In this document: piece by piece, positions 1 to 64,000 of the stretch | How positions within the stretch are numbered: position 1 is the stretch's first letter | Layout of the letters: every line of letters starts with the position of its first letter | Assembly (NCBI GenBank): GCA_903824295.1 | Contig: CAIJWE010000103.1 | Span: 1-64,000 of the forward strand | Source of the DNA: an uncultured Chlorobiaceae bacterium | GTDB taxonomy: Bacteria; Bacteroidota; Chlorobiia; Chlorobiales; Chlorobiaceae | Length of the DNA stretch: 64,000 nt | Direction of reading: 5' to 3' | Position numbers and translations under genes: made by a program | The notes under the pieces: model-generated | What the model saw: the letters and a program-made list of their open reading frames with translations, nothing else | Told to the model about the DNA's origin: nothing | The model's database searches: none

Positions 1-467
1 ATGGAATGATAAAAATAACAAGTTTTTTTCAAGTCGGTGACGACCAAAAACGTATCATAACTTGTTTTATTATTAGGCGATAAACAGTGTTAATTTTTTC
101 AACAACCGGACACCAGTGAGGGTTTATATAAGACTTATATGGGATTTATATATCACGCATATACGTATTGAGAACATTGCCAATAAATGATTATAAGCGG
201 TCAAGAAGAAGACATACCGTAATCTCAAGTTGGAACAGTATGACTGTTGAGAGTCGCACCTTGCTTTTCTACGGAATTAATGTTTGATGAGCACTTGTCC
301 CTCTGTATTGAAGCATTGAAAATTACTTGCTTCATCGCGCTTGTGATTTAACAGTAATTACAGGCAAAATCAATTTGATTGATTGCAGCAAAGATGGCGT
401 ACCTATTTGACACGCCATCTTTCTTGCGTATCTTGACGGAAGAAATTATCTCACAGAGCAAAATCCC
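1..467. other. AT-rich intergenic region, no gene recognised
   Basis: No convincing coding frame was found in these 467 bases. The only open frame of any length, on the minus strand near 348-533, overlaps the start of the HD-domain gene and resembles no protein family. The stretch is visibly AT-rich and includes several TATA-rich segments around 120-170. A hairpin at 390-422 is listed separately. The promoter of the HD-domain gene presumably lies in the right part, but no clear -35/-10 pair could be picked out. I recognise no RNA gene or mobile-element remnant. Confidence 0.5.
390..422. terminator. Stem-loop, possible terminator
   Basis: An 11-bp perfect stem pairs 390-400 with 412-422 around an 11-nt loop. 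On the plus strand it is followed only by a short pyrimidine stretch. It lies 46 bp before the HD-domain gene, so it could end a transcript arriving from the left or act as a leader structure. Confidence 0.4.
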
Positions 468-1895
468 ATGATAGCCGAACGCCTGCTCTTTCAATCTGAT
501 GGCGGATTTATCCGCATCCCTGTCTGGGGCCATATCCCGCTCAGCGGAGCGCTGAAAAAAATCCTGTCACATCCATCCTTTCTTCGCCTCAAGGGAATTC
601 GGCAGCTCTCCTTTTCGCAGCAGGTCTACCCCGGAGCGACGCATACCCGCTTTGAGCACTCCATAGGAGTCTATCACCTGATGAAACTCATACTGCAACG
701 CATGTTGACGAGCCCCCTGGCCCTCAGCCTGCAGGATGACCGCTTCCGGTTTGACGACCACAACTGCCGGGTGCTGCTCTCGGCCTCTCTTTTGCACGAT
801 ATCGGCCACTTTCCTCATGCCCATATCATTGAAGAGCAGATCCCCCGCTCGGGCAACGAGCCAGTATTTTCCCATCATGAGGAGCTCTGCCGTCACTTTA
901 TCTATGAACAAAACCCTGGAGTTCCCACAATTGCCGAAATATTGCAGGTAGAGTGGAAGGTAGAGCCGGAAGCGGTCATTGCGCTCATCACGGGCAGTTC
1001 CGGAACCTGCTTCAGCAAGCTGATCAGTGGCACGCTCGACCCTGACAAGATGGATTATCTGATGCGCGACGCCCACCACTGCAACATTCCGTACGGAAGC
1101 ATTGATATCGAACGGCTGATTGAGTCGTTTGTGCCTGACCCGAAGCGTGAGCGGTTTGCCATCACCGAAAAAGGAATTGCACCGCTTGAGAGCCTGCTTT
1201 TTGCCAAGTACATGATGATGCGCAATGTTGACTGGCACCATACCAGCAGGGCGCTCTCGGCAATGCTCCGGAGGCTTCTGCAGGATATTGCGGGTGACGG
1301 GATGCTCTCCGGGGAGGCCTTGCGCCAGCTTTTTTACGGTAACGCCGACGACCGTGTGCTGCATGAGCTGAAGCAGTTGATGCCCGAAAAAGGGCATCCT
1401 CTTTTTGCCCTGCTTGATGATATTGTGATGCGCCGGGTCTACAAGAGGGCGATAACAGTACAGCCCTACCTGCCGCATTCCGCAAAAGAGGACGAGCGGT
1501 GGTTCATCTATAACAGTAACAGCGCGATGCGCCGCGCCATGGAGATGGAGATTTGCCGCTTTCTCAACAAGCGCTACAATCTCGCTCTCCATGGTCATGA
1601 AATACTCATTGATCCACCATCAAAGAAAGATATTTTCGATTATGCCGATCTGAAGGAGCTTCGCGTCTACCCGACCCGATCGGAGCACATCCACTACGCT
1701 CTGCAATGTGCGTCGGAGTATGTGCGGTTTGACGAGCTGAACGAATCGGTTTTTCAGTCTGATTTCATACTCGCTTTTGAGCGCTATACAAAAAAGTTCA
1801 GGGTGCTCTGCCGCCCTGAACTGATTGAGCGCATCGTGGAGTCACGCGAAGAGATTATGCGTATGCTCACCAATGATCTTGACCTGTTTCGTTAA
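468..1895 (+). CDS. HD-domain phosphohydrolase (SAMHD1/dGTPase-like)
   Basis: This 475-residue protein has the HD superfamily layout. An early HTRFEHSIGV segment supplies the first histidine, LLHDIGHFPHAH supplies the HD pair, and DPDKMDYLMRDAHH supplies the distal Asp. These are the metal ligands of HD hydrolases. The order and spacing match the SAMHD1/YdhJ-like branch, whose characterised members split dNTPs into deoxynucleoside and triphosphate. Substrate here is unproven. The ATG start gives MIAERLLFQSDGGFIRIPVWGH; the IRIPVWGHI-type opening is usual for bacterial members. It stands alone on the plus strand, and a small minus-strand gene meets it tail to tail. Expected to be cytosolic. 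Confidence 0.85.
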   Translation: MIAERLLFQSDGGFIRIPVWGHIPLSGALKKILSHPSFLRLKGIRQLSFSQQVYPGATHTRFEHSIGVYHLMKLILQRMLTSPLALSLQDDRFRFDDHNCRVLLSASLLHDIGHFPHAHIIEEQIPRSGNEPVFSHHEELCRHFIYEQNPGVPTIAEILQVEWKVEPEAVIALITGSSGTCFSKLISGTLDPDKMDYLMRDAHHCNIPYGSIDIERLIESFVPDPKRERFAITEKGIAPLESLLFAKYMMMRNVDWHHTSRALSAMLRRLLQDIAGDGMLSGEALRQLFYGNADDRVLHELKQLMPEKGHPLFALLDDIVMRRVYKRAITVQPYLPHSAKEDERWFIYNSNSAMRRAMEMEICRFLNKRYNLALHGHEILIDPPSKKDIFDYADLKELRVYPTRSEHIHYALQCASEYVRFDELNESVFQSDFILAFERYTKKFRVLCRPELIERIVESREEIMRMLTNDLDLFR

Positions 1896-1900
1896 GTGCT

Positions 1901-2092
1901 TCAGGTAAACTGCTTCCAGTTGAGAGCGGTGTGACAGACGACTGCGATGATGAAAAGAGCGCTCAGCCATACTTGGGTAGACTGTGACACGCCGGCCATG
2001 ACATTTAAAAATAAGAGAAGGCCCGTGATGATGGAAAGAATAAATGCCCCGATTGCAAAAGGGGTTGCCCTGAATCTGCCGTTTGTATTCAT
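1901..2092 (-). CDS. Small two-helix membrane protein, unknown function
   Basis: A 63-residue protein with two clear hydrophobic segments (about residues 11-32 and 40-57) joined by a short polar turn. It starts with a basic stretch and ends NWKQFT. The pattern suggests a two-pass inner-membrane protein. I recognise no family. Its 3' end lies 6 bp from the stop of the HD-domain gene on the other strand. The antisense frame at 1947-2210 looks like a shadow. Coding status rests on the well-formed helical pattern and an otherwise empty gap. Confidence 0.55.
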   Translation of the reverse strand: MNTNGRFRATPFAIGAFILSIITGLLLFLNVMAGVSQSTQVWLSALFIIAVVCHTALNWKQFT

Positions 2093-2313
2093 TGTATCAA
2101 TTGCATTAAAATGTGAGCGAAAAGGCCGCTCTTTGTACCAAAAAAAACTCTATGTTCACTCTCATCAAGGTACGCCCGGGATTCTTAAAGGATTACAAAT
2201 GAATCCTTAAAGGTTGCTTAAAAAAGCGCTGCGAATTCCGGCAAATGAGTAAAAAATGAACCGGGCATTGATGACTTTATCGTATATTTGAGGAACGAAA
2301 AAAACTATTGCAT

Positions 2314-2327
2314 CACACACACACACA
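2314..2327 (+). repeat. (CA)7 dinucleotide repeat touching a start codon
   Basis: Seven tandem CA units run directly into the ATG of the YtxH-type gene; the last A is the first base of the start codon. The tract occupies the place where a Shine-Dalgarno sequence would be expected. A purine-rich GAGGAAC lies further up at 2290-2296. Confidence 0.8.
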
Positions 2328-2650
2328 TGGAATATCAGGACAAATTTTACAAGGGGCTCTTTTTCGGCGCTGTGCTTGGCGCTGCCGCAGGAACCATCAT
2401 GGGACTGCTCTTCGCCCCGCACAAGGGGACGGAAACCCAGCAGATTATTTCGGGCAAAATCAAACTTGCGCTCGACAAGGCCACCGACCTCTACGAAAAC
2501 AGTGAAAACGATGCCGCCTACAACAATGAGGCAAAAACACGCTCGCAGGAGATCATCGACACCGCACGTGACGAGGCAAAAAAAATCCTCAATGAGGCAA
2601 ACAGCATTATCCGGGAGATCAAGGGATACCCTAAAGCCAAGGAAAACTGA
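2327..2650 (+). CDS. YtxH-domain protein
   Basis: A 107-residue protein beginning MEYQDKFYKG. It has one glycine/alanine-rich hydrophobic segment (about residues 7-27) followed by LLFAPHKGTET, the typical YtxH signature (membrane helix, then an APxxG-like motif). The rest is a charged, probably coiled-coil helix. Members are small membrane-anchored proteins often linked to general stress; their molecular role is unclear. I chose the ATG at 2327 because the frame upstream, from a TTG at 2288, encodes only a His/Thr-rich stretch from the CA repeat. The alpha/beta hydrolase follows after 3 bp, so the two are probably co-transcribed. Confidence 0.75.
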   Translation: MEYQDKFYKGLFFGAVLGAAAGTIMGLLFAPHKGTETQQIISGKIKLALDKATDLYENSENDAAYNNEAKTRSQEIIDTARDEAKKILNEANSIIREIKGYPKAKEN

Positions 2651-2653
2651 GTA

Positions 2654-3445
2654 ATGCTCTCATACCTGGGTGCAAACCTCACAACAAGTGGCATTGCTAA
2701 ACATGCTGTTTTGCTTTTGCATGCGTTTCCTCTCTCTGCTGCAATGTGGCGATCACAGATTGAGGCTCTCGGGCTTGCCGGATACAGGGTCATTGCGCCA
2801 AACGCCTATGGTATTGCAGGATCCGGGGAGCGGGAGGAATGGAGCTTTACTGATTACGCCCATGAACTTGCCAAACTTCTTGAGTCGCTGGGGGTTGAAC
2901 GAGCAACAGTTGCAGGGCTGTCGATGGGTGGATATCAGGCATTTGAATTCTACCGGCTCTACCCCGGCAAAACCGCATCGCTGGTTCTCTGCGACACGAG
3001 GGCTGAGGCCGATGCTCCGGCAGCCCGCTCGGTGCGGGAGGAGTTTATCCGCGCAGTAGAGGCTGGAGGCGCTGAAGAGGCCGCCAGACGTATGATTCCA
3101 AACTATTTTACCGCCGAAACCTGCGTCAGAAAACCGGAACTGGTGAACGAAGCCGTTGCGATGATACGTGAGCAGAGCGTCACCGTCATCAACAGTGCAA
3201 TGCGGGCAATCATGATTCGCCATGATGCTACACCGCTGCTTGCCTCAATCCACTGCCCAGTAGTGATACTGAACGGGATGGAGGACAAGCTCACCACGCC
3301 TGAAACTGCTGAAAGCATTCATACACGCACCGCAGGCTCAGGGCTCCATCTGCTCAGAGGAGCCGCTCATCTCTCAAACATGGAGCAGCCCCAAGCCTTC
3401 AACAGCGCCCTGCTTGCCCATCTTGAAGAGGTCAGGCGCTCCTGA
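2654..3445 (+). CDS. Alpha/beta-fold hydrolase
   Basis: A 263-residue single-domain alpha/beta hydrolase. The oxyanion region is LLLHAFPLSAAMW, the nucleophile elbow is GLSMGG, the acid is the Asp in NGMEDKLT, and the catalytic His is in GAAHLSNMEQP. The set resembles 3-oxoadipate enol-lactonase/BioH-like hydrolases, but nothing in the context supports a specific substrate, so only a general esterase or lactonase role is proposed. It starts 3 bp after the YtxH-type gene. Its stop codon lies inside a terminator hairpin. Confidence 0.85.
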   Translation: MLSYLGANLTTSGIAKHAVLLLHAFPLSAAMWRSQIEALGLAGYRVIAPNAYGIAGSGEREEWSFTDYAHELAKLLESLGVERATVAGLSMGGYQAFEFYRLYPGKTASLVLCDTRAEADAPAARSVREEFIRAVEAGGAEEAARRMIPNYFTAETCVRKPELVNEAVAMIREQSVTVINSAMRAIMIRHDATPLLASIHCPVVILNGMEDKLTTPETAESIHTRTAGSGLHLLRGAAHLSNMEQPQAFNSALLAHLEEVRRS

Positions 3446-3449
3446 CCTC
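3428..3449. terminator. Bidirectional terminator hairpin
   Basis: A perfect 9-bp stem (3428-3436 with 3441-3449) and a 4-nt loop span the hydrolase stop codon. It separates the plus-strand hydrolase from the convergent aroA. A short T-rich stretch follows on the plus strand. Confidence 0.6.
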
Positions 3450-3467
3450 TTTCCAACTCCTGATTAA

Positions 3468-4769
3468 TCAGACTTCGAGACTTGCAAGCAGTTCAAAAAA
3501 GTTCGGGAACGAGACACCGACAACATCAACGTCAGAAATATCAATAGGGCACCCTGTAGCCTTGCTGGCAACGGCAAAGCTCATGGCAATTCGGTGATCA
3601 TCAAAACTCTCGATCACCACCGTTCCTGAAGGGGTTATTTTGCGACTTTTGACAATAAAACCGTCCGGGTACTGCTCGCAATCAAAACCGAGCCGCTGCA
3701 GATTGACCACCAGGGCGTCAATCCGGTCGCTCTCTTTGGTTCTCAGCTCGGCCGCGTTGTGCAGCTCAAACTTGCCGGATGCAAAGGCAGAAAGCACAGC
3801 AAGCATCGGTATCTCATCAATGATAAAGGAGACAAGCTGCGGATCCTCAATGACAAGGGGCTCAAGCCCTGCGTGGTTCTCCACAACGATATCGCCGATG
3901 GTTTCACCACCGATCACCCGCTGGTTTTCAATAGTCAAACCGGCTCCGGCTTCCGACAAAAGAGCGAGAAATGCGGCCCGTGTCGGATTGAGGCAGACAT
4001 CCCTGATGATAATTTCTGAGCCACGGGCAAGCAGACCAAGCGCAACAATAAAGCAGGCGGCTGAAGGGTCAGCAGGAATAAAAAAGGGCTTTGCGGCAAG
4101 AGCCTTTCTGCCAGGAACAATGATGACCCGCTCACCGTTGGATTCAATGCTCTGTAGACCAAGCATCACTTCAGTATGGTCACGCGAGCGCACCGGTTCA
4201 ATAATTCTCGATTCGCCATCGGCATGGAGGGCGGCAAAGGCCACCAGTGACTTCACCTGCGCTGAAGGAACCGGCAGGCGGTAGTTGATCGCCATCAGCT
4301 CTTTGGTTCCCTTGATGCGCATCGGCGCGGTACCTGACGGCGAAAGCTGAACATCAACTCCCATTATGCGCAATGGATCGGCAACCCTCTTCATCGGTCG
4401 CTTCATCAGCGAAGTGTCGCCAATCAACTCACTGGCAAAAGGCTGGGCAGCCAAAATACCGGCAAACATGCGCATGGTGCTTCCCGAATTATTGCACATC
4501 AAAGGCTCTGAGGGAGGCTGAAAACTCCAAAGGCCCTTTGACTCGATAACCACTCGCCGGATGCGGCGACCGTAGACTCCATCCACCTCTTCCTGCCGAA
4601 GGGTGATTCCGGCACTTTTCAGGACGCCGAGGGTTGACTGATTATCAAATCCGGCGGAAAAGTTGGTGATCTCTGTTGTCCCTTCCGACAATGCGCCGAT
4701 AAGTGCCGCACGGTGGGAGATCGATTTGTCGGGCGGTAACGCGGTAACTTCACCTTTGAACACTCTCAT
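3468..4769 (-). CDS. aroA: 3-phosphoshikimate 1-carboxyvinyltransferase (EPSP synthase)
   Basis: A 433-residue protein of normal length for AroA, which joins shikimate 3-phosphate and PEP in aromatic amino acid synthesis. The N-terminal [17 protein letters not shown] carries the substrate-binding Lys/Ser. NNSGSTMRM, a PSSAQVKS-like segment (VPSAQVKS), the DPSAACF motif, the late RTKESDRI and the C-terminal [14 protein letters not shown] are all present. No truncation is seen. It begins ATG AGA GTG and runs convergently against the alpha/beta hydrolase. Confidence 0.95.
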
Positions 4770-4793
4770 GAGTCAACATGGATTGGTATTGAC

Positions 4794-4825
4794 AAAAAAA
4801 AGGCAACTCCCGTGAAGGAGCTGCC
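4794..4825 (-). terminator. rpsU terminator
   Basis: Read on the minus strand, a 9-bp GC-rich stem (4817-4825 with 4802-4810, one G-T wobble) with a 5-nt loop is followed by eight T residues. It lies just after the rpsU stop codon. Confidence 0.85.
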
Positions 4826-4853
4826 TGTACATAACTGTTTCCAGCGGGAACGA

Positions 4854-5051
4854 TCATGAATTGCGTTCTTCATTTGCCCTCTGCGCTCTGCGTCTGCTCC
4901 TCGAGCGCTTCAAACGACCATCCACCGAAGGTTTGACGAAGTATGCGTTTGCACGAAACTCCTTTAAAACACCTGCACGCTCGTACTTTTTCTTGAAGCG
5001 TTTCAGCATTTTATCGATCGATTCATTGTCATTTATCTGCACACTAACCAA
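4854..5051 (-). CDS. rpsU: 30S ribosomal protein S21
   Basis: A 65-residue basic protein with the S21 pattern: N-terminal [21 protein letters not shown], then a lysine/arginine-rich tail ending in [15 protein letters not shown]21 binds the small subunit near the 3' end of 16S rRNA. The start codon is TTG. It is supported by a strong AAAGGGGGTGA Shine-Dalgarno a few bases upstream and by agreement with the usual S21 N-terminus. The gene is followed by a strong intrinsic terminator and lies 24 bp downstream of the zinc-ribbon/Tudor-like gene, so the two may share a transcript. Confidence 0.93.
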
Positions 5052-5075
5052 TGTAATTCACCCCCTTTTAAAAGA

Positions 5076-5720
5076 TCAACGTCTAAGTTTCAGTTTAATA
5101 AGATCAGTAACACTTTCTGAATTTTTTCCATTCGCAGGGCTCATCTGCACATTTTCGAGAAGCTGTTTTCGGCCACTTTTGCAAAATTCAACAATAATGA
5201 CAAAGGCACCGCTTCCTGTCGCCTGTTTTTCCCTGACAACGCCAACCTCACCAAGCGCCTGGTGATAGAGCGCATCACCTTTTGCATAGATACCATGCGG
5301 AGAGTAGACCTGGCACTCTTCGGCTTTCAGCTCATCAGGACTGACCTCACGGTCAATCTGTATCTGCCACTCCTTGAGCAGATAGACCTGATTGCACTCG
5401 GAACAGCGAACCCAGTACTGGTTTTCGGCTGGAGGCTGCAATTCAGCAGCCCCGTTTTTACTGCCTTTGGGCTTTTTAGGCGCAACGGCCGTTAAATAAT
5501 CATCCTCCCTGGGCTTGTCGCTCGGCATCCATTCACCGACAAAGAGCTTCTCTGTTATCTGACCGCACCCTTCACAGAAGCAAGCCTTGATCTTACCCTC
5601 CAAAATGAACTGTCTTTTTCTGGACTCTACCTTCATATCATATTGCTGGTTGTTAACCCGGCCCAAAGCCGTATGGATTTCAGACTCTCTCTTGCTCCAA
5701 TCTCTTTTTGCGGGCTTCAT
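5076..5720 (-). CDS. Zinc-ribbon protein with C-terminal Tudor/KOW-like segment, unknown function
   Basis: A 214-residue protein starting MKPAKRDWSKRES; the frame is open further upstream but that part is not protein-like. About residues 45-55 carry CFCEGC and about 110-115 carry CSEC, together a plausible split four-cysteine zinc site. The spacer between them is Lys/Pro-rich and probably flexible. The C-terminal region (roughly 150-200) reads GDALYHQALGEVGVV...IIVEF...GRKQLL, a pattern like the Tudor/KOW-like C-terminal domain of PcrA/UvrD and CarD-type proteins that contact RNA polymerase. I do not recognise the full protein as a named family. It sits between a CBS-domain protein (upstream) and rpsU (downstream), all on the minus strand. 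Confidence 0.7.
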   Translation of the reverse strand: MKPAKRDWSKRESEIHTALGRVNNQQYDMKVESRKRQFILEGKIKACFCEGCGQITEKLFVGEWMPSDKPREDDYLTAVAPKKPKGSKNGAAELQPPAENQYWVRCSECNQVYLLKEWQIQIDREVSPDELKAEECQVYSPHGIYAKGDALYHQALGEVGVVREKQATGSGAFVIIVEFCKSGRKQLLENVQMSPANGKNSESVTDLIKLKLRR

Positions 5721-5821
5721 GGCGCAATATAGTGCATCGCGCCTGAAATAAAAGAGGAATGTTCTTGAGTGCTTAGTTAAAGAAATCCTTCCAAATAAAC
5801 AACAGGATAATGCACAGACGA

Positions 5822-7195
5822 TCACTTATGAGTCAGTGCATCAATAAGATCTGATTTTGTAAGCAATTGAAGGCGTCCATCAGACCGGCTTACGAGCACT
5901 CCTGATGCACTTTGCTGCAATTTATCGGATAATTCGGAAATTGTTGCATCAAGCCGGCAGACCGGAAATGGCTGCTCCATAAAGCCGACAACCTTTGCAT
6001 TCATCGCATCATCATTTTCAATAAGAATAGACAGAATCTTGTCTTCGCTGATACTGCCTATAGGAGCATTGTAGGAAACAATCGGCATCTGGGAGACATC
6101 GTTCTGTTTCATCATCTGAAACACTTCTGCCAGCGTATTTTCCGGGCAGGCAAAAATCAGATCCCGGCGCGCCTTCAACTGAAGGATATCCTCGGCCGTG
6201 ATTTGCTCAAGAGCTGATTTCGCCTTGCGGTAAAAGCCGCGCTTGCGCATCCACTCATCATGGAACATTTTGCTCAAGTAATAACCGCCAAAATCGTTCA
6301 TAACCACCACCACACAATCATCCTCACGGTATGCCGCACCGGCCCGAAGCGCTGCGGCCATAGCCGCGCCTGAAGCCCCTCCGACAAACACCGCTTCCAT
6401 CCGCAAGAGCTCCCTGCCGCAGTTAAAGGCTTCATAATCACTTACCTGTACCACATCATCAAGCAGCGAAGGCTCCCAAAAAGCTGATGGCTGCCTTGAA
6501 CCGATCTCCTCAAGTTCGGAAAAGGCTGGAGCTCCTGGCGTTCCATCCCTGAAAAGCCCCGCATAGATTGAGCCCTGCGACTCAACACCGATAATCTTTA
6601 TGGCGGGGTTCTTTGCTTTCAAAAAAGCGGCTATTCCGAAAACCATACCACCGGAGATCATCGGCACAAAAACGTGCGTAACCCGACCCTCCGTCTGGCG
6701 AAAAATTTCGCTGCCCGTCGATTCGCTGTGAACCTTAAGGCTGAGCGGGTTGGCATACATACCGGTAAAAAAGGCGTTGGGAATACTCCGCACCAGACTT
6801 TCAGCCACATTCATGCAACTGCGCGGCTCTCCAGGCAAGGCATCCGAAGGGGTAATCACCAGTTCCGCGCCGAGAGCACGGAGCATATCCTGCTTTTCCC
6901 GCGATATTTTATCGGGAGCGGCCAGCAGCAGCTTGTAGCCACGGCTTACACCGGCCATGGCCAATGCAATCCCGCTATTACCAAAAGTCCAATCAACAAG
7001 AGTCATTCCCGGATGGATCAGCTTGCGCTCTTCAGCATCTCTGACAATGGCAGAGGCCACCCGGTAGTAGTGCGACCATGCCGGATTCATGTACTCAAGC
7101 TTGGCCATGACCTTCGGCCTGATCTGGCGGGCCATCTGTTGTACAGGAACCATAGGCGTTTCTGTGGCAAGCCCGAATATATCGTGGTTCAACAT
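5822..7195 (-). CDS. Cysteine-synthase-fold protein with CBS-domain pair, PLP lysine missing
   Basis: A 457-residue protein with the architecture of cystathionine beta-synthase: a fold-type-II PLP domain (about 10-330) and two CBS modules (about 335-457). Overall collinearity with cysteine synthase is clear: AKLEYMNPAWSHYYR matches the usual KxExxNPxxSVKDR block, TFGNSGIALA matches the TSGNTG loop, and an ISGGMVFG segment matches the GTGGT phosphate loop. The Lys that forms the Schiff base with PLP is Tyr43, the next residue is also Tyr, and the phosphate loop has lost its Thr residues. This predicts no ordinary PLP catalysis. The CBS pair may still bind adenosyl ligands, so a regulatory role is possible. 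ATG at 7195 was chosen because the upstream in-frame extension is not family-like. Confidence 0.8.
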   Translation of the reverse strand: MLNHDIFGLATETPMVPVQQMARQIRPKVMAKLEYMNPAWSHYYRVASAIVRDAEERKLIHPGMTLVDWTFGNSGIALAMAGVSRGYKLLLAAPDKISREKQDMLRALGAELVITPSDALPGEPRSCMNVAESLVRSIPNAFFTGMYANPLSLKVHSESTGSEIFRQTEGRVTHVFVPMISGGMVFGIAAFLKAKNPAIKIIGVESQGSIYAGLFRDGTPGAPAFSELEEIGSRQPSAFWEPSLLDDVVQVSDYEAFNCGRELLRMEAVFVGGASGAAMAAALRAGAAYREDDCVVVVMNDFGGYYLSKMFHDEWMRKRGFYRKAKSALEQITAEDILQLKARRDLIFACPENTLAEVFQMMKQNDVSQMPIVSYNAPIGSISEDKILSILIENDDAMNAKVVGFMEQPFPVCRLDATISELSDKLQQSASGVLVSRSDGRLQLLTKSDLIDALTHK

Positions 7196-7403
7196 GGTAG
7201 TCGCTGAGAGATAAGTTAAAGTGACAACGCGATGCCGCGGTGGCGCTGAAGGGAAAATATACAAGGAATAAGCGCCTTTCCGGTTTGAAAATCATAGACA
7301 AAATATGTTTTTTTACAGGAAGTTCCACCAACCGGTCAGAGAACAAAAGAAGAGTGAGGGGTTTACAGCAACAAGGGTAACAGCAAAAGAGGGCCGCTGA
7401 GTT

Positions 7404-8555
7404 ATGGATAAAAAAAATAGCGAGTTTGCAGCAGGAGAGATTTTACCTGAAAACATGACAGAGGCGCTTGTCTCGCTCGAAAACCTTGCCTGGAATGCAC
7501 GCATGATCCGCCAGAGAGTTGGTGAAGAGCGGCGAATCATGGGTATCGTCAAAGCCAATGCTTACGGCCATAACGTGCACAGGGTTGCTGAAACGCTTGA
7601 AAAATCGGGAATCAAGGATTTCGGCGTGGCCAACATCCATGAAGCCATTGAACTGAAAAGAGGTGGTGCGCTGAAAAAGCGAGCCACCATTCTCGCTTTC
7701 TCTTCGCCACTCCCCTCCCATATTCCGTTTTTTTTGCACCACGGCATTGAAATGACCCTCTGCGACAGCACGACCCTTCATGCGGCAGAGGAAATTGCCG
7801 CCACAGCGGACAAAACGCTTGCCATACAGGTAAAGGTCGATACTGGCATGGGGCGTCTCGGTGTTTCACCGTCAGTTGCCATGGAGCTCCTCCGGCAAAT
7901 TGACCGCTCTCCACACCTTGAACTGAAAGGAATCTACACCCACTTTGCCGACAGCGCAACTGCAGAAGGTTTCACCCGGCAACAGCTCACCTCCTTTACA
8001 GCGCTCACCCGAGAATATGAACATGCTTCATCAAGAACCGTGTGCAAACACGCAGCCAACAGCGGCGCAATCCTCTCATCACCCCAATCCTGGCTCGATA
8101 TGGTGCGCCCCGGCATCCTGCTCTACGGGTACCATCCAGTAAAACAGAGCGCTTGCCGCCTCGACGTCAAACCGGTCATGCAATTTGAGGCAAAAGTAAT
8201 TTTTGTCAAAACCGTCCCTGCCGGAACCACCATCAGCTATAACCGGAGCTGGACGGCTCAGGAAACGTGCTCCATAGCTACCATAGCCGCAGGCTACGCC
8301 GATGGTTATGCAAGAGTGCTCTCAAGCCGTGCCACCGTCATCATCAACGGCACCGCTTACCCGCAGGTAGGCACCGTCACGATGGATCAGATCATGGTTA
8401 ACCTTGGCACCTGCCACAATGTCAAAACAGGCGACAAAGCGATTCTTTTTGGCTGGGAAGGCGACGGGGCGGAGAGCATGGCCGATTTGGCTGGCACCAT
8501 CAGTTATGAAACGCTCTGTTCGATCTCTTCAAGGGTAAAACGGATCTTTGTATGA
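7404..8555 (+). CDS. alr: Alanine racemase
   Basis: A 383-residue protein of normal length. It interconverts L- and D-alanine for peptidoglycan. The PLP lysine lies in MGIVKANAYGHN near the N-terminus. The second catalytic region is ISYNRSW, with the active-site Tyr in the ATIAAGYADGYAR region, followed by the conserved TVTMDQIMV block. No motif is missing. It is divergent from the PLP-fold/CBS gene across about 200 bp. The next gene overlaps its stop codon (ATGA), which points to one transcript and translational coupling. Confidence 0.95.
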   Translation: MDKKNSEFAAGEILPENMTEALVSLENLAWNARMIRQRVGEERRIMGIVKANAYGHNVHRVAETLEKSGIKDFGVANIHEAIELKRGGALKKRATILAFSSPLPSHIPFFLHHGIEMTLCDSTTLHAAEEIAATADKTLAIQVKVDTGMGRLGVSPSVAMELLRQIDRSPHLELKGIYTHFADSATAEGFTRQQLTSFTALTREYEHASSRTVCKHAANSGAILSSPQSWLDMVRPGILLYGYHPVKQSACRLDVKPVMQFEAKVIFVKTVPAGTTISYNRSWTAQETCSIATIAAGYADGYARVLSSRATVIINGTAYPQVGTVTMDQIMVNLGTCHNVKTGDKAILFGWEGDGAESMADLAGTISYETLCSISSRVKRIFV

Positions 8556-9067
8556 ACCCCCTCGACAAACTGGCGCTGAAGCTCAGCCTCACCAAAGCTG
8601 AAATTACCCTGGTCTCAGCTCTTCTGGCCTTTCTGCTGCTTGGCGGTATCCTTGTGAATATCCGTTCATCTGAAAAGGTCGATCTCCTTGTCAAAAAAGC
8701 GGAAAGTGCCCGATACCGTGAAGCGGAGGTAGACAGCCTCATCGCTCTTGCCACCGTGCAGCAGGAAAGCGTCAAGGAGGATGTGCTGCAGGATGCTGAA
8801 ACCGAAGCCGATGACGTTGCGACTGAAAAAAGGGCTGAACACCGCTCATCAGGAAAAAAAGTCTTTACCGGCACGCTCTCTTTCAACAAGGCGAGCAGCC
8901 AGCAGTTACAGAAAATTCCGGGAATCGGACCGGTCATGGCCGAACGACTGGTTACTTTCAGAAAATCAAAAGGGGGAAAAGTGCTCCAATTCCAGGATTT
9001 TCTTGACGTCAAAGGTATCGGCAAAAAAAAGCTTGAATCCCTCAAAAAATATTTCATACTCGAATAA
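8552..9067 (+). CDS. Membrane-anchored helix-hairpin-helix protein (ComEA-like)
   Basis: A 171-residue protein. Residues about 18-35 form one hydrophobic anchor (LVSALLAFLLLGGILVNI). A charged linker follows. The last 65 residues are a tandem helix-hairpin-helix module: FNKASSQQLQKIPGIGPVMAERLV, then FLDVKGIGKKKLESL. This is the ComEA arrangement, an N-terminal anchor with a periplasmic non-specific DNA-binding module, as used in DNA uptake. The start overlaps the alr stop by ATGA and its stop overlaps the next start by 1 bp. No other competence gene is in view, so a transformation role is an inference from domain type. Confidence 0.8.
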   Translation: MNPLDKLALKLSLTKAEITLVSALLAFLLLGGILVNIRSSEKVDLLVKKAESARYREAEVDSLIALATVQQESVKEDVLQDAETEADDVATEKRAEHRSSGKKVFTGTLSFNKASSQQLQKIPGIGPVMAERLVTFRKSKGGKVLQFQDFLDVKGIGKKKLESLKKYFILE

Positions 9068-9948
9068 TGAGCCTAAGCCTGATCGCCTGCGCCATCGACC
9101 AGAGAGAGTGCGCTGTCGTTTGCATGAAAAAATCCGGCGGCAGCCATTACAGCCTTGACGGGTGCAATACGTTGCCATTCGGCCTTGACGACCTTGCTTC
9201 AGCCAAAGGAAATCGACTGCTGAAAAAGCTTGACAGCCATCTCAACCTCTGGCCGGATGAAGAGTTGGCGCTCTGCCTCGGGCCAAAAAACTACCTTCCC
9301 CTTCCCGTCTCTTTTCCTGCAAATACAAGCGTGGAGAGGTGCCGGGAGTACTCACGGATTGAAGCGCAATACTTTTTAAGCCAACCCGAAAAGTACGATT
9401 GCGACTGTGTCGGTTATGGCAGTAACCAGAAGGGATTGCATGAAAAAAAGATGCTGCTCTTCTATCCCGCCACAGCCAGCAGAAGAGTTTCAGAACACCT
9501 TGCAGCCTCTCGCCGAATCATCTTCAGCGGCACCCCGCAGTCTCCTCTTCTTTACCTCTCCAACTTTACGACAGAGAGGCTGGTCATCCTTGAGATTGAA
9601 AGCAACTATCTCCTTCTGACTGCATCAAAAGAGGGCCGGTTAGAACAATTTTCATGTCGGGAGACAAAAAACCGGAAAGAGAGCGAATACTTCACCATCA
9701 AGGAGCTTGTCGAAAACCCGCTCTTCCGCGAAACGGAGGTACAACTGACCGGCACACTGGCCGACAAGGCGATGACAAGACTCATCAAAAAAGAGACCTC
9801 GATGACGCTCAAACCACTCAGTATCACTCCCTCACTCTCCATCAGTAACCCTTCAAAATTTTCCATCTCCTCTGCGGTTGCAGTCAAAGCCATCAGCCTG
9901 GCACTAATGGCTTTGGACAGGCAAAAGAGGTTTTCGTTCAAGCACTAA
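9067..9948 (+). CDS. Unknown protein in alr operon
   Basis: A 293-residue protein beginning MSLSLIACAIDQRECAVVC. I recognise no family. The first 200 residues have alternating strands and helices that could fit an actin-like (PilM-type) fold: a short beta strand start, a LALCLGPKNYLPLP segment and a LVILEIESNYLLLTA segment. This is weak. The C-terminal 80 residues are Ser/Lys-rich and end in a mildly hydrophobic stretch with no clear membrane helix. The start overlaps the stop of the helix-hairpin-helix gene by one base. The last 45 bases overlap the 3' end of the sensor kinase gene on the other strand, which raises the possibility that the C-terminus was remodelled. Confidence 0.6.
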   Translation: MSLSLIACAIDQRECAVVCMKKSGGSHYSLDGCNTLPFGLDDLASAKGNRLLKKLDSHLNLWPDEELALCLGPKNYLPLPVSFPANTSVERCREYSRIEAQYFLSQPEKYDCDCVGYGSNQKGLHEKKMLLFYPATASRRVSEHLAASRRIIFSGTPQSPLLYLSNFTTERLVILEIESNYLLLTASKEGRLEQFSCRETKNRKESEYFTIKELVENPLFRETEVQLTGTLADKAMTRLIKKETSMTLKPLSITPSLSISNPSKFSISSAVAVKAISLALMALDRQKRFSFKH

Positions 9949-12900
9949 TTGTGCTGAAATGACTTCATTGATTTCTCTGGTAAGCTGGGCCATCTTTACC
10001 GGTTTTTTCAGAAGCTTGCTGATACCGTAACGGGCCAGGGACAAATTGTTTTCGATCTCCTTGCCATAGCCGGTCAGAAGGATAACCGGCAGATCCTCCC
10101 GTATTTCATGCAGTGCTGAGATAAGCTCGATTCCGTTCATCTCCGGCATGGTGAGATCGGTTATGAGCAGGTCGAACGCAGCGGGGTCCTGGCGGAAAAC
10201 TTCAAGTGCCCGGCGAGGAGAACTGAAAACCTTTACACTGAAACCGAGTTTCGTGAGCATGGTCGACATCATTTTCAGGGTGCTCTCTTCATCGTCTATG
10301 AAAAGCAGCCGACAGGAGCCCTGAATCGGACGTTCGTCATGCTCAGATTTTTTCTGCTGTTCTTCGATAACCGGCAGAAAAATGCTGAATGAGCTTCCTT
10401 TGCCTTTCCGGCTTTCAACGGTTATTTCTCCTCCAAAACTTTTGATGATACCATGAACCACCGAAAGTCCGAGCCCGGTACCTTTATTGACCGACTTCGT
10501 CGTAAAGAACGGCTCAAAAATACGTTCCATGGTGGCGTCATCCATGCCGCAGCCGGTATCGGAAACAGAAAGGTTCACAAACCGCTCATGCCCGTTTTTT
10601 GCCAGTTCTTTTCCCAATACGCCCTCAGGAATGACCTCCCTGAGCTCGATGCTCAGATCCCCGCCATTTTCCTCCATTGCCTGAAATGCGTTGGTACAGA
10701 GATTGACGATAACCTGATGGATCTTGGACGGATCGGCAAGGATGTTCCTGCACTGCTGAATATTCGCGTTGATGCTGATTGTTGCAGGGATTGACGGGCG
10801 AAGCAGTTTCAGCGCTTCCTGGAGTATTGACTGGACAGAAACAACCGAAGGAGTGCTCTCCTGGGCCTTGCTGAAGGTGAGGATCTGCAAAACAAGATTC
10901 TGAGCGCGGTCCGCCGCCCTGACAATTTCGGAAAAATATTCATAATGCGGATCATCTCCGGAAAGGGTAAGCAATCCCATCTCAGCATAGCCCATGATCG
11001 GGGTGAGAATATTGTTGAAATCGTGCGCGATGCCTCCGGCAAGCGTCCCTATGGTTTCAAGCCGCTGGGTCTTGCGCATGCGCTTTTCAAGTTCATTCTG
11101 ACTGTTCAGAACATTAACCCGCTCGGTAATATCAATAAGAATGCCATCGATACAAGAGAACTGGCCCTCGTCGGAAAAAGTCGATGTTTTCCGGTCTTCG
11201 ATCCACTTGACTGAATTATGTTCATCAATGATCCTGTAAACGATGATCAGGGAATCTTTTTTGCTCATGAGCTCCCGGTTGGACTGCTTAACTGTTTCGC
11301 GGTCTTCCGGATGGATGGAGTTCATTGCGTCATCCAGCGTTCCGGTCATGCCGGGGAACAGGATGTTTGAAGCCGAAAAGATCGAATTGCTGAAAAACTT
11401 GATGGCACCGTCACCGTACATCCTGTAAACGGCACCGGGAATATTGTCGATAATGGAGCGCAGCTCTTCGCGCAACCTCGACTGCAGGGTATATGCTGCC
11501 AGCACGGCCTCATTTTTTTTCATTTCCGTGAGGTCTACAACAACCTCACGACCCCCTGTGATCACACCTCCTGTGAACACCGGTGCGGCGTAGAGCAGTG
11601 CTTGAAATTCAGTTCCGTCCTTCCTGAGCCCCATCACCTCAATATTTTCCATTTTGCCGTCAAGGATGGATTGCAGTATGCCATCCAAACGGGAGATATC
11701 CGAGGTGTTAACCAGACTGTATAAAGAAAGGCTCTGCATCTCCAAGGCATCATATCCGAAAAACACCAGACTTTGCCTGTTGCAGTAAGTAATCACTCCA
11801 TGTTTGTCAGTCTCTATAACCGGAAGAGGAAGGAATGCCGTCAGTTCCCTGAACCTTCTTTCACTCTCCTTGATGGCCGACTCGTGCTTTATCCGCTCGG
11901 TGATGTCCCGCGAAATACCGAAAATCACGGGGCACCCATCCCAGGTTCCATGGGTAACGATCGTTTCCACAGGAATCAGGGAACCTGTTTTCGTCATCAG
12001 GGGGACGAGACAGACGCTTTCTGTGCCACAAAGCATCCCTTCAATATTGCGCCTGGCTTCAGCCTGCTGAGAAGGAGGATGGAAGTCAAGCACATGCATC
12101 CGATATGCCTCTTCCGATGTATACCCGAGACGGGAGAGCACGGCAGAGTTTGTGTGCTTGACCATCTCGTCAGTACCGACAATGAAGAGCAAGTCGTCAA
12201 TGGTATTGAACAGTGCCTCCAGATTTCTGTTCGTCGTGTTTATCTTTTCCTCGTGTTTTGCCTGAACAATGGCGGTACCAATCTGGGATGCCACGGCCTC
12301 AAGGGCCTTGCGTGCAAATTCCGGAACATGGCCAATCTTGTGGGAAGAGATATTCAGACATGCCACAGCGATATTCTTGCTCAGGACAGGAACGATCGCA
12401 ATTGCCTTTAGTCCCTCTTCCATACCCGCTTCTCTGGTAGTGAGATCAATCTCCTCATAACGGCTGTAGATTGGTGTACCTTGAGAAACGATACGCATCT
12501 GGTTGCAATTGCTCTCGTAATGACTTGTTTTACCGACAAATGATTCCGTAAGCCCTTCAGAGAAGGTAAGCCTCAGGCTGTTGTCGGCTTCGTTCACGAG
12601 GTAGATTCCGCCACAATCCATGCCTGAAATTTCAAGCGCGCTCTGCAGACAGATTTTCAGCGTCTCCTCGAAGGATAAGGAGGCACTGAGCTTCAGTGCA
12701 AGATCGAGTTCGCACTGGATCATTCGTTCGACATGCGTCCTCTGAAGGGCGTTGGCAATGATTCCTCCAGCAAGCTTGAGTACCGAAACAGTCTCCTGTG
12801 GCCAATGGCGCTCTTTTGTAACCGCGTCGAAGCCGATGTATCCGAACGGGAGATTACCTGAGGAGAGGGGAATGATGATGAGCGATCGGATATCCTGCTG

Positions 12901-14163
12901 TTCGAGGATCTCTTTCTCAGCGGCAGCTTCCTCCGGCAACTCCGATACTTTCGGTATGAGGATCGTTTCATTCTTGTTGATCTGTTCCATCAGCCATACA
13001 AACTGATCAGTCGGAAGGTGCTGCAGGATCTCAATCTGCGACTCAATACCCTCGGCACACCACTCGTGGGTATTGTCCATCAGCCGCTGGTTGTCGTAAC
13101 ACTGGAAGATATAACTCCGGTCTGCCTGTACGAACTTTCCGATGGTTTCGAGGGCAACATTGACCATCTTGTCGATTTTTCCGACAGGCACGTTGATGAA
13201 CTGGTTGGCCAACGTGGTGACAAGACGCTCGAACCTTCGGTTGTATGAGAGAGAGGGCTCGTAGCCGCCATGAGAAGCCGCGTCGAGGATAAAGGAGTCG
13301 TAGTGTGAGACCGTGCCGTTTTCATCGCGATGGATGAACCTGAAATCATAGACCTGGATTTCGGAATCCTCTTGTCCCAGCATCCGGTACTCCAGCTCGA
13401 ACGATTCTCGACACCTCTCTGCGGTGAACGATTCAGCTTCCGCCAAAACCCGAGCCCTGTCGTCTGGATGAATGAGGCTGGTATAACTGACCGCATTTCC
13501 AGTCAGCTCGGCCGGCAGGCAGCCAGGCAGTGTTCCGAAATTCTTCGTGACTTCGAGTACTGGCCAGCCGGGACTGTTTTTCAGGCGGAATACCGAGACC
13601 GGCCCACCCATAAACATGTTTCTTTCCTTGCGAAGCCTTTCCTCGGTAAGCTTCCTCTTGGTTATATCATGCTGGGTGCCTACCATGCGAACCGGCTTTC
13701 CCTCCCGGTCACGCTCAAAAACCATACCCCGGTCGAGCACCCATACCCAATCGCCGTTTTTGTGCCGCATCCTGAGCTCGATTTCATCGAAATCGGACTC
13801 CCCGCTGAAATGCCTTTCAAGCAGGTCGGTTGGGCACTTCAGATCGTCAGGGTCGCACAGCCTCTTCCAGGTTTCGATTGTGACCGGTTCGAGTTCCTCT
13901 TTTGTATAACCTGCGATTTCAGCCCAGCGGTTGTTTACGGCAACTGTTCCCGAACCGATATCCCAGTCCCAGGAACCAGCCTCGGTGCCGGCAATGAACA
14001 ACCCCAGGGTTTCAACCTGTTTTTCATAATCAGCCAGCTTCGCATCTTTTTCCTTGAGCGAAGCCTTCAGTTGCTGATTTTCCTCTTCGAGGCGTCGAAA
14101 ATGTTCCGTCATCATATCAACAAATCGGTTATCGATATTCGTCTCTCTTTGATACGCTTGCAT
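9904..14163 (-). CDS. Multi-PAS/GAF hybrid sensor histidine kinase with receiver domain
   Basis: A 1419-residue protein without evident membrane segments. In order: a coiled coil (about 15-50); PAS/PAC domains (about 50-170 and 180-300); two GAF domains (about 315-470 and 480-640); three further PAS domains (about 655-1030); a HisKA dimerisation helix with the phosphoacceptor His1047 in GGIAHDFNNIL; an ATPase domain with N-box NLCTNAFQAMEE, G1 DTGCGM, FEPFFTTK and GTGLGLSVVHG; and a C-terminal receiver with phosphoacceptor Asp1336 in LLITDLTMPEMNG and a conserved Lys in LLKKP. All kinase boxes are intact. The ligand of the GAF/PAS sensors cannot be read; some could bind tetrapyrroles, flavin or heme. 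No dedicated response regulator or output gene is adjacent. Confidence 0.93.
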   Translation of the reverse strand: MQAYQRETNIDNRFVDMMTEHFRRLEEENQQLKASLKEKDAKLADYEKQVETLGLFIAGTEAGSWDWDIGSGTVAVNNRWAEIAGYTKEELEPVTIETWKRLCDPDDLKCPTDLLERHFSGESDFDEIELRMRHKNGDWVWVLDRGMVFERDREGKPVRMVGTQHDITKRKLTEERLRKERNMFMGGPVSVFRLKNSPGWPVLEVTKNFGTLPGCLPAELTGNAVSYTSLIHPDDRARVLAEAESFTAERCRESFELEYRMLGQEDSEIQVYDFRFIHRDENGTVSHYDSFILDAASHGGYEPSLSYNRRFERLVTTLANQFINVPVGKIDKMVNVALETIGKFVQADRSYIFQCYDNQRLMDNTHEWCAEGIESQIEILQHLPTDQFVWLMEQINKNETILIPKVSELPEEAAAEKEILEQQDIRSLIIIPLSSGNLPFGYIGFDAVTKERHWPQETVSVLKLAGGIIANALQRTHVERMIQCELDLALKLSASLSFEETLKICLQSALEISGMDCGGIYLVNEADNSLRLTFSEGLTESFVGKTSHYESNCNQMRIVSQGTPIYSRYEEIDLTTREAGMEEGLKAIAIVPVLSKNIAVACLNISSHKIGHVPEFARKALEAVASQIGTAIVQAKHEEKINTTNRNLEALFNTIDDLLFIVGTDEMVKHTNSAVLSRLGYTSEEAYRMHVLDFHPPSQQAEARRNIEGMLCGTESVCLVPLMTKTGSLIPVETIVTHGTWDGCPVIFGISRDITERIKHESAIKESERRFRELTAFLPLPVIETDKHGVITYCNRQSLVFFGYDALEMQSLSLYSLVNTSDISRLDGILQSILDGKMENIEVMGLRKDGTEFQALLYAAPVFTGGVITGGREVVVDLTEMKKNEAVLAAYTLQSRLREELRSIIDNIPGAVYRMYGDGAIKFFSNSIFSASNILFPGMTGTLDDAMNSIHPEDRETVKQSNRELMSKKDSLIIVYRIIDEHNSVKWIEDRKTSTFSDEGQFSCIDGILIDITERVNVLNSQNELEKRMRKTQRLETIGTLAGGIAHDFNNILTPIMGYAEMGLLTLSGDDPHYEYFSEIVRAADRAQNLVLQILTFSKAQESTPSVVSVQSILQEALKLLRPSIPATISINANIQQCRNILADPSKIHQVIVNLCTNAFQAMEENGGDLSIELREVIPEGVLGKELAKNGHERFVNLSVSDTGCGMDDATMERIFEPFFTTKSVNKGTGLGLSVVHGIIKSFGGEITVESRKGKGSSFSIFLPVIEEQQKKSEHDERPIQGSCRLLFIDDEESTLKMMSTMLTKLGFSVKVFSSPRRALEVFRQDPAAFDLLITDLTMPEMNGIELISALHEIREDLPVILLTGYGKEIENNLSLARYGISKLLKKPVKMAQLTREINEVISAQLVLERKPLLPVQSH

Positions 14164-14474
14164 TGCACCTGTGCAAAAGCCGTATTTCCTATACTATTGA
14201 GAGAGTTACAACGAAGTTTTTTTGCAAACCTATTGATTTTATGCACGTTTCAAAAAAAATAACAACAGGTTTACCAAGTTTTCCTCGAAATCCTTGTCAT
14301 CAGGAATCGGCTGATTTCAGGCATCTTGCTCTCTCGTCAAAATAAGGTAATGGTACGTTAATTTGTTTTGTAATTGGTGGCCATTCTGATGAAAAGTACC
14401 ACCTGTTCCGGAATCCACCTGATATAAAAAGCCATCAGCTCGTCACTGATGGCTTTTGGAGAATAAGCAGGAGA
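14164..14474. other. Intergenic region between sensor kinase and asd
   Basis: These 311 bases hold no convincing gene. The right part contains the asd terminator. The left part should carry the promoter of the minus-strand sensor kinase, but no clear promoter or operator was recognised. Confidence 0.5.
14430..14460 (-). terminator. asd terminator
   Basis: A perfect 12-bp stem (14430-14441 with 14449-14460) with a 7-nt loop. A-runs on the left arm become a T-run on the minus strand. It lies 15 bp beyond the asd stop and could also stop transcription in the plus direction. Confidence 0.85.
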
Positions 14475-15497
14475 TCAGCTCCGTTTCGCGACAATTACCT
14501 CAGCAATCTGCACCGCATTGGTCGCCGCGCCTTTGCGGAGGTTGTCGGCCACGATCCACATATTGAGGGTCTGTGGATGCCAGTAGTCACGGCGAATCCT
14601 GCCTACAAAAACTTCGTCGCGCTCGTAGGAGGTGAGCGGCATAGGGTAGATGCGTGCCGAAGGGTCGTCCTGCAGAATGATGCCTGGTGACGTGCGAAGC
14701 AGTTCGCGCACCTCGTCGATATCAAAATCATGCTCAAGTTCAATGTTGAGCGACTCTCCGTGACCGCCATAGACCGGAATGCGCACCGTGGTGGGAGAGA
14801 TGCTCATCGTTTTGTCGCCCATGATTTTGCGGGTCTCGTTGACCATCTTCATCTCCTCCTTGGTGTAGCCGTTATCGGTGAAGGCATCGATCTGCGGCAC
14901 GGCATTGAAGGCGATCTGGTGAAAATGGGTGAACTGCTCCTGACTCTCTCCAGCCAGCTCGCTTTCAAGGGCGTCGCGCCCTATCTTTCCCTTGCCGGTC
15001 ACCGACTGGTAGGTTGAAACGACCACCCTCTTGACGCCGAAGCGGTCGTGCAGCGGCTTGAGCACCACCACCATCTGAATGGTTGAGCAATTGGGGTTGG
15101 CAATAATCGGTTCGGGGCGGCCATCGGCCCTGAAAATGGCACCGGGGTTGACCTCCGGCACAACAAGGGGCACATCGGGCTCCATGCGGAATGCTGATGA
15201 GTTGTCGATAACAACCGCACCTTCAGCCGCCGCAACCACGGCCCACTCTTTGCTGGCAGTAGCGCCTGCCGAAAAAAGGGCGATATCAACATCACGGAAA
15301 GCCTCTTCAGAGGGTTCGCGAATGATGAACTCCTTGCCCCTGAAGGTCACCGTCTGACCGGCGCTTCTTGACGACGCAAGCGGCACAAAATCGGTTGCAG
15401 GAAAATTTCTCTCTTCAAGAACCTTGATCATCGTGCGACCGACCAGACCGGTTGCACCAAGTACCGCCACACGGCAACGGGAATCCTGATTACTCAT
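14475..15497 (-). CDS. asd: Aspartate-semialdehyde dehydrogenase
   Basis: A 340-residue protein of typical length. It reduces aspartyl phosphate to aspartate semialdehyde for lysine/diaminopimelate, threonine and methionine synthesis. It has the N-terminal NADP-binding motif VAVLGATGLVGRTM, the active-site Cys in IIANPNCSTIQMVV, and the later GGHGESLNIEL segment carrying the catalytic His. It is the last gene of a recA-dusB-asd run, with 6 bp to dusB, and is followed by a strong terminator. Confidence 0.96.
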   Translation of the reverse strand: MSNQDSRCRVAVLGATGLVGRTMIKVLEERNFPATDFVPLASSRSAGQTVTFRGKEFIIREPSEEAFRDVDIALFSAGATASKEWAVVAAAEGAVVIDNSSAFRMEPDVPLVVPEVNPGAIFRADGRPEPIIANPNCSTIQMVVVLKPLHDRFGVKRVVVSTYQSVTGKGKIGRDALESELAGESQEQFTHFHQIAFNAVPQIDAFTDNGYTKEEMKMVNETRKIMGDKTMSISPTTVRIPVYGGHGESLNIELEHDFDIDEVRELLRTSPGIILQDDPSARIYPMPLTSYERDEVFVGRIRRDYWHPQTLNMWIVADNLRKGAATNAVQIAEVIVAKRS

Positions 15498-15503
15498 AAC
15501 TTA

Positions 15504-16562
15504 TTATATATTATTGGCTTGATAATTTAATGACAATCTATCGGAATGGTCATTGAGGCACTCCGTGCCCTCATGAATCTTCCCATCCCTTGCATATCCT
15601 TCACACTCCTCGCGGTAGTCAAGAAGAATATCGACAACCTGCTCCCATCCATCCTCGCGTACCAGCTTGTTGCGTGCCCGCGACACCATCGGAAGCGCTT
15701 TCAGGTAGGTGGCATAGTGGCGGCGCATCTCAAGCACCCCATACTTTTCGCCCTTGAACTGCACGGAGAGCTTCAAGTGCTCAATGGCAACCTCAATTCG
15801 TGCACGAAAATCGGGCGGCGGCACCAGCTTGCCGGTTTTCAGCAACGCTTTTGCCGCATCAAAGATAAAAGGGTTCCCGATGGAGCCCCGGCCAATCATC
15901 ACGCCATCCGCCCCTGTTTCAGCAAACATGGCAAGAGCATCTTCGGGTGACCAGATATCGCCATTGGCAATAAGCGGTATGCGCGCCTGCTCTTTGACCT
16001 GACGGATCCAGTTCCAGTCCGCCCTCCCCTTGTACATCTGGCTGCGCGTACGGCCATGCAGCGCAAGAGCCTGAATGCCGGCATCTTCAAGGCGGGGCAG
16101 AATATCAAGGATATTAATCGACTCAAGATCCCAGCCAATCCTTGTTTTAGCCGTCACCGGAATGGAGACCGCCTTGACAACCGCCCCGGAAATGGCGGCC
16201 ATCTTTTCCGGCTCCCTGAGCAGGGCCGCGCCAGCCCCTTTACCGGCAACCTTTTTGGTCGGGCAGCCGAAATTGATATCGAGATAGTCGGGGCCATACT
16301 CTTCGGCAATAACGGCAGCCTCAACCATCGACTCAACACTGCTGCCAAAAATCTGTATGGCAAAGGGGCGCTCCATCTCATCGACCTTCAGCTTCCGGAG
16401 CGACTTTTCAACTCCCCGGCGCAACGCTTCTGCACTGATAAACTCGGTATAGACTATATCGGCCCCATGCCGCTTGCAGAGCTGCCGGAATGCCCGGTCG
16501 GTCACATCCTCCATCGGCGCAAGAATCACCGGCTGGTCAATCTCAATGGCACCTATCTTCAT
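15504..16562 (-). CDS. dusB: tRNA-dihydrouridine synthase
   Basis: A 352-residue flavoprotein reducing uridine to dihydrouridine in tRNA. It has the TIM-barrel Dus pattern: [17 protein letters not shown] at the start, the catalytic Cys in [19 protein letters not shown], the KTRIGWD block, HGRTR, and [22 protein letters not shown] for FMN binding. The family resembles the DusB/NifR3 type. Its start overlaps the recA stop by ATGA, so translation is probably coupled to recA. Confidence 0.93.
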
Positions 16563-17611
16563 ACCTGCCCGTTCACCACCTCGGCTGGCCCGCTCATCAG
16601 CACCTTAACCTGCGCCTGAATCTTGCTGTAGAGAGCCGCATCTTCACGCAGCGCCTTCTTGACCGTTTCACGTCCCTGGCCAAGCTTGTCTGTGCCATAA
16701 CTGAACCATGAACCGGCCTTTTTGACAACACCAAACTCAACAGCCAGATCAATCAGCTCACCCATGGCCGAAATACCCTCTCCATAAAGAATATCGAACT
16801 CAGCCGTACGGAAAGGAGGAGCAACCTTGTTTTTGACCACTTTCACCTTCGTACGGTTGCCTGTAATCTCTTCACCGTCCTTGATCTGGGCAATTTTACG
16901 TATATCGAGACGTACTGACGAATAAAATTTCAGCGCCTTGCCGCCAGTCGTTGTTTCAGGGTTGCCATAGACCACCCCGATTTTATCGCGGAGCTGATTG
17001 ATGAAAATACAGACGCAGCTCGATTTTGAGATGGCACCGGTAAGCTTGCGCAACGCCTGACTCATAAGCCGCGCCTGGAGACCCATCACACTGTCGCCCA
17101 TCTCGCCTTCAAGCTCTGCCTGGGGCACCAGAGCCGCAACAGAGTCGACCACCACCACATCAATGGCGTTACTCCTCACCAGCGTCTCCACAATGGAAAG
17201 CGCCTGCTCGCCCGATTCCGGCTGGCTGATAAGCAGTGCATTAATATCGACACCAAGTTTGCGTGCGTAAGAGGGGTCGAAAGCATGTTCAGCATCAACG
17301 ATAGCCGCAATTCCCCCCTCTTTCTGTGCCTCCGCAATAACATGGAGGGCGAGGGTTGTTTTTCCGGAGGATTCCGGCCCATAAATTTCGGTGACACGGC
17401 CACGGGGCAGGCCACCAACGCCGAGGGCAAAATCGAGGGTCATCGAGCCAGTTGAAATCGACTGCACCTTCATTCCCGCTGAATCGTCACCGAGGCGCAT
17501 GATAGCTCCCTTGCCAAACTGTTTTTCAAGAGCCTCAACGGCGAGGTTCAGTTGTTTGAGTTTTGCCGGATCAACCGTAACGGCTTTTTTTTCAATTTTC
17601 GGATTATCCAT
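16559..17611 (-). CDS. recA: Recombinase RecA
   Basis: A 350-residue protein of standard length for homologous recombination and the SOS response. Walker A is [29 protein letters not shown] is the Walker B region, and loop 1/loop 2 are represented by [15 protein letters not shown] and the [10 protein letters not shown]...[13 protein letters not shown] stretch. No intein is present. It follows the reductase gene by about 37 bp on the same strand and overlaps dusB at its end. I could not identify a LexA box in the short upstream gap. Confidence 0.98.
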
Positions 17612-17648
17612 TGTTGTGCATGTAAAAAAATTGAAGGAAGAATGCTCT

Positions 17649-18638
17649 TCAGCTTACAAGAGTCTTGAGCGTTCCAGAGAGTTCCCGATACGAGAGGCCA
17701 AGCTCCTGACGTGACTTGCTGTTGCTATATGCAAGAGGCCTTGAGGCTATACGAATGCTCTCCATACTGATAAAGGAGGGACGGCTTGAAAGCATCGACC
17801 AGATCTCTCCGCAAAAACCGGCAAACAGTCCGACAGCCCCAGGCACCATAAACGCCCGACCCGTGCTGCTGCCAGCAAGAGTACCAATAGCGTCAAAAAG
17901 TTCCCTGAAGCTCAGATTGCGGCCAACTACCAGATAGCGCTCCCCTGATCGCCCCGTTTCCCATGCCGCAAGGTGAGCATCAGCCACATCGCGAACATCA
18001 ACAAAACCAGTCGATCCTGAAGGGAAAAACGGCAGTTTTCCCTGATAGATAAGCCGCAGCACCTCGTTTGAAGAGCTGATCGAAGCAGGATTCTGGCGGT
18101 CAATGCCAATGACGACACCGGGATTGACCATCACCACTTCGAGCCCCTCGGCCACACCGCGCAACCCCTCAAGCTCAGCCAGGTGCTTGGCCTCCATGTA
18201 GCCGTTTCTACGCTGCCACTCCTGAAAGGTGGTTGCCTCGCTGGCTGGCGAACCATCCTCCGAAGCACCGACAGCCGCAATGGAGCTGGTCAAAACAAGC
18301 CGGCGGACATTATTATAAAGAGAAGCATTGACCACATTGCGTGTGCCGACCACATTGGCTTCATAGAGTGCACGGCGGGAACTCCTTGCATAGGAGATAA
18401 ACCCTGCACAATGAAAGACCGTATCGGCTCCCCTGAAAGCCTCAAGAAGAGCAAGAGAGTCCATAATGTCTGCACGGACAATATCAACCGGCAACCCCTC
18501 AAGAAAGGAGCAGTCCGAACTGTTCCGGGCAATCACCCTGAGGCGACTCCCTCCGGTCAGCCGTGAAAGCAGTGCAAGAAGTACCTGCGAACCAATATAT
18601 CCGGTAGCCCCGGTTATAACTATTGATGAGTTAAGCAT
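17649..18638 (-). CDS. NAD(P)-dependent epimerase/reductase (extended SDR, dihydroflavonol-reductase-like)
   Basis: A 329-residue extended short-chain dehydrogenase starting [16 protein letters not shown], the glycine-rich NAD(P) motif. The catalytic Tyr/Lys pair is in [11 protein letters not shown] and a Ser lies in LTSSIAAVG. The frame is open for another 28 codons upstream, but that sequence is not family-like. Bacterial members act on sugars, sterols or hopanoids, and the substrate cannot be assigned here. It is immediately upstream of recA on the same strand. Confidence 0.85.
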
Positions 18639-18779
18639 GAAACGCTGAAATAAAAAAGAAATCTTACGGTAAAGTATTGGCGACAACGAAATCGTCACCG
18701 TACTCGAAAATAAGAATTTCACGGCTATTGTGTTCCCCTATTTTCGTAATCCTGAAGGAGCGATGAAGAACGGTGAAAT

Positions 18780-20495
18780 TTATCCTGGGCTCCAGGTCGC
18801 AATCTTGTGGCTGATGCACCGTTCTATCTCGCGCTTCCATGCCGGGGCTTCATGGTGCGGACGCAATGCTCCACAATGATCGAGCAACTCACGAATCAAG
18901 CAAACATCAACACGATTCATTGTAAACAAGGCTTCAAAAACCTCTTTGAATTGAACAAGTGTAAAGGGAATAATGTCTAATCGCATCTTGTCATCCGTGC
19001 GTGTAAACCAGATCCCAATACGAAAGGTCTCAGCCGTATTTGAGTCTATAAGGTTTGCAATAAATAATCCATAAACCGGCTTACCGGACTGCTCATGATA
19101 ATGAAGAACAAGATCTGCCACATGGCGGCGTACAGATTCGCCCTCGACTGCTTCCTGCCGTGAAGAGCCTGTCAACGTAACCTCCACAACAATCACAAAG
19201 TCACTGAATTCAAATATCAAATCCGGGCCACCACCTGGAGCCGTACCAACAGGCAAAAAATCCTGATCAATTTTAAAACGCCTTGCCTCATACGGTTTGT
19301 TGTTCAGGCCATTGATGGCCAAAAACGCTCTCCAAAGAATCCATTCAAAATATGCAGGTGCTTCTGATGATGGCACCACAATCTCCTCTCCATTCACAAG
19401 GGTTTTCTTATTTCGGCGGTTGATGATCAGTTCCATGTATGCAACAATTTCTTCCCATTCCATATATTGCCGCATTGCATACTTTTCTTCGTTATGTTCC
19501 GATAACAGAGATTCAATCTGAAAACGAATGATAGCGATATCAGCCGGGGTATCTGCCGGCTTACCCTCTGTAGAAAATGGAATACCACGCCGTTGTAACT
19601 GTTGTAACAGGTCACTGAGAACAATCAACGCTGAGTCCTGATGATCAGTTGGTAACGCTGCTCCATTGCACAAGGTTACAAAATAATCGCTTACAGAATC
19701 GGGGATTGTGGTATCCTGTATCAATGTTTCAACAAACAGGTGTTTCTCCGGAACCAGAGAGATACCGCGCCCTTTACTTTGCACAAGTCCAGTGGCTTTG
19801 AGATAGCGCAGATTTGTGTCTGCGTAGTCGTTGAAGGTTGACGCCTCATACTGGTGCAATTCTGCTGCGGTTTCTCGTGCTTGACGGTCAAACTGCCGTT
19901 TATTGGTTGCAGCAAGCCGATCAGCCCGTAATGCCAATACTTGGGAGACAATAACCTCCATGGGATTGTCACTGCTTGTAAGTTGTACAATGAGCGCCAT
20001 TTCAATAAAATTGAGCCGACTTTCACCCGTTTGCCTATCCAGTTCGAGCATAATGGCCAGCGTGTGCCGAAGAGGCGAAAAAATTGAAAACGTGTACTCC
20101 TTTTCCTGTGGGGATGGAATGTAACAGGCGGCCAGTGCACGCAAAAAGCACTCCTGCATGGCTGGTACGGTATCGGCACGAATCAGGCGCCAGCCATTTG
20201 GAGTAACCATATCGACCGGGCCAATTTCGCTTTGCGTAATGCCAGAAGCTAACGATACTTCAGGGTAAAGGAAGCCAAGCTTATTGAGGGCTGAACGCCA
20301 CTTGCGCCCTACGCTGAAGGTATCATCGGAACCAAGTTTAACGATACCATGTTCACCCAACAAATCACGCAAAGCAATTTCCTGCTCCCGCCCCCGCAAG
20401 TTGCCTTGCAATGAGGATGTAGATAACGCTACCAGACCATCACGCAACCGGAAGGGACTGCGTACCGTGGTATTGCCCAAATGCCATGGCCTCAT
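18780..20495 (-). CDS. Type IIS restriction endonuclease, AlwI/BstNBI family
   Basis: A 571-residue protein. The C-terminal half resembles BstNBI/AlwI-type nucleases: an AYFEWILWRAFLAING segment, then FLPVGTAPGGGPDL, then FVIVVEVTLTGSSRQ, then EGESVRRHVADL. Asp425 and Glu438 give a PD-x12-ExT nuclease core; the last position is Thr instead of Lys, as I recall for BstNBI. Members cut or nick at a fixed distance from short asymmetric sites such as GAGTC or GGATC. The N-terminal half (IGNTTVR-like opening NTTVRSPFRLRDGLVAL) would recognise DNA. It follows the methyltransferase gene by 59 bp on the same strand. The locus looks more AT-rich than its neighbours, consistent with transfer. Confidence 0.82.
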   Translation of the reverse strand: MRPWHLGNTTVRSPFRLRDGLVALSTSSLQGNLRGREQEIALRDLLGEHGIVKLGSDDTFSVGRKWRSALNKLGFLYPEVSLASGITQSEIGPVDMVTPNGWRLIRADTVPAMQECFLRALAACYIPSPQEKEYTFSIFSPLRHTLAIMLELDRQTGESRLNFIEMALIVQLTSSDNPMEVIVSQVLALRADRLAATNKRQFDRQARETAAELHQYEASTFNDYADTNLRYLKATGLVQSKGRGISLVPEKHLFVETLIQDTTIPDSVSDYFVTLCNGAALPTDHQDSALIVLSDLLQQLQRRGIPFSTEGKPADTPADIAIIRFQIESLLSEHNEEKYAMRQYMEWEEIVAYMELIINRRNKKTLVNGEEIVVPSSEAPAYFEWILWRAFLAINGLNNKPYEARRFKIDQDFLPVGTAPGGGPDLIFEFSDFVIVVEVTLTGSSRQEAVEGESVRRHVADLVLHYHEQSGKPVYGLFIANLIDSNTAETFRIGIWFTRTDDKMRLDIIPFTLVQFKEVFEALFTMNRVDVCLIRELLDHCGALRPHHEAPAWKREIERCISHKIATWSPG

Positions 20496-20554
20496 GCAAG
20501 ATTCTCTTTTGAACAGGTTGTCAAAAAATGAACACTCTTAATTCTTCCCTTAAT

Positions 20555-22516
20555 TCAATATCCAACAAAAAGATACTCCTGAACGTCGTTCTTGTTGTTG
20601 CCTACTTTGTGCCCTTGATTTCCGAAAGAGTACTTGTAATTGACAGGCACAACCTCGACATGTGGCTTATGTTTTGCGAGAATCGCAACCATTTCATCTG
20701 CGGTAGGCAGACTGTTGGATGAATAGGATACAAGAACCACACTGTCACGAAATCGCTTAAAAAGCAAGTCAAATGCTTCTACGGCTCCGTTGCGTGAAGA
20801 AAACGGTGTTGGATATGACTTGAATTTCTTGGTGACAGTATGGTTCTGAATTTCAACACCTTGCCAGTCACGAGCCAAACCTTCAACAAAATGATAACGC
20901 CGCACATATTCATTGTCAGACAACGGCGAATAGTAGGGTGGATCAATATAGACTAAACCTGATTCCTGGCTCTGAAGCGTCATTGCGTCGCCGTTGCGTG
21001 CCTTGTTCAGCCTGCCATTGTCAAACACCGCAGCATTGACACTGTCAACAGCGTCAAGAAATTGATCCTGAAACGACATAAGAAGATCTTTGCGCCCATC
21101 ATCATATCGATGACCAACATAGGTAAAGATACCTCGTGGCCGTTTTTTCAGACAAGCTCGAATCAATGCGGCCATGGCGATAGCCCTTTTATAAGGGTTT
21201 TTCACTGCTTTGATGTTTGCACGAATGATATCAATTAAACAGTTATCGTCATCACTGTAATAGAGACCCTGAAATTGAGTTTGAACAAATTGATCATTCC
21301 ATTGTGTTGGTTCAAGTAACGCCAAGGCTTCACTTTGAGGCAACGTAACATCGTTATTTTCAATCATTGCTTTGGCAAACACAGACGACATCGCCATGTA
21401 ATCGTTGCTTATAACGGTTTTACCCTGGGATTTGAACATATATCCCACCACTCCGGATCCGGAAAACAAGTCAATGGCAGTTTCAAACTTGAATTGTGAA
21501 GCAACTGCCCAGATTTCAGTGAGCAACTTGTTTTTTGAACCCATGTACCGGGTCGATGGATAGAGCTTGACCTGTTGAGGGAGCGGCGGCAAAAGCACAT
21601 GCACATTGAAACTGGGCTTTGGTGGTACCGTAACAATAATATCCTCACCAGTACGCCCTTTGCCATTACAGGAAATATACCGTTTTGTCTGAACCACTTC
21701 GATGGGAAAGAGCTGGTACTGCTCATGCACCATCGGATGATTTGAGTTTGTGAGAATAACGTGACAACCCAACTCATGCAGACGTTTCACCTCATCAGCC
21801 AGTTCAACGTGATCTTCTTCATAGAACTGTTCTTTGGTGTAGCGTTTGAAATCAGAATAATCAGAGATCGGCAAATAGGGAGGATCAAGAAAAATAAAGT
21901 CTCCTCTCTGGGCATTTTCTTTTAAAACACTCTTGTAATCGCCACAAATGATCGTGGTAGTTTTCAGGAGTGCAGATGCCGACAGAAGAGCGGATTCATC
22001 AATAATCCTGGGATTCTTGTACCGACCATAAGGAACATTGAATTGCCCGGATTTATTGACCCGGTAAAGACCGTTGTAACAGGTTCTGTTTAAAAATATG
22101 GTGCGTGCTGCTGCCTCACTGAAAGAAAGCTTGTTCCAGTCGAGCGCTCTGACTGCATAAAAAGACTCTTCCGTATTTTCATAGAGGCGAAGTTGTGCGA
22201 TGACTCCGTCAACATCATCGGCGACACTTCTGTAGAGGTTGATAAGCTCAGGGTTATTGTCTGCAATGATACCGTCCTCCGGACGGAGAGAAAAAAAAAC
22301 TGCACCGCCACCGAAAAAGGGTTCAATGTAACGGGAATAGTGTGCCGGAATTTTGGGGACAATTTCGCTTAAAAGCTGAGTCTTGCCACCAGCCCATTTC
22401 AGCAGTGGTTTCGTCACTCCCTGTTGAGAAGGAGAGGGGGCGATAGCAGCATACATCAGTATATCCAGATATTTGTCATTAAACTTCCAATTTACAACCT
22501 GAGGCTCTTCTTTCAT
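20555..22516 (-). CDS. Fused double adenine-N6 DNA methyltransferase (two D12-class domains)
   Basis: A 653-residue protein with two complete D12/Dam-class methyltransferase domains. Domain 1 (about 30-310): LLKWAGGKTQLL, YIEPFFGGGAVFF (AdoMet site) and DPPY at 211-214. Domain 2 (about 325-653): RYMGSKNKLLTEI, DLFSGSGVVGYMF and DPPY at 525-528. Both catalytic motifs are intact. Two adenine methylases in one chain, as in M.FokI, are needed when the two strands of the target differ. It lies upstream of the AlwI/BstNBI-like nuclease in the same direction, so it would protect the host from that enzyme. No C-protein gene is visible in the 159-bp gap before the divergent M16 peptidase. Confidence 0.92.
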   Translation of the reverse strand: MKEEPQVVNWKFNDKYLDILMYAAIAPSPSQQGVTKPLLKWAGGKTQLLSEIVPKIPAHYSRYIEPFFGGGAVFFSLRPEDGIIADNNPELINLYRSVADDVDGVIAQLRLYENTEESFYAVRALDWNKLSFSEAAARTIFLNRTCYNGLYRVNKSGQFNVPYGRYKNPRIIDESALLSASALLKTTTIICGDYKSVLKENAQRGDFIFLDPPYLPISDYSDFKRYTKEQFYEEDHVELADEVKRLHELGCHVILTNSNHPMVHEQYQLFPIEVVQTKRYISCNGKGRTGEDIIVTVPPKPSFNVHVLLPPLPQQVKLYPSTRYMGSKNKLLTEIWAVASQFKFETAIDLFSGSGVVGYMFKSQGKTVISNDYMAMSSVFAKAMIENNDVTLPQSEALALLEPTQWNDQFVQTQFQGLYYSDDDNCLIDIIRANIKAVKNPYKRAIAMAALIRACLKKRPRGIFTYVGHRYDDGRKDLLMSFQDQFLDAVDSVNAAVFDNGRLNKARNGDAMTLQSQESGLVYIDPPYYSPLSDNEYVRRYHFVEGLARDWQGVEIQNHTVTKKFKSYPTPFSSRNGAVEAFDLLFKRFRDSVVLVSYSSNSLPTADEMVAILAKHKPHVEVVPVNYKYSFGNQGHKVGNNKNDVQEYLFVGY

Positions 22517-22675
22517 AACGTTAAAACCGGATACGAAGGAACTGCCTGGCTTTTGCTGGTTGCCGCCGCCAAAAAATATTCCCCCGTCAAAACCCTTATA
22601 CTTTCCTTATCTTCATCATTGCTGCAATGTGCCGCGATTTTTGAAAAACCAGCTTATCAGAAAATTATTCAAGTA

Positions 22676-23956
22676 ATGGCGAAAGAAAGTTCCCACCGTC
22701 AATCATCTACTTTTTCAGGCTCTTCACTCCAGCAGGGTGTTTTGGCCAGTGGGTTAAGGATTGTCACCGATTCGGTCGCATCGGTAAAAAGCGTTACGCT
22801 CGGCATACAAATCGATGCCGGTTCACGCGATGACCCCAAAGAGTCTCCGGGACTGGCACATTTTATTGAGCACGCCATCTTTAAGGGCACTGGGCGGCGC
22901 ACCTACATCGACATAGCCAGAAACATTGAAAAACACGGCGGTTACCTTGATGCCTACACCACAAAAGAGCAGACCTGCATCTACTTGCGCTGCCTGCCGG
23001 AACATCTTGAGCCCTCTTTTGACCTGCTCTCCGATCTGGTCTGCGACCCGGTTTTTCCTCCCGAAGAGATCGAAAAAGAAAAAGAGGTGGTTATCGAAGA
23101 GATCAGCAGCGTCAACGACACCCCTGAAGAGCTTATTTTTGAGGAGTTCGACCTGCGCTCGTTCCCCCGCCACCCGCTTGGCACACCTATCCTTGGTACG
23201 GAAAAAAGCGTGGACGCCTTCACGGTCGAGAACCTGAACAACTTCATGCAGCAGCACTATATTCCGAAAAAGATGGTTGTCACGGCTACCGGCATGGTGC
23301 AGCACGATGAAATCATGCAACTTGCCGACCGATTTCTTGGCAAGCTCAGGGAGCCCGTCGGAAGCCAATATATCCGCCAACCCTTTCTTGCAGAGGATTA
23401 CACTCCCTTTACTCTTTCTCTGAAAAAGCGGGTCTGTCAGGCGCAGATCGTCCTCGGCACCGCCATAGCGCGGCACGATCCGCTCTTTTACAGTTTTATG
23501 GTACTGAACTCCATGCTCGGAAACGGCATGAGTTCACTGCTCAATCTGGAACTTCGTGAAAAACGGGGACTGGCCTACAACGTTTATTCATCAATCACCT
23601 TTTTCGATGATGTGACCGCGATGAACATCTATGCCGGCACTGACAGCAACAAAACCAAGGTCACCCTTGAACTGATCGAGAAACTGCTCAAGAGCGATGC
23701 ACTGAAAAATCCCGATCCGGAAGAGGTGATGGCTGCAAAAACGAAACTGCTCGGCTCGCACATCATGGGGATGGAAAAGATGACGCGCAGAATGTCGCAA
23801 ACGGCATCAGACCTCTCCTATTTCGGACGCATTATTGAGCCTGAAGAAAAAACTGCTGCTTTGGAGGCTGTCACTGCCAGCGATATTGCCGAAGCTGCCG
23901 TGCGGATGCTGCACGACGCACCCTACTCTACACTGGTCTATAAACCGGGTCGGTGA
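22676..23956 (+). CDS. M16-family zinc metallopeptidase
   Basis: A 426-residue pitrilysin/processing-peptidase-type enzyme. The inverted zinc motif HFIEH is in ESPGLAHFIEHAIFKGT, and the third ligand Glu would lie in the VVIEEISSVNDTPEE segment. The second half has the family RGLAYNVYSS motif. Start taken at ATG 22676 (MAKESSHRQSS); an open frame continues 84 codons upstream but looks non-coding and overlaps the methyltransferase gene. Length matches single-unit bacterial M16B peptidases. Trigger factor follows after 90 bp. Confidence 0.9.
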   Translation: MAKESSHRQSSTFSGSSLQQGVLASGLRIVTDSVASVKSVTLGIQIDAGSRDDPKESPGLAHFIEHAIFKGTGRRTYIDIARNIEKHGGYLDAYTTKEQTCIYLRCLPEHLEPSFDLLSDLVCDPVFPPEEIEKEKEVVIEEISSVNDTPEELIFEEFDLRSFPRHPLGTPILGTEKSVDAFTVENLNNFMQQHYIPKKMVVTATGMVQHDEIMQLADRFLGKLREPVGSQYIRQPFLAEDYTPFTLSLKKRVCQAQIVLGTAIARHDPLFYSFMVLNSMLGNGMSSLLNLELREKRGLAYNVYSSITFFDDVTAMNIYAGTDSNKTKVTLELIEKLLKSDALKNPDPEEVMAAKTKLLGSHIMGMEKMTRRMSQTASDLSYFGRIIEPEEKTAALEAVTASDIAEAAVRMLHDAPYSTLVYKPGR

Positions 23957-24046
23957 GGGTTGTGACGTACTGTTTTAAAACCGCAGATTAATTCGTATCT
24001 TCTGGACTTTTAATTTTTCACCATTACCAATTAACCAAAGAGAGCC

Positions 24047-25327
24047 TTGCAAAAGAATATCAAGAACGTCAGCGAAACCGATCAGGAGCTGGAAATCATT
24101 CTTTCCGCTGAAGAATTCGGTGCCGAATATAACCAGGAACTCGATGAGGCAAAAAGAAGCATTCAGATCAAGGGATTCCGGAAGGGACATGCCCCTGTAA
24201 GCTTGATTAAAAAACTGGCAGGGCCCTCTATAGAGGCGACCGTAGCCGAAAAAATGGCTTCCAAATATTTTGGTGAAATTGCCGATGCCGAAAATATCAA
24301 ACCGGCAAGCCGTGCACAGATCATCGACTTCACCTTTACGCCCGATGAGCTGACCATCCGACTCTCTTACGAAATCCATCCTGAATTCGAAGTAAAGGAT
24401 TACAGTGAATACACCTTCACTCAGAACCGCTATATCGTTACGAACGAAGATATTGAGCGTGAAATAAACCTTATTCTCAAAGGGCACGGCACTCTTGTCA
24501 GCATTGATGAGGCCGCACTCTCAACCGATACCGTAATCGGCGATGTATACAAGCTTGATGAAGCGGGCGAGCCAGAAAAGGATGAGAAAACCGAAAACCA
24601 CCACTTTACCCTCGAGTACCTTCCGGAGGAGAATCCTTTCCGCGTAGCGCTTACAGGAAAAAAAGCCGGAGAGAGCGTTGACGTTGAAAACGAGGAGAAA
24701 GGATCCCAACCTGCTTCACGCTTCCGCGTTGTCATCAGCGAAATCAAACGGCTTGAACTGCCTGAACTGACCGACGAACTGGTCAAAGAGATTTCGGGAG
24801 AGCGGTTTGAATCGGTGACTGACTTCACTGCGGACGTTCGTATCCAGATCGAACAACACTTTATCCTGAAGTCTGATGAAGAGCTCCTCGAATCCATCTC
24901 CGAGAAGCTGATTGAAGAAAATCCGGTTCCGGCACCGAACTCCATGGTCGATTCTTTCTCGAAGATGCTTGTTGAAAATGCCAAACGTCAGATGGGCGGC
25001 AACTTTCCACGCGGCTTTGACGAAGAGCAGTTTCGCCTTGCCATGAAGCCGAATGCCGAAAAACATGCACAATGGCTGCTGATCAGCCAGAAAATCGCTG
25101 AAAATGCAACTCTTTCCGTGACCGATGAAGACATCAAAGCCTACGCAGATAAAGAGGCCGAAAAAAGCGAATCCATGAATGCCGAAGAGATCCTGAAAAC
25201 CTACCTCTCAGCAGAGTTTCGCGATTACATCACCGATACCATCCTGAAGGAGAAAATCTATGATGTTATCAAGTCGAAGGTGACCATAACGGAAGAAGAG
25301 AAAGCGCTTCCGGCTCACGAAGGCTGA
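24047..25327 (+). CDS. tig: Trigger factor
   Basis: A 426-residue ribosome-associated chaperone of normal length. The N-terminal ribosome-binding domain contains the [12 protein letters not shown] signature; the central PPIase-like domain is divergent; the helical C-terminal domain ends with a Lys/Glu-rich tail. The start codon is TTG, giving [15 protein letters not shown], the expected beginning; no nearby ATG fits. An AAAGAGAG stretch upstream may serve as a weak ribosome-binding site. A strong terminator follows. Confidence 0.95.
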
Positions 25328-25352
25328 TTTTTATATACCGTAAAAGAGACAA

Positions 25353-25388
25353 AGCAGGAGTTCGTTGATGAACTCCTGCTTTTTTTTT
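25353..25388 (+). terminator. Terminator after tig
   Basis: A perfect 11-bp stem (25353-25363 with 25370-25380) and a 6-nt loop followed by eight T residues. The acpS stop is only a few bases beyond, so it may also serve the convergent minus-strand transcript. Confidence 0.92.
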
Positions 25389-25393
25389 GACAC

Positions 25394-25756
25394 TTATATC
25401 CCGTCGATCAGCGCTGTGGCAACCGCCGCATGGCGGTCGTGGGCAATGGAGATTTTCATCTTGCAGCCTGGAGGAAAAAGCCCGGTATCAACAGGCCGCA
25501 CATAGGGGCGACCCCTCTCATCATTGAGTATGGCAAAGCTCTTCCAGTGCACGCCACCAGAAAAACCTGTGCCAAGCGCCTTGACAACCGCCTCTTTTGC
25601 CGCAAACCTGCCGGCAATACTGGCAATCACCTGTGGCTTGTGCAGGCAGATTGCGATCTCCTCTTCTGTCAGAAAGCGCTGGAGAAACGTCACTCCATAG
25701 CGGCTGAAGAGCTTTTCAATCCGGTCAAGATCAACAATATCGACACCAATCTCCAT
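25394..25756 (-). CDS. acpS: Holo-[acyl-carrier-protein] synthase
   Basis: A 120-residue enzyme of typical AcpS length that transfers 4'-phosphopantetheine from CoA to apo-ACP. The Mg/CoA-binding Asp is in EIGVDIVDLDRI, the catalytic Glu/Lys in GRFAAKEAVVKALG, and the C-terminal SIAHDRHAAVATA block is present. It follows nadC by 14 bp on the same strand and ends close to the tig terminator. Confidence 0.95.
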   Translation of the reverse strand: MEIGVDIVDLDRIEKLFSRYGVTFLQRFLTEEEIAICLHKPQVIASIAGRFAAKEAVVKALGTGFSGGVHWKSFAILNDERGRPYVRPVDTGLFPPGCKMKISIAHDRHAAVATALIDGI

Positions 25757-25770
25757 GTTGTTTTTTCCGT

Positions 25771-26658
25771 TCAGACAAGAGCAATGGTCATAGAAAGATC
25801 AAGAGCCTTGACGCTGTGTGTCAGCTCTCCGATTGAGATAAAGTCAACGCCGGTTTCAGCAACTTCCGCGACATTGTGCATGCCGATATTGCCCGAAGCT
25901 TCAAGAAGGGGAATGCTGCTCCGGCCACTCCTGACACAGGCGACTGCCTCGCGCAGCAGTGCAGGAGTAAAGTTGTCGAGAAGAATGATGTCCGGCTGAC
26001 AATCGAGAGCTTCCTGCAACTCGATCATTGAACGTACCTCGGTTTCAATCTTCACATCCAGCTTTTGCTCCTTGCGATACCGCTGTGCCCGATGAATGGC
26101 CTTCGCAATACCTCCAGAGGCATCAATATGGTTATCCTTGATGAGAATCATGTCGAAGAGGCCGAAACGGTGGTTTGTCCCTCCGCCTATCCTGACCGCC
26201 TCCTTGTCAAAATAGCGAAGCCCTGGAGCTGTTTTGCGAGTATCAAGAATTTTGGTATCCGTATGGCTCACCTTATCAACATAGTCCCTCGTTCTTGTTG
26301 CAATCCCCGACATGCGCTGCATGAAATTAAGTGTGGTGCGTTCGGCGACGAGAAGTGGAGCAAGCATTCCCGTCACTTCAAGAATGATCTCACCGCAGAG
26401 AACTCTTTCACCGTCACGGCGATGCAGTACAACGGAGAGCTTGGAGTCACAGGCAGCAAAAACCTGCATGGCAACATCGGCTCCGCCAAGCACGCCATCC
26501 TCCTTGGCTTTGATAACAGCACTTCCGCCCTGACGGGGATCAATTGTGGCAAGGGTGGTAATATCTCCCGTATAACGATCCTCCTCAAGCGCAAGCATAA
26601 TGGCCCTTGCACGACACCCTTCATAAAAATCGTTACAATCCTTGCTCTTCATGGTCAC
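25771..26658 (-). CDS. nadC: Nicotinate-nucleotide diphosphorylase (carboxylating)
   Basis: A 295-residue protein forming nicotinate mononucleotide from quinolinate and PRPP. Motifs: ERTTLNFMQRMSGIAT, ILDTRKTAPGLRYFDKEAVRIGGGTNHRFGL and LLDNF, then LLEASGNIG and DFISIGELTHS. Two starts are possible: GTG at 26658, with an AGAGAGG sequence about five bases before it, or ATG at 26652 two codons later. Likely co-transcribed with acpS. The other NAD genes (nadA/nadB) are not in the window. Confidence 0.95.
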   Translation of the reverse strand: MTMKSKDCNDFYEGCRARAIMLALEEDRYTGDITTLATIDPRQGGSAVIKAKEDGVLGGADVAMQVFAACDSKLSVVLHRRDGERVLCGEIILEVTGMLAPLLVAERTTLNFMQRMSGIATRTRDYVDKVSHTDTKILDTRKTAPGLRYFDKEAVRIGGGTNHRFGLFDMILIKDNHIDASGGIAKAIHRAQRYRKEQKLDVKIETEVRSMIELQEALDCQPDIILLDNFTPALLREAVACVRSGRSSIPLLEASGNIGMHNVAEVAETGVDFISIGELTHSVKALDLSMTIALV

Positions 26659-26939
26659 CGTTCCCTCTCTATATTGAAAAAAATCATCTCACCGACCCAA
26701 GGTAGTGAATTCGCCAATACCCTCTCACAAAAAAATCAGCGCATTGTCGGCACACAACCATGAAACAGCGATGCATGTTGCACGTGGAAAGGGAACCGAA
26801 TTGAAGCGTGTGAGAAAATGGCTTGTTGTAGAACGAGATGGAGAATTGTTATATTGCGGAATAGATGGGGGCAGGTGTCGGCTTATCCAATGATCTCGAA
26901 GCGCTGCCCGGTTTCGGGTATTTTTTTTCAGAAACACAC

Positions 26940-27275
26940 ATGGATACCAGCAAAATTAAATTTAAGGCGTTGTTCCAGGACGTTGCGTCACTTCAGGATA
27001 TCTGGAAGTTCTCAACGGTAAATACCCGCGATGTCGACTTTCTGAAGTTCAGGCAGCGTTCTGAATGGTTGCAGTTTACCGGACTGGATGACACGAAGGG
27101 TCATGAGATATATGAAGGTGATCTTTTAGAGTGGGAAGGTTTTATTGTTGAAGTTGTTTTTGATTCCGGCAGTTTTAAAGTGCTCAATGATGGCAGCTCC
27201 GATATGCTTCTGTGGTTCTGCCTGCCCGATTGCAAGGTTGTCGGCAACAAATACGAAAAGAGGGTTAAGCCCTGA
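26940..27275 (+). CDS. YopX-domain protein
   Basis: A 111-residue protein starting [14 protein letters not shown]. The segment [22 protein letters not shown] is the YopX signature (TGLxDxxGxEIYEGD followed by a beta-rich barrel). YopX proteins are mainly encoded by phages and prophages; their biochemical role is unknown. I see no other phage gene nearby: the neighbours are nadC (divergent) and folB (same strand, 65 bp downstream). The start is chosen at ATG 26940; earlier in-frame codons do not look like the family. Confidence 0.8.
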
Positions 27276-27340
27276 ACCAAAGCCACGGTAAGCTTGCCAG
27301 GAAACCACTACACGACGATTTCATTCACTTCAATACTCCT

Positions 27341-27718
27341 ATGATACATTGCGCTCACTCATGCGTCCGGCTGGTAAACATGGTTTTTTATGCACACCAC
27401 GGAGTACTCAAGGAAGAGCATACGGTTGGCGGAAAGTATGAAGTTGATGCGGAACTCTTTTTTGACTTCACCGATGCCGCCGAGAACGACGACATCACGA
27501 AAACTGTCGATTACGGGGCGGTGTACAAAAAGATTGAGGAGGTGCTGACCCTCCGCAAATACTTTCTGATAGAGGCAGTTGCCTGTGAGATCGCTCGCGA
27601 TCTTCTCCGTGACTTTGCGGTTCTTGATAGTGCAGCCATCAGGGTACGCAAACGCAACCCACCCGTTGACGGTGTCTGTGATTATGCCGAGGCTGATTAC
27701 AAGGCATCCCGCCGCTGA
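27341..27718 (+). CDS. folB: Dihydroneopterin aldolase
   Basis: A 125-residue protein of normal FolB length, which cleaves dihydroneopterin in folate synthesis. [21 protein letters not shown] contains the conserved His/Gly and Glu. [15 protein letters not shown] and the late RVRKRNPPV with the catalytic Lys are also present. It starts ATG ATA CAT, with the closest match to a ribosome site being a CTCCT-type stretch, so initiation looks weak. folK follows after 5 bp. Confidence 0.93.
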
Positions 27719-27723
27719 CACTC

Positions 27724-28251
27724 ATGCCGATGCACAACGTCTTTATCGGGATAGGATCAAATATCGGAGAACGTCTCTACCACATGCAGGAGGCGGTTGA
27801 TCGACTGTCCCTGTTTGAGGAAACAATGGTATCCGCGGTATCGTCAATCTATATGACTGAACCGGTCGGCGAGAGTGAACAGAACCGCTTCTATAACGGC
27901 GTTCTTCAGCTTGAGACTTCGCTTCCACCCGAAGAGTTGCGCCGACAGTGCAAAACCATTGAACAGGAGCTTGGAAGGCCGGACGCCTATCCACGCTGGA
28001 GTCCGAGAGTGATTGATCTCGACATTCTGCTCTATGACGATGCGATTATCCAGACCGAAACACTCTCAATTCCCCATCCGGAACTGCATTGCCGAAAATT
28101 TGTGCTTATTCCACTGCTCGACCTTGCCAACCCACAGCACCCAGCACTGCAACAAACCATCCTGCAACTTCTGGAGAGCTGCAGTGACCGCTCGGTACTG
28201 ATAAAGACAAAAGAGGTCGTCAGGATAAAAAAAAGACGGAGCACATTCTGA
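27724..28251 (+). CDS. folK: 2-amino-4-hydroxy-6-hydroxymethyldihydropteridine pyrophosphokinase
   Basis: A 175-residue HPPK that pyrophosphorylates the pterin product of FolB. FIGIGSNIGERLYHMQEA, YMTEPVG, FYNGVLQLET and the signature RWSPRVIDLDILLYDD (Mg/ATP-binding Asp residues) are present, followed by the IPHPELHCRKFVLIPLLDLA block. The distance to folB is 5 bp, so a folBK operon is clear. It ends convergently with the ArsA-type ATPase gene. Confidence 0.95.
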   Translation: MPMHNVFIGIGSNIGERLYHMQEAVDRLSLFEETMVSAVSSIYMTEPVGESEQNRFYNGVLQLETSLPPEELRRQCKTIEQELGRPDAYPRWSPRVIDLDILLYDDAIIQTETLSIPHPELHCRKFVLIPLLDLANPQHPALQQTILQLLESCSDRSVLIKTKEVVRIKKRRSTF

Positions 28252-28287
28252 AAAGCCTCCGTCCTGAAAAAAGTCACCGAAAAAAGC

Positions 28288-29442
28288 TCAGTTGGCAAAG
28301 GTAATATTAAGATTTCCTTCAGCAAAGTCAGCTCCTTCGGTCTTGCGACCGACAAGAACATTGGGCAGAATAATGCTTTTACGGAAATTATTGATATCAA
28401 CCAGCAGTTCATCGCCCTTGATATTGACATTGAGCTTCTTCACCTCAACGTTCGGCAGATAGAGGCTTAAAACATATTTCCCGTCTATTTTTTCGAGCAT
28501 CTGGGTTTTATCATCAGTGTAGAGGATATCAGCCGGATTGACGTCACCAAACATCTCCTGACTCAACTGATAAAGCCTCTCGATATTGATGATTTCTGCC
28601 GTTGATTGTTTTACCCTGAAAATAGGCACCGGATAGAAGCAATTTTCAATGACCCTGAGATATTTGCTCTGAATATCGATAAGGCTCTGCAGGTAACTGT
28701 CGGATGAGCTTGAAGGAAGAATTTTATTGACGATGGCGGCATCAAGCTTGTAGCCAAAGAGGTTGAGATAGGTCTGTACGCGCAAGGCCTCCTTGATAAC
28801 CATATTTTCAGGATTAAGGACAACCCTGAAGGTGGTTATGGATTTATCCTGAAGCATGGCATGAAGCTCTTTCATGTGCGAATTTACCTCAGGCATAAGC
28901 TTGAAAATATTTTTTTTCGGCATGAACTTGTTCAGAAGCGGAGCGGCGAAACCGATAGCCTTTGAGTGCCATCCACCAATTTTATCGGCATACCATCCAT
29001 ACGATTCTGGCATTCCGAGCAGACGCATGGTCTCTCCCGTCGGGGCTGCATCAACAACAACAACATCATAATCACCTGATTTGGCAGCTTTCCAGATATA
29101 GCGAAGGCTGATCATCTCCTCCATTCCCGGCATAATGGCAAGCTCTTCAGCAACAACCTCATTAGCTCCATCGTGCATTAATATCGATGAAAAATAGGAG
29201 TAGAGCTCGGTCCAATTTTCCCTGATTTCCGCAAGAACATTCACCTCCATGGCAAAGAGATTTTTTTCGACCTCAACCGGCGTGGACGAGAGTTCTGTGC
29301 TCAACGCATCGGCAAGACTGTGCGCCACATCGGTACTCATGATCAAAACCCGTTGGCCTCTTCGGGCAATTGCGGTTGCTGATGAAGCTGAAACGGTAGT
29401 CTTTCCTACCCCTCCTTTACCCAAGTAAAGAATAATTCTCAT
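28288..29442 (-). CDS. ArsA/Get3-family ATPase (distal gene of chlorosome locus)
   Basis: A 384-residue single-copy ArsA/Get3-type ATPase. The deviant Walker A is [14 protein letters not shown]; switch I region [12 protein letters not shown]; then [15 protein letters not shown] (switch II). After about residue 315 comes a beta-rich C-terminal domain ([28 protein letters not shown]), like the small-heat-shock-like domain found in bacterial ArsA homologues. The helical client-binding segment of Get3 would lie between. Not an arsenite pump subunit by context: no arsB or arsR is present. It lies downstream of csmA and the 467-residue unknown gene, which suggests work on chlorosome envelope proteins. 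Confidence 0.88.
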
Positions 29443-29511
29443 GGTGATAATAAAACTATTGAGTGGACTTAATCTTGACTAAATGCTTTTTATCGATGAG
29501 TTGCTCCTTCA

Positions 29512-30915
29512 TTACCCTGGCTCCTGACCCGTCAGGCGAGTGGCATCAGGCGCACCTTCTTTTTCAACAGGAGTATCATCCAAACTCATCATGTTTTTCA
29601 CAATGGCTGGCACCTCCTCTTCAAGAGTTTTGACAGTAATGGTTTTACGCTTGGGAACTGCATCAGCTTCAAGGCCGTCCACTCTCTCTTCTACTTCCAC
29701 GGATGGCTCAGAAACCCCGTTTTTCTGCTCAACCGGAGAGATCTCGCTGCTGAAACAATCATTATTGGGCGTCACATCGTCATCGCTTTTAATCTGAATG
29801 CTTTTCCTTCTGAAATGACGCTCGTTGTCGTCATCCGTATCTTGCGCTTTCTCCTTCGACAGCTCATCGTCAGAACCGCCTTCATCCATTTTTGGCGAAG
29901 GGCGTTGAGCCCTTTTCTTTGCATTCTCACCAAAACTTGAGGAGAGGCGTAAAAGCTTGCCTACCGACCCTATTACTCCGTCATTTTTGACTGCTGTCTT
30001 GACGATATTGAGTACAAATCGCTCGGCCTGTGGATTGTCTGCTATGCTGTTGAGCAGTTCATTAAGTGCCGTAAGCATGCCGGGAACATGCTGCAGGTCA
30101 CTTTTGACCTGCTCACGAATCTTGAATGGAGTGTCACCAATAATCTCCTTCAGTGAACCGGTAAATTTTTTAATTGACGCTGGATCAGTGGGAATCATAC
30201 TCTCAATTCCCCTGAGAAAATCAGCCGGAGAAAATCCTTCCGAACCCTCAGCTCCACCCTGCACTCCACCAGGCAGCGCTCCACCCGGTTGCACTCCCCT
30301 TTCATCCGAAGGATAACCGATGGATGCCTTGTATTGCTCAAGCAGATCCTGACCATACCCGATATTGCTCTCTCGCTGGGCGGAATCTGAAGCACCGAAA
30401 CGAAGGCTGATGGGCCGAGGAACACACACACTTCTTGCGCCATGCAGAATAAGGTGCGAAACATGATCAGGAAGATCGCTTCGGTAATTGAGACCAAGGT
30501 GCTCCTCGATGACCGATTCCATAACCGTGTGAAGCCTGGCAATCAATTCGGCTTCCCTCAGTTCAACCATATCAAAAATGACATAGACGGGATCCTTCTC
30601 CTCACGACGAACCTTGAAATTAAGCGTCGCAAAATCGTGATCTTTATTACGGCTGTTCACGGTGACGGAACCAAGATTGAATCGGTCGAGATAATCCTTG
30701 TTCGATCCCCTTGCCCAAAAGTAAACCGCCTTGTCCGTATAGATCAGATAGTCCTGAAAAGCAATATTTCCAACGCGCTCCTGCTGTGATTCATAAAAAA
30801 CGCCCTCAAAAAATGCTATCGGATTCTCACCGGCATTCATGAGCCCTTTCTGAAAAAATTCAGCAACATCACTCTGCTCGGTCTGTGCCGAAACATACAA
30901 CGATAAATTAGCCAT
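29512..30915 (-). CDS. Unknown protein downstream of csmA
   Basis: A 467-residue protein I do not recognise. Residues about 45-135 (YLIYTDKAVYFWARG, FNLGSVTVNSR, FATLNFKVRREEKDPVYVIFDM) have the strand pattern of a PH-like domain, followed by a helix. A Gly/Pro-rich linker (about 205-235) leads to a helical region (about 240-340). The last 120 residues are acidic, low-complexity and probably disordered, and they contain SIQIKSDDD, VEVEERVDGLEAD and TITVKTLEEEVPAIVKNM. No signal peptide or membrane helix is seen. It lies between csmA and the ArsA-type ATPase on the same strand, about 70 bp before the ATPase gene, so it may help chlorosome assembly. Confidence 0.8.
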   Translation of the reverse strand: MANLSLYVSAQTEQSDVAEFFQKGLMNAGENPIAFFEGVFYESQQERVGNIAFQDYLIYTDKAVYFWARGSNKDYLDRFNLGSVTVNSRNKDHDFATLNFKVRREEKDPVYVIFDMVELREAELIARLHTVMESVIEEHLGLNYRSDLPDHVSHLILHGARSVCVPRPISLRFGASDSAQRESNIGYGQDLLEQYKASIGYPSDERGVQPGGALPGGVQGGAEGSEGFSPADFLRGIESMIPTDPASIKKFTGSLKEIIGDTPFKIREQVKSDLQHVPGMLTALNELLNSIADNPQAERFVLNIVKTAVKNDGVIGSVGKLLRLSSSFGENAKKRAQRPSPKMDEGGSDDELSKEKAQDTDDDNERHFRRKSIQIKSDDDVTPNNDCFSSEISPVEQKNGVSEPSVEVEERVDGLEADAVPKRKTITVKTLEEEVPAIVKNMMSLDDTPVEKEGAPDATRLTGQEPG

Positions 30916-31032
30916 TACCCATACCTGTTCACTTGATACATATTAGCACGCTGAACCGAAATCTATGAAAATTTTATAATAAAGAGAAATCACCTGATAA
31001 AGAGAGGGGCAATTGTGAGTTTTCACGAAAAC

Positions 31033-31069
31033 AAAAAAGGCAGTGAAAGCTTTAATCTTTTCACTGCCT
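31033..31069 (-). terminator. csmA terminator
   Basis: On the minus strand an 11-bp stem (31059-31069 with 31038-31048) is followed by a T-run. It starts about 25 bp past the csmA stop and separates csmA from the 467-residue gene. Confidence 0.88.
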
Positions 31070-31094
31070 GAGCAAAGAGCATAATGCAGTACGC

Positions 31095-31349
31095 TTACTC
31101 TGCGAACTTTGATCCTATAGACTTGGAAGGAACAGCATAGCCGGAAACTTCAGGTGATGAACCGCGAAGGCTCGCACCTGCACCGCCACCAATGTTGCCA
31201 TAAGCGTTGCGATTGATTCTCATTGTGCCCTTGCCCAAAGAATCAAACAACAAACCAACAGTCTCCCAATGCCCCTCAACCATCACCTCAAAAACGCGGC
31301 CGGCTGCAGCAAGGATATCGGTAAATACGCCTCCACCACTTACACTCAT
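31095..31349 (-). CDS. csmA: Chlorosome envelope protein A (baseplate bacteriochlorophyll a protein)
   Basis: An 84-residue precursor of CsmA, which forms the paracrystalline baseplate joining chlorosome to the FMO protein. [15 protein letters not shown] and [13 protein letters not shown] are diagnostic; the His27 here is the likely BChl a ligand. The last 20 residues from [10 protein letters not shown] match the C-terminal propeptide removed in Chlorobaculum tepidum. Compared with the C. tepidum sequence as I remember it (79 residues), this one has extra residues at the N-terminus (MSVSGGG instead of MSGGG) and an added AGA-type insertion in the glycine-rich region before the propeptide. The csmC gene lies 142 bp upstream and a strong terminator lies downstream. 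Confidence 0.97.
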
Positions 31350-31455
31350 AATTCCCCCTTGGAATTTAATTATTGGAAAGTTATCAAAATTTACAACAGA
31401 ACTCTTTGTTCCAATTTACAGTAATAATAGACAAAACCAAGGAAAAAAATCCCTC

Positions 31456-31477
31456 TGGCCGGGGCAAACCCCGGCCA
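31456..31477 (-). promoter_or_regulatory. GC-rich hairpin between csmC and csmA
   Basis: A perfect 9-bp GC-rich stem (31456-31464 with 31469-31477) with a 4-nt loop, 14 bp past the csmC stop. On the minus strand it is followed by AGAGGGA and seven T residues. It has the form of an intrinsic terminator or an mRNA-stabilising processing element inside the csmC-csmA unit. Confidence 0.75.
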
Positions 31478-31491
31478 AACTGCCAATATTA

Positions 31492-31911
31492 TTATCTTTT
31501 GACCGGACCTTTCTGGAATGAACCGGCAAAATTCTTTACAACTTCGGAAGCAGAGACACCTGCATCACCAACAGCCGTAGCGGCATTCCCTGTTGCATTT
31601 TCAACAGTTTCAACAGCGCTGACATAGAGCTCACTGGCCGTTCTGGATGCATCCTTAACCGTAATCGCAACGCGGTCAAGAGTTTCGCCAACCACACCGC
31701 TGGTATTGCCAAGCAGATTACCAATACCCGAAGCGTCGATAACAGCACCCACCGTGCCGGTTACCGTGTCAAAAAGACTTCCGGCAAGATTCAGACTACC
31801 GACAACGGCACTCTGACCGGTCAAAAGCACACTCTCAGCAAGGAACGTAAGACGATCAATAAATTCAAGTTCCTTAAAATCTTTACGCAGATTCTGGTAC
31901 GATTCCGACAT
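31492..31911 (-). CDS. csmC: Chlorosome envelope protein C
   Basis: A 139-residue protein beginning [17 protein letters not shown]. It matches the CsmC/CsmD type: an N-terminal amphipathic region, then Gly/Ala/Val-rich hydrophobic stretches ([19 protein letters not shown] and [20 protein letters not shown]), then an alanine-rich helical tail. CsmC sits in the chlorosome envelope monolayer. ATG at 31911 is supported by a GGGAGAG ribosome-binding site 4 bases upstream. Its position immediately before csmA is the known csmCA arrangement. Confidence 0.92.
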
Positions 31912-32040
31912 ATTACTCTCCCTGGAAGTGAGGCCGCCCAAACGGAGCCCCGGTTATGATGATGAATTCACAAAAAACTATCTTGTTCGAAGCTAAACAT
32001 AAATATTGTTCAAAACAAATACTCTTAAAAGGGAAGTCAG

Positions 32041-33267
32041 TTATCCCCTGTCGTAAGCTTTCTGTTCTTTTTTGGGCCGACTATGCTCCTGGCCATTAAG
32101 ATCAAAGGGAATGTGCAGCCATTTATCCTTGAAGACGGCATCTCCCGGCTCAAGCCCGGTCAGGCTGATCGGAAGGGTGATGATCTTGCGCTGATTGCCT
32201 ATCTGGACAAACAGCTCATCACCAGTTACCCAGACATCAATATCGACAGGGTTGGCAAACATGAGCTTCAACTGCACCTCATAGACATCGCCATTGCGGA
32301 CAAACTTTATCGGCGGCTCGTCATACATCATGTCGGATGGATCGCTGTCTCCGTACATGTCTTTGGCAAACATCTCGAGTGACTTGAGACCGACAATTTC
32401 CTGCTCGTACATCCTCAGCTTTTTGACCGGAAGGGGAGAAAAACCCTCTTCGATCTCTCCAAGGTACTTCTGCTGAATAGCTTTCCAATTTTCCAGATAA
32501 CCACTATCCTCTTTGGTATCAAGCAGCTTGTTGACCAGCACCATATCGACCTTGAAGCCGTAAAGGTTCAGATAGGTCAAGGCTCGCATAGTTTCCTTGA
32601 TCGACATTTTTTCTGCGTTCATGACAAGACGCACCGTCGACTTCTGGTTATCCGTCAGAATCTCGCGAATATCTTCAAGCTCATCAAATACCTGGTCAAC
32701 CGACTCAACAGCATCAGCCGGGGGAATAAAAAATGCAATTTTATCAGACATCCTTGATAGCGGCTTGCTCAACGGCTTGATAAGGTATTTATTGACATTT
32801 TTGATTGCCTTCATACCCCATGCCAGGGTATCAGGAAGTGACAGGAGGCGCAGGGTTTCACCAGTCGGAGCAGTATCGAGCACCAGAACATCATAGAGTC
32901 CGGAAGCTTTATAGCGCTTGACCCTCAAAAGAGAGAAAAGCTCTTCCATACCAGGCAGAATAGTCATTTCATCGGCCATGACCCCTGAAATACCCTGAGC
33001 CATAAATACCTTTGTATAGTACTTTTGTACAGCATGCCAGTTCTGCTTCAGGTCGACATAGGGATTGACCTCAATGGCATCAAGATTCTCCTTAATTTTG
33101 GTCGGTTCTGCGCCAAGGGGCAGGTTGAACGAATCCGAGAGACTGTGTGCTGGATCGGTTGAAAGGACAAGTGTACGATAACCAAGTTGTGACAAGCGAA
33201 CCGCGGTAGCCGCAGAGACACTGGTTTTACCTACCCCGCCTTTTCCTGTAAAAGTTAAAATACGCAT
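32041..33267 (-). CDS. ArsA/Get3-family ATPase (first gene of chlorosome locus)
   Basis: A 408-residue single-unit ArsA/Get3-type ATPase. Walker A is [15 protein letters not shown], switch I STDPAHSLSDSFNL, and switch II VLDTAPTGETLRLL. A helical, partly hydrophobic segment (about 155-190, including AIKNVNKYLIKPLSKPLSRM) is a candidate client-binding groove. From about residue 320 a beta-rich C-terminal domain (YEVQLKLMFANPVDIDVWVTGDELFVQIG) resembles the small-heat-shock-like domain of bacterial ArsA homologues. It is clearly paralogous to the ATPase at 28288-29442. It is 129 bp upstream of csmC on the same strand and divergent from pyrK. Confidence 0.9.
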   Translation of the reverse strand: MRILTFTGKGGVGKTSVSAATAVRLSQLGYRTLVLSTDPAHSLSDSFNLPLGAEPTKIKENLDAIEVNPYVDLKQNWHAVQKYYTKVFMAQGISGVMADEMTILPGMEELFSLLRVKRYKASGLYDVLVLDTAPTGETLRLLSLPDTLAWGMKAIKNVNKYLIKPLSKPLSRMSDKIAFFIPPADAVESVDQVFDELEDIREILTDNQKSTVRLVMNAEKMSIKETMRALTYLNLYGFKVDMVLVNKLLDTKEDSGYLENWKAIQQKYLGEIEEGFSPLPVKKLRMYEQEIVGLKSLEMFAKDMYGDSDPSDMMYDEPPIKFVRNGDVYEVQLKLMFANPVDIDVWVTGDELFVQIGNQRKIITLPISLTGLEPGDAVFKDKWLHIPFDLNGQEHSRPKKEQKAYDRG

Positions 33268-33374
33268 GAACCGGACATTGGAGTTTATGGACGCTGAGGA
33301 AAAAATCAGAAATCAGAAAAAGCCAAAGATATCACTCTGAGCTGACACTACAAAAGATTCAACATACACACTTC

Positions 33375-33403
33375 AACCAAGGTTAAAAATTTTAAACTTG
33401 GTT
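33375..33403. promoter_or_regulatory. 29-bp palindrome, candidate operator
   Basis: Two 14-bp arms (33375-33388 and 33390-33403) around a central A are inverted copies, with a single mismatched pair (33382/33396). It lies in the roughly 210-bp gap between the divergent ArsA-type ATPase gene and pyrK. The AT-rich core without a T-run fits a protein-binding site better than a terminator. Confidence 0.55.
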
Positions 33404-33476
33404 ATCTCACCTGAAGAGCTTGCAAATGACTCTTCTGCTCACTTAATTAAGCCATTCAATCAAGATTATCACCGTC

Positions 33477-34271
33477 ATGCCTGAAACAAACTCAATCGTC
33501 GATATCCGGGCAACCATTGTCGAAACCCGCCGTATCAGCACTGCTGTCAACATCATTACCCTCGATTGCCCTGAAATTGCCGCAGCAGCAAGACCCGGAA
33601 ACTTTATCAACGTCAAGGTCAGCGATACGACGCTGCCACTCCTCCGACGACCATTTTCGATACACAATGTGCGAGGAACGCTTCTTGACATCATGGTCAA
33701 ATCAATCGGGATCGGCACCTCGATTTTCTGCGACAGACCGGCAGGTTCAACCGTAATGGTACTCGGACCGCTGGGAAACTGTTTCGACATTGCAGGCAAA
33801 GAGTTCGACATCGCCATTCTTCTCTCCGGAGGAATCGGCACAGCTCCCATGCTCTTTCTTGAAAAAACGCTTGCCGCAAAAGGCAAAAAGGTCATCAACC
33901 TGATTGGAGGCCAGTCAAAAGAGGATATACTCGCCGGGGAGCTTTCAAACTGCCGGTTTGCGACCGATGACGGCTCTGCAGGATTCAGAGGCAACGCGGT
34001 GGAGCTGCTCCGGAGTGAACTGACCACGATCAGAAAAGAGGGTACGGCCATGGTTTTTGCGTGCGGCCCCAGTGCCATGCTGAAGGCGGTTGCCAGCTTC
34101 TGCCGTGAGGAACAGCTTGCATGTGAACTCTCACTTGAATCGGTCATGGGCTGCGGCATAGGAATCTGCTACGGCTGCAGCGTTGAGGTCAACAGCCCGG
34201 ATGGAGGGCTCCGTACCATCCTGCTCTGCCGGGAAGGCCCGGTCATTAACGGAGAACTGCTTGCAGTATAA
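33477..34271 (+). CDS. pyrK: Dihydroorotate dehydrogenase electron-transfer subunit
   Basis: A 264-residue FAD/2Fe-2S protein passing electrons from dihydroorotate dehydrogenase B (PyrD) to NAD. FAD-binding LLRRPFSIHNV, the NAD-binding LLSGGIGTAPMLFLEK segment, and the C-terminal cluster motif GCGIGICYGCSVEV with a final Cys in LLCREGPV are all present. The four cysteines are intact. The partner pyrD is not in the window. Start ATG 33477. ssb follows after about 80 bp. Confidence 0.93.
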   Translation: MPETNSIVDIRATIVETRRISTAVNIITLDCPEIAAAARPGNFINVKVSDTTLPLLRRPFSIHNVRGTLLDIMVKSIGIGTSIFCDRPAGSTVMVLGPLGNCFDIAGKEFDIAILLSGGIGTAPMLFLEKTLAAKGKKVINLIGGQSKEDILAGELSNCRFATDDGSAGFRGNAVELLRSELTTIRKEGTAMVFACGPSAMLKAVASFCREEQLACELSLESVMGCGIGICYGCSVEVNSPDGGLRTILLCREGPVINGELLAV

Positions 34272-34273
34272 AT

Positions 34274-34289
34274 AAGATAATTTTATCTT
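34274..34289. terminator. Small palindrome after pyrK
   Basis: A 7-bp perfect inverted repeat (34274-34280 with 34283-34289) begins three bases past the pyrK stop. It is AT-rich, so a terminator role is only possible. Confidence 0.3.
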
Positions 34290-34352
34290 TACCATGCAGG
34301 GCTCAAGCTATTCCAGAGAGTTTTTTCGATAACCCTCCAAATTCAAAATACC

Positions 34353-34811
34353 ATGGCAAGAGGACTTAACAAGGTAATGCTCATCGGCAGACTCGGTGGT
34401 GAACCAGAAACCCGGCAAGCTGGTGCAACAACAGTAACAAACTTCACGATTGCGACGAGCGAAAAGTTCAAGAACCAGCAAGGCGAACTTCAGGAAAAAA
34501 CAGAGTGGCACCGGATTGTCGCATGGGGACGACTGGCAGAAATCTGCAAAGAATATCTGCACAAGGGCTCACAACTCTACGTTGAAGGAAAACTGCAGAC
34601 AAGGAGTTGGGAGAAAGAGGGTGTCAAGCAATACACCACAGAGATCGTCATCAGCGACATGCAGATGCTTGATGGCAAGCCATCAGGAGCTACCTACGAA
34701 GGCAACTCGCAAGGTTACGAGCGCCATCAGGGAGCCACTGACCCGCAGTCACTGCCCGCGCCATCTTCGGTGCCGATGCTCGAAAACGACAAGGACGACC
34801 TGCCGTTCTGA
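34353..34811 (+). CDS. ssb: Single-stranded DNA-binding protein
   Basis: A 152-residue SSB. The N-terminal OB fold (about 1-105) contains [26 protein letters not shown], and [38 protein letters not shown] flexible Gln/Pro/Ser linker follows. The acidic C-terminal tip NDKDDLPF recruits partner proteins. Length and architecture are standard. holA follows, after about 130 bp that include a UUCG hairpin. Confidence 0.96.
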
Positions 34812-34902
34812 AACAGCCACCTTTTTCGCGCTCATTGCGAACAAAAAAGAGATGGCTGAGGTGCGTGGTACCGTTCAGGCAGAAACAGGAGGACAACAAA
34901 TC

Positions 34903-34922
34903 GGGTGCACTTCGGTGCACCC
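34903..34922 (+). promoter_or_regulatory. UUCG-tetraloop hairpin before holA
   Basis: An 8-bp stem (34903-34910 with 34915-34922) closed by C-G around a TTCG loop, a very stable RNA tetraloop. It lies 22 bp before the holA ATG. No T-run follows, so it is not a usual terminator; it could affect holA translation or ssb message stability. Confidence 0.6.
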
Positions 34923-34943
34923 CGTAATACCTTACTATCAACG

Positions 34944-35984
34944 ATGGATGCACTGAAAAAAAATATTCTTGCCGGCACCATTGCACCGGTTTATCTCTTT
35001 TACGGCCCGGAAAGCTACCTCAAAGAGGAGTTTGCAGGAATGATCAAAACGGCGATTTTTCCATCCGAAAGCGATGCGGCGTGCAACACTCTCCTTCTCT
35101 ACGGCCCTGATCTCACGCCGGGCGAATTGGTATCGAAGGCCTCTGAATATCCGATGTTCTCCCCGAAGCAGCTCATCATTGTCCGGCAGTTTGAAAAAAT
35201 AAAGAAGCCTCCAACAAAAGAGCTGCAAAAACAGCATGAAGAAAAATTCAACCGCTACATACAGAGTCCGGCTGAGTTTACCGTACTGATACTCGACGCT
35301 GACCTGATTGATAAAAAAGAGATTGAGAAGCCGCCATTCAGTACGCTGAAAAAATACCGCCACGACTTCGCAGCCATCAAATCGCCGGAACTCTTTGCTT
35401 CCGGCAGGGCAAAAGCTTCAGGCTGGAGCTTTGAGCCTGACGCCCTCAAAGCCTTTTCCGCCTATATTGAACCATCAGCGAGGGAGATCTGCCATGAAAT
35501 TGAAAAGATTATCATGTACGCATCTGCACGAGGTGCTGACAAACGCATTACGGCAGCAGACGTCCTGGACTGCGTCGGCATCTCGCGCAACTACAACGTC
35601 TTTGAACTCGAAAAAGCACTTGCGGAACGAAGCCTGAGGCTCTGCAGCGGCATATCGCTCATGATCATGGAGCGTGAGGGGCAAAAAGAGGGGCTCGGGA
35701 ACATCGTCCGATTTTTGACCACCTTTTATATCCGTCTCTGGAAACTTTCGCTGCCCGAAGTACGGCAACTTCCCCCGGCAGAAATCGCAAAAATCCTCGG
35801 CATGTACGGCAAGCAAGAGTACTTTATCAAAAACTACATCGCCTACACCCGCACATTTTCACTCCGTGACGCCGAGCGTGCCATCACCGCCCTGAAAGAG
35901 ACCGATGCCGCACTCAAAGGGCTGCTCCCCTACCCGGATGAAAAATATCTGCTCCTGCGACTCATGCAGAAACTGCTCGGATAA
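34944..35984 (+). CDS. holA: DNA polymerase III subunit delta
   Basis: A 346-residue clamp-loader delta subunit. [30 protein letters not shown] is the typical start: the AAA-like fold with a degenerate nucleotide site (YGPESY). The central and C-terminal helical collar regions follow ([11 protein letters not shown]...[19 protein letters not shown]). The delta subunit opens the sliding clamp. ATG 34944 is preferred over the in-frame start 13 codons upstream, which would run through the UUCG hairpin. It is convergent with the SDR gene that follows. Confidence 0.9.
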
Positions 35985-35997
35985 AAACACCGAACCC

Positions 35998-36990
35998 TCA
36001 GAGCCAGCCTTGCTGCCGATACCAGGCAATTGTTTTTGCAATCCCTTCGTTTAGTGATGTTCCAGCCATGAAACCAAAATCAATCTCAGCCTGCGCGGAC
36101 GAACAGACCCAAAAATCCTGTACGAGTTCATTGGCCTTGTCACGATTGATAAGCACTGGCGTTCCCCGTAAGGAACCGATAGCACCAATAAGCGTTGCCA
36201 CACCAAAGAGAAGCGGCTTCGGCAGCGAAAGCTTGCTGATTTTCGTAAACCCAAGCGCTGGTTTGGCAGCAGCAATCAGCTCATCCCATGACCAGGAACG
36301 GGGAGAGGTGATATAATAGATGCGTCCGGCAGCAGCCTCCGAGCGGGCCGCCATCATCATGCCATCAACAAGATCGTCAACATAGATCATGCTGAAGCGC
36401 TGTCGGCTGGCATGGCCTGCCGAGAGCAGTACCCCTTTGGCAAGCATCTGAAAAATCTGCAACACATCCCGGTCACCCGGCCCGTAAACTGCTGGAGGAC
36501 GAACAATGGTAACCGGAACAGTATCCGCACACTTTATGCAAAGCGCTTCCGCCCGCAACTTGCTGCGCCCGTATGCACTCACCGGAGCAGGAGTGTCACG
36601 TTCACTTACACCCCGGAGACCCTCCGAAGCTGGACCTGCAACCGTCAGTGACGAAACAAAAAGAAACCGCTTGAGGCCGGGGTTATGCTCCCTGACTGCC
36701 GTAAGCAGGTTCTTCACTGGCAGCACATTACCCGCATCATAGCCCGCCTCGTCAAACGCTTTCGTTACCCCGGCAAGGTGCACAATGCGGTCGACACCTC
36801 GCACCACACGCCCAAGAGCCTCCGGGTCATTAAAACTGCCCCTGACAACCTCTACGTTCTCCGGCAAAGCCGCACCATGACTTTCTGTACGAAGAAAAAC
36901 CCTTACCCTCTCACCCTCTGCAGCAAGTTGGCGCAACAGTCGCACGCCAATAAAACCGCTCGAACCCGTCACCAATATTGTTTCACCCAT
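35998..36990 (-). CDS. NAD-dependent epimerase/dehydratase (extended SDR)
   Basis: A 330-residue extended SDR beginning MGETILVTGSSGFIGVRLLRQL, the NAD-binding motif. VHLAGVTKAFDE, a serine-bearing FVSSLTVAGP, and the catalytic Tyr/Lys in SAYGRSKLRAE are present, with VTIVRPPAVYGPGD beyond them. This set is typical of sugar-nucleotide or isoprenoid/hopanoid-related SDRs; no substrate can be assigned. ATG 36990 is preceded by GAGAGGGGAT; an in-frame GTG lies 4 codons upstream. It is divergent from the alpha-oxoamine synthase gene. Confidence 0.85.
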   Translation of the reverse strand: MGETILVTGSSGFIGVRLLRQLAAEGERVRVFLRTESHGAALPENVEVVRGSFNDPEALGRVVRGVDRIVHLAGVTKAFDEAGYDAGNVLPVKNLLTAVREHNPGLKRFLFVSSLTVAGPASEGLRGVSERDTPAPVSAYGRSKLRAEALCIKCADTVPVTIVRPPAVYGPGDRDVLQIFQMLAKGVLLSAGHASRQRFSMIYVDDLVDGMMMAARSEAAAGRIYYITSPRSWSWDELIAAAKPALGFTKISKLSLPKPLLFGVATLIGAIGSLRGTPVLINRDKANELVQDFWVCSSAQAEIDFGFMAGTSLNEGIAKTIAWYRQQGWL

Positions 36991-37225
36991 ATCCCCTCTC
37001 ACTCCGGTTTATTCGCTCAATAACACTGCATTTTCCACTTTCGGCATATTCTTCAGCAAAAAAAAGCAGAACCTCGTTTAACAAAAAACTAAAATTTTTG
37101 ATACATTTCCTTTTCTAAGCAAAATGCGCTTACCAGAAAACCGGTCACCGAAAGAAAAACAAAAAAAGACGACCGTAAACACAAGAAATTCCAGCTTTTT
37201 TTTGTTACTGCTGAAATAAATTTGC

Positions 37226-38434
37226 ATGACTGTGGAGAAAACCAAAGACCTCTTTAAAAAGTGCATCGAGTATACCATTGCTGACGAAGTAAAGGAGCTG
37301 GGCCTGTACCCCTTTTTTCATCCCATAGACGAAAACGAGGGTCCGGTAGTTTCTTTTGGCGGCAGGAAACTCGTTATGGCTGGTTCGAACAACTATCTCG
37401 GCCTGACCGCCGACCCAAGGGTAAAAACCGCGTCGATCAACGCCATCAATAAATATGGCACCAGTTGCAGTGGATCGCGCTACATGACCGGCACCGTAAA
37501 CCTCCATGTTGAGCTTGAGGAGCGGCTTGCCGACTTTTTTGAAAAAGAGCGCTGCCTGCTCTTCAGCACCGGCTACCAGACCGGACAGGGCATCATCCCG
37601 ACACTGGTTCAGCGCGGTGAATATATTGTCTCCGACCGCGACAACCATGCAAGCCTTGTGGCAGCAACAGTCATGGCCCTCGGAGCAGGAGCCAATCTGG
37701 CCCGTTACAACCACAACAACATGGAAGATCTGGAACGCGTGCTTCAGACCATTCCCGAATCGGCAGGACGGATGATTGTTTCTGACGGCGTCTTCTCAGT
37801 CTCAGGCGAAATTGTGGATCTACCGACTCTGGTCAAGCTGGCAAAAAAATACAGTGCCCGGATTCTTATTGACGATGCTCATGCCGTCGGTGTCATTGGC
37901 AAAAACGGCAGGGGCACCCCCTCCGAATTTGGTCTTGTCAAGGAGGTTGATCTCATCATGGGAACCTTCTCGAAAACGTTCGGTTCACTCGGAGGCTACG
38001 TTGTCGGCGATCGCACCGTCATCAACTACATCAAGCATAACGCGCCGGCTCTTATTTTCAGCGCTTCACCAACACCGGCAAGTGTTGCTGCCGTTCTGGC
38101 CACACTCGACATTATCCGCACCGAACCGGAACTCACGGAGCGACTTATCGCCAATACCGATTACGTTCGCCAGGCACTGATCAAGGCTGGATTTACCCTC
38201 ATGCCATCGCGCACAGCCATTGTCACCGTGCTGATCAGTGATCAGATGAAAACCCTTTACTTCTGGAAAAAACTCTTTGACGCCGGAGTTTACGTCAATG
38301 CCTTCATCCGCCCCGGCGTCATGCCAGGCCACGAAGCGCTCCGCACCAGTTTTATGGCCACCCACCAGCGCGTCCATCTCGACAAGGTGATCACTGAATT
38401 CTGCACCATCGGCAAAGAGCTTGGCGTTATCTGA
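37226..38434 (+). CDS. Alpha-oxoamine synthase family aminotransferase (KBL/serine palmitoyltransferase-like)
   Basis: A 402-residue PLP enzyme of the alpha-oxoamine synthase family. The N-terminal ITFGGRK-like segment ([20 protein letters not shown]), the [13 protein letters not shown] block, DNHASLV with the PLP-stacking His, the [10 protein letters not shown] motif, and the PLP Lys in [16 protein letters not shown] are intact. Members condense an amino acid with an acyl-CoA (glycine C-acetyltransferase, serine palmitoyltransferase, AONS, ALA synthase). Motif wording such as GSRYMTGT and the long N-terminal segment suggest the serine palmitoyltransferase/KBL branch, but the substrate is not determined. 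It stands alone and is followed by a hairpin. Confidence 0.87.
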
Positions 38435-38749
38435 AAGTAACCCTCAAATTTCAGATCTCCTTTATTTGCAATCCCCGGCAACCACCGGGGATTGGTCATG
38501 AAAAGCATCATTTCACCACCTCCCATCCCTCCGAACCCCTTTGCAGCAATAAGTTGCATTATTGCATTTTTTTTTAATAACTTCGACTTGACGTTTGATT
38601 ATATGACGATGAGGAGATGCTTTTTTCTCCTCTCCTGATTTGACTGCCGAGTCTGAGAAATGATGATTATGTACTGCCAAACAAAGCAGAAAGAGGGCTC
38701 TTGACCATGTTTTTTTGTCCGTATCATTACAACCAAACCACATACCATC
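38435..38749. other. Intergenic region before the TonB-dependent receptor
   Basis: These 315 bases hold no gene. They contain the hairpin at 38469-38494, a short repeated ttgca motif near 38540-38570, a weak inverted pair of purine/pyrimidine arms near 38611-38635, and a TTGACC (38701) with TATCAT (38722) that could be a promoter with a short 15-bp spacing. I could not match a cobalamin riboswitch, and a Fur-like site (near 38660) is only partial. Confidence 0.4.
38469..38494. terminator. Hairpin after the alpha-oxoamine synthase gene
   Basis: A perfect 10-bp stem (38469-38478 with 38485-38494) with a 6-nt loop, 35 bp past the upstream stop codon. There is no T-run on the plus strand, so termination efficiency is uncertain. 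Confidence 0.55.
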
Positions 38750-41182
38750 ATGAAAACAAAAAAGGTACAAGCATCTCGCTTTGTGCGTTTTGTTGTTTCG
38801 TCGTTTTGCCTCACGGCATCACTGATCCCTCTTACCTCTTACGGAGCTGATACCGGGACAGTAAGAGGCAGAATTATCGACAAGGCAGACGGTGAAGGCG
38901 TTTATGGTGCTTCCGTCACCATTGCCGGTACCACCATCGGCACGGCTACCGACATGAACGGCAACTTCATCCTTCAGAACGTCCCTGCAAAATCACAGAA
39001 AATCTCCGTATCCATCGTCGGTTACGCCCCGACAAGCCAGATAGTTACTGTCGGCACCGGCCAGACAGCCAGTGTAAGTCTGCAGCTTGGCCAGACAACC
39101 ATCATGGCCTCCGAAGTCGTCGTTGGTGCCTCGCTCTACAAGCAGGATCGGCTTGATGTTCCGGTTACCGTGAATGTGGTCTCGCAGGAAAAAATCAAGC
39201 AGCAATCCAATCCGACACTTGACAGAGTGATTGAGGATGTTCCCGGCGTTGTGGTCACACGCGCTGGTGGACAGACAACATCCAACATCCAGGTTCGCGG
39301 TTCAAACACCTATCAGGGTGGCGCTATCGGAACTCGTGTCAGTGCATTTTACGACGGCTTTCCAATCAATGCTCCTGAGTCAGGTGAAGTGGCCTGGTCA
39401 TCAGTCAACATGAATGCCGCTGACAAGGTGGAGATCCTGAAAGGCTCTGCTGCTACCCTTTATGGTTCAGGCGCCATGGGCGGTGTGGTAAACGTCTTCG
39501 GCCACCTTCCTGACAAACTGGAAGTAAAAGCTGGTGTCAGCGGTGGTTTTTACGATGCACCTCCCTCCAGCGACCAGAGTCACTTTTATGCTGATGGACA
39601 CACCCCGTGGTTCTGGAACACCTACGTAGGACTTGGCAACAAGAGCGGCAAGCTGAATTACAGCCTGCTCTATACGCACAGCAACGATGATGGCTACCGT
39701 CAGAACGCCCAAACAAATCTGGACGATGTGAAACTGAAGGTGCGCTATGACATCGATGCAAAACAGTACCTGCAACTCAGCACTTCTTACAGTGAAACGT
39801 CAGGTGGTTACGCTTATGAATGGTTTTCCGATTTTATACCTCCGTCAACCTTCATAGCCCATCCTGAGCGCGCTTTTGACATTTCGTCTGTAAACGATGA
39901 AGATGACCTTATCAAGCGCAAGAATGCACTGGTAGGACTGAACTATGTCAACCTCCTGAGCGACAGGATCAGCCTTGATACACGCATTTATTATACTCAC
40001 AATGGAACAAAGTACGAATACAATCCTGTAGGTCCAGATGAACTGCTATACCCTGGTGGCCCCATTATGCAGGTTGCTGGAAACTTCAACGAAACCTATT
40101 CTGATCGTCTGGGTGCAGGCACAAAACTCGACTGGCGTGTCAGCGATAAACACCGGCTGGTTTTTGGTATTGAAGGCAGCACAACCGACCTGAAGACAAC
40201 TCAGCTCACCGCAGCATGGCCGACAGCAAGGGTACTGGGAGATATTAACGAAAAGAGTTGGGCTGCATTTTTGCAGGACGAATGGAAGATCACCGACAAA
40301 CTCACCTCTCTTCTCTCTCTGCGCTATGACTGGAGCGGTATCAATGCAGATCAGGTACAAACAACTTTGGCTGGCCCATGGATCAATATTGACAACCCCT
40401 CAGTTGACGCATTCAGTCCCCGTGTAGCACTTAACTACAAGGCTATGGATGACCTCTCATTCCGTGCTTCGTGGGGTACAAGCTTCCGCGCACCGACACT
40501 CTACGAGCGCTTCATTCGCAGTGCTGGCCCCTACACAGGAAATCCTAATCCTGCACTCAACAAGGAGACCATGACGGCCTACGAGATCGGTATGTTCAAG
40601 CAGTTCGGTGACAAGCTCTCCTTTGATATCGCCGGCTTCTTAAATGACTATAATGACCTTATTGAGTCTGTTATCCTTTCAAATACCCCTCCTCGTCTCT
40701 TCCAATTCAGGAACATTACAAGAGCACGTATCTGGGGTATCGAGACCAGCCTCAATTACCGGCCGACCAGTGAGTGGACTTTCAATGCGGCATACACCTA
40801 CATGAATGCCAAAAACAGAAGTTACGCGCCAAGCACTCCTCCAGCCATTAATGACTCCAATCCCGATCCGACATGGCTGGCCTACAGGCCTGAACACACA
40901 GCGTCGGCAGGTGTAACATATAAACCCGTCAGCCAGCTTGCACTCAACCTGAACGGTCGGTATATCTCTCAGTACAAGTCCGTAAGTGCCCACGCGAACA
41001 CGCTAAGCACCAACTACCCCGGTGACTTCATCGTGCTTAACGCTGGCGTGAAGTACCAGGCAGCCGACACGGTCTCTTTAAGCCTCCTTTGCCGCAACAT
41101 CGGCAATGTGCAGTACGAAGAAGCCGAGTGGTTCCGTGCACCTGGACGCAGCTTTGTTGCAGGAGTGGATTGCACCTTCTGA
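38750..41182 (+). CDS. TonB-dependent outer-membrane receptor
   Basis: An 810-residue receptor. An N-terminal signal peptide (about 1-32: basic start, hydrophobic core, cleavage near SYGA) is followed by a carboxypeptidase-regulatory-like domain (GTVRGRIIDKADGEGVYGASVTI...). The plug domain (about 120-245) includes DVPVTVNVVSQEKIKQ and the VEILKGSAATLYGSGAMGGVVNV plug-end motif. The 22-strand barrel follows and ends in the outer-membrane signature phenylalanine (VDCTF). Substrate is not evident; family members take up siderophores, cobalamin and other large ligands. It lies 155 bp before bchH but is separated from it by a strong terminator, so it has its own transcript. Confidence 0.93.
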   Translation: MKTKKVQASRFVRFVVSSFCLTASLIPLTSYGADTGTVRGRIIDKADGEGVYGASVTIAGTTIGTATDMNGNFILQNVPAKSQKISVSIVGYAPTSQIVTVGTGQTASVSLQLGQTTIMASEVVVGASLYKQDRLDVPVTVNVVSQEKIKQQSNPTLDRVIEDVPGVVVTRAGGQTTSNIQVRGSNTYQGGAIGTRVSAFYDGFPINAPESGEVAWSSVNMNAADKVEILKGSAATLYGSGAMGGVVNVFGHLPDKLEVKAGVSGGFYDAPPSSDQSHFYADGHTPWFWNTYVGLGNKSGKLNYSLLYTHSNDDGYRQNAQTNLDDVKLKVRYDIDAKQYLQLSTSYSETSGGYAYEWFSDFIPPSTFIAHPERAFDISSVNDEDDLIKRKNALVGLNYVNLLSDRISLDTRIYYTHNGTKYEYNPVGPDELLYPGGPIMQVAGNFNETYSDRLGAGTKLDWRVSDKHRLVFGIEGSTTDLKTTQLTAAWPTARVLGDINEKSWAAFLQDEWKITDKLTSLLSLRYDWSGINADQVQTTLAGPWINIDNPSVDAFSPRVALNYKAMDDLSFRASWGTSFRAPTLYERFIRSAGPYTGNPNPALNKETMTAYEIGMFKQFGDKLSFDIAGFLNDYNDLIESVILSNTPPRLFQFRNITRARIWGIETSLNYRPTSEWTFNAAYTYMNAKNRSYAPSTPPAINDSNPDPTWLAYRPEHTASAGVTYKPVSQLALNLNGRYISQYKSVSAHANTLSTNYPGDFIVLNAGVKYQAADTVSLSLLCRNIGNVQYEEAEWFRAPGRSFVAGVDCTF

Positions 41183-41216
41183 GCAAAACCATTCAGCAAT
41201 CAGCCGTTGCTACACC

Positions 41217-41254
41217 AGCCAGTCCCTCCGCAACGAGGGGCTGGCTCTTTTTTT
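41217..41254 (+). terminator. Terminator between TonB receptor and bchH
   Basis: A 12-bp stem (41217-41228 with 41235-41246, one wobble) with a 6-nt loop followed by a T-rich tract. It should isolate the receptor transcript from bchH, whose promoter would then lie in the 83 bp before the bchH ATG. Confidence 0.9.
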
Positions 41255-41337
41255 AATCGTTAGTTTACATCAAGGGATTTTATTACATTTTGCAATCCTG
41301 TTAAAACCACCAGAAACGCACATCTTTTTGTAATTCT

Positions 41338-44300
41338 ATGTACGATAAAATCAGAATTGCCGCTATTGTCGGGATGGAGCAATGCAATCAGCGGGTATGG
41401 CGCGAGGTAACATCCAAGATCGCCGCACACGCCGAATTGACCCAATGGACCGATCAGGATCTTGAGCATCAGAACCCTGAGGCAGCCGAAGCAATCCGCA
41501 ATGCCGACTGTATTTTTACAACCCTGATCCAGTTCAAGGTTCAGGCAGACTGGCTGCAGGAGCAGGTCGATCAGTCGAAAGCGAAGGTCGTTTTTGCCTA
41601 TGAGTCGATGCCTGAGGTTATGCAGATGACCAAAATAGGTACTTATGTGGTCTCGGGTGATGGCAGCGGGATGCCCGATATTGTCAAGAAAGTTGCAAAA
41701 ATGCTGGTTAAGGGACGCGACGAAGATGCGCTTTACGGCTATATGAAGCTGCTGAAAATCATGCGCACCATGCTGCCGCTTATCCCCAAAAAGGCAAAGG
41801 ATTTCAAGAACTGGATGCAGGTCTACACCTATTGGATGAATCCAACCACGGATAACCTTGCATCAATGTTCAACTATATCATCGCTGAATACTTTGAGGT
41901 CGATGTCAAGGTTGAAAAGGTGCAGGAGGTTCCCACCATGGGCTTCTATCACCCTGATGCTCCGGAATACCAGAAAGATCTGCACCATTATGAAAAATGG
42001 CTGCATAAACGCAATAAAAACTCGGCAAAACAGCGCAACATCGGCATGCTATTTTTCCGCAAGCACCTGCTGCAGGAAAAGGAGTATATCGACAATGCCA
42101 TCCGAGCCATTGAGGCCAAGGGGCTCAATCCCCTGCCGGTCTTTGTGATGGGTGTTGAAGGGCACGTTGCCGCCAGAGAGTGGTTCACACACAACAACAT
42201 CGACATGCTCGTCAACATGATGGGCTTCGGCTTTGTGGGCGGCCCGGCAGGCGCAACCACACCGGGAGCCTCATCAGCCGCGCGCGACGAGATTCTGGGC
42301 AAAATAAACGCTCCCTACGTTGTCTCCCAGCCGCTCTTTATTCAGGATTTCGTTTCATGGAAGTCACAGGGGGTTATACCGCTGCAGTCGGCCATGACCT
42401 ATTCGCTGCCTGAAATGGATGGCGCTGTCTGCCCGGTCGTACTTGGTGCCATCAAGGATGGACGCCTCCAGACCGTTCCTGACCGTCTTGAAAGGCTTGC
42501 CGGTTTTGCCAAAAAGTTTTCAGACCTGCGTCAGGTTCCCAACAAGGATAAAAAAGTTGCCCTTGTGGTCTACGACTATCCGCCTGGCATGGGTAAAAAG
42601 GCAAGCGCCGCCCTGCTTGACGTCCCAAAAAGTATTTACAATATCATCCAGACCCTGCGCACCGAAGGGTACAATGTCGGCGAGCTGCCGGAATCACCGG
42701 AAGCGCTGCTTGCCATGCTCGACAAGGCAACCGATTACGAGATTCAGGCGCATGAGCAGGAGTGCTTCTCTATCGACCGCGAACAGTTCAACAGCATTAC
42801 CAGCAGCAGGGAACGCGAGCGGATTGAAGGACGCTGGAGCGGATTCCCGGGCGACATCGCTCCCATCAAGCCGGACAGGCTCTTTATCGGCGGGATCACC
42901 CTCGGCAATATTTTTATCGGCGTTCAGCCGCGCCTTGGCATACAGGGTGACCCGATGCGCCTCCTCTTCGACAAAGAGAACACACCGCATCATCAATATA
43001 TCGCCTTCTACCGCTGGATCAGCCGCGTCTTCGGGGCAAATGCCCTGGTGCATGTCGGCATGCACGGTACGGTAGAATGGATGCCCGGCCTGCAGCTCGG
43101 TGTCACCGGCGACTGCTGGTCGGACGCACTGCTTGGCGAAGTACCCCATTTCTATATCTATCCTATCAATAATCCGAGCGAAGCAAATATTGCCAAGCGT
43201 CGAGGCTATGCCACCATGATTTCGCACAACATCCCGCCTCTTGCACGGGCCGGTCTCTACAAAGAGCTCCCTGCGTTCAAAGAGATGCTGAACGATTACC
43301 GTGAGCGTGGGCTTGAAAAGATGGTGGACGTTGAGACAGAAGAGGTCATTATCACCAAGGCGCAGCAGCTCAACCTGACTGATGACTGCCCTCGTGTTGA
43401 AGGGGAAACTTTCCCTGACTATATCAGCCGTCTCTATACCTACATGATGGAGCTTGAGGGTCGCCTGATTTCAAACTCGCTGCACGTCTTTGGCGAAACG
43501 CCGAAGCTTGAAACCCAGGTCACGACCATAACAGAGTACCTCAAGGTTCGCGGTAACGAAAAATCGCTCCCTTCGATCATCATGCAGGCCATCGGCGAGC
43601 ATACAGCCTATGGCGATTATGCCTCACTGGCCACACGCGCCCGCAAGGGTGAGCCGCAGGCCCTGAAGGCTCGTGAAACGGTTGACGGGCATACCAGGGA
43701 GTTTATCGAGAAGAGTATTTTCGGTCAAACCAATCCGGCGACTGTATTCAGCACCATGACCGGCGGCGGAAAGGCGACGAAGGAGATGGCAGAGGCCATC
43801 AACAGCGCATTGCAGGATGGAATGGCTCTGAAGCTGGCACTGGAAGACAACCGCAATGAGATGAAGGGTTTCCTTCGCGCCCTTTGCGGTGAATACATTC
43901 CTTCCGGCTCCGGCGGCGACCTGGTGCGTGACGGTGCAGGCATTCTGCCGACCGGCCGTAACATCCATGCCATTGACCCCTGGCGCATTCCTTCGGAACT
44001 GGCTTTCAAGCGCGGCAAGCAGATTGCCGACAGCATTTTGGCCCGTCACACCGAAGAGAATGAGGGTGAATACCCCGAAACCATTGCGCAGGTGCTCTGG
44101 GGACTCGATACCATCAAGAGCAAGGGCGAAGCGGTGGCCGTCATCATTCACCTCATGGGTGCCGAACCAGCCTACGACGCACAAGGCAAAATCAGCCACT
44201 ACCGCCTCGTACCGCTCGAAAAGCTTGGCCGTCCGAGAATCGACGTGCTGATTCAGATCAGCTCCATCTTCCGCGACACCTTTGGAGTCCTTGTCGATCA

Positions 44301-45141
44301 TCTCGACAAACTGGTCAAGGATGCCGCAAGGGCCATTGAACCGCACGAGATGAACCATATCAAAAAGCATGTGGACGCCGCCCTGAAAGAGGGCAAGGAT
44401 TTTGAGAGCGCCACGTCGCGTCTCTTTACCCAGGCGCCCGGAGCGTACGGCTCGCAGGTAGAAGAGCTGGTGGAGGATTCTGCATGGGAGTCGGAAGATG
44501 ATCTCGACAACATGTTCATCAAACGCACCGGTTTTGCCTACGGCGGAAACCGCTATGGCGACCAGCAGAGTGATATCCTCAAAGGGCTGCTCAGCACGGT
44601 TGACCGCGTAGTGCAGCAGGTTGATTCGGCGGAATTCGGCATTACCGATATCGACCGTTACTTCTCATCATCGGGTGCGTTGCAACTTTCAGCCCGTCGC
44701 CGCAATCCGAAAGGCGACAAGGTAAAGCTGAACTATGTGGAGACCTTTACGGCTGACGTCAAGATTGACGATGCCGACAAGGCGCTGAAGGTGGAGTTCC
44801 GCAGCAAGTTGCTCAACCCCAAGTGGTTTGAGACCATGCTCGACCAGGGGCACAGCGGGGCCGCAGAAATCAGTAACCGCTTTACCTACATGCTTGGCTG
44901 GGACGCCGTCACCAAAGGCGTTGACGACTGGGTCTACAAGGAGGCGGCGGAAACCTACGCCATGGATCCGAAAATGCGCGAACGGCTCATGAAGGTCAAC
45001 CCGAAAGCGTTCAAAAACATTGTCGGACGCATGCTCGAAGCGAGCGGACGAGGCATGTGGAGCGCCGACCCCGATATGATCGAAAAACTTCAGGAGATCT
45101 ACAGCGATTTGGAAGACCGTCTTGAAGGGATCGAAATTTAA
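41338..45141 (+). CDS. bchH: Magnesium chelatase subunit H
   Basis: A 1267-residue cobaltochelatase/Mg-chelatase large subunit, which binds protoporphyrin IX and inserts Mg with BchI and BchD. It has the full family span: an N-terminal helical domain, [70 protein letters not shown], and the C-terminal [33 protein letters not shown]-like ([17 protein letters not shown]) block. Green sulfur bacteria carry three paralogues, bchH, bchS and bchT. The adjacent bchM and bchE favour bchH. bchI/bchD are not in this window. Confidence 0.9.
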
Positions 45142-45193
45142 CGCGCTCTGTAATTGTAGCAAAGTCAACCAGGAAACCGTCAAACAATACACC

Positions 45194-45892
45194 ATGAGCA
45201 GCTCCTCTTTCAATGCTGAAGAACACAAAAAAATGCTCCGTTCCTATTTCAATGGTCAGGGCTTTCAGCGCTGGGCATCGATATATGGGGACGACAAACT
45301 CTCTTCCGTGCGCAATACGGTGCGTCAGGGCCATGCCGTCATGATGGACAAGGCTTTCGACTGGCTCCAGCAGCTCAATCTGCCAAAAGGAGCGACCGTC
45401 CTTGATGCCGGTTGCGGAACTGGACTCTTCAGCATCCGGCTGGCCAAGGCAGGGTACAAGGTCACGGCAGTTGATATCGCTTCACAGATGGTTGACAAGG
45501 CAAAAGCAGAAGCCACAAAAGAGGGCGTGCAGAATAACATCACCTTCGAAGTCAACACGCTCGAGTCCGTGCGCGGCAGCTACGACGCCGTGGTCTGCTT
45601 TGACGTCCTGATTCACTACCCCGCAGAAGGATTTGGCCAGGCCTTCGGCAACCTCGGCGGTCTGACCAAAGGCTCCGTTATTTTTACCTACGCCCCCTAC
45701 AACAAGGTTCTTGCGCTCATGCACTGGCTTGGAGGCTATTTTCCAAAAAAAGAGCGCCGCACAACCATCCAGATGATCCGCGACGAAGAGATGCAGCGGG
45801 CAATGCAGAAAGCCGGCATGAAGGTGAAAAGCCGCGAAAAAATCAGTTTCGGATTTTATCACACCATGTTGATGAACGCGTCACACAAATGA
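45194..45892 (+). CDS. bchM: Magnesium protoporphyrin IX methyltransferase
   Basis: A 232-residue class I SAM methyltransferase that methylates the C13 propionate of Mg-protoporphyrin [24 protein letters not shown] is the AdoMet motif [15 protein letters not shown] motif II, and [15 protein letters not shown] the catalytic region typical of BchM. ATG 45194 was chosen because the frame upstream overlaps bchH and lacks family character. It starts 52 bp after the bchH stop, consistent with bchHM co-transcription. Confidence 0.93.
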
Positions 45893-46037
45893 CTTGGGGT
45901 AAACTAAAACCCTATGAAAATTGTACAAAATAATTGTAAATTAGAAGTCAGGGATTTTTAAAAGCAGGAAACAGGTTTCAATTGATTCACGATGCAATCC
46001 CTATTTTGTAATAAACATATCTGGAGGATGGAGACCG

Positions 46038-47678
46038 ATGAAAATACTGATGATTCAGCCAAATTATCATTCAGGTGGGGCCGAAATTGCCGGTAACTGG
46101 ACGCCAAGCTGGGTTGCCTATATCGGTGGCGCCCTGAAACAGGCAGGATTCGATCAGGTGCGGTTTGTTGATGCCATGTGCGACCACCTTGATAACGACC
46201 AGATCGAAGAGGTCATCCGCAAAAACAAGCCGGATGTTGTAATGGCAACCAACATCACCCCTTCGATCTTCAAGGCACAGGAGATCATGAAGATCGCCAA
46301 AAAGGTAGACCCGAAAATCAAGACCCTCATGGGCGGCATCCACTCAACCTTCATGTACCCGCAAGTACTGAGCGAAGCGCCCGAAACCGACTACATTGTC
46401 CGGGGTGAAGGCGAAGAGGTTACCGTCAACCTCATTCGCGAAATCGCCGCAGGAACTGATAAGCAGAACCGGGGAAACATTACCGGTATCGCCTATCTCG
46501 ACGACGACGGCAATGTCTTCGCTACTGCCGCGCACCCTGTCATCGAAGATCTCGATACCCTGACCCCTGACTGGAGTCTCTACGAGTGGGATAAATACAT
46601 CTACACTCCCCTCAACTGCCGCCTGGCGGTACCGAACTTTGCCAGAGGCTGCCCTTTTACCTGTACCTTCTGCTCACAGTGGCAGTTCTGGCGCCGTTAC
46701 CGCGCCCGCAGTCCGAAAGCATTCGTTGATGAGATCGAAGTGCTCGTCAAGAAGTACAACGTCGGCTTTTTCATTCTTGCCGACGAAGAGCCGACCATCA
46801 ACAAACAAAAGTTTGTCTCGCTCTGTCAGGAACTTATCGACCGCAAGCTCAATGTCACCTGGGGTATCAACACCCGTGTGACCGACATCATGCGCGATGC
46901 CGACCTGTTGCCTTTCTTCCGCAAGGCTGGTCTGGTTCACGTTTCGCTCGGCACTGAAGCGGCAAGCCAGATGAACCTCAACCGGTTCCGCAAGGAGACC
47001 ACTATTGAGGAGAACAAACTTGCCATCAAGCTGCTGCAGAAAAACGGTATCGTTGCCGAAGCACAGTTTGTCATGGGACTTGAGCACGAAACTCCCGAGA
47101 CCATCGAAGAGACCTACCAGCTCTGCAAGGACTGGGATCCTGATATGGCCAACTGGACCATCTACACGCCATGGCCTTTCTCCGATCTCTTCAAAGAGCT
47201 TGGCGACAGGGTTGAAGTGCGCGATTACTCAAAGTACAACTTTGTGACTCCCATCATCAAGCCCGACAATATGGAGCGCGAGGATGTGCTGAAAGGAGTG
47301 CTGAAATCTTATGCACGCTTCTACGCTCGTAAAACCTTCTTCAGCTACCCCTGGATCAAGGACCCTTATGTGCGCAAGTACATGCTTGGATGCCTGAAAG
47401 CCTTTGCCCAGACCACCCTCACCAAGCGCTTCTACGATATCGATCGTGTCAAGACCAAGAATCGCAAGATCGAAATCGATCTCGGCTTTGACAAGTCAAG
47501 GATTCTGACGCAGGACGAGGTCAAAAACCTCAAGGAGCTGCGTCCCGAGATGGTTGCTGATATGAGTTTTGGCCTTAAAGAGGCTGGCTACCAGCGAGAG
47601 CATGATGAGCACAACTGGGATGAGTTTGATGAAACGACCATCAAGGATCGGAACTCCTCGACCGTTCGCAACTGCTGA
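46038..47678 (+). CDS. bchE: Mg-protoporphyrin IX monomethyl ester anaerobic oxidative cyclase
   Basis: A 546-residue B12-binding-type radical SAM enzyme that makes ring E of bacteriochlorophyll with water-derived oxygen. The N-terminal cobalamin-type Rossmann domain (about 1-150) begins KILMIQPNYHSGGAEIAGNWTP. The 4Fe-4S cysteines are Cys205, Cys209 and Cys212 in RGCPFTCTFCSQ. The radical SAM barrel follows (about 200-400), then the C-terminal domain typical of BchE. The start has a GGAGGA ribosome site (CTGGAGGATGGAGACCG). A separate upstream region of 145 bp may carry its own promoter. This oxygen-independent cyclase is expected in strict anaerobes. Confidence 0.95.
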   Translation: MKILMIQPNYHSGGAEIAGNWTPSWVAYIGGALKQAGFDQVRFVDAMCDHLDNDQIEEVIRKNKPDVVMATNITPSIFKAQEIMKIAKKVDPKIKTLMGGIHSTFMYPQVLSEAPETDYIVRGEGEEVTVNLIREIAAGTDKQNRGNITGIAYLDDDGNVFATAAHPVIEDLDTLTPDWSLYEWDKYIYTPLNCRLAVPNFARGCPFTCTFCSQWQFWRRYRARSPKAFVDEIEVLVKKYNVGFFILADEEPTINKQKFVSLCQELIDRKLNVTWGINTRVTDIMRDADLLPFFRKAGLVHVSLGTEAASQMNLNRFRKETTIEENKLAIKLLQKNGIVAEAQFVMGLEHETPETIEETYQLCKDWDPDMANWTIYTPWPFSDLFKELGDRVEVRDYSKYNFVTPIIKPDNMEREDVLKGVLKSYARFYARKTFFSYPWIKDPYVRKYMLGCLKAFAQTTLTKRFYDIDRVKTKNRKIEIDLGFDKSRILTQDEVKNLKELRPEMVADMSFGLKEAGYQREHDEHNWDEFDETTIKDRNSSTVRNC

Positions 47679-47703
47679 ACCGCAGCAATACGGTTTTCAA
47701 TTT

Positions 47704-47744
47704 GAAAAGAAAAACCCTCCGCTGATCGGGGGGTTTTTCTTTTC
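47704..47744 (+). terminator. bchE terminator
   Basis: A long stem with A-rich 5' arm and T-rich 3' arm around a GC core (cctccg/cggggg) and a 5-nt loop, starting about 25 bp past the bchE stop. The A/T-rich outer arms suit bidirectional termination. Confidence 0.9.
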
Positions 47745-47866
47745 GTGTGGGGAATTCTCTTGTAATCTATGCGGACAATCGAAGAGTATACACTAAATTG
47801 CGATGGGGTGCTGTATATTTATTTTTTACAGAGCTTGCAGCTCATAAGTACAAAGAGGTGGTCACT

Positions 47867-48379
47867 ATGACTGGTTCCAGCAAGCTGGTGAGCCAAAATG
47901 AGGCTCTCCAAATGGTACGGGCCTGGCAAGCTTCCGGCAAGAAAGTTGTGTTTTCAAACGGTTGTTTCGACATTCTTCATGCAGGGCATGTCGAGTACCT
48001 GCAGGCAGCCAGAAAACTTGGCGATGTGCTTCTGATCGGACTGAACAGTGATGCTTCTGTCCGTCGGCTCAAGGGGTTAAATCGACCCATCTGCTGCGAA
48101 ACAGATCGGGCAACGGTACTCTCTGCGTTACAGGTTGTCGATGCTCTCACCCTTTTTGATGACGATACGCCTGAAGAGCTGATTGGCACCTTGCTGCCGG
48201 ACATTCTTGTTAAGGGGGCTGACTGGGCAGTAGAACAGATTGCCGGAGCACAGGCTGTACTCAACCACGGGGGCGCTGTTTTGACCATACCCTTGCTTGA
48301 CGGGCGTTCAACAAGCCGAATCATCGAAAAAATTATCCACCACACTTCTCAAGCACCGGACTGCAGTGGAACACCTTAA
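47867..48379 (+). CDS. rfaE2: D-glycero-beta-D-manno-heptose-1-phosphate adenylyltransferase-type nucleotidyltransferase
   Basis: A 170-residue cytidylyltransferase-fold enzyme. VVFSNGCFDILHAGHVEYLQAARKLGD contains the HxGH nucleotide motif, LLIGLNSDASVRRLKG follows, and VKGADWAVEQIAGA and the final RSTSRIIEKI (the ISTTxII-type motif) are typical of the HldE C-terminal domain/RfaE2 subfamily used for LPS heptose. A start at ATG 47867 has an AGAGGTGG ribosome site; the open frame further upstream is not family-like. No separate heptose kinase is present here. Confidence 0.88.
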   Translation: MTGSSKLVSQNEALQMVRAWQASGKKVVFSNGCFDILHAGHVEYLQAARKLGDVLLIGLNSDASVRRLKGLNRPICCETDRATVLSALQVVDALTLFDDDTPEELIGTLLPDILVKGADWAVEQIAGAQAVLNHGGAVLTIPLLDGRSTSRIIEKIIHHTSQAPDCSGTP

Positions 48380-51300
48380 ACACTATAGCATCAAACTGCT
48401 CACCGCATGTTTGGCATTTTTGCTTTTGCTGTCGCTTTCCGCTCTGATTGTGCTGAACAGCGGGGTGCTTGACCGGTTTGCAAAAGAGCGTGTTATCGCC
48501 CTCTTTAATGAGAAATTTTACGGCCGGCTTGAACTGCAGGAGGTGCACCTGAAGTTTCCAAACAATGTCACGCTGATCAATCCCCGAATTTATGGCCCTG
48601 GAGAAACTTCGGCCGCTCTTGAAGCTCGCAGCCTTTCACTTAAATTCAACTTTCTTTCACTCCTTCAGCCTGATATCAGAAAACTCTATCTCCGTCGTCT
48701 GACGGCCGACCGCCTGAACACAAGGGTCATTGAACAAAGTAATGGCAAGCTTAATCTGGATCTCGTGTTCAAGTCGCGCGACCCCGATTCGACAAAAGCA
48801 CCGTTCGACCATTTTTTCTGTAAACAACTGCAGGTAAGCAACAGCCAGCTCTCATACTCCGGTAATAAGAATCGACGTGACAATGTATCGATTGCAGTCA
48901 ATGCGCTTGATTTTGAACTTTCATCATTCACGGTCAAAAAAAATTTTCTGCGCGGGACAATTGAAAAAATGCACTGCAGTCTCCCCAAAAATAAGTTAAC
49001 CCTGCAGCAGGCTTCAGGAGATTTTTTCTTTTCTGAAAACCGTTCAGAGCTTCTTTCCCTGAAAGTTGTCGCCAATAGAAGCCATACTGAACTCTCTGCC
49101 ACGCTTGACCATTTCAATATTTTTTCACCACAACGAGACAAGCAGCTTGCTTTTGCAACCTCTTTTCTGAATGTGCAGGAGCTTGCGCTGCAGAGCGATG
49201 ACCTGAAGCTCTTATACCCCCAGCTTCTCATACCACCAGGCCTCTACACACTGAAAGGAGATGCAAAGGGAAAAAAGGATAACGTTGAACTCATCGGAGC
49301 TCTTTTGAGGCATAATAAAAGCAGGCTCGCCATCAAGGGAGAGTTGCTTAACCTGCTCGATAAAGAGGCCTTTGCCTATGAACTGAAATGCGACAGTTCA
49401 AAAATAGCCACCGATTTTGCCAACTTTTACCTGAAAGAGAGCGCCTTGAAGGATCTTGAACGCAAAAGCGGAGACATTACCTTTTTTGGCAATGCGCAAG
49501 GAACCCTCAAGGCTGTAAAAGCTGAGGTAAAGTCGCTCTCTCTGCTCGGAAATGTCTCGCTCAGTGGTGAGGCATCAAAGGAGAGTGCGGAGCAGGTTGC
49601 ATACAAGGGCACGTTTGTGCTGAAAGAGTGCAAACCGCACCTATTCATGAGTGCGGAAAACAGAAAAAGCATGCTCAACGCTTCCGGTAGTTTTGAGGGG
49701 CAGAACAACAGTATGGGGGTAAACCAATCAACGCTTGAGATGACGTTGACCGACTCTTTCTGGCAGAATCAGCCCTTGAAAGAGGGTTCTGTGGTGGTAA
49801 AGTACGGCGGACAGGTACTCAATACCGCCCTTTTTCTCAAAAATAACCTGACAAGCTTTAATCTTGACGGCGACATTGACTGGAAAGAGGGTGTGGCACG
49901 CTACCGTGCATCCGGTAAAACTGCGGCTCTTGATATTTCAAAAGCCATTGGTTCAAATGCGTTTACAACCGACCTGAACGGAGTGTTTGCGCTGCAGGGC
50001 TCAGGATTTGATTCAAAAATGCTCAATCTTGCTGCCGCGCTCCAATTTTCTGCATCCACGATTAACGGCTTCCAGTTAAAAGAGCGTTCAAAAGTTGCCA
50101 TTGATATTGTTCAGAACGCCACCTCTTCACGGGCAAGCATCAAGAGCGATTTTTTGGATCTTCTTGCGGAAGGCAACTATACCTTTGCAGAGCTGATTGC
50201 TCTCAGCAACGTTACCTCTTCAGCTCTCACACGGGAGGTAAGCGCACAGAATATCTGGCACACAACTCCCCTTCTGCGGGTCACTGGCCCGGATGCACTC
50301 AAAAGGCCCTTTACGGTTAATTACCGTATTTCGGCTAAAGATATTTCGCCACTGGTGCTGTTTTTTCCTGTGCAGGGCATTGCCTTGCAGGGCAGTGCTG
50401 AAGGAAGGGCGGTGTTTCTTAACGGACAGTGTTCAATCGGTGCAGCAATTAATCTTGGAACGTTGAGCTCCCGTAAAGATTTTTCGGTTGAAAATCTCTC
50501 CATGAAAGCCGATGTGGTGTGCAACAGCAGCGGGGTTCCTCATGCAACCCTGACCGGCAGGGCTTCATCACTCACCATTGCGAACAAAAAAGCCGGCGAG
50601 ACAATCTTTTCCGGCATCTATACACCATCGCGTCTTGAGGGTACCATCGACCTTGCAGTGACCGATCCGGCGGAGAAGTTGTCGGCACGATTTACGGCGA
50701 CAAAGAGTGATCCCGGCTATGACCTGCTCTTTCATAACCTCTCGTTAAAAGATAACTCAGGTATCTGGCAGGCAGAAGAGAACTCGCATCTCATTTTGGG
50801 AAGAAACGCTGCAAGATTCAACCGTTTCACCATTGCAAAGGGTGTGCAGCAGGCGATGTTCAATGGTGAACTGAGCAACTCACAATCAGGCACGTTTCAA
50901 TGCACCTTCTCCAATATTGATCTTAACGAACTGAAGCGGCTTGCCCTGGATCCCTCTCTCGACAAATTGGCAGGAACAATCAATGCCGCACTGACCGTCA
51001 GTGGGAACCCTGACTCCAAAACAAGCACGCTCACCATAAATGGAACGAATATCTTTTATGAAGATATATCGATAGGTACACTGCAAGCCAATGCCTTGCA
51101 CAACGGCAGGCAGCTTCGTTTTGAAATGCACAGCAGCCCTCTGAAGCCCAAAAAGATTGTCGCAAAAGCTGCACCGCTGATGAATACCATAGATGGAAGC
51201 GGAACAATTCCTCTCGCAATCAGCTACTATCCTCTCCATTTCCGAATGGCGGAGCGAGAGAGTATCAGTGGAACGTTCCGCTCTGATAACCTGTCCGCCC

Positions 51301-52901
51301 AGTTTCTTCATTACCTGCTCCCTTTCTTTGAATCGGCTGAAGGCATTATCCCTTCAACGCTTAAAATCGAAGGAACAACGCCGAGACCAGACATTTATCT
51401 GACGAGTCATCTCCAGGATACCACGATCAAGATAGAACCTACGCAGGCTTCCTACCTGCTTAACGGTGAACTCTATGTCACTCCGAAAGCTATTGAATTG
51501 CGCGAGATCAAGGTCAGTGACAAGAACGATGGAAACGGAGTCATCAATGGAGTGGTGAAGCTTGAAAAACTGCAACCCATGGGGCTGGAGCTTATGGGCA
51601 CCTTCAACAAGCTCCTCCTGTTCAACAAAAAAGACAAAGAGGATGAAACCTCATTTGGGAGCATTACCGGCACAACCAGAAACATTCTCGTACACGGCAC
51701 CTTCTCCGAACCAGTCATCGAAGGAGAGCTGAGGATTGACTCTGCCGATTTTTCACTCTACCGGTATGGAGCCAATGAAAGCACAAAATATGTCGGTGTT
51801 GACAAGTTTATTGAATTCATACCACGATACCCCTCACAAAGCAATCCGGAGTTTGAAAAGAGGAGAGCAGAAACAAAACCGGTAGAGTTTTATCACTCGC
51901 TGATTGATATTCTGCAAATCAAAAACCTGAAACTCAGCAGTATTGAGCCGCTCAAGTATACGGTCATTTTTGACCGCCTCAGAGGCGAGCAGCTTGAATC
52001 GACAATCAACAATCTCTCTTTGATAGTCAGCAAAAACAACCAGCAATATCAGCTCTTCGGATCAGTCAACGTCATTGGCGGCAAATATAAATTTTCAAAC
52101 TCAAACTTTGATTTACAGGACGGAGGAAAAATAAGCTGGAACAGTGTCGATATACGAAGTGGTGTTATGGATAATCTCTACGGCAGTAAAGTTATCAGTG
52201 TATCAAACCAGCAGGGCGGAGAACGCGATAATGTGAAGCTGCTGCTTGCCATTACCGGTACACTTAATACGCCCCAGGTCGCGATGGGTTATTACCTGAA
52301 TGATCAGTCACAACCTTTTGCGTCAGTCAACATGATTGGCGGGCAATCGAGCCAGATCGACTCGAACGCAGAGCTGAACGTCATCTCTCTGCTGCTTTAC
52401 AAACAGTGGTATATTCGACCAGGAGGCGGCGGAGTAAACACTAATATTGCCGTTTCAAGCGTAGGACTTTCGGCGGGTACCGGTATTCTTTCATCCAGGA
52501 TTTCCAGACTCATTCAGAATATCGGCGGGCTTGAAAGTTTTAATATCAATGTCGGTATGGATAAACGTGGCGCGCTGAGTGGTCTTGACCTTTACTTTGC
52601 ACTGAATGTTCCAGGTACTGGCGGAAAAATCAGGTTTATCGGTACAGGAAGCTCTCCTGGCAGCAGGGAATCAGCCACGGCGAATTATTACGGTACAGCA
52701 CAGAAAATCGAGTACAGGGTGACTCCGAAAGTTTTTGTTGAAGCTTCGCGTTCTTATGGACAGAACGGCAGTGCAACTTCGGGTACCAATCTGCAGAAGC
52801 CTGCTGAAACATGGGGTGTAAGCCTCTCCTACAAAGAACGGTTCCAAACCTGGGATCAGTTCTGGAAACACCTTTTCCCGTCATCCGACAAGAAGAGATA
52901 A
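48366..52901 (+). CDS. tamB: TamB-like translocation and assembly module protein
   Basis: A protein of about 1511 residues with one N-terminal membrane segment (LTACLAFLLLLSLSALIVL) and a very long beta-rich body, as in TamB/AsmA-family lipid-transfer proteins that bridge the envelope. The C-terminal 400 residues match the TamB (DUF490) domain: ALEGELRIDSADFSLY-like (IEGELRIDSADF), LGGSVNVIGGKYKFSN-like, LTGTLNTPQVAM-like, and VISLLLYKQWY. The exact start is unclear: GTG 48366 (overlapping rfaE2 by 14 bp) gives a normal short N-terminus, while TTG 48297 would overlap more. No tamA/BamA-like gene is adjacent. Confidence 0.85.
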   Translation: MEHLKHYSIKLLTACLAFLLLLSLSALIVLNSGVLDRFAKERVIALFNEKFYGRLELQEVHLKFPNNVTLINPRIYGPGETSAALEARSLSLKFNFLSLLQPDIRKLYLRRLTADRLNTRVIEQSNGKLNLDLVFKSRDPDSTKAPFDHFFCKQLQVSNSQLSYSGNKNRRDNVSIAVNALDFELSSFTVKKNFLRGTIEKMHCSLPKNKLTLQQASGDFFFSENRSELLSLKVVANRSHTELSATLDHFNIFSPQRDKQLAFATSFLNVQELALQSDDLKLLYPQLLIPPGLYTLKGDAKGKKDNVELIGALLRHNKSRLAIKGELLNLLDKEAFAYELKCDSSKIATDFANFYLKESALKDLERKSGDITFFGNAQGTLKAVKAEVKSLSLLGNVSLSGEASKESAEQVAYKGTFVLKECKPHLFMSAENRKSMLNASGSFEGQNNSMGVNQSTLEMTLTDSFWQNQPLKEGSVVVKYGGQVLNTALFLKNNLTSFNLDGDIDWKEGVARYRASGKTAALDISKAIGSNAFTTDLNGVFALQGSGFDSKMLNLAAALQFSASTINGFQLKERSKVAIDIVQNATSSRASIKSDFLDLLAEGNYTFAELIALSNVTSSALTREVSAQNIWHTTPLLRVTGPDALKRPFTVNYRISAKDISPLVLFFPVQGIALQGSAEGRAVFLNGQCSIGAAINLGTLSSRKDFSVENLSMKADVVCNSSGVPHATLTGRASSLTIANKKAGETIFSGIYTPSRLEGTIDLAVTDPAEKLSARFTATKSDPGYDLLFHNLSLKDNSGIWQAEENSHLILGRNAARFNRFTIAKGVQQAMFNGELSNSQSGTFQCTFSNIDLNELKRLALDPSLDKLAGTINAALTVSGNPDSKTSTLTINGTNIFYEDISIGTLQANALHNGRQLRFEMHSSPLKPKKIVAKAAPLMNTIDGSGTIPLAISYYPLHFRMAERESISGTFRSDNLSAQFLHYLLPFFESAEGIIPSTLKIEGTTPRPDIYLTSHLQDTTIKIEPTQASYLLNGELYVTPKAIELREIKVSDKNDGNGVINGVVKLEKLQPMGLELMGTFNKLLLFNKKDKEDETSFGSITGTTRNILVHGTFSEPVIEGELRIDSADFSLYRYGANESTKYVGVDKFIEFIPRYPSQSNPEFEKRRAETKPVEFYHSLIDILQIKNLKLSSIEPLKYTVIFDRLRGEQLESTINNLSLIVSKNNQQYQLFGSVNVIGGKYKFSNSNFDLQDGGKISWNSVDIRSGVMDNLYGSKVISVSNQQGGERDNVKLLLAITGTLNTPQVAMGYYLNDQSQPFASVNMIGGQSSQIDSNAELNVISLLLYKQWYIRPGGGGVNTNIAVSSVGLSAGTGILSSRISRLIQNIGGLESFNINVGMDKRGALSGLDLYFALNVPGTGGKIRFIGTGSSPGSRESATANYYGTAQKIEYRVTPKVFVEASRSYGQNGSATSGTNLQKPAETWGVSLSYKERFQTWDQFWKHLFPSSDKKR

Positions 52902-52965
52902 ATCCTTGAGGTTTTTGTAAATTGCGTGCAGAGCCATTCTGCAACAAATCCCGGGGGTAAGCGTC

Positions 52966-54201
52966 TTGAGAGGAAAAAACATCGTTATTGGCATTTGCGG
53001 AGGCATTGCTGCCTATAAAATACCGCACCTTGTAAGACTTTTAAAGAAAAAAGGAGCTCATGTCAGGGTAGCTCTTACAGAAGGAGGGGCTCATTTTGTA
53101 AGTGAACTTGCTCTGGCCACCGTATCGGAAGAGCCGGTGTATGGAAAAATTTTTCCGCCGATGGGAACCGAGAGGATGGATTTTACCCGCCATATCTCTC
53201 TTGGAGAGTGGGCCGATGCCCTGGTGATTGCCCCTGCTACCGCCAATACCCTGGCCCGGCTCAGTGCGGGCCTTTGCGACGACATGCTTTCCGCCCTTTT
53301 TATTACACTGCGACCCGGCAAACCGGTACTGATTTTTCCTGCCATGGATGGCCAGATGTTTTTGTCACCCTCGGTACAGAGAAATATAGCAACACTTGCC
53401 ACCCAGGGGTGCTCGATCATCAACCCTGAAAGTGGAGAGCTGGCATCAGGGCTCTGCGGAGTTGGTCGTATGCCTGAGCCGGAAGCTATTCTTGCGGCTC
53501 TTGAAGAGGCGTTGCATGAAAACAGGGAGTGCTCTCCGCTTCGCGGTAAAAGGGTTGTCGTCACCGCAGGACCAACACGCGAAAAAATTGATGGTGTCCG
53601 CTTCATCTCCAACTACTCTTCGGGAAAAATGGGTTTTGCCCTTGCACGCGCGGCCTCAAAACGCGGGGCCCTCGTCACGCTTATTGCTGGACCGGTGCAC
53701 CTCCCGACACCACCAGATGTGGAACGTCTTGATGTTGAAAGTACCGCGGAAATGAACGTCATCGCCGAAGGGTTTTTTAAAAGTTGCGACCTTTTTATAG
53801 GCGCTGCTGCTGTCTCTGACTATCGTCCTGCAATGCCTTATGAAGGAAAAATGAAAAAGGATGATGAGATAATTGAGCTTACCCTCGTAAAAAATCCTGA
53901 TATTCTTGCCGGATTCGGTATGCAGAAAAACGCCTCACAGATTGCCGTTGGATTTGCTCTTGAGACCCGGACAGGCCTGGAGAGTGCACGAAAAAAACTG
54001 GTTTCCAAAAACCTTGACTTGATTGCCTTCAATTTTTTTGACCGTAAAACCTCCGGTTTTGAGGTCGATACCAATATTCTTACCCTGATCGGGAGCGATG
54101 GAGCAATAACGGAACTTCCGCAACTGACAAAAGATGCTGCAGCAGAAAAACTTCTTGATGCCGTAGAGCTACTTTACCTGAAAAGAACGGTGAACCCCTG
54201 A
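52966..54201 (+). CDS. coaBC: Bifunctional phosphopantothenoylcysteine decarboxylase/phosphopantothenate-cysteine ligase
   Basis: A 411-residue fusion for coenzyme A synthesis. The CoaC flavoprotein part (about 1-180) has the IGICGGIAAYKIPHLVR start, a catalytic His in FTRHISLGEWAD, and the PAMDGQMF substrate-clamp segment (PAMN in most homologues). The CoaB part (about 190-411) has VVVTAGPTREKIDGVRFISNYSSGKMGFALA and the KNPDILAGFG segment containing the catalytic Lys. The start codon is TTG with GGGGGTAA upstream. Length is typical. Confidence 0.95.
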   Translation: MRGKNIVIGICGGIAAYKIPHLVRLLKKKGAHVRVALTEGGAHFVSELALATVSEEPVYGKIFPPMGTERMDFTRHISLGEWADALVIAPATANTLARLSAGLCDDMLSALFITLRPGKPVLIFPAMDGQMFLSPSVQRNIATLATQGCSIINPESGELASGLCGVGRMPEPEAILAALEEALHENRECSPLRGKRVVVTAGPTREKIDGVRFISNYSSGKMGFALARAASKRGALVTLIAGPVHLPTPPDVERLDVESTAEMNVIAEGFFKSCDLFIGAAAVSDYRPAMPYEGKMKKDDEIIELTLVKNPDILAGFGMQKNASQIAVGFALETRTGLESARKKLVSKNLDLIAFNFFDRKTSGFEVDTNILTLIGSDGAITELPQLTKDAAAEKLLDAVELLYLKRTVNP

Positions 54202-54217
54202 ATAAAAGGATTTTTTC

Positions 54218-54841
54218 ATGCATACTCATCTACCCGGCGAAGAGTGCTCGGCTTCATTAAAGGAACTGACTCTGCTGTCCGAAACCGCAAAGGGGTGTCG
54301 GCAGTGCCAACTTGCCGAAACCAGGCAAAACTTCGTGTTTGGCGAGGGTAATGCGCAAGCAGAGCTTGTCGTTATCGGGGAGGCTCCGGGAGCGGAAGAG
54401 GATGCTTCAGGCAGGCCATTTGTAGGTCGCTCAGGCCAGCTCCTCAATAAAATCCTGCAGGCTGCCGGATTCTCCCGCGAGGAGGTTTATATTTGCAACA
54501 TACTGAAATGCCGACCTCCCGGAAACCGCAACCCGCTGCAGGGTGAAATCGAAAGCTGCATGCCATGGCTTCTTGGGCAATTGCAGATCGTCAAACCAAA
54601 AGTTATCCTGATTCTCGGCAAAGTAGCAGCAAACACCATTTTTGAAAACAAGCTCTCTCTTGGGGCCATGAGAGGAAAAGTGATAAAATGGAAAGAATTT
54701 GACTGTTTTATTACCTATCATCCTGCGGCACTGCTGCGCAACCCTGAATGGAAAAAAGGGTGCTGGGAGGACATTCAACTGATGATGAGCCATTACGCAA
54801 AACTTCGCGCCAATACAAACGCACAGGAAAATGAGAATTGA
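54218..54841 (+). CDS. Family-4 uracil-DNA glycosylase (4Fe-4S)
   Basis: A 207-residue uracil-DNA glycosylase that removes uracil from DNA. Motif GEAPGAEEDASGRPFVGRSGQLLN is the family-4 active-site region, and the distal active-site region is ITYHPAALLRNPEWK with the His. Four Fe-S cysteines are arranged CRQC...NILKCRPPGNRNP...ESC, as in family 4. It starts 16 bp after coaBC and ends 3 bp before dnaB, so coaBC, this gene and dnaB are probably one transcript. Confidence 0.93.
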   Translation: MHTHLPGEECSASLKELTLLSETAKGCRQCQLAETRQNFVFGEGNAQAELVVIGEAPGAEEDASGRPFVGRSGQLLNKILQAAGFSREEVYICNILKCRPPGNRNPLQGEIESCMPWLLGQLQIVKPKVILILGKVAANTIFENKLSLGAMRGKVIKWKEFDCFITYHPAALLRNPEWKKGCWEDIQLMMSHYAKLRANTNAQENEN

Positions 54842-54844
54842 ACA

Positions 54845-56368
54845 ATGATCAAAAAAGCACCTCTTGCCATAGATTTTAACAAGGATATCGATTTCAGCAA
54901 AGAGAGTCGCGTACCTCCCTACTCAACTGAAATTGAACAGGAGGTGCTTGCCTGTATTCTGCTTGAAGATGAACCCATTGAGCAGGTCATACAGATTTTC
55001 GGCGATAATGGCGAGGAGGTCTTTTATGAAAGGCGCCACCAGATTATCTTCAAGGCGATGATGCAGCTCTACCATAAACGGCAGGCAATCGATATTATCA
55101 CGGTGAGCGAGGAATTGCTGAAAATGGATGAGCTTGAGCCTGTCGGCGGACGGCACTATCTGGCTGAACTTTCAGGTAAGGTAATCAGCGCGGCCAATAT
55201 TGAGTACTATGCGCGTCTGGCAAAGGAGAAATATCTTTACCGGCGGATGATCTCCATTTCAGCCAAAATTTCCGGTGTGGCCTACAGCTCATCGATGGAC
55301 ATTTTCGATCTTGTTGAACACGCCTCCCAGCAATTTTTCAATATCTCGCAGGCTGGCATCAAAAAGAAAGCATCATTAATCAAGGAACTTGTCAAAAACG
55401 GTATACGGATGCTTGAAAGCCTGAGGGCATCACAATCATCCATTACCGGCGTAGGATCGGGCTTTTCTGAACTTGATCAGATGACTGCCGGATTTCAGCC
55501 ATCCGATATGATTATTATTGCGGCAAGACCTTCCGCAGGTAAAACCGCATTTGCGCTTGCTGTTGCACGCAACGCTTCCGTGGATTTTGACACTCCGGTT
55601 CTTTTTTTCAGCCTTGAAATGGCCGAGGTGCAGCTTGCCATCCGACTCATGTGCGCTGAAGCCTATGTAGAGTCGCAGCTTGTCCGAACTGGCCGCATCA
55701 CACCGGAGATGATGGGCCGAATCATCAACAGCATGGACAAGCTCAATGAGGCAAAGCTCTTTATTGATGATACCGCCGGTATTTCCATTATGGAGCTTGC
55801 AGCCAAAACCCGCCGGATGAAGCAGGAGCACAATATCGGCATGGTTGTGGTCGATTACCTGCAGTTGGTGACACCGGTCAGGGATGGCAGAACAAATCGT
55901 GAGCAGGAGATTGCCCAGATATCCCGTTCACTGAAGGCACTGGCCAAAGAGCTGAACATTCCCATCATTGCCCTCGCACAGCTCAACCGGTCTGTTGAGC
56001 AACGATCAGGCGATCGCAGGCCCCAGCTCAGTGATCTCAGGGAGTCGGGCTCGATTGAACAGGATGCTGATGTTGTCATGTTCCTGTCCAGGCCTGAAAT
56101 GTATGGCAAACAGACCTTTGAAGATGGCTCTTCGACCAAAGATGTTGTTGAGATTGTCATCGGCAAGCAGCGAAATGGTCCTATCGGGGATATACGGCTA
56201 CTCTTCCTGAAAAATTACGGACGGTTTCAGTCAACAGCCAACAGCTATGTTACCGGCGGAGAGGAACCTGGAAGTTCCGGCGATCAGGAGCATTATCTGC
56301 CGGCATCGCTGGATACGGGAAAATCAAATACTGCACAGTTTATCACCCATGACGAAGCACCTTTTTAA
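54845..56368 (+). CDS. dnaB: Replicative DNA helicase
   Basis: A 507-residue DnaB. The N-terminal helical domain (about 15-120) begins PPYSTEIEQEVLACIL. The RecA-like motor has Walker A IIAARPSAGKTAFALAVARN, the CLSLEM-like LFFSLEMAEVQLA, the Walker B VVVDYLQLV, the IAQISRSLKALAKELNIPIIALAQLNR motif and DLRESGSIEQDADVVMFLSRPE. No intein interrupts the usual sites. ptsI starts 9 bp later. Confidence 0.97.
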   Translation: MIKKAPLAIDFNKDIDFSKESRVPPYSTEIEQEVLACILLEDEPIEQVIQIFGDNGEEVFYERRHQIIFKAMMQLYHKRQAIDIITVSEELLKMDELEPVGGRHYLAELSGKVISAANIEYYARLAKEKYLYRRMISISAKISGVAYSSSMDIFDLVEHASQQFFNISQAGIKKKASLIKELVKNGIRMLESLRASQSSITGVGSGFSELDQMTAGFQPSDMIIIAARPSAGKTAFALAVARNASVDFDTPVLFFSLEMAEVQLAIRLMCAEAYVESQLVRTGRITPEMMGRIINSMDKLNEAKLFIDDTAGISIMELAAKTRRMKQEHNIGMVVVDYLQLVTPVRDGRTNREQEIAQISRSLKALAKELNIPIIALAQLNRSVEQRSGDRRPQLSDLRESGSIEQDADVVMFLSRPEMYGKQTFEDGSSTKDVVEIVIGKQRNGPIGDIRLLFLKNYGRFQSTANSYVTGGEEPGSSGDQEHYLPASLDTGKSNTAQFITHDEAPF

Positions 56369-56377
56369 GCCTCAATT

Positions 56378-58162
56378 ATGCCAGAAAAAACAGAGTTACT
56401 GAACACTACAAGCAAAACAACAAAAAAGGAGCCCTCCGTCAAGGATCATGAGGCCATCTATGCAGGAATCGGCGCATCAAGGGGCATTACCATCGGAGAG
56501 TGCTACGCTTTTGTCAAGGAGATGTGTCATCATGAAAACAGGGAGCTGAACGACAACAATATCAGCGAAGAGATTGAACGCTTTCTTTCCGCCTTGCAGC
56601 GATCGGAAAATGAGCTGAAGAAAATTGAACAGGTCACCATAAGAAAACTTGGAAAGGGGTACTCCAATCTCTTTGAGGCGCAGATCATGATGCTGCATGA
56701 CCCCGTGCTGATTGAAGCCATTGCCGGACGGATACAATCGGAACGCAAACCAGCGCATCTTGTCATTGAGGAGGTGTTCGAACACTATCTTGAAAAGTTC
56801 ACTAATTCTGATAACCAGATGTTCCAGGATCGTGCTGATGATCTGCACGATATCAAGAACCGTATTATCAGAAACCTTCATATCCGAAAACTGCACTCAT
56901 GGATTCCAGAAGGCGTGATTGTTGCCTCCGACAACCTCTCTTCAGCCGATATCATTCTTTTAAGCCGCAGCAATGTCAAGGGATTTGTCACTGATTCGGG
57001 GGGAAAGACCTCGCATATTGCCCTGATATGCCGCTCACTCAACATTCCAATCGTTGTCGGGCTTGGCAATATTTCCCAAAAGGTATCGACGGGAATGCAG
57101 ATGATTATTGACGGCACTACAGGAACCGTTATTACAAACCCTGAAGAGAAAACTCTTGCGAGCTATCTGAGAAAAAAAGAGGAGGCTATAAAAAATGAGG
57201 CCGACAGCTCCCTCACGGCTGCACTTCCTGCAACGACAAAATGCGGCATCAGGATCACCTTTTATGCCAATATTGACTTCAAAGAAGAGCTGCACACTCT
57301 GGTCACTACCGGTGCAGAAGGAGTAGGACTCTTCCGAAGCGAAAACCTCTTCACCGAAGGGACAAAGGTGCCCAGGGAGTCAGAGCAATATACCTATTAC
57401 CTGGAGATGGCTGAAGCGATTACCCCGATGCCTCTCGACATACGCCTTTTTGATCTCGGAGGCGACAAGCTGATCTACTCTCCAGTCAAGGAACCAAATC
57501 CAAACCTTGGATGGAGAGGCATAAGGATTCTGATTGATCTGCCGGAAATTCTTGACGCCCAGCTTCGAGCTGCCATCAGGGCAAATATCCATGGCAATAT
57601 CGACATCCTTATTCCCATGATCACTTCAGTCGATGAGATTCGCCTGGTCAGGGCAATAATCGATAAACACTATGAGGAGCTGACTGCTGAGACCGATTCG
57701 CAACTTGAAAAACCGGGAGTCGGTGCAATGATCGAGGTTCCGGCAGCGGTAGAACTCATTGATGAGATCACCAAGTGTGTCGATTTCATCAGCATCGGCA
57801 CCAATGATCTCACACAGTATACACTTGCCGTAGACCGAAACAATGTGATTGTACAGGATCTTTTTGAAAAATTCCATCCGGCAATAATCCGCCAACTGTA
57901 CCGGGTTATCACATCTGCCAATAAAAACCGGTGCAAGGCGATGATCTGCGGCGATATGGGTTCCGACCCTCTCGCACTTCCCTTTCTGCTGGGGTGTGGA
58001 CTGAGAAAATTCAGCGTTGTTGTCTCGGATATCGCGAAACTCAAGTCTCTGGTTTCACGCTACTCGATCGCTGAAACCGAAGCGCTTGCACGGGAGTGCA
58101 TCACGCTTGGTACGTCAACTGAGGTCAAAGCCTGCCTGGAAGCGTTCCAGGCAGCACATTGA
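56378..58162 (+). CDS. ptsI: Phosphoenolpyruvate-protein phosphotransferase (enzyme I)
   Basis: A 594-residue enzyme I of the phosphotransferase system, complete in length. The N-terminal HPr-binding/phosphohistidine domain begins YAGIGASRGITIG; the phosphoacceptor His213 is in GGKTSHIALICRSLNIPIVVG. The C-terminal PEP-binding barrel has EGVGLFRSENLF, IRLFDLGGDK, GWRGIRI, GAMIEVPAAV, DFISIGTNDLTQYTLAVDR and MICGDMGSDPLALPFLLGCG. No HPr, EII or hprK genes are in the window. It is 9 bp downstream of dnaB. A 10-bp inverted repeat (58132-58154) lies inside its last codons. Confidence 0.95.
   Translation: MPEKTELLNTTSKTTKKEPSVKDHEAIYAGIGASRGITIGECYAFVKEMCHHENRELNDNNISEEIERFLSALQRSENELKKIEQVTIRKLGKGYSNLFEAQIMMLHDPVLIEAIAGRIQSERKPAHLVIEEVFEHYLEKFTNSDNQMFQDRADDLHDIKNRIIRNLHIRKLHSWIPEGVIVASDNLSSADIILLSRSNVKGFVTDSGGKTSHIALICRSLNIPIVVGLGNISQKVSTGMQMIIDGTTGTVITNPEEKTLASYLRKKEEAIKNEADSSLTAALPATTKCGIRITFYANIDFKEELHTLVTTGAEGVGLFRSENLFTEGTKVPRESEQYTYYLEMAEAITPMPLDIRLFDLGGDKLIYSPVKEPNPNLGWRGIRILIDLPEILDAQLRAAIRANIHGNIDILIPMITSVDEIRLVRAIIDKHYEELTAETDSQLEKPGVGAMIEVPAAVELIDEITKCVDFISIGTNDLTQYTLAVDRNNVIVQDLFEKFHPAIIRQLYRVITSANKNRCKAMICGDMGSDPLALPFLLGCGLRKFSVVVSDIAKLKSLVSRYSIAETEALARECITLGTSTEVKACLEAFQAAH
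58132..58154. terminator. Hairpin at the end of ptsI
   Basis: A perfect 10-bp stem (58132-58141 with 58145-58154) with a 3-nt loop inside the last ptsI codons. The convergent peptidylprolyl isomerase gene ends 27 bp on. No T-run, so it may only weakly end transcription. Confidence 0.4.
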
Positions 58163-58180
58163 GTCGGTTTACAACGTTCT

Positions 58181-60301
58181 TCAGGGGCGGAAATCCTCTA
58201 TCTTCGAGCTTTTGCGTACAGCATCAAGATATGCATCAATAAAGAGTTGCTGCTGCTGCTGCGCTGCCCGAAGCAGTTGCGGGGCGGCCTTTGCTTTTTC
58301 GGCCTGCAAGTCAAAACCTGCAGGAAGAATTTTGCCGGCCAAAACCGCAAGAGCGTAACCGTCATTGGTTTTTACCGGATTAGAGAGCCTGGAGGGAACA
58401 AGCCCCGAAATGGCTTCCACAAGGGGCTGATCAACTCCGTAGCCGGGAATGAAGCCATCGCTCCACCTGATACCGTCGGCGACCACAACCTTGAGTCCAG
58501 GATGGGATGCCGCAATCTTTTCAAGCGTAGCTCCAGGTACCTTGGCCATTGCTGCAAGTTTTTTCTCCAAAGCGGCACCTTTTTTCTCCTGTACCAGTTC
58601 AGCCCTGATCTTCGCTTTCAACTCCTGGTCAAGCAAACGGTAACCGGTGTCATTCTTGCCGGTCAATCGCATCACAAAAAAACCTTTTTCAGTTTCAAGA
58701 ACGTCGGAAAGGTCGCCCTCTCCCGCTTTGAATGCGAATGCACTCACCTTCTCACTGTAGCCAATCTGCGACATCGGCATACGTTTGACAAACTCTCCGG
58801 TGGAGTTGACCGCCAGCTTTGAAGCGGCTGCGCTTTTGTCGAAACCACTCTCTTTGGCACTTATCTGAAATGCCGTGGCAAGTCGTCGTCCACTGTCAAC
58901 CGTTTCCGTAGAGGGCCTGATGTTCCGGTCAATCTCTGAGCAGACCACAGCACGATTGTCAAAACCAGTCACCTTGATAATGTGAAGGCCAAACTGGGTC
59001 TGAATGGGCCCGACAATCGAACCTGGACGTGCACTGAAAGCCGCTGCAGCAAATTGAGGCACCACACGCTCTTTAGTGAACCATCCGATATCGCCTCCAT
59101 TGACGGCACTGCCAGGATCGGCGGAATATTTTTTAGCAAGCAGATCAAAAGGCACTCCTGCCTGAAGCTGCTTAAAGATAAATACGGAGAGCCCGCGCAC
59201 TCTCTGGACATCTGCACTGCTTGCAGGATTGAAGCGCAACAGAATATGTGATGCCCTCGCCGCAGGCTGTGCGGACTGACTCACCTGCTTGACCTTGAGC
59301 AAACGGTAGGTACCCTGATCGGCTATCGGGCCGACAATTTTACCTGGTGTTAAATTCGAGGATATGAAAAACGCATCACCTGCGGCTACAGAAAAATCGG
59401 CTCGACTGTATGCTTTGTTAATCCCTGTCGGATTATCGCTCTGTACTTTGACCAGATCGCTGTCATTGACCGAGGCGGAAAACTCCGCACGAATGGTTTC
59501 AAGTTCGGTACGGACAGCAAGGCTGTCTTTTGATGACGGAATCAGGGGGAAAAAAACAAAATCCGCTTTTCTTGATGGCTTATCCTGTTTGAGGAGCTCT
59601 TTATGCTCATCGTAATATTTTTTGATCTCCTCTTCCTTTACCAAAAAATTGCTGTCAGTGCCGGCAAAACTTAACGGAAAAGGAATAAACGAGGCAGAAA
59701 AACGAGTGTACACTCTGGTGACAAGATCGCCAAGATCCTTGTCAGTTATATGATTGAGGGTAAGCAACGCCCTGAGCAGTTTACTCTCCTTGAGCTCCAG
59801 ACGAACATACTTTTCAAGCTGCTGCCAGACTTCCTTTTGGCGAGGATCACGACGAACGCTCTCCAGTTTGTTGCGGTCTACGGCTCCAGTGGCTGGATTC
59901 GTAAAATATTGCTGAATCACTCTCGGAGGAGTCTGGCTATTGAATGCCTCAACCACCTCCTGATCCTGAAGGGTAATGCCGAATTTCTCAAACTGCTGAT
60001 TAAGCAGGGTCTCCTTGACCAAGGCTGCCCAAGCCTGTTCCTGAAGCCCCAGTTCAACTTCCGGCGTCACTTCGGCTCCCGGACTCCTCCGTCGAAAATT
60101 CTCACTTATCGCCTTGTAGATCTCATCATACTGGCTTGAAGAGAGAACTGTTCCGTTGACCTTCCCCGCCTGATTCTGCTTTTTACCGCTGTATCCGGTA
60201 AAATTCATACCCCATTCAAAGACAATCAGCGCAAGAAACGCTGCCATAAGCGTGTAGAGTATAACATGAGTCTTATCCCGCAAGCTGGACATTACAGCCA
60301 T
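58181..60301 (-). CDS. Peptidylprolyl isomerase, SurA/PpiD-like membrane-anchored foldase
   Basis: A 706-residue protein with one N-terminal membrane helix (about 12-31) directing the body to the periplasm. A SurA-N-type helical region (about 45-260) follows. One parvulin domain (about 345-445) is recognisable by ASHILLRFNP, LFDLLAKKYSADPGSAVNGGDIGWF, and PGSIVGPIQTQFGLHIIKVTG. A second, weaker rotamase-like segment may lie beyond. PpiD/SurA proteins help outer-membrane proteins fold. It precedes the convergent ptsI end and follows pcm by about 25 bp on the same strand. Confidence 0.88.
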   Translation of the reverse strand: MAVMSSLRDKTHVILYTLMAAFLALIVFEWGMNFTGYSGKKQNQAGKVNGTVLSSSQYDEIYKAISENFRRRSPGAEVTPEVELGLQEQAWAALVKETLLNQQFEKFGITLQDQEVVEAFNSQTPPRVIQQYFTNPATGAVDRNKLESVRRDPRQKEVWQQLEKYVRLELKESKLLRALLTLNHITDKDLGDLVTRVYTRFSASFIPFPLSFAGTDSNFLVKEEEIKKYYDEHKELLKQDKPSRKADFVFFPLIPSSKDSLAVRTELETIRAEFSASVNDSDLVKVQSDNPTGINKAYSRADFSVAAGDAFFISSNLTPGKIVGPIADQGTYRLLKVKQVSQSAQPAARASHILLRFNPASSADVQRVRGLSVFIFKQLQAGVPFDLLAKKYSADPGSAVNGGDIGWFTKERVVPQFAAAAFSARPGSIVGPIQTQFGLHIIKVTGFDNRAVVCSEIDRNIRPSTETVDSGRRLATAFQISAKESGFDKSAAASKLAVNSTGEFVKRMPMSQIGYSEKVSAFAFKAGEGDLSDVLETEKGFFVMRLTGKNDTGYRLLDQELKAKIRAELVQEKKGAALEKKLAAMAKVPGATLEKIAASHPGLKVVVADGIRWSDGFIPGYGVDQPLVEAISGLVPSRLSNPVKTNDGYALAVLAGKILPAGFDLQAEKAKAAPQLLRAAQQQQQLFIDAYLDAVRKSSKIEDFRP

Positions 60302-60326
60302 AAATCATCCCTTCATTAAGATGTTG

Positions 60327-60989
60327 TTAAAAAACAGTTTCGTCCCAACCTTCCCGGCCGACCAGCGGCACAAACGTAAAATAATCAAACAGCTCTCTTT
60401 TGAAATCGTTACCCTCCTTTCGGATAACCGTCATCTGCTGTGAACCATTCCTGCCAATGGGAACAACCATACAGCCCCTTTCGGCAAGTTGGCACATCAG
60501 CGACTCCGGCTCCCCCGGAGCTCCGGCCGTAACCACAATACCATCAAACGGCGCCTCATCGATCCATCCAAGCGTTCCATCTCCAAAACGGCAGGTTACA
60601 CCAAAACCAAGCTTCGAAAGTAGTTTTTTTGCCCGCTCATGCAACTCAAAAATCCGTTCCATGCTAAAAACCGAATAACCGAGAGCACCAAGAATTGCCG
60701 CCTGATAGCCTGACCCTGTACCGATCTCAAGCACACGTCCCGAAGGAGAACGCTCAACAAGCAGGGTTGTCATAAAAGCAACCGTATAGGGTTGGGATAT
60801 GGTCTGCCCGAACCCTATTGGATAAGCGCCATCGTTATAAGCGCAACCCATGGCTTCACGTTCAAAAAAGAGATGACGTGGAACCTCAAGAAAAGCATCA
60901 AGTACCCGACGGTTGGCTATACCATACCGTTTCAGCGTTTCCACCATCTCCTGACGCTTGAGACAGTAAATTTTCTCTGCCTCTTTCAT
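60327..60989 (-). CDS. pcm: Protein-L-isoaspartate O-methyltransferase
   Basis: A 220-residue repair enzyme methylating isoaspartyl residues in damaged proteins. VPRHLFFEREAMGCAYNDGAYPIGFGQTISQPYTVAFM is the substrate region. LEIGTGSGYQAAILGALG is the AdoMet motif, and VTAGAPGEPESLMCQLAERGCMVVPIG the C-terminal signature. The start is ATG AAA GAG; length is standard. The gene runs toward the SurA/PpiD-like gene 25 bp away; both act in protein quality control. Confidence 0.95.
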   Translation of the reverse strand: MKEAEKIYCLKRQEMVETLKRYGIANRRVLDAFLEVPRHLFFEREAMGCAYNDGAYPIGFGQTISQPYTVAFMTTLLVERSPSGRVLEIGTGSGYQAAILGALGYSVFSMERIFELHERAKKLLSKLGFGVTCRFGDGTLGWIDEAPFDGIVVTAGAPGEPESLMCQLAERGCMVVPIGRNGSQQMTVIRKEGNDFKRELFDYFTFVPLVGREGWDETVF

Positions 60990-61187
60990 GACAATAAGAA
61001 AACACGTTGAGCCATATCTTTCAATCTACCCCAGCGGGCTCTCTCTTGCCCGCCGCTGAATTGCTAATATTGCATCAAAAACAACAAAAAACAATGTCAA
61101 GATAACAGTTTACCATTTTTGGCAATAAATACCGCTCAGGGCAAGTAGCGAAACGAGCGAATTCCCCGAGTGAACATCGAATACTCC

Positions 61188-62141
61188 TTATTTCCGCTCT
61201 CGTCCCAGAAGGGCCTGCACAAACTCTGCCCGGTCGAAGAGCTGAAGGTCGTCGATTTTCTCACCGACACCGATATACTTGACCGGCAGTTTCAGTTCAC
61301 GTGAAATGGAGAGTACAATGCCACCTTTGGAAGTCCCGTCAAGCTTGGTAACGACAAGACCGGTAACCTGAACAAACTTCGAAAATTCCCTTGCCTGCTG
61401 CACGGCATTCTGCCCGGTGGTACCATCAAGCACCAGCAACACCTCATGCGGCGCTTCAGGAATCCTCTTTTTGGCCACCCGCATGATTTTGGCAAGCTCC
61501 TCCATCAAGTGGCTTTTGTTATGCAGCCGTCCGGCTGTATCAACGAGCACGACATCGGCATTTCTGGAAACTGCTGCACTGACGGCATCATAGACGACAG
61601 AAGCCGGATCGGAACCCTGCCCCTGACCGATCATAGGAACTCCTGCCCTGTCAGCCCATATCTGAAGCTGTTCATAAGCTGCTGCCCGGAAAGTGTCGGC
61701 TGCCGCTATAATCACTTTTTTGCCCGCTTTATCATAATTGTGGGCCAATTTGGCAACACTGGTGGTCTTGCCTGCGCCATTTACCCCTACAATTAAAATG
61801 ACATACGGTTTAGCCGGAAGAGGTGCTCCAAAGTCAAGGGGATGCTCCTCTCCGGTTTCTTCAAGCATGAGCTGAATCTCCTCCATCAGCATTTTGTTCA
61901 GCTCCTCTTCCGAGCGGTAGGTCTCCTTTTTTGCCCGTTCCGTGATCGCTTCAACAATCCCGAGTGTCGTTTCCACACCCACATCGGCAGCAACAAGAAT
62001 TGTTTCAAGCCCTTCAAGAAACTCTTCGTCTATCTCCGTTTTCCCTTTGGTAATAACGGCAAGCTTTTCCCGAAACGTATCGCGGGTTTTTTCGAGCCCT
62101 TCCTTCAGCCTTGATATTTTGAAATTGTCAAAAAAACCCAT
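61188..62141 (-). CDS. ftsY: Signal recognition particle receptor
   Basis: A 317-residue SRP GTPase at the inner membrane. It has a short N domain (begins MGFFDNFKISRLKEGLEKTRDTF) without the long acidic A domain of E. coli FtsY. The G domain has VGVNGAGKTTSVAKLA (P loop), ADTFRAAAYEQL, VDTAGRLHNKSHLMEEL, TKLDGTSKGG and the PVKYIGVGEKIDDL closing motif. ATG 62141 is chosen because the upstream in-frame extension is not family-like. The gene is divergent from thiL. Confidence 0.96.
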   Translation of the reverse strand: MGFFDNFKISRLKEGLEKTRDTFREKLAVITKGKTEIDEEFLEGLETILVAADVGVETTLGIVEAITERAKKETYRSEEELNKMLMEEIQLMLEETGEEHPLDFGAPLPAKPYVILIVGVNGAGKTTSVAKLAHNYDKAGKKVIIAAADTFRAAAYEQLQIWADRAGVPMIGQGQGSDPASVVYDAVSAAVSRNADVVLVDTAGRLHNKSHLMEELAKIMRVAKKRIPEAPHEVLLVLDGTTGQNAVQQAREFSKFVQVTGLVVTKLDGTSKGGIVLSISRELKLPVKYIGVGEKIDDLQLFDRAEFVQALLGRERK

Positions 62142-62252
62142 AAAAAGAGGATATTGTCTTTCTGTTATTGATAGCGAAAACCTTGCGAAGGAGAGTGGCA
62201 AAAAAGCGCACTGTACCACAGTCCGGAGCGAAAACTCAATTTACGTAAAAAT

Positions 62253-63323
62253 ATGTCATCATATAAAGCTATGTCGGAAATCGGGGAGTTCGGCCTGATT
62301 GATCGGATCGCCACTCTTGCCGAAACCACCCTTTCTGCCGTGCCGGAACTCCTGACAGGAATAGGTGACGATTGTGCCATTTATTGCCCTTCGGCGAAAC
62401 TTCTGCAGGTAGCCACCACCGATATGCTGGTCGATCAAGTACATTTCGACCTTTTGACAACCCCGCTGCGGCATCTTGGAAGCAAGGCTATCAGCGTCAA
62501 CGTCTCCGATATCTGCGCCATGAATGCGCTTCCCCGCTATGCGCTGATCTCTCTTGCTGTGCCGGACTCTTTCTCCGTGCAGATGGTTGAGGAGCTCTAC
62601 CAGGGAATGAGCCATGCAGCAAGAGAGTACGGCCTTGCCATTGCCGGTGGTGATACCTCTTCATCACGCACGGGTCTGGTTATGTCCATCTCGATGATCG
62701 GTGAGGTTGCAGAAGAAGCGCTCACCCGCCGAAGCGGTGCCCAACCGGGAGAGCTGCTTTGCATCACAGGCTCTCTTGGCGGCGCGGCGGCCGGGCTCAA
62801 ACTCCTCATGCGTGAAAAAGAGATCATGCTGAACCATATCGAAAACAACGAGAGCTATAGCAGAAATGTCATGGCTGACTTGCAGGAGTACCGCGAAGCG
62901 ATACAGCAGCAATTGCTCCCCCTTGCAAGAATCGATATCATCCGTTTTTTCCATTCGCGCAATATCCACCCATCCTCTATGATCGACATTTCCGACGGCC
63001 TCAGCCCTGACCTGCAGCATCTCTGCCGTCATTCAAACGTCGGCGCAATGATTGATGAAGGCCGTATTCCAATCCAGGGAAGCACGCGGCGTATTGCCGA
63101 TGAACTGCAGGATGATGCACTGACCTGGGCACTGACGGGCGGCGAGGAATACCAGTTACTCTTTACCATCCCGAAAGAGGAGTACAAGGCAATTGCTGAT
63201 AACAGGGAAATATCGGTCATCGGTGAAACCACCGATAGAAAAGAAGGTGTGCAGTTGAGCGATATTTACGGAATGAAAATAGACCTCGCATCAATCAGAG
63301 GATTCGATCATTTCAACCAGTAA
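62253..63323 (+). CDS. thiL: Thiamine-monophosphate kinase
   Basis: A 356-residue ATP-dependent kinase making thiamine diphosphate. [66 protein letters not shown], and the [16 protein letters not shown] and [15 protein letters not shown] blocks are intact. Two ATGs are possible, 62253 and 62271 ([13 protein letters not shown]); the second is a more family-like start. No strong ribosome site precedes either one. The gene is divergent from ftsY across about 110 bp. Confidence 0.93.
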
Positions 63324-63430
63324 CCATTTTTATAATAAGAGAAAAAAGAGCACGATCAGAAAAGATTTATTTTTTTGGGAAAGAGTGCGAAGATGGTAAA
63401 TTGTTCGTCCTGTCATGTAACTGTAGATAT

Positions 63431-63516
63431 GCCGAAGTGGCGGAATTGGTAGACGCCCGGGACTTAAAATCCCGTGTTCAGCAATGGACGTACGGGTTCG
63501 ATTCCCGTCTTCGGCA
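63431..63516 (+). tRNA. tRNA-Leu (anticodon UAA)
   Basis: An 86-nt cloverleaf of leucine type. The acceptor stem GCCGAAG pairs with CTTCGGC at 63509-63515, with discriminator A at 63516. The anticodon stem CGGGA/TCCCG (63458-63462 with 63470-63474) holds the loop with TAA at 63465-63467. A long variable arm follows, and the T arm contains GGGTTCGATTCCC. The full CCA end is not encoded; only CC follows the discriminator. Confidence 0.96.
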
Positions 63517-63583
63517 CCTTCGTCTTTCACTCTTTTCCATTCCTTTCGATGTTGCTGCGATAAAAAACCAAACCAGAACAATC

Positions 63584-64000
63584 ATGAGTTCGGAATTTAC
63601 GAAGATCTTGCTGAATGAAGATGAGATGCCCCGCCAGTGGTACAACATCCAGGCTGACTTGCCTGTGCCGCTGCCACCGCCTTTAGGGCCGGATGGCAAC
63701 CCGATAGGCCCGGACGCCCTTGCAAAGGTTTTTCCTATGAACCTTATTGAGCAGGAGATGAGCACTGAGCGCTGGATCGATATCCCGCAGGGGGTGCAGG
63801 CCATCCTCAAACTCTGGCGTCCCTCTCCACTCTACCGTGCCCACCGACTTGAGGCTGCATTACAGACTCCGGCAAAAATCTTCTACAAAAATGAAGGTGT
63901 TTCGCCAGCGGGAAGTCACAAACCCAATTCAGCCGTACCCCAGGCATGGTACAATAAAGAGTTCGGCATCAAGCATCTCATTACTGAAACCGGCGCTGGC
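63584..64000 (+). CDS. trpB: Tryptophan synthase beta chain-like protein (TrpB2), partial
   Basis: The first 139 residues of a TrpB2-type enzyme; the window ends inside the gene. The opening [20 protein letters not shown] and [14 protein letters not shown] segments are TrpB2 features. The PLP lysine lies in [19 protein letters not shown]. TrpB2 joins indole and serine to tryptophan; many genomes carry it besides or instead of TrpB1. It starts with ATG 63584, about 67 bp after the tRNA gene. The complete reading needs the following sequence. Confidence 0.9.

Follow-up and report, generated by a model that had tools for sequence, protein, structure and literature searches.

The window analysed, 64,000 nucleotides from an uncultured Chlorobiaceae bacterium (GenBank assembly GCA_903824295.1, contig CAIJWE010000103.1, positions 1 to 64,000), carries at 5822..7195 on the minus strand a gene for a cystathionine beta-synthase-like protein without the PLP lysine, which was named CBSL. 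The protein of 457 amino acids starts with MLNHDIFG and reads further on AKLEYMNPAWSHYYRV. Residues 9-299 (6299..7171, minus) form a PALP (fold-type-II) domain (Pfam PF00291, E 8.6e-60, 203 bits). This is followed by a first CBS motif at residues 342-392 (6020..6172, minus; Pfam CBS, 3.7e-12), which contains an invariant Gln369, and by a second at residues ~401-455 (5831..5995, minus), which carries the T-K-S-D ribose-binding signature and is real, although it lies below the Pfam threshold. CBSL thus shows the order of a PALP domain and a CBS pair within about 450 residues. The top NCBIfam model was TIGR01137, cystathionine beta-synthase, for which CBSL scored 332 bits and missed the cut-off of 510. 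The Lys-bearing orthologue L088 with a score of 480 likewise stayed below 510, so that this cut-off alone is not decisive. The best match in the PDB was the cystathionine beta-synthase Rv1077 of M. tuberculosis (E 2e-70), to which CBSL could be aligned over its full length. CBSL is a cystathionine beta-synthase by descent, yet it fails the defining features of the active enzyme that were tested.

The next gene downstream, here called gene X (5076..5636, minus), encodes a zinc-ribbon protein of 186 amino acids and is syntenic in the Chlorobiaceae and in most of the Lys-bearing relatives of the order. Its product has two CxxC pairs and a C-terminal part rich in beta structure; it matched no Pfam family, a PDB fold search was empty at E <= 0.001 and its AlphaFold model was weak (pLDDT 69). 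The mechanical open reading frame, which extends to 5825, begins too early and the true start is likely at MKVESRKRQ. The conserved third gene of the block is aroA (EPSP synthase, 3468..4769, minus), and upstream of CBSL lies, divergently oriented, alr (alanine racemase, 7404..8555, plus). RNA elements were not detected around CBSL at the Rfam gathering thresholds.

Alignment to Rv1077 bore out the substitutions that a sequence-only reading of this DNA had pointed out. NPGGSSKDR of Rv1077 corresponds to NPAWSHYYR in CBSL, where the Schiff-base lysine is replaced by Tyr43 (codon 7067..7069, minus; also in the clade alignment) and the following aspartate by Tyr44, and GTGGT of the PLP-phosphate loop corresponds to ISGGM (residues 180-184, 6644..6658, minus). 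In most Chlorobiaceae relatives this loop reads [A/I/V]SGAM, with Thr184 replaced by Met. The same reading considered the flanking motifs to be otherwise conserved, which understates the loss. The invariant active-site Gln has become Met146 (6758..6760, minus) and the serine contacting the nitrogen of the pyridine ring Ala274 (6374..6376, minus), and the site is further broken by G39A/C, G40W/C/F, D44Y/C, G180A/I/V, G183A and R305Y. In the substrate/O3' loop (residues 70-74, 6974..6988, minus) CBSL has TFGNS, where the Lys-bearing relatives of the order have TAGNT and the remaining outgroups TSGNT, and Asn73 is loosened, being retained in only 67% of the clade sequences. At residues 302-305 (FGGY, 6281..6292, minus) the changes T302F and R305Y are nearly fixed in the clade. 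Among 13 site residues of our own choice that are invariant in the Lys-bearing enzymes, 8 were changed, against 34/111 in the rest of the domain (Fisher p 0.03). Judged from the roles of these residues in OASS and CBS structures, the changes presumably remove the imine, most of the phosphate contacts, the contact to the pyridine nitrogen and one substrate contact.

Several pocket residues have settled in new states (Y43, S74, S181, A274, F302 and Y305); in the Chlorobiaceae clade S74 and S181 are present in 100% and Y43, A274 and Y305 in 97% of the sequences. As a group, the pocket positions of the clade show little more conservation than the surrounding PALP domain (entropy 0.61 versus 0.80), whereas in the Lys-bearing relatives the difference is large (0.13 versus 0.87). 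A substitute lysine in the pocket was sought, and no new conserved lysine was found in the PALP domain of the clade; the conserved lysines 32, 88, 101 and 193 are all ancestral and occur in the Lys-bearing enzymes too. Redox sensing, which had also been suggested for this protein, is without evidence because the pocket cysteines at positions 40 and 44 are not conserved.

The distribution of the change was followed in 80 non-identical Chlorobiaceae sequences from the genera Chlorobium and Chlorobaculum, of which 77 cover residue 43 and 76 are full-length; no genome in the searched sets was recognised as Prosthecochloris. Lys was present at this position in 0/77 sequences; 75 have Tyr, one has Asp and one has Ser. 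All of the 14 full-length orthologues and homologues outside the Chlorobiaceae have Lys, as do 20/20 further homologues of the phylum, all non-Chlorobiales, picked from the top of the match list. Lys-less copies elsewhere in the phylum were thus not seen among these 20 non-Chlorobiales matches. The loss is fixed (0/77 Lys versus 34/34 elsewhere in the phylum) and, judged by a dN/dS of 0.08, the gene that carries it is under strong purifying selection. A sequencing or assembly error as the cause of the loss is ruled out by 77 distinct sequences. CBSL was present in 79/86 Chlorobiaceae genomes. The other seven lack gene X as well as CBSL, so the locus is probably unassembled in these genomes and missing contigs are a more likely cause than a true absence of the gene.

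In a quick phylogenetic tree, which was relied on for the deep split between Lys-less and Lys-bearing sequences only, all Lys-less sequences group together in one clade (SH-aLRT 100, stem of 1.04 substitutions per column) that is sister to the Lys-bearing orthologues of other Chlorobiales. A single clade implies that one change of state accounts for all of them, and the common ancestor of Chlorobium and Chlorobaculum appears to be where PLP chemistry was lost, a single time. Almost all Chlorobiaceae loci carry CBSL, gene X and aroA side by side in the same orientation; several Lys-bearing f2 and f4 genomes share this arrangement, and two more f2 loci have the order CBS-X. This common synteny indicates that CBSL is the orthologue of the normal Lys-bearing enzyme and not a spare paralogue; tree and synteny together establish its common descent with cystathionine beta-synthase. 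The CBS gene is absent from the Chloroherpeton-like f3 genomes. In one of these (G041, contig C49, 2440-6191; L188) it is cleanly gone between gene X and alr: the order of aroA and X and the order downstream of alr are retained, and X lies directly between aroA and alr. Gene X itself is conserved across the Chlorobiales, CBS-less genomes included, and its retention without CBSL in f3 implies that it is at least independent of CBSL. Two Lys-bearing homologues from elsewhere in the phylum, L092 and L164, adjoin a gene of the cystathionine gamma-synthase/lyase type (L164 1228-2397, L092 6043-7233), as is expected of a working transsulfuration enzyme. Such a pairing of the two genes was not seen in the Chlorobiaceae.

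Within the Chlorobiaceae the median dN/dS of CBSL was 0.078, with 0.092 for the PALP domain and 0.043 for the CBS module. Mean identity in the clade was 72% for the PALP domain and 87% for the CBS module, compared with 77 and 65% in the Lys-bearing relatives of the order and 63 and 34% in the other four outgroups. The constraint is thus inverted, and the CBS module rather than the catalytic domain is the most conserved part of the protein in the Chlorobiaceae. Between the two genera identity was 68% for the whole of CBSL, 80% for its CBS module, 71% for aroA, 77% for asd and 58% for alr, which makes the CBS module the most conserved stretch among those compared at the locus. Conservation in the PALP domain extends beyond the old pocket, which, together with the pocket residues now fixed in new states, would be compatible with a new ligand site or activity there. 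The AlphaFold model of CBSL had a mean pLDDT of 88 and a pTM of 0.70, with an uncertain mutual orientation of the PALP and CBS parts. Its PALP part could be superposed on the PLP enzymes CapA1 and Legionella CBS with 1.5-1.8 A over ~315 residues, and the fold is accordingly predicted to be intact.

The second CBS motif contains Asp449 (5849..5851, minus), which by motif corresponds to human CBS Asp538, a contact of the AdoMet ribose. None of the 60 aligned sequences varies at Asp449 or Gln369, and Asp449 is found in 76/76 full-length clade sequences; Thr446 of the T-x-x-D signature occurs in 70/76, with Asn in the other 6. Human CBS requires Asp538 and Gln445 in order to bind AdoMet, and Phe443 and Asp444 likewise (PMC4276868). 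D449 and Q369 of CBSL match human D538 and Q445. However, the human F-D-Q site reads V367-S368-Q369 in CBSL, so that only the Gln is kept and the full site is not present. With Val and Ser in place of Phe443 and Asp444 the ligand of CBSL may not be AdoMet. An adenosyl ligand is likely for the CBS pair, and that it should be AdoMet itself is uncertain. Sensing of such a ligand by the CBS pair, as had been proposed, gains indirect support from the position of the module as the most constrained part of the protein and from the invariant ribose-binding Asp.

Elsewhere in the same genome an active-looking CysK with its lysine (L103) adjoins a serine acetyltransferase of the CysE/EpsC type, and a gene of the gamma-synthase family is present as well, which makes a loss of catalysis in CBSL understandable. 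With CysE and CysK making cysteine from sulfide, the old reaction of CBSL would be dispensable. A short open reading frame on contig C48 of the genome to which the window belongs (G000, ~57245-57499; L003) matches cysteine synthase over no more than its first 80-odd residues and is apparently a truncated copy of cysK.

CBSL has the properties of a pseudoenzyme, since catalytic residues are lost throughout the clade while fold and gene are held by purifying selection. The earlier proposal of a pseudoenzyme is in this respect supported by sequence comparison, in which the whole PLP site proves to be dismantled, with no new conserved lysine in the PALP domain. CBSL has probably turned into a sensor or regulator. 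Our preferred reading, to which we give a probability of about 60%, is that of a pseudoenzyme that acts as a regulatory scaffold, responds to an adenosyl compound or adenine nucleotide and controls a protein partner. At the Asp449 site the CBS pair would bind AdoMet or AMP/ADP/ATP; the dead PALP dimer would then change in conformation or assembly and, as the scaffold, pass the signal on to the partner. Candidate partners are CysK and CysE of cysteine synthesis, or the gene X protein. In a wider and more tentative form it could be said that a single-copy CBS had its old active site rebuilt without PLP, and fixed anew, throughout the family, giving a regulator specific to the Chlorobiaceae that senses adenosyl compounds or energy, or else a PLP-independent enzyme, with the CBS pair as the working part.

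The chief alternative places a new activity, independent of PLP, in the rebuilt pocket: CBSL would remain an enzyme that, having lost the PLP Schiff base, uses another ligand or cofactor for a different reaction and is gated allosterically by the CBS pair. The fixation of several pocket positions in new residues, in place of drift, fits this idea, as do the low dN/dS of the PALP domain (0.09) and its predicted intact fold. However, the pocket stands barely above the PALP background in conservation, position 43 tolerates Asp or Ser, a new conserved triad of catalytic type or metal site is not evident in the PALP domain, and the constraint has shifted to the CBS pair; we consider this activity unlikely. 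Slightly better placed, though still improbable, is a purely structural subunit, which would keep the CBS dimer interface and join the active CysK, or some other PALP enzyme, in a hetero-oligomer so as to stabilize or inhibit it under control of the CBS pair. A real CysK exists in the genome and there are precedents of the same fold (TSB-like, PMC12727527; CYSL-1, PMC5562914). Against it, CBSL does not lie beside cysK and shares only 33-34% identity with CysK. This alternative is a special case of the regulatory scaffold in which the partner is named.

Non-covalent binding of PLP with a weak residual CBS or sulfhydrylase activity is very improbable. Ser181 could hold one phosphate contact, and Gly72, Gly75 and, in 67% of the sequences, Asn73 remain, but Lys, Thr184, Gly180, Gly183, Ser274 and Gln146 were lost together across the clade, and with this joint loss both the imine and the phosphate and pyridine anchors are gone. 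Least probable of all is a degenerating gene on its way to being lost. The lost catalytic site and the Chloroherpeton-like relatives without the gene, one of them with a clean gap between X and alr, are in line with such a decay. It is contradicted already by selection and distribution, as the gene is intact in 76 full-length sequences of two genera, has a dN/dS of 0.08 and is overall conserved to a degree near that of aroA.

Compared with known proteins, CBSL shares the PALP and CBS-pair architecture, the fold and a full-length alignment with cystathionine beta-synthase (TIGR01137; Rv1077 and human CBS), and its synteny with the Lys-bearing orthologues of the Chlorobiales; it differs from cystathionine beta-synthase by the lack of the Schiff-base Lys, the phosphate loop, the pyridine Ser and the active-site Gln. 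CysK/OASS has the same PALP fold but, as in L103, no CBS domains, intact active-site residues and 33% identity to CBSL. Fold-type-II proteins that have turned into regulators are already known. C. elegans CYSL-1 is a CysK homologue that became a regulator and binds EGL-9; like CBSL it is a fold-type-II protein of cysteine metabolism that has lost its reaction, and it acts by protein binding (PMC5562914). Unlike CBSL it is reported to retain a bisulfide-binding site, and its partner, EGL-9, is known. To our knowledge CYSL-1 has no CBS pair. The TSB-like protein of eudicots, a pseudoenzyme of the tryptophan synthase beta subunit, allosterically activates TSA and is, like CBSL, a fold-type-II pseudoenzyme held by selection, but it is a duplicate of an active enzyme and was inactivated at E190 and not at the Lys (PMC12727527). 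CBSL, by contrast, is the sole orthologue and its cofactor site is dismantled. CBSL differs from these known regulators in being a sole orthologue, in the loss of the whole cofactor site and in an attached CBS pair that is now the most constrained part. In the open-access literature no paper on the Chlorobiaceae protein was found.

Many of the pseudoenzymes described are spare duplicates, whereas CBSL is a single-copy orthologue that lost its cofactor site once and was kept family-wide. As the strongest selection moved from the catalytic to the sensor domain, it offers a clean natural experiment in the conversion of a regulated enzyme into a regulator. Judged from its residues CBSL is most likely unable to perform the transsulfuration step, which the automatic label "cystathionine beta-synthase" would add to metabolic models of the Chlorobiaceae.

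Further along the window, a hybrid histidine kinase of 1419 amino acids with PAS and GAF domains (9904-14163, minus) lies between the gene at 9067-9948 and asd. In several close relatives (e.g. L035 and L040) asd almost adjoins the homologue of the 9067-9948 gene, and the kinase seems to be an insertion or deletion between species. At the end of the window another gene of the PALP family, which is not cysK, begins at 63809-64000 and continues beyond it (G000:C103:63809-64810).
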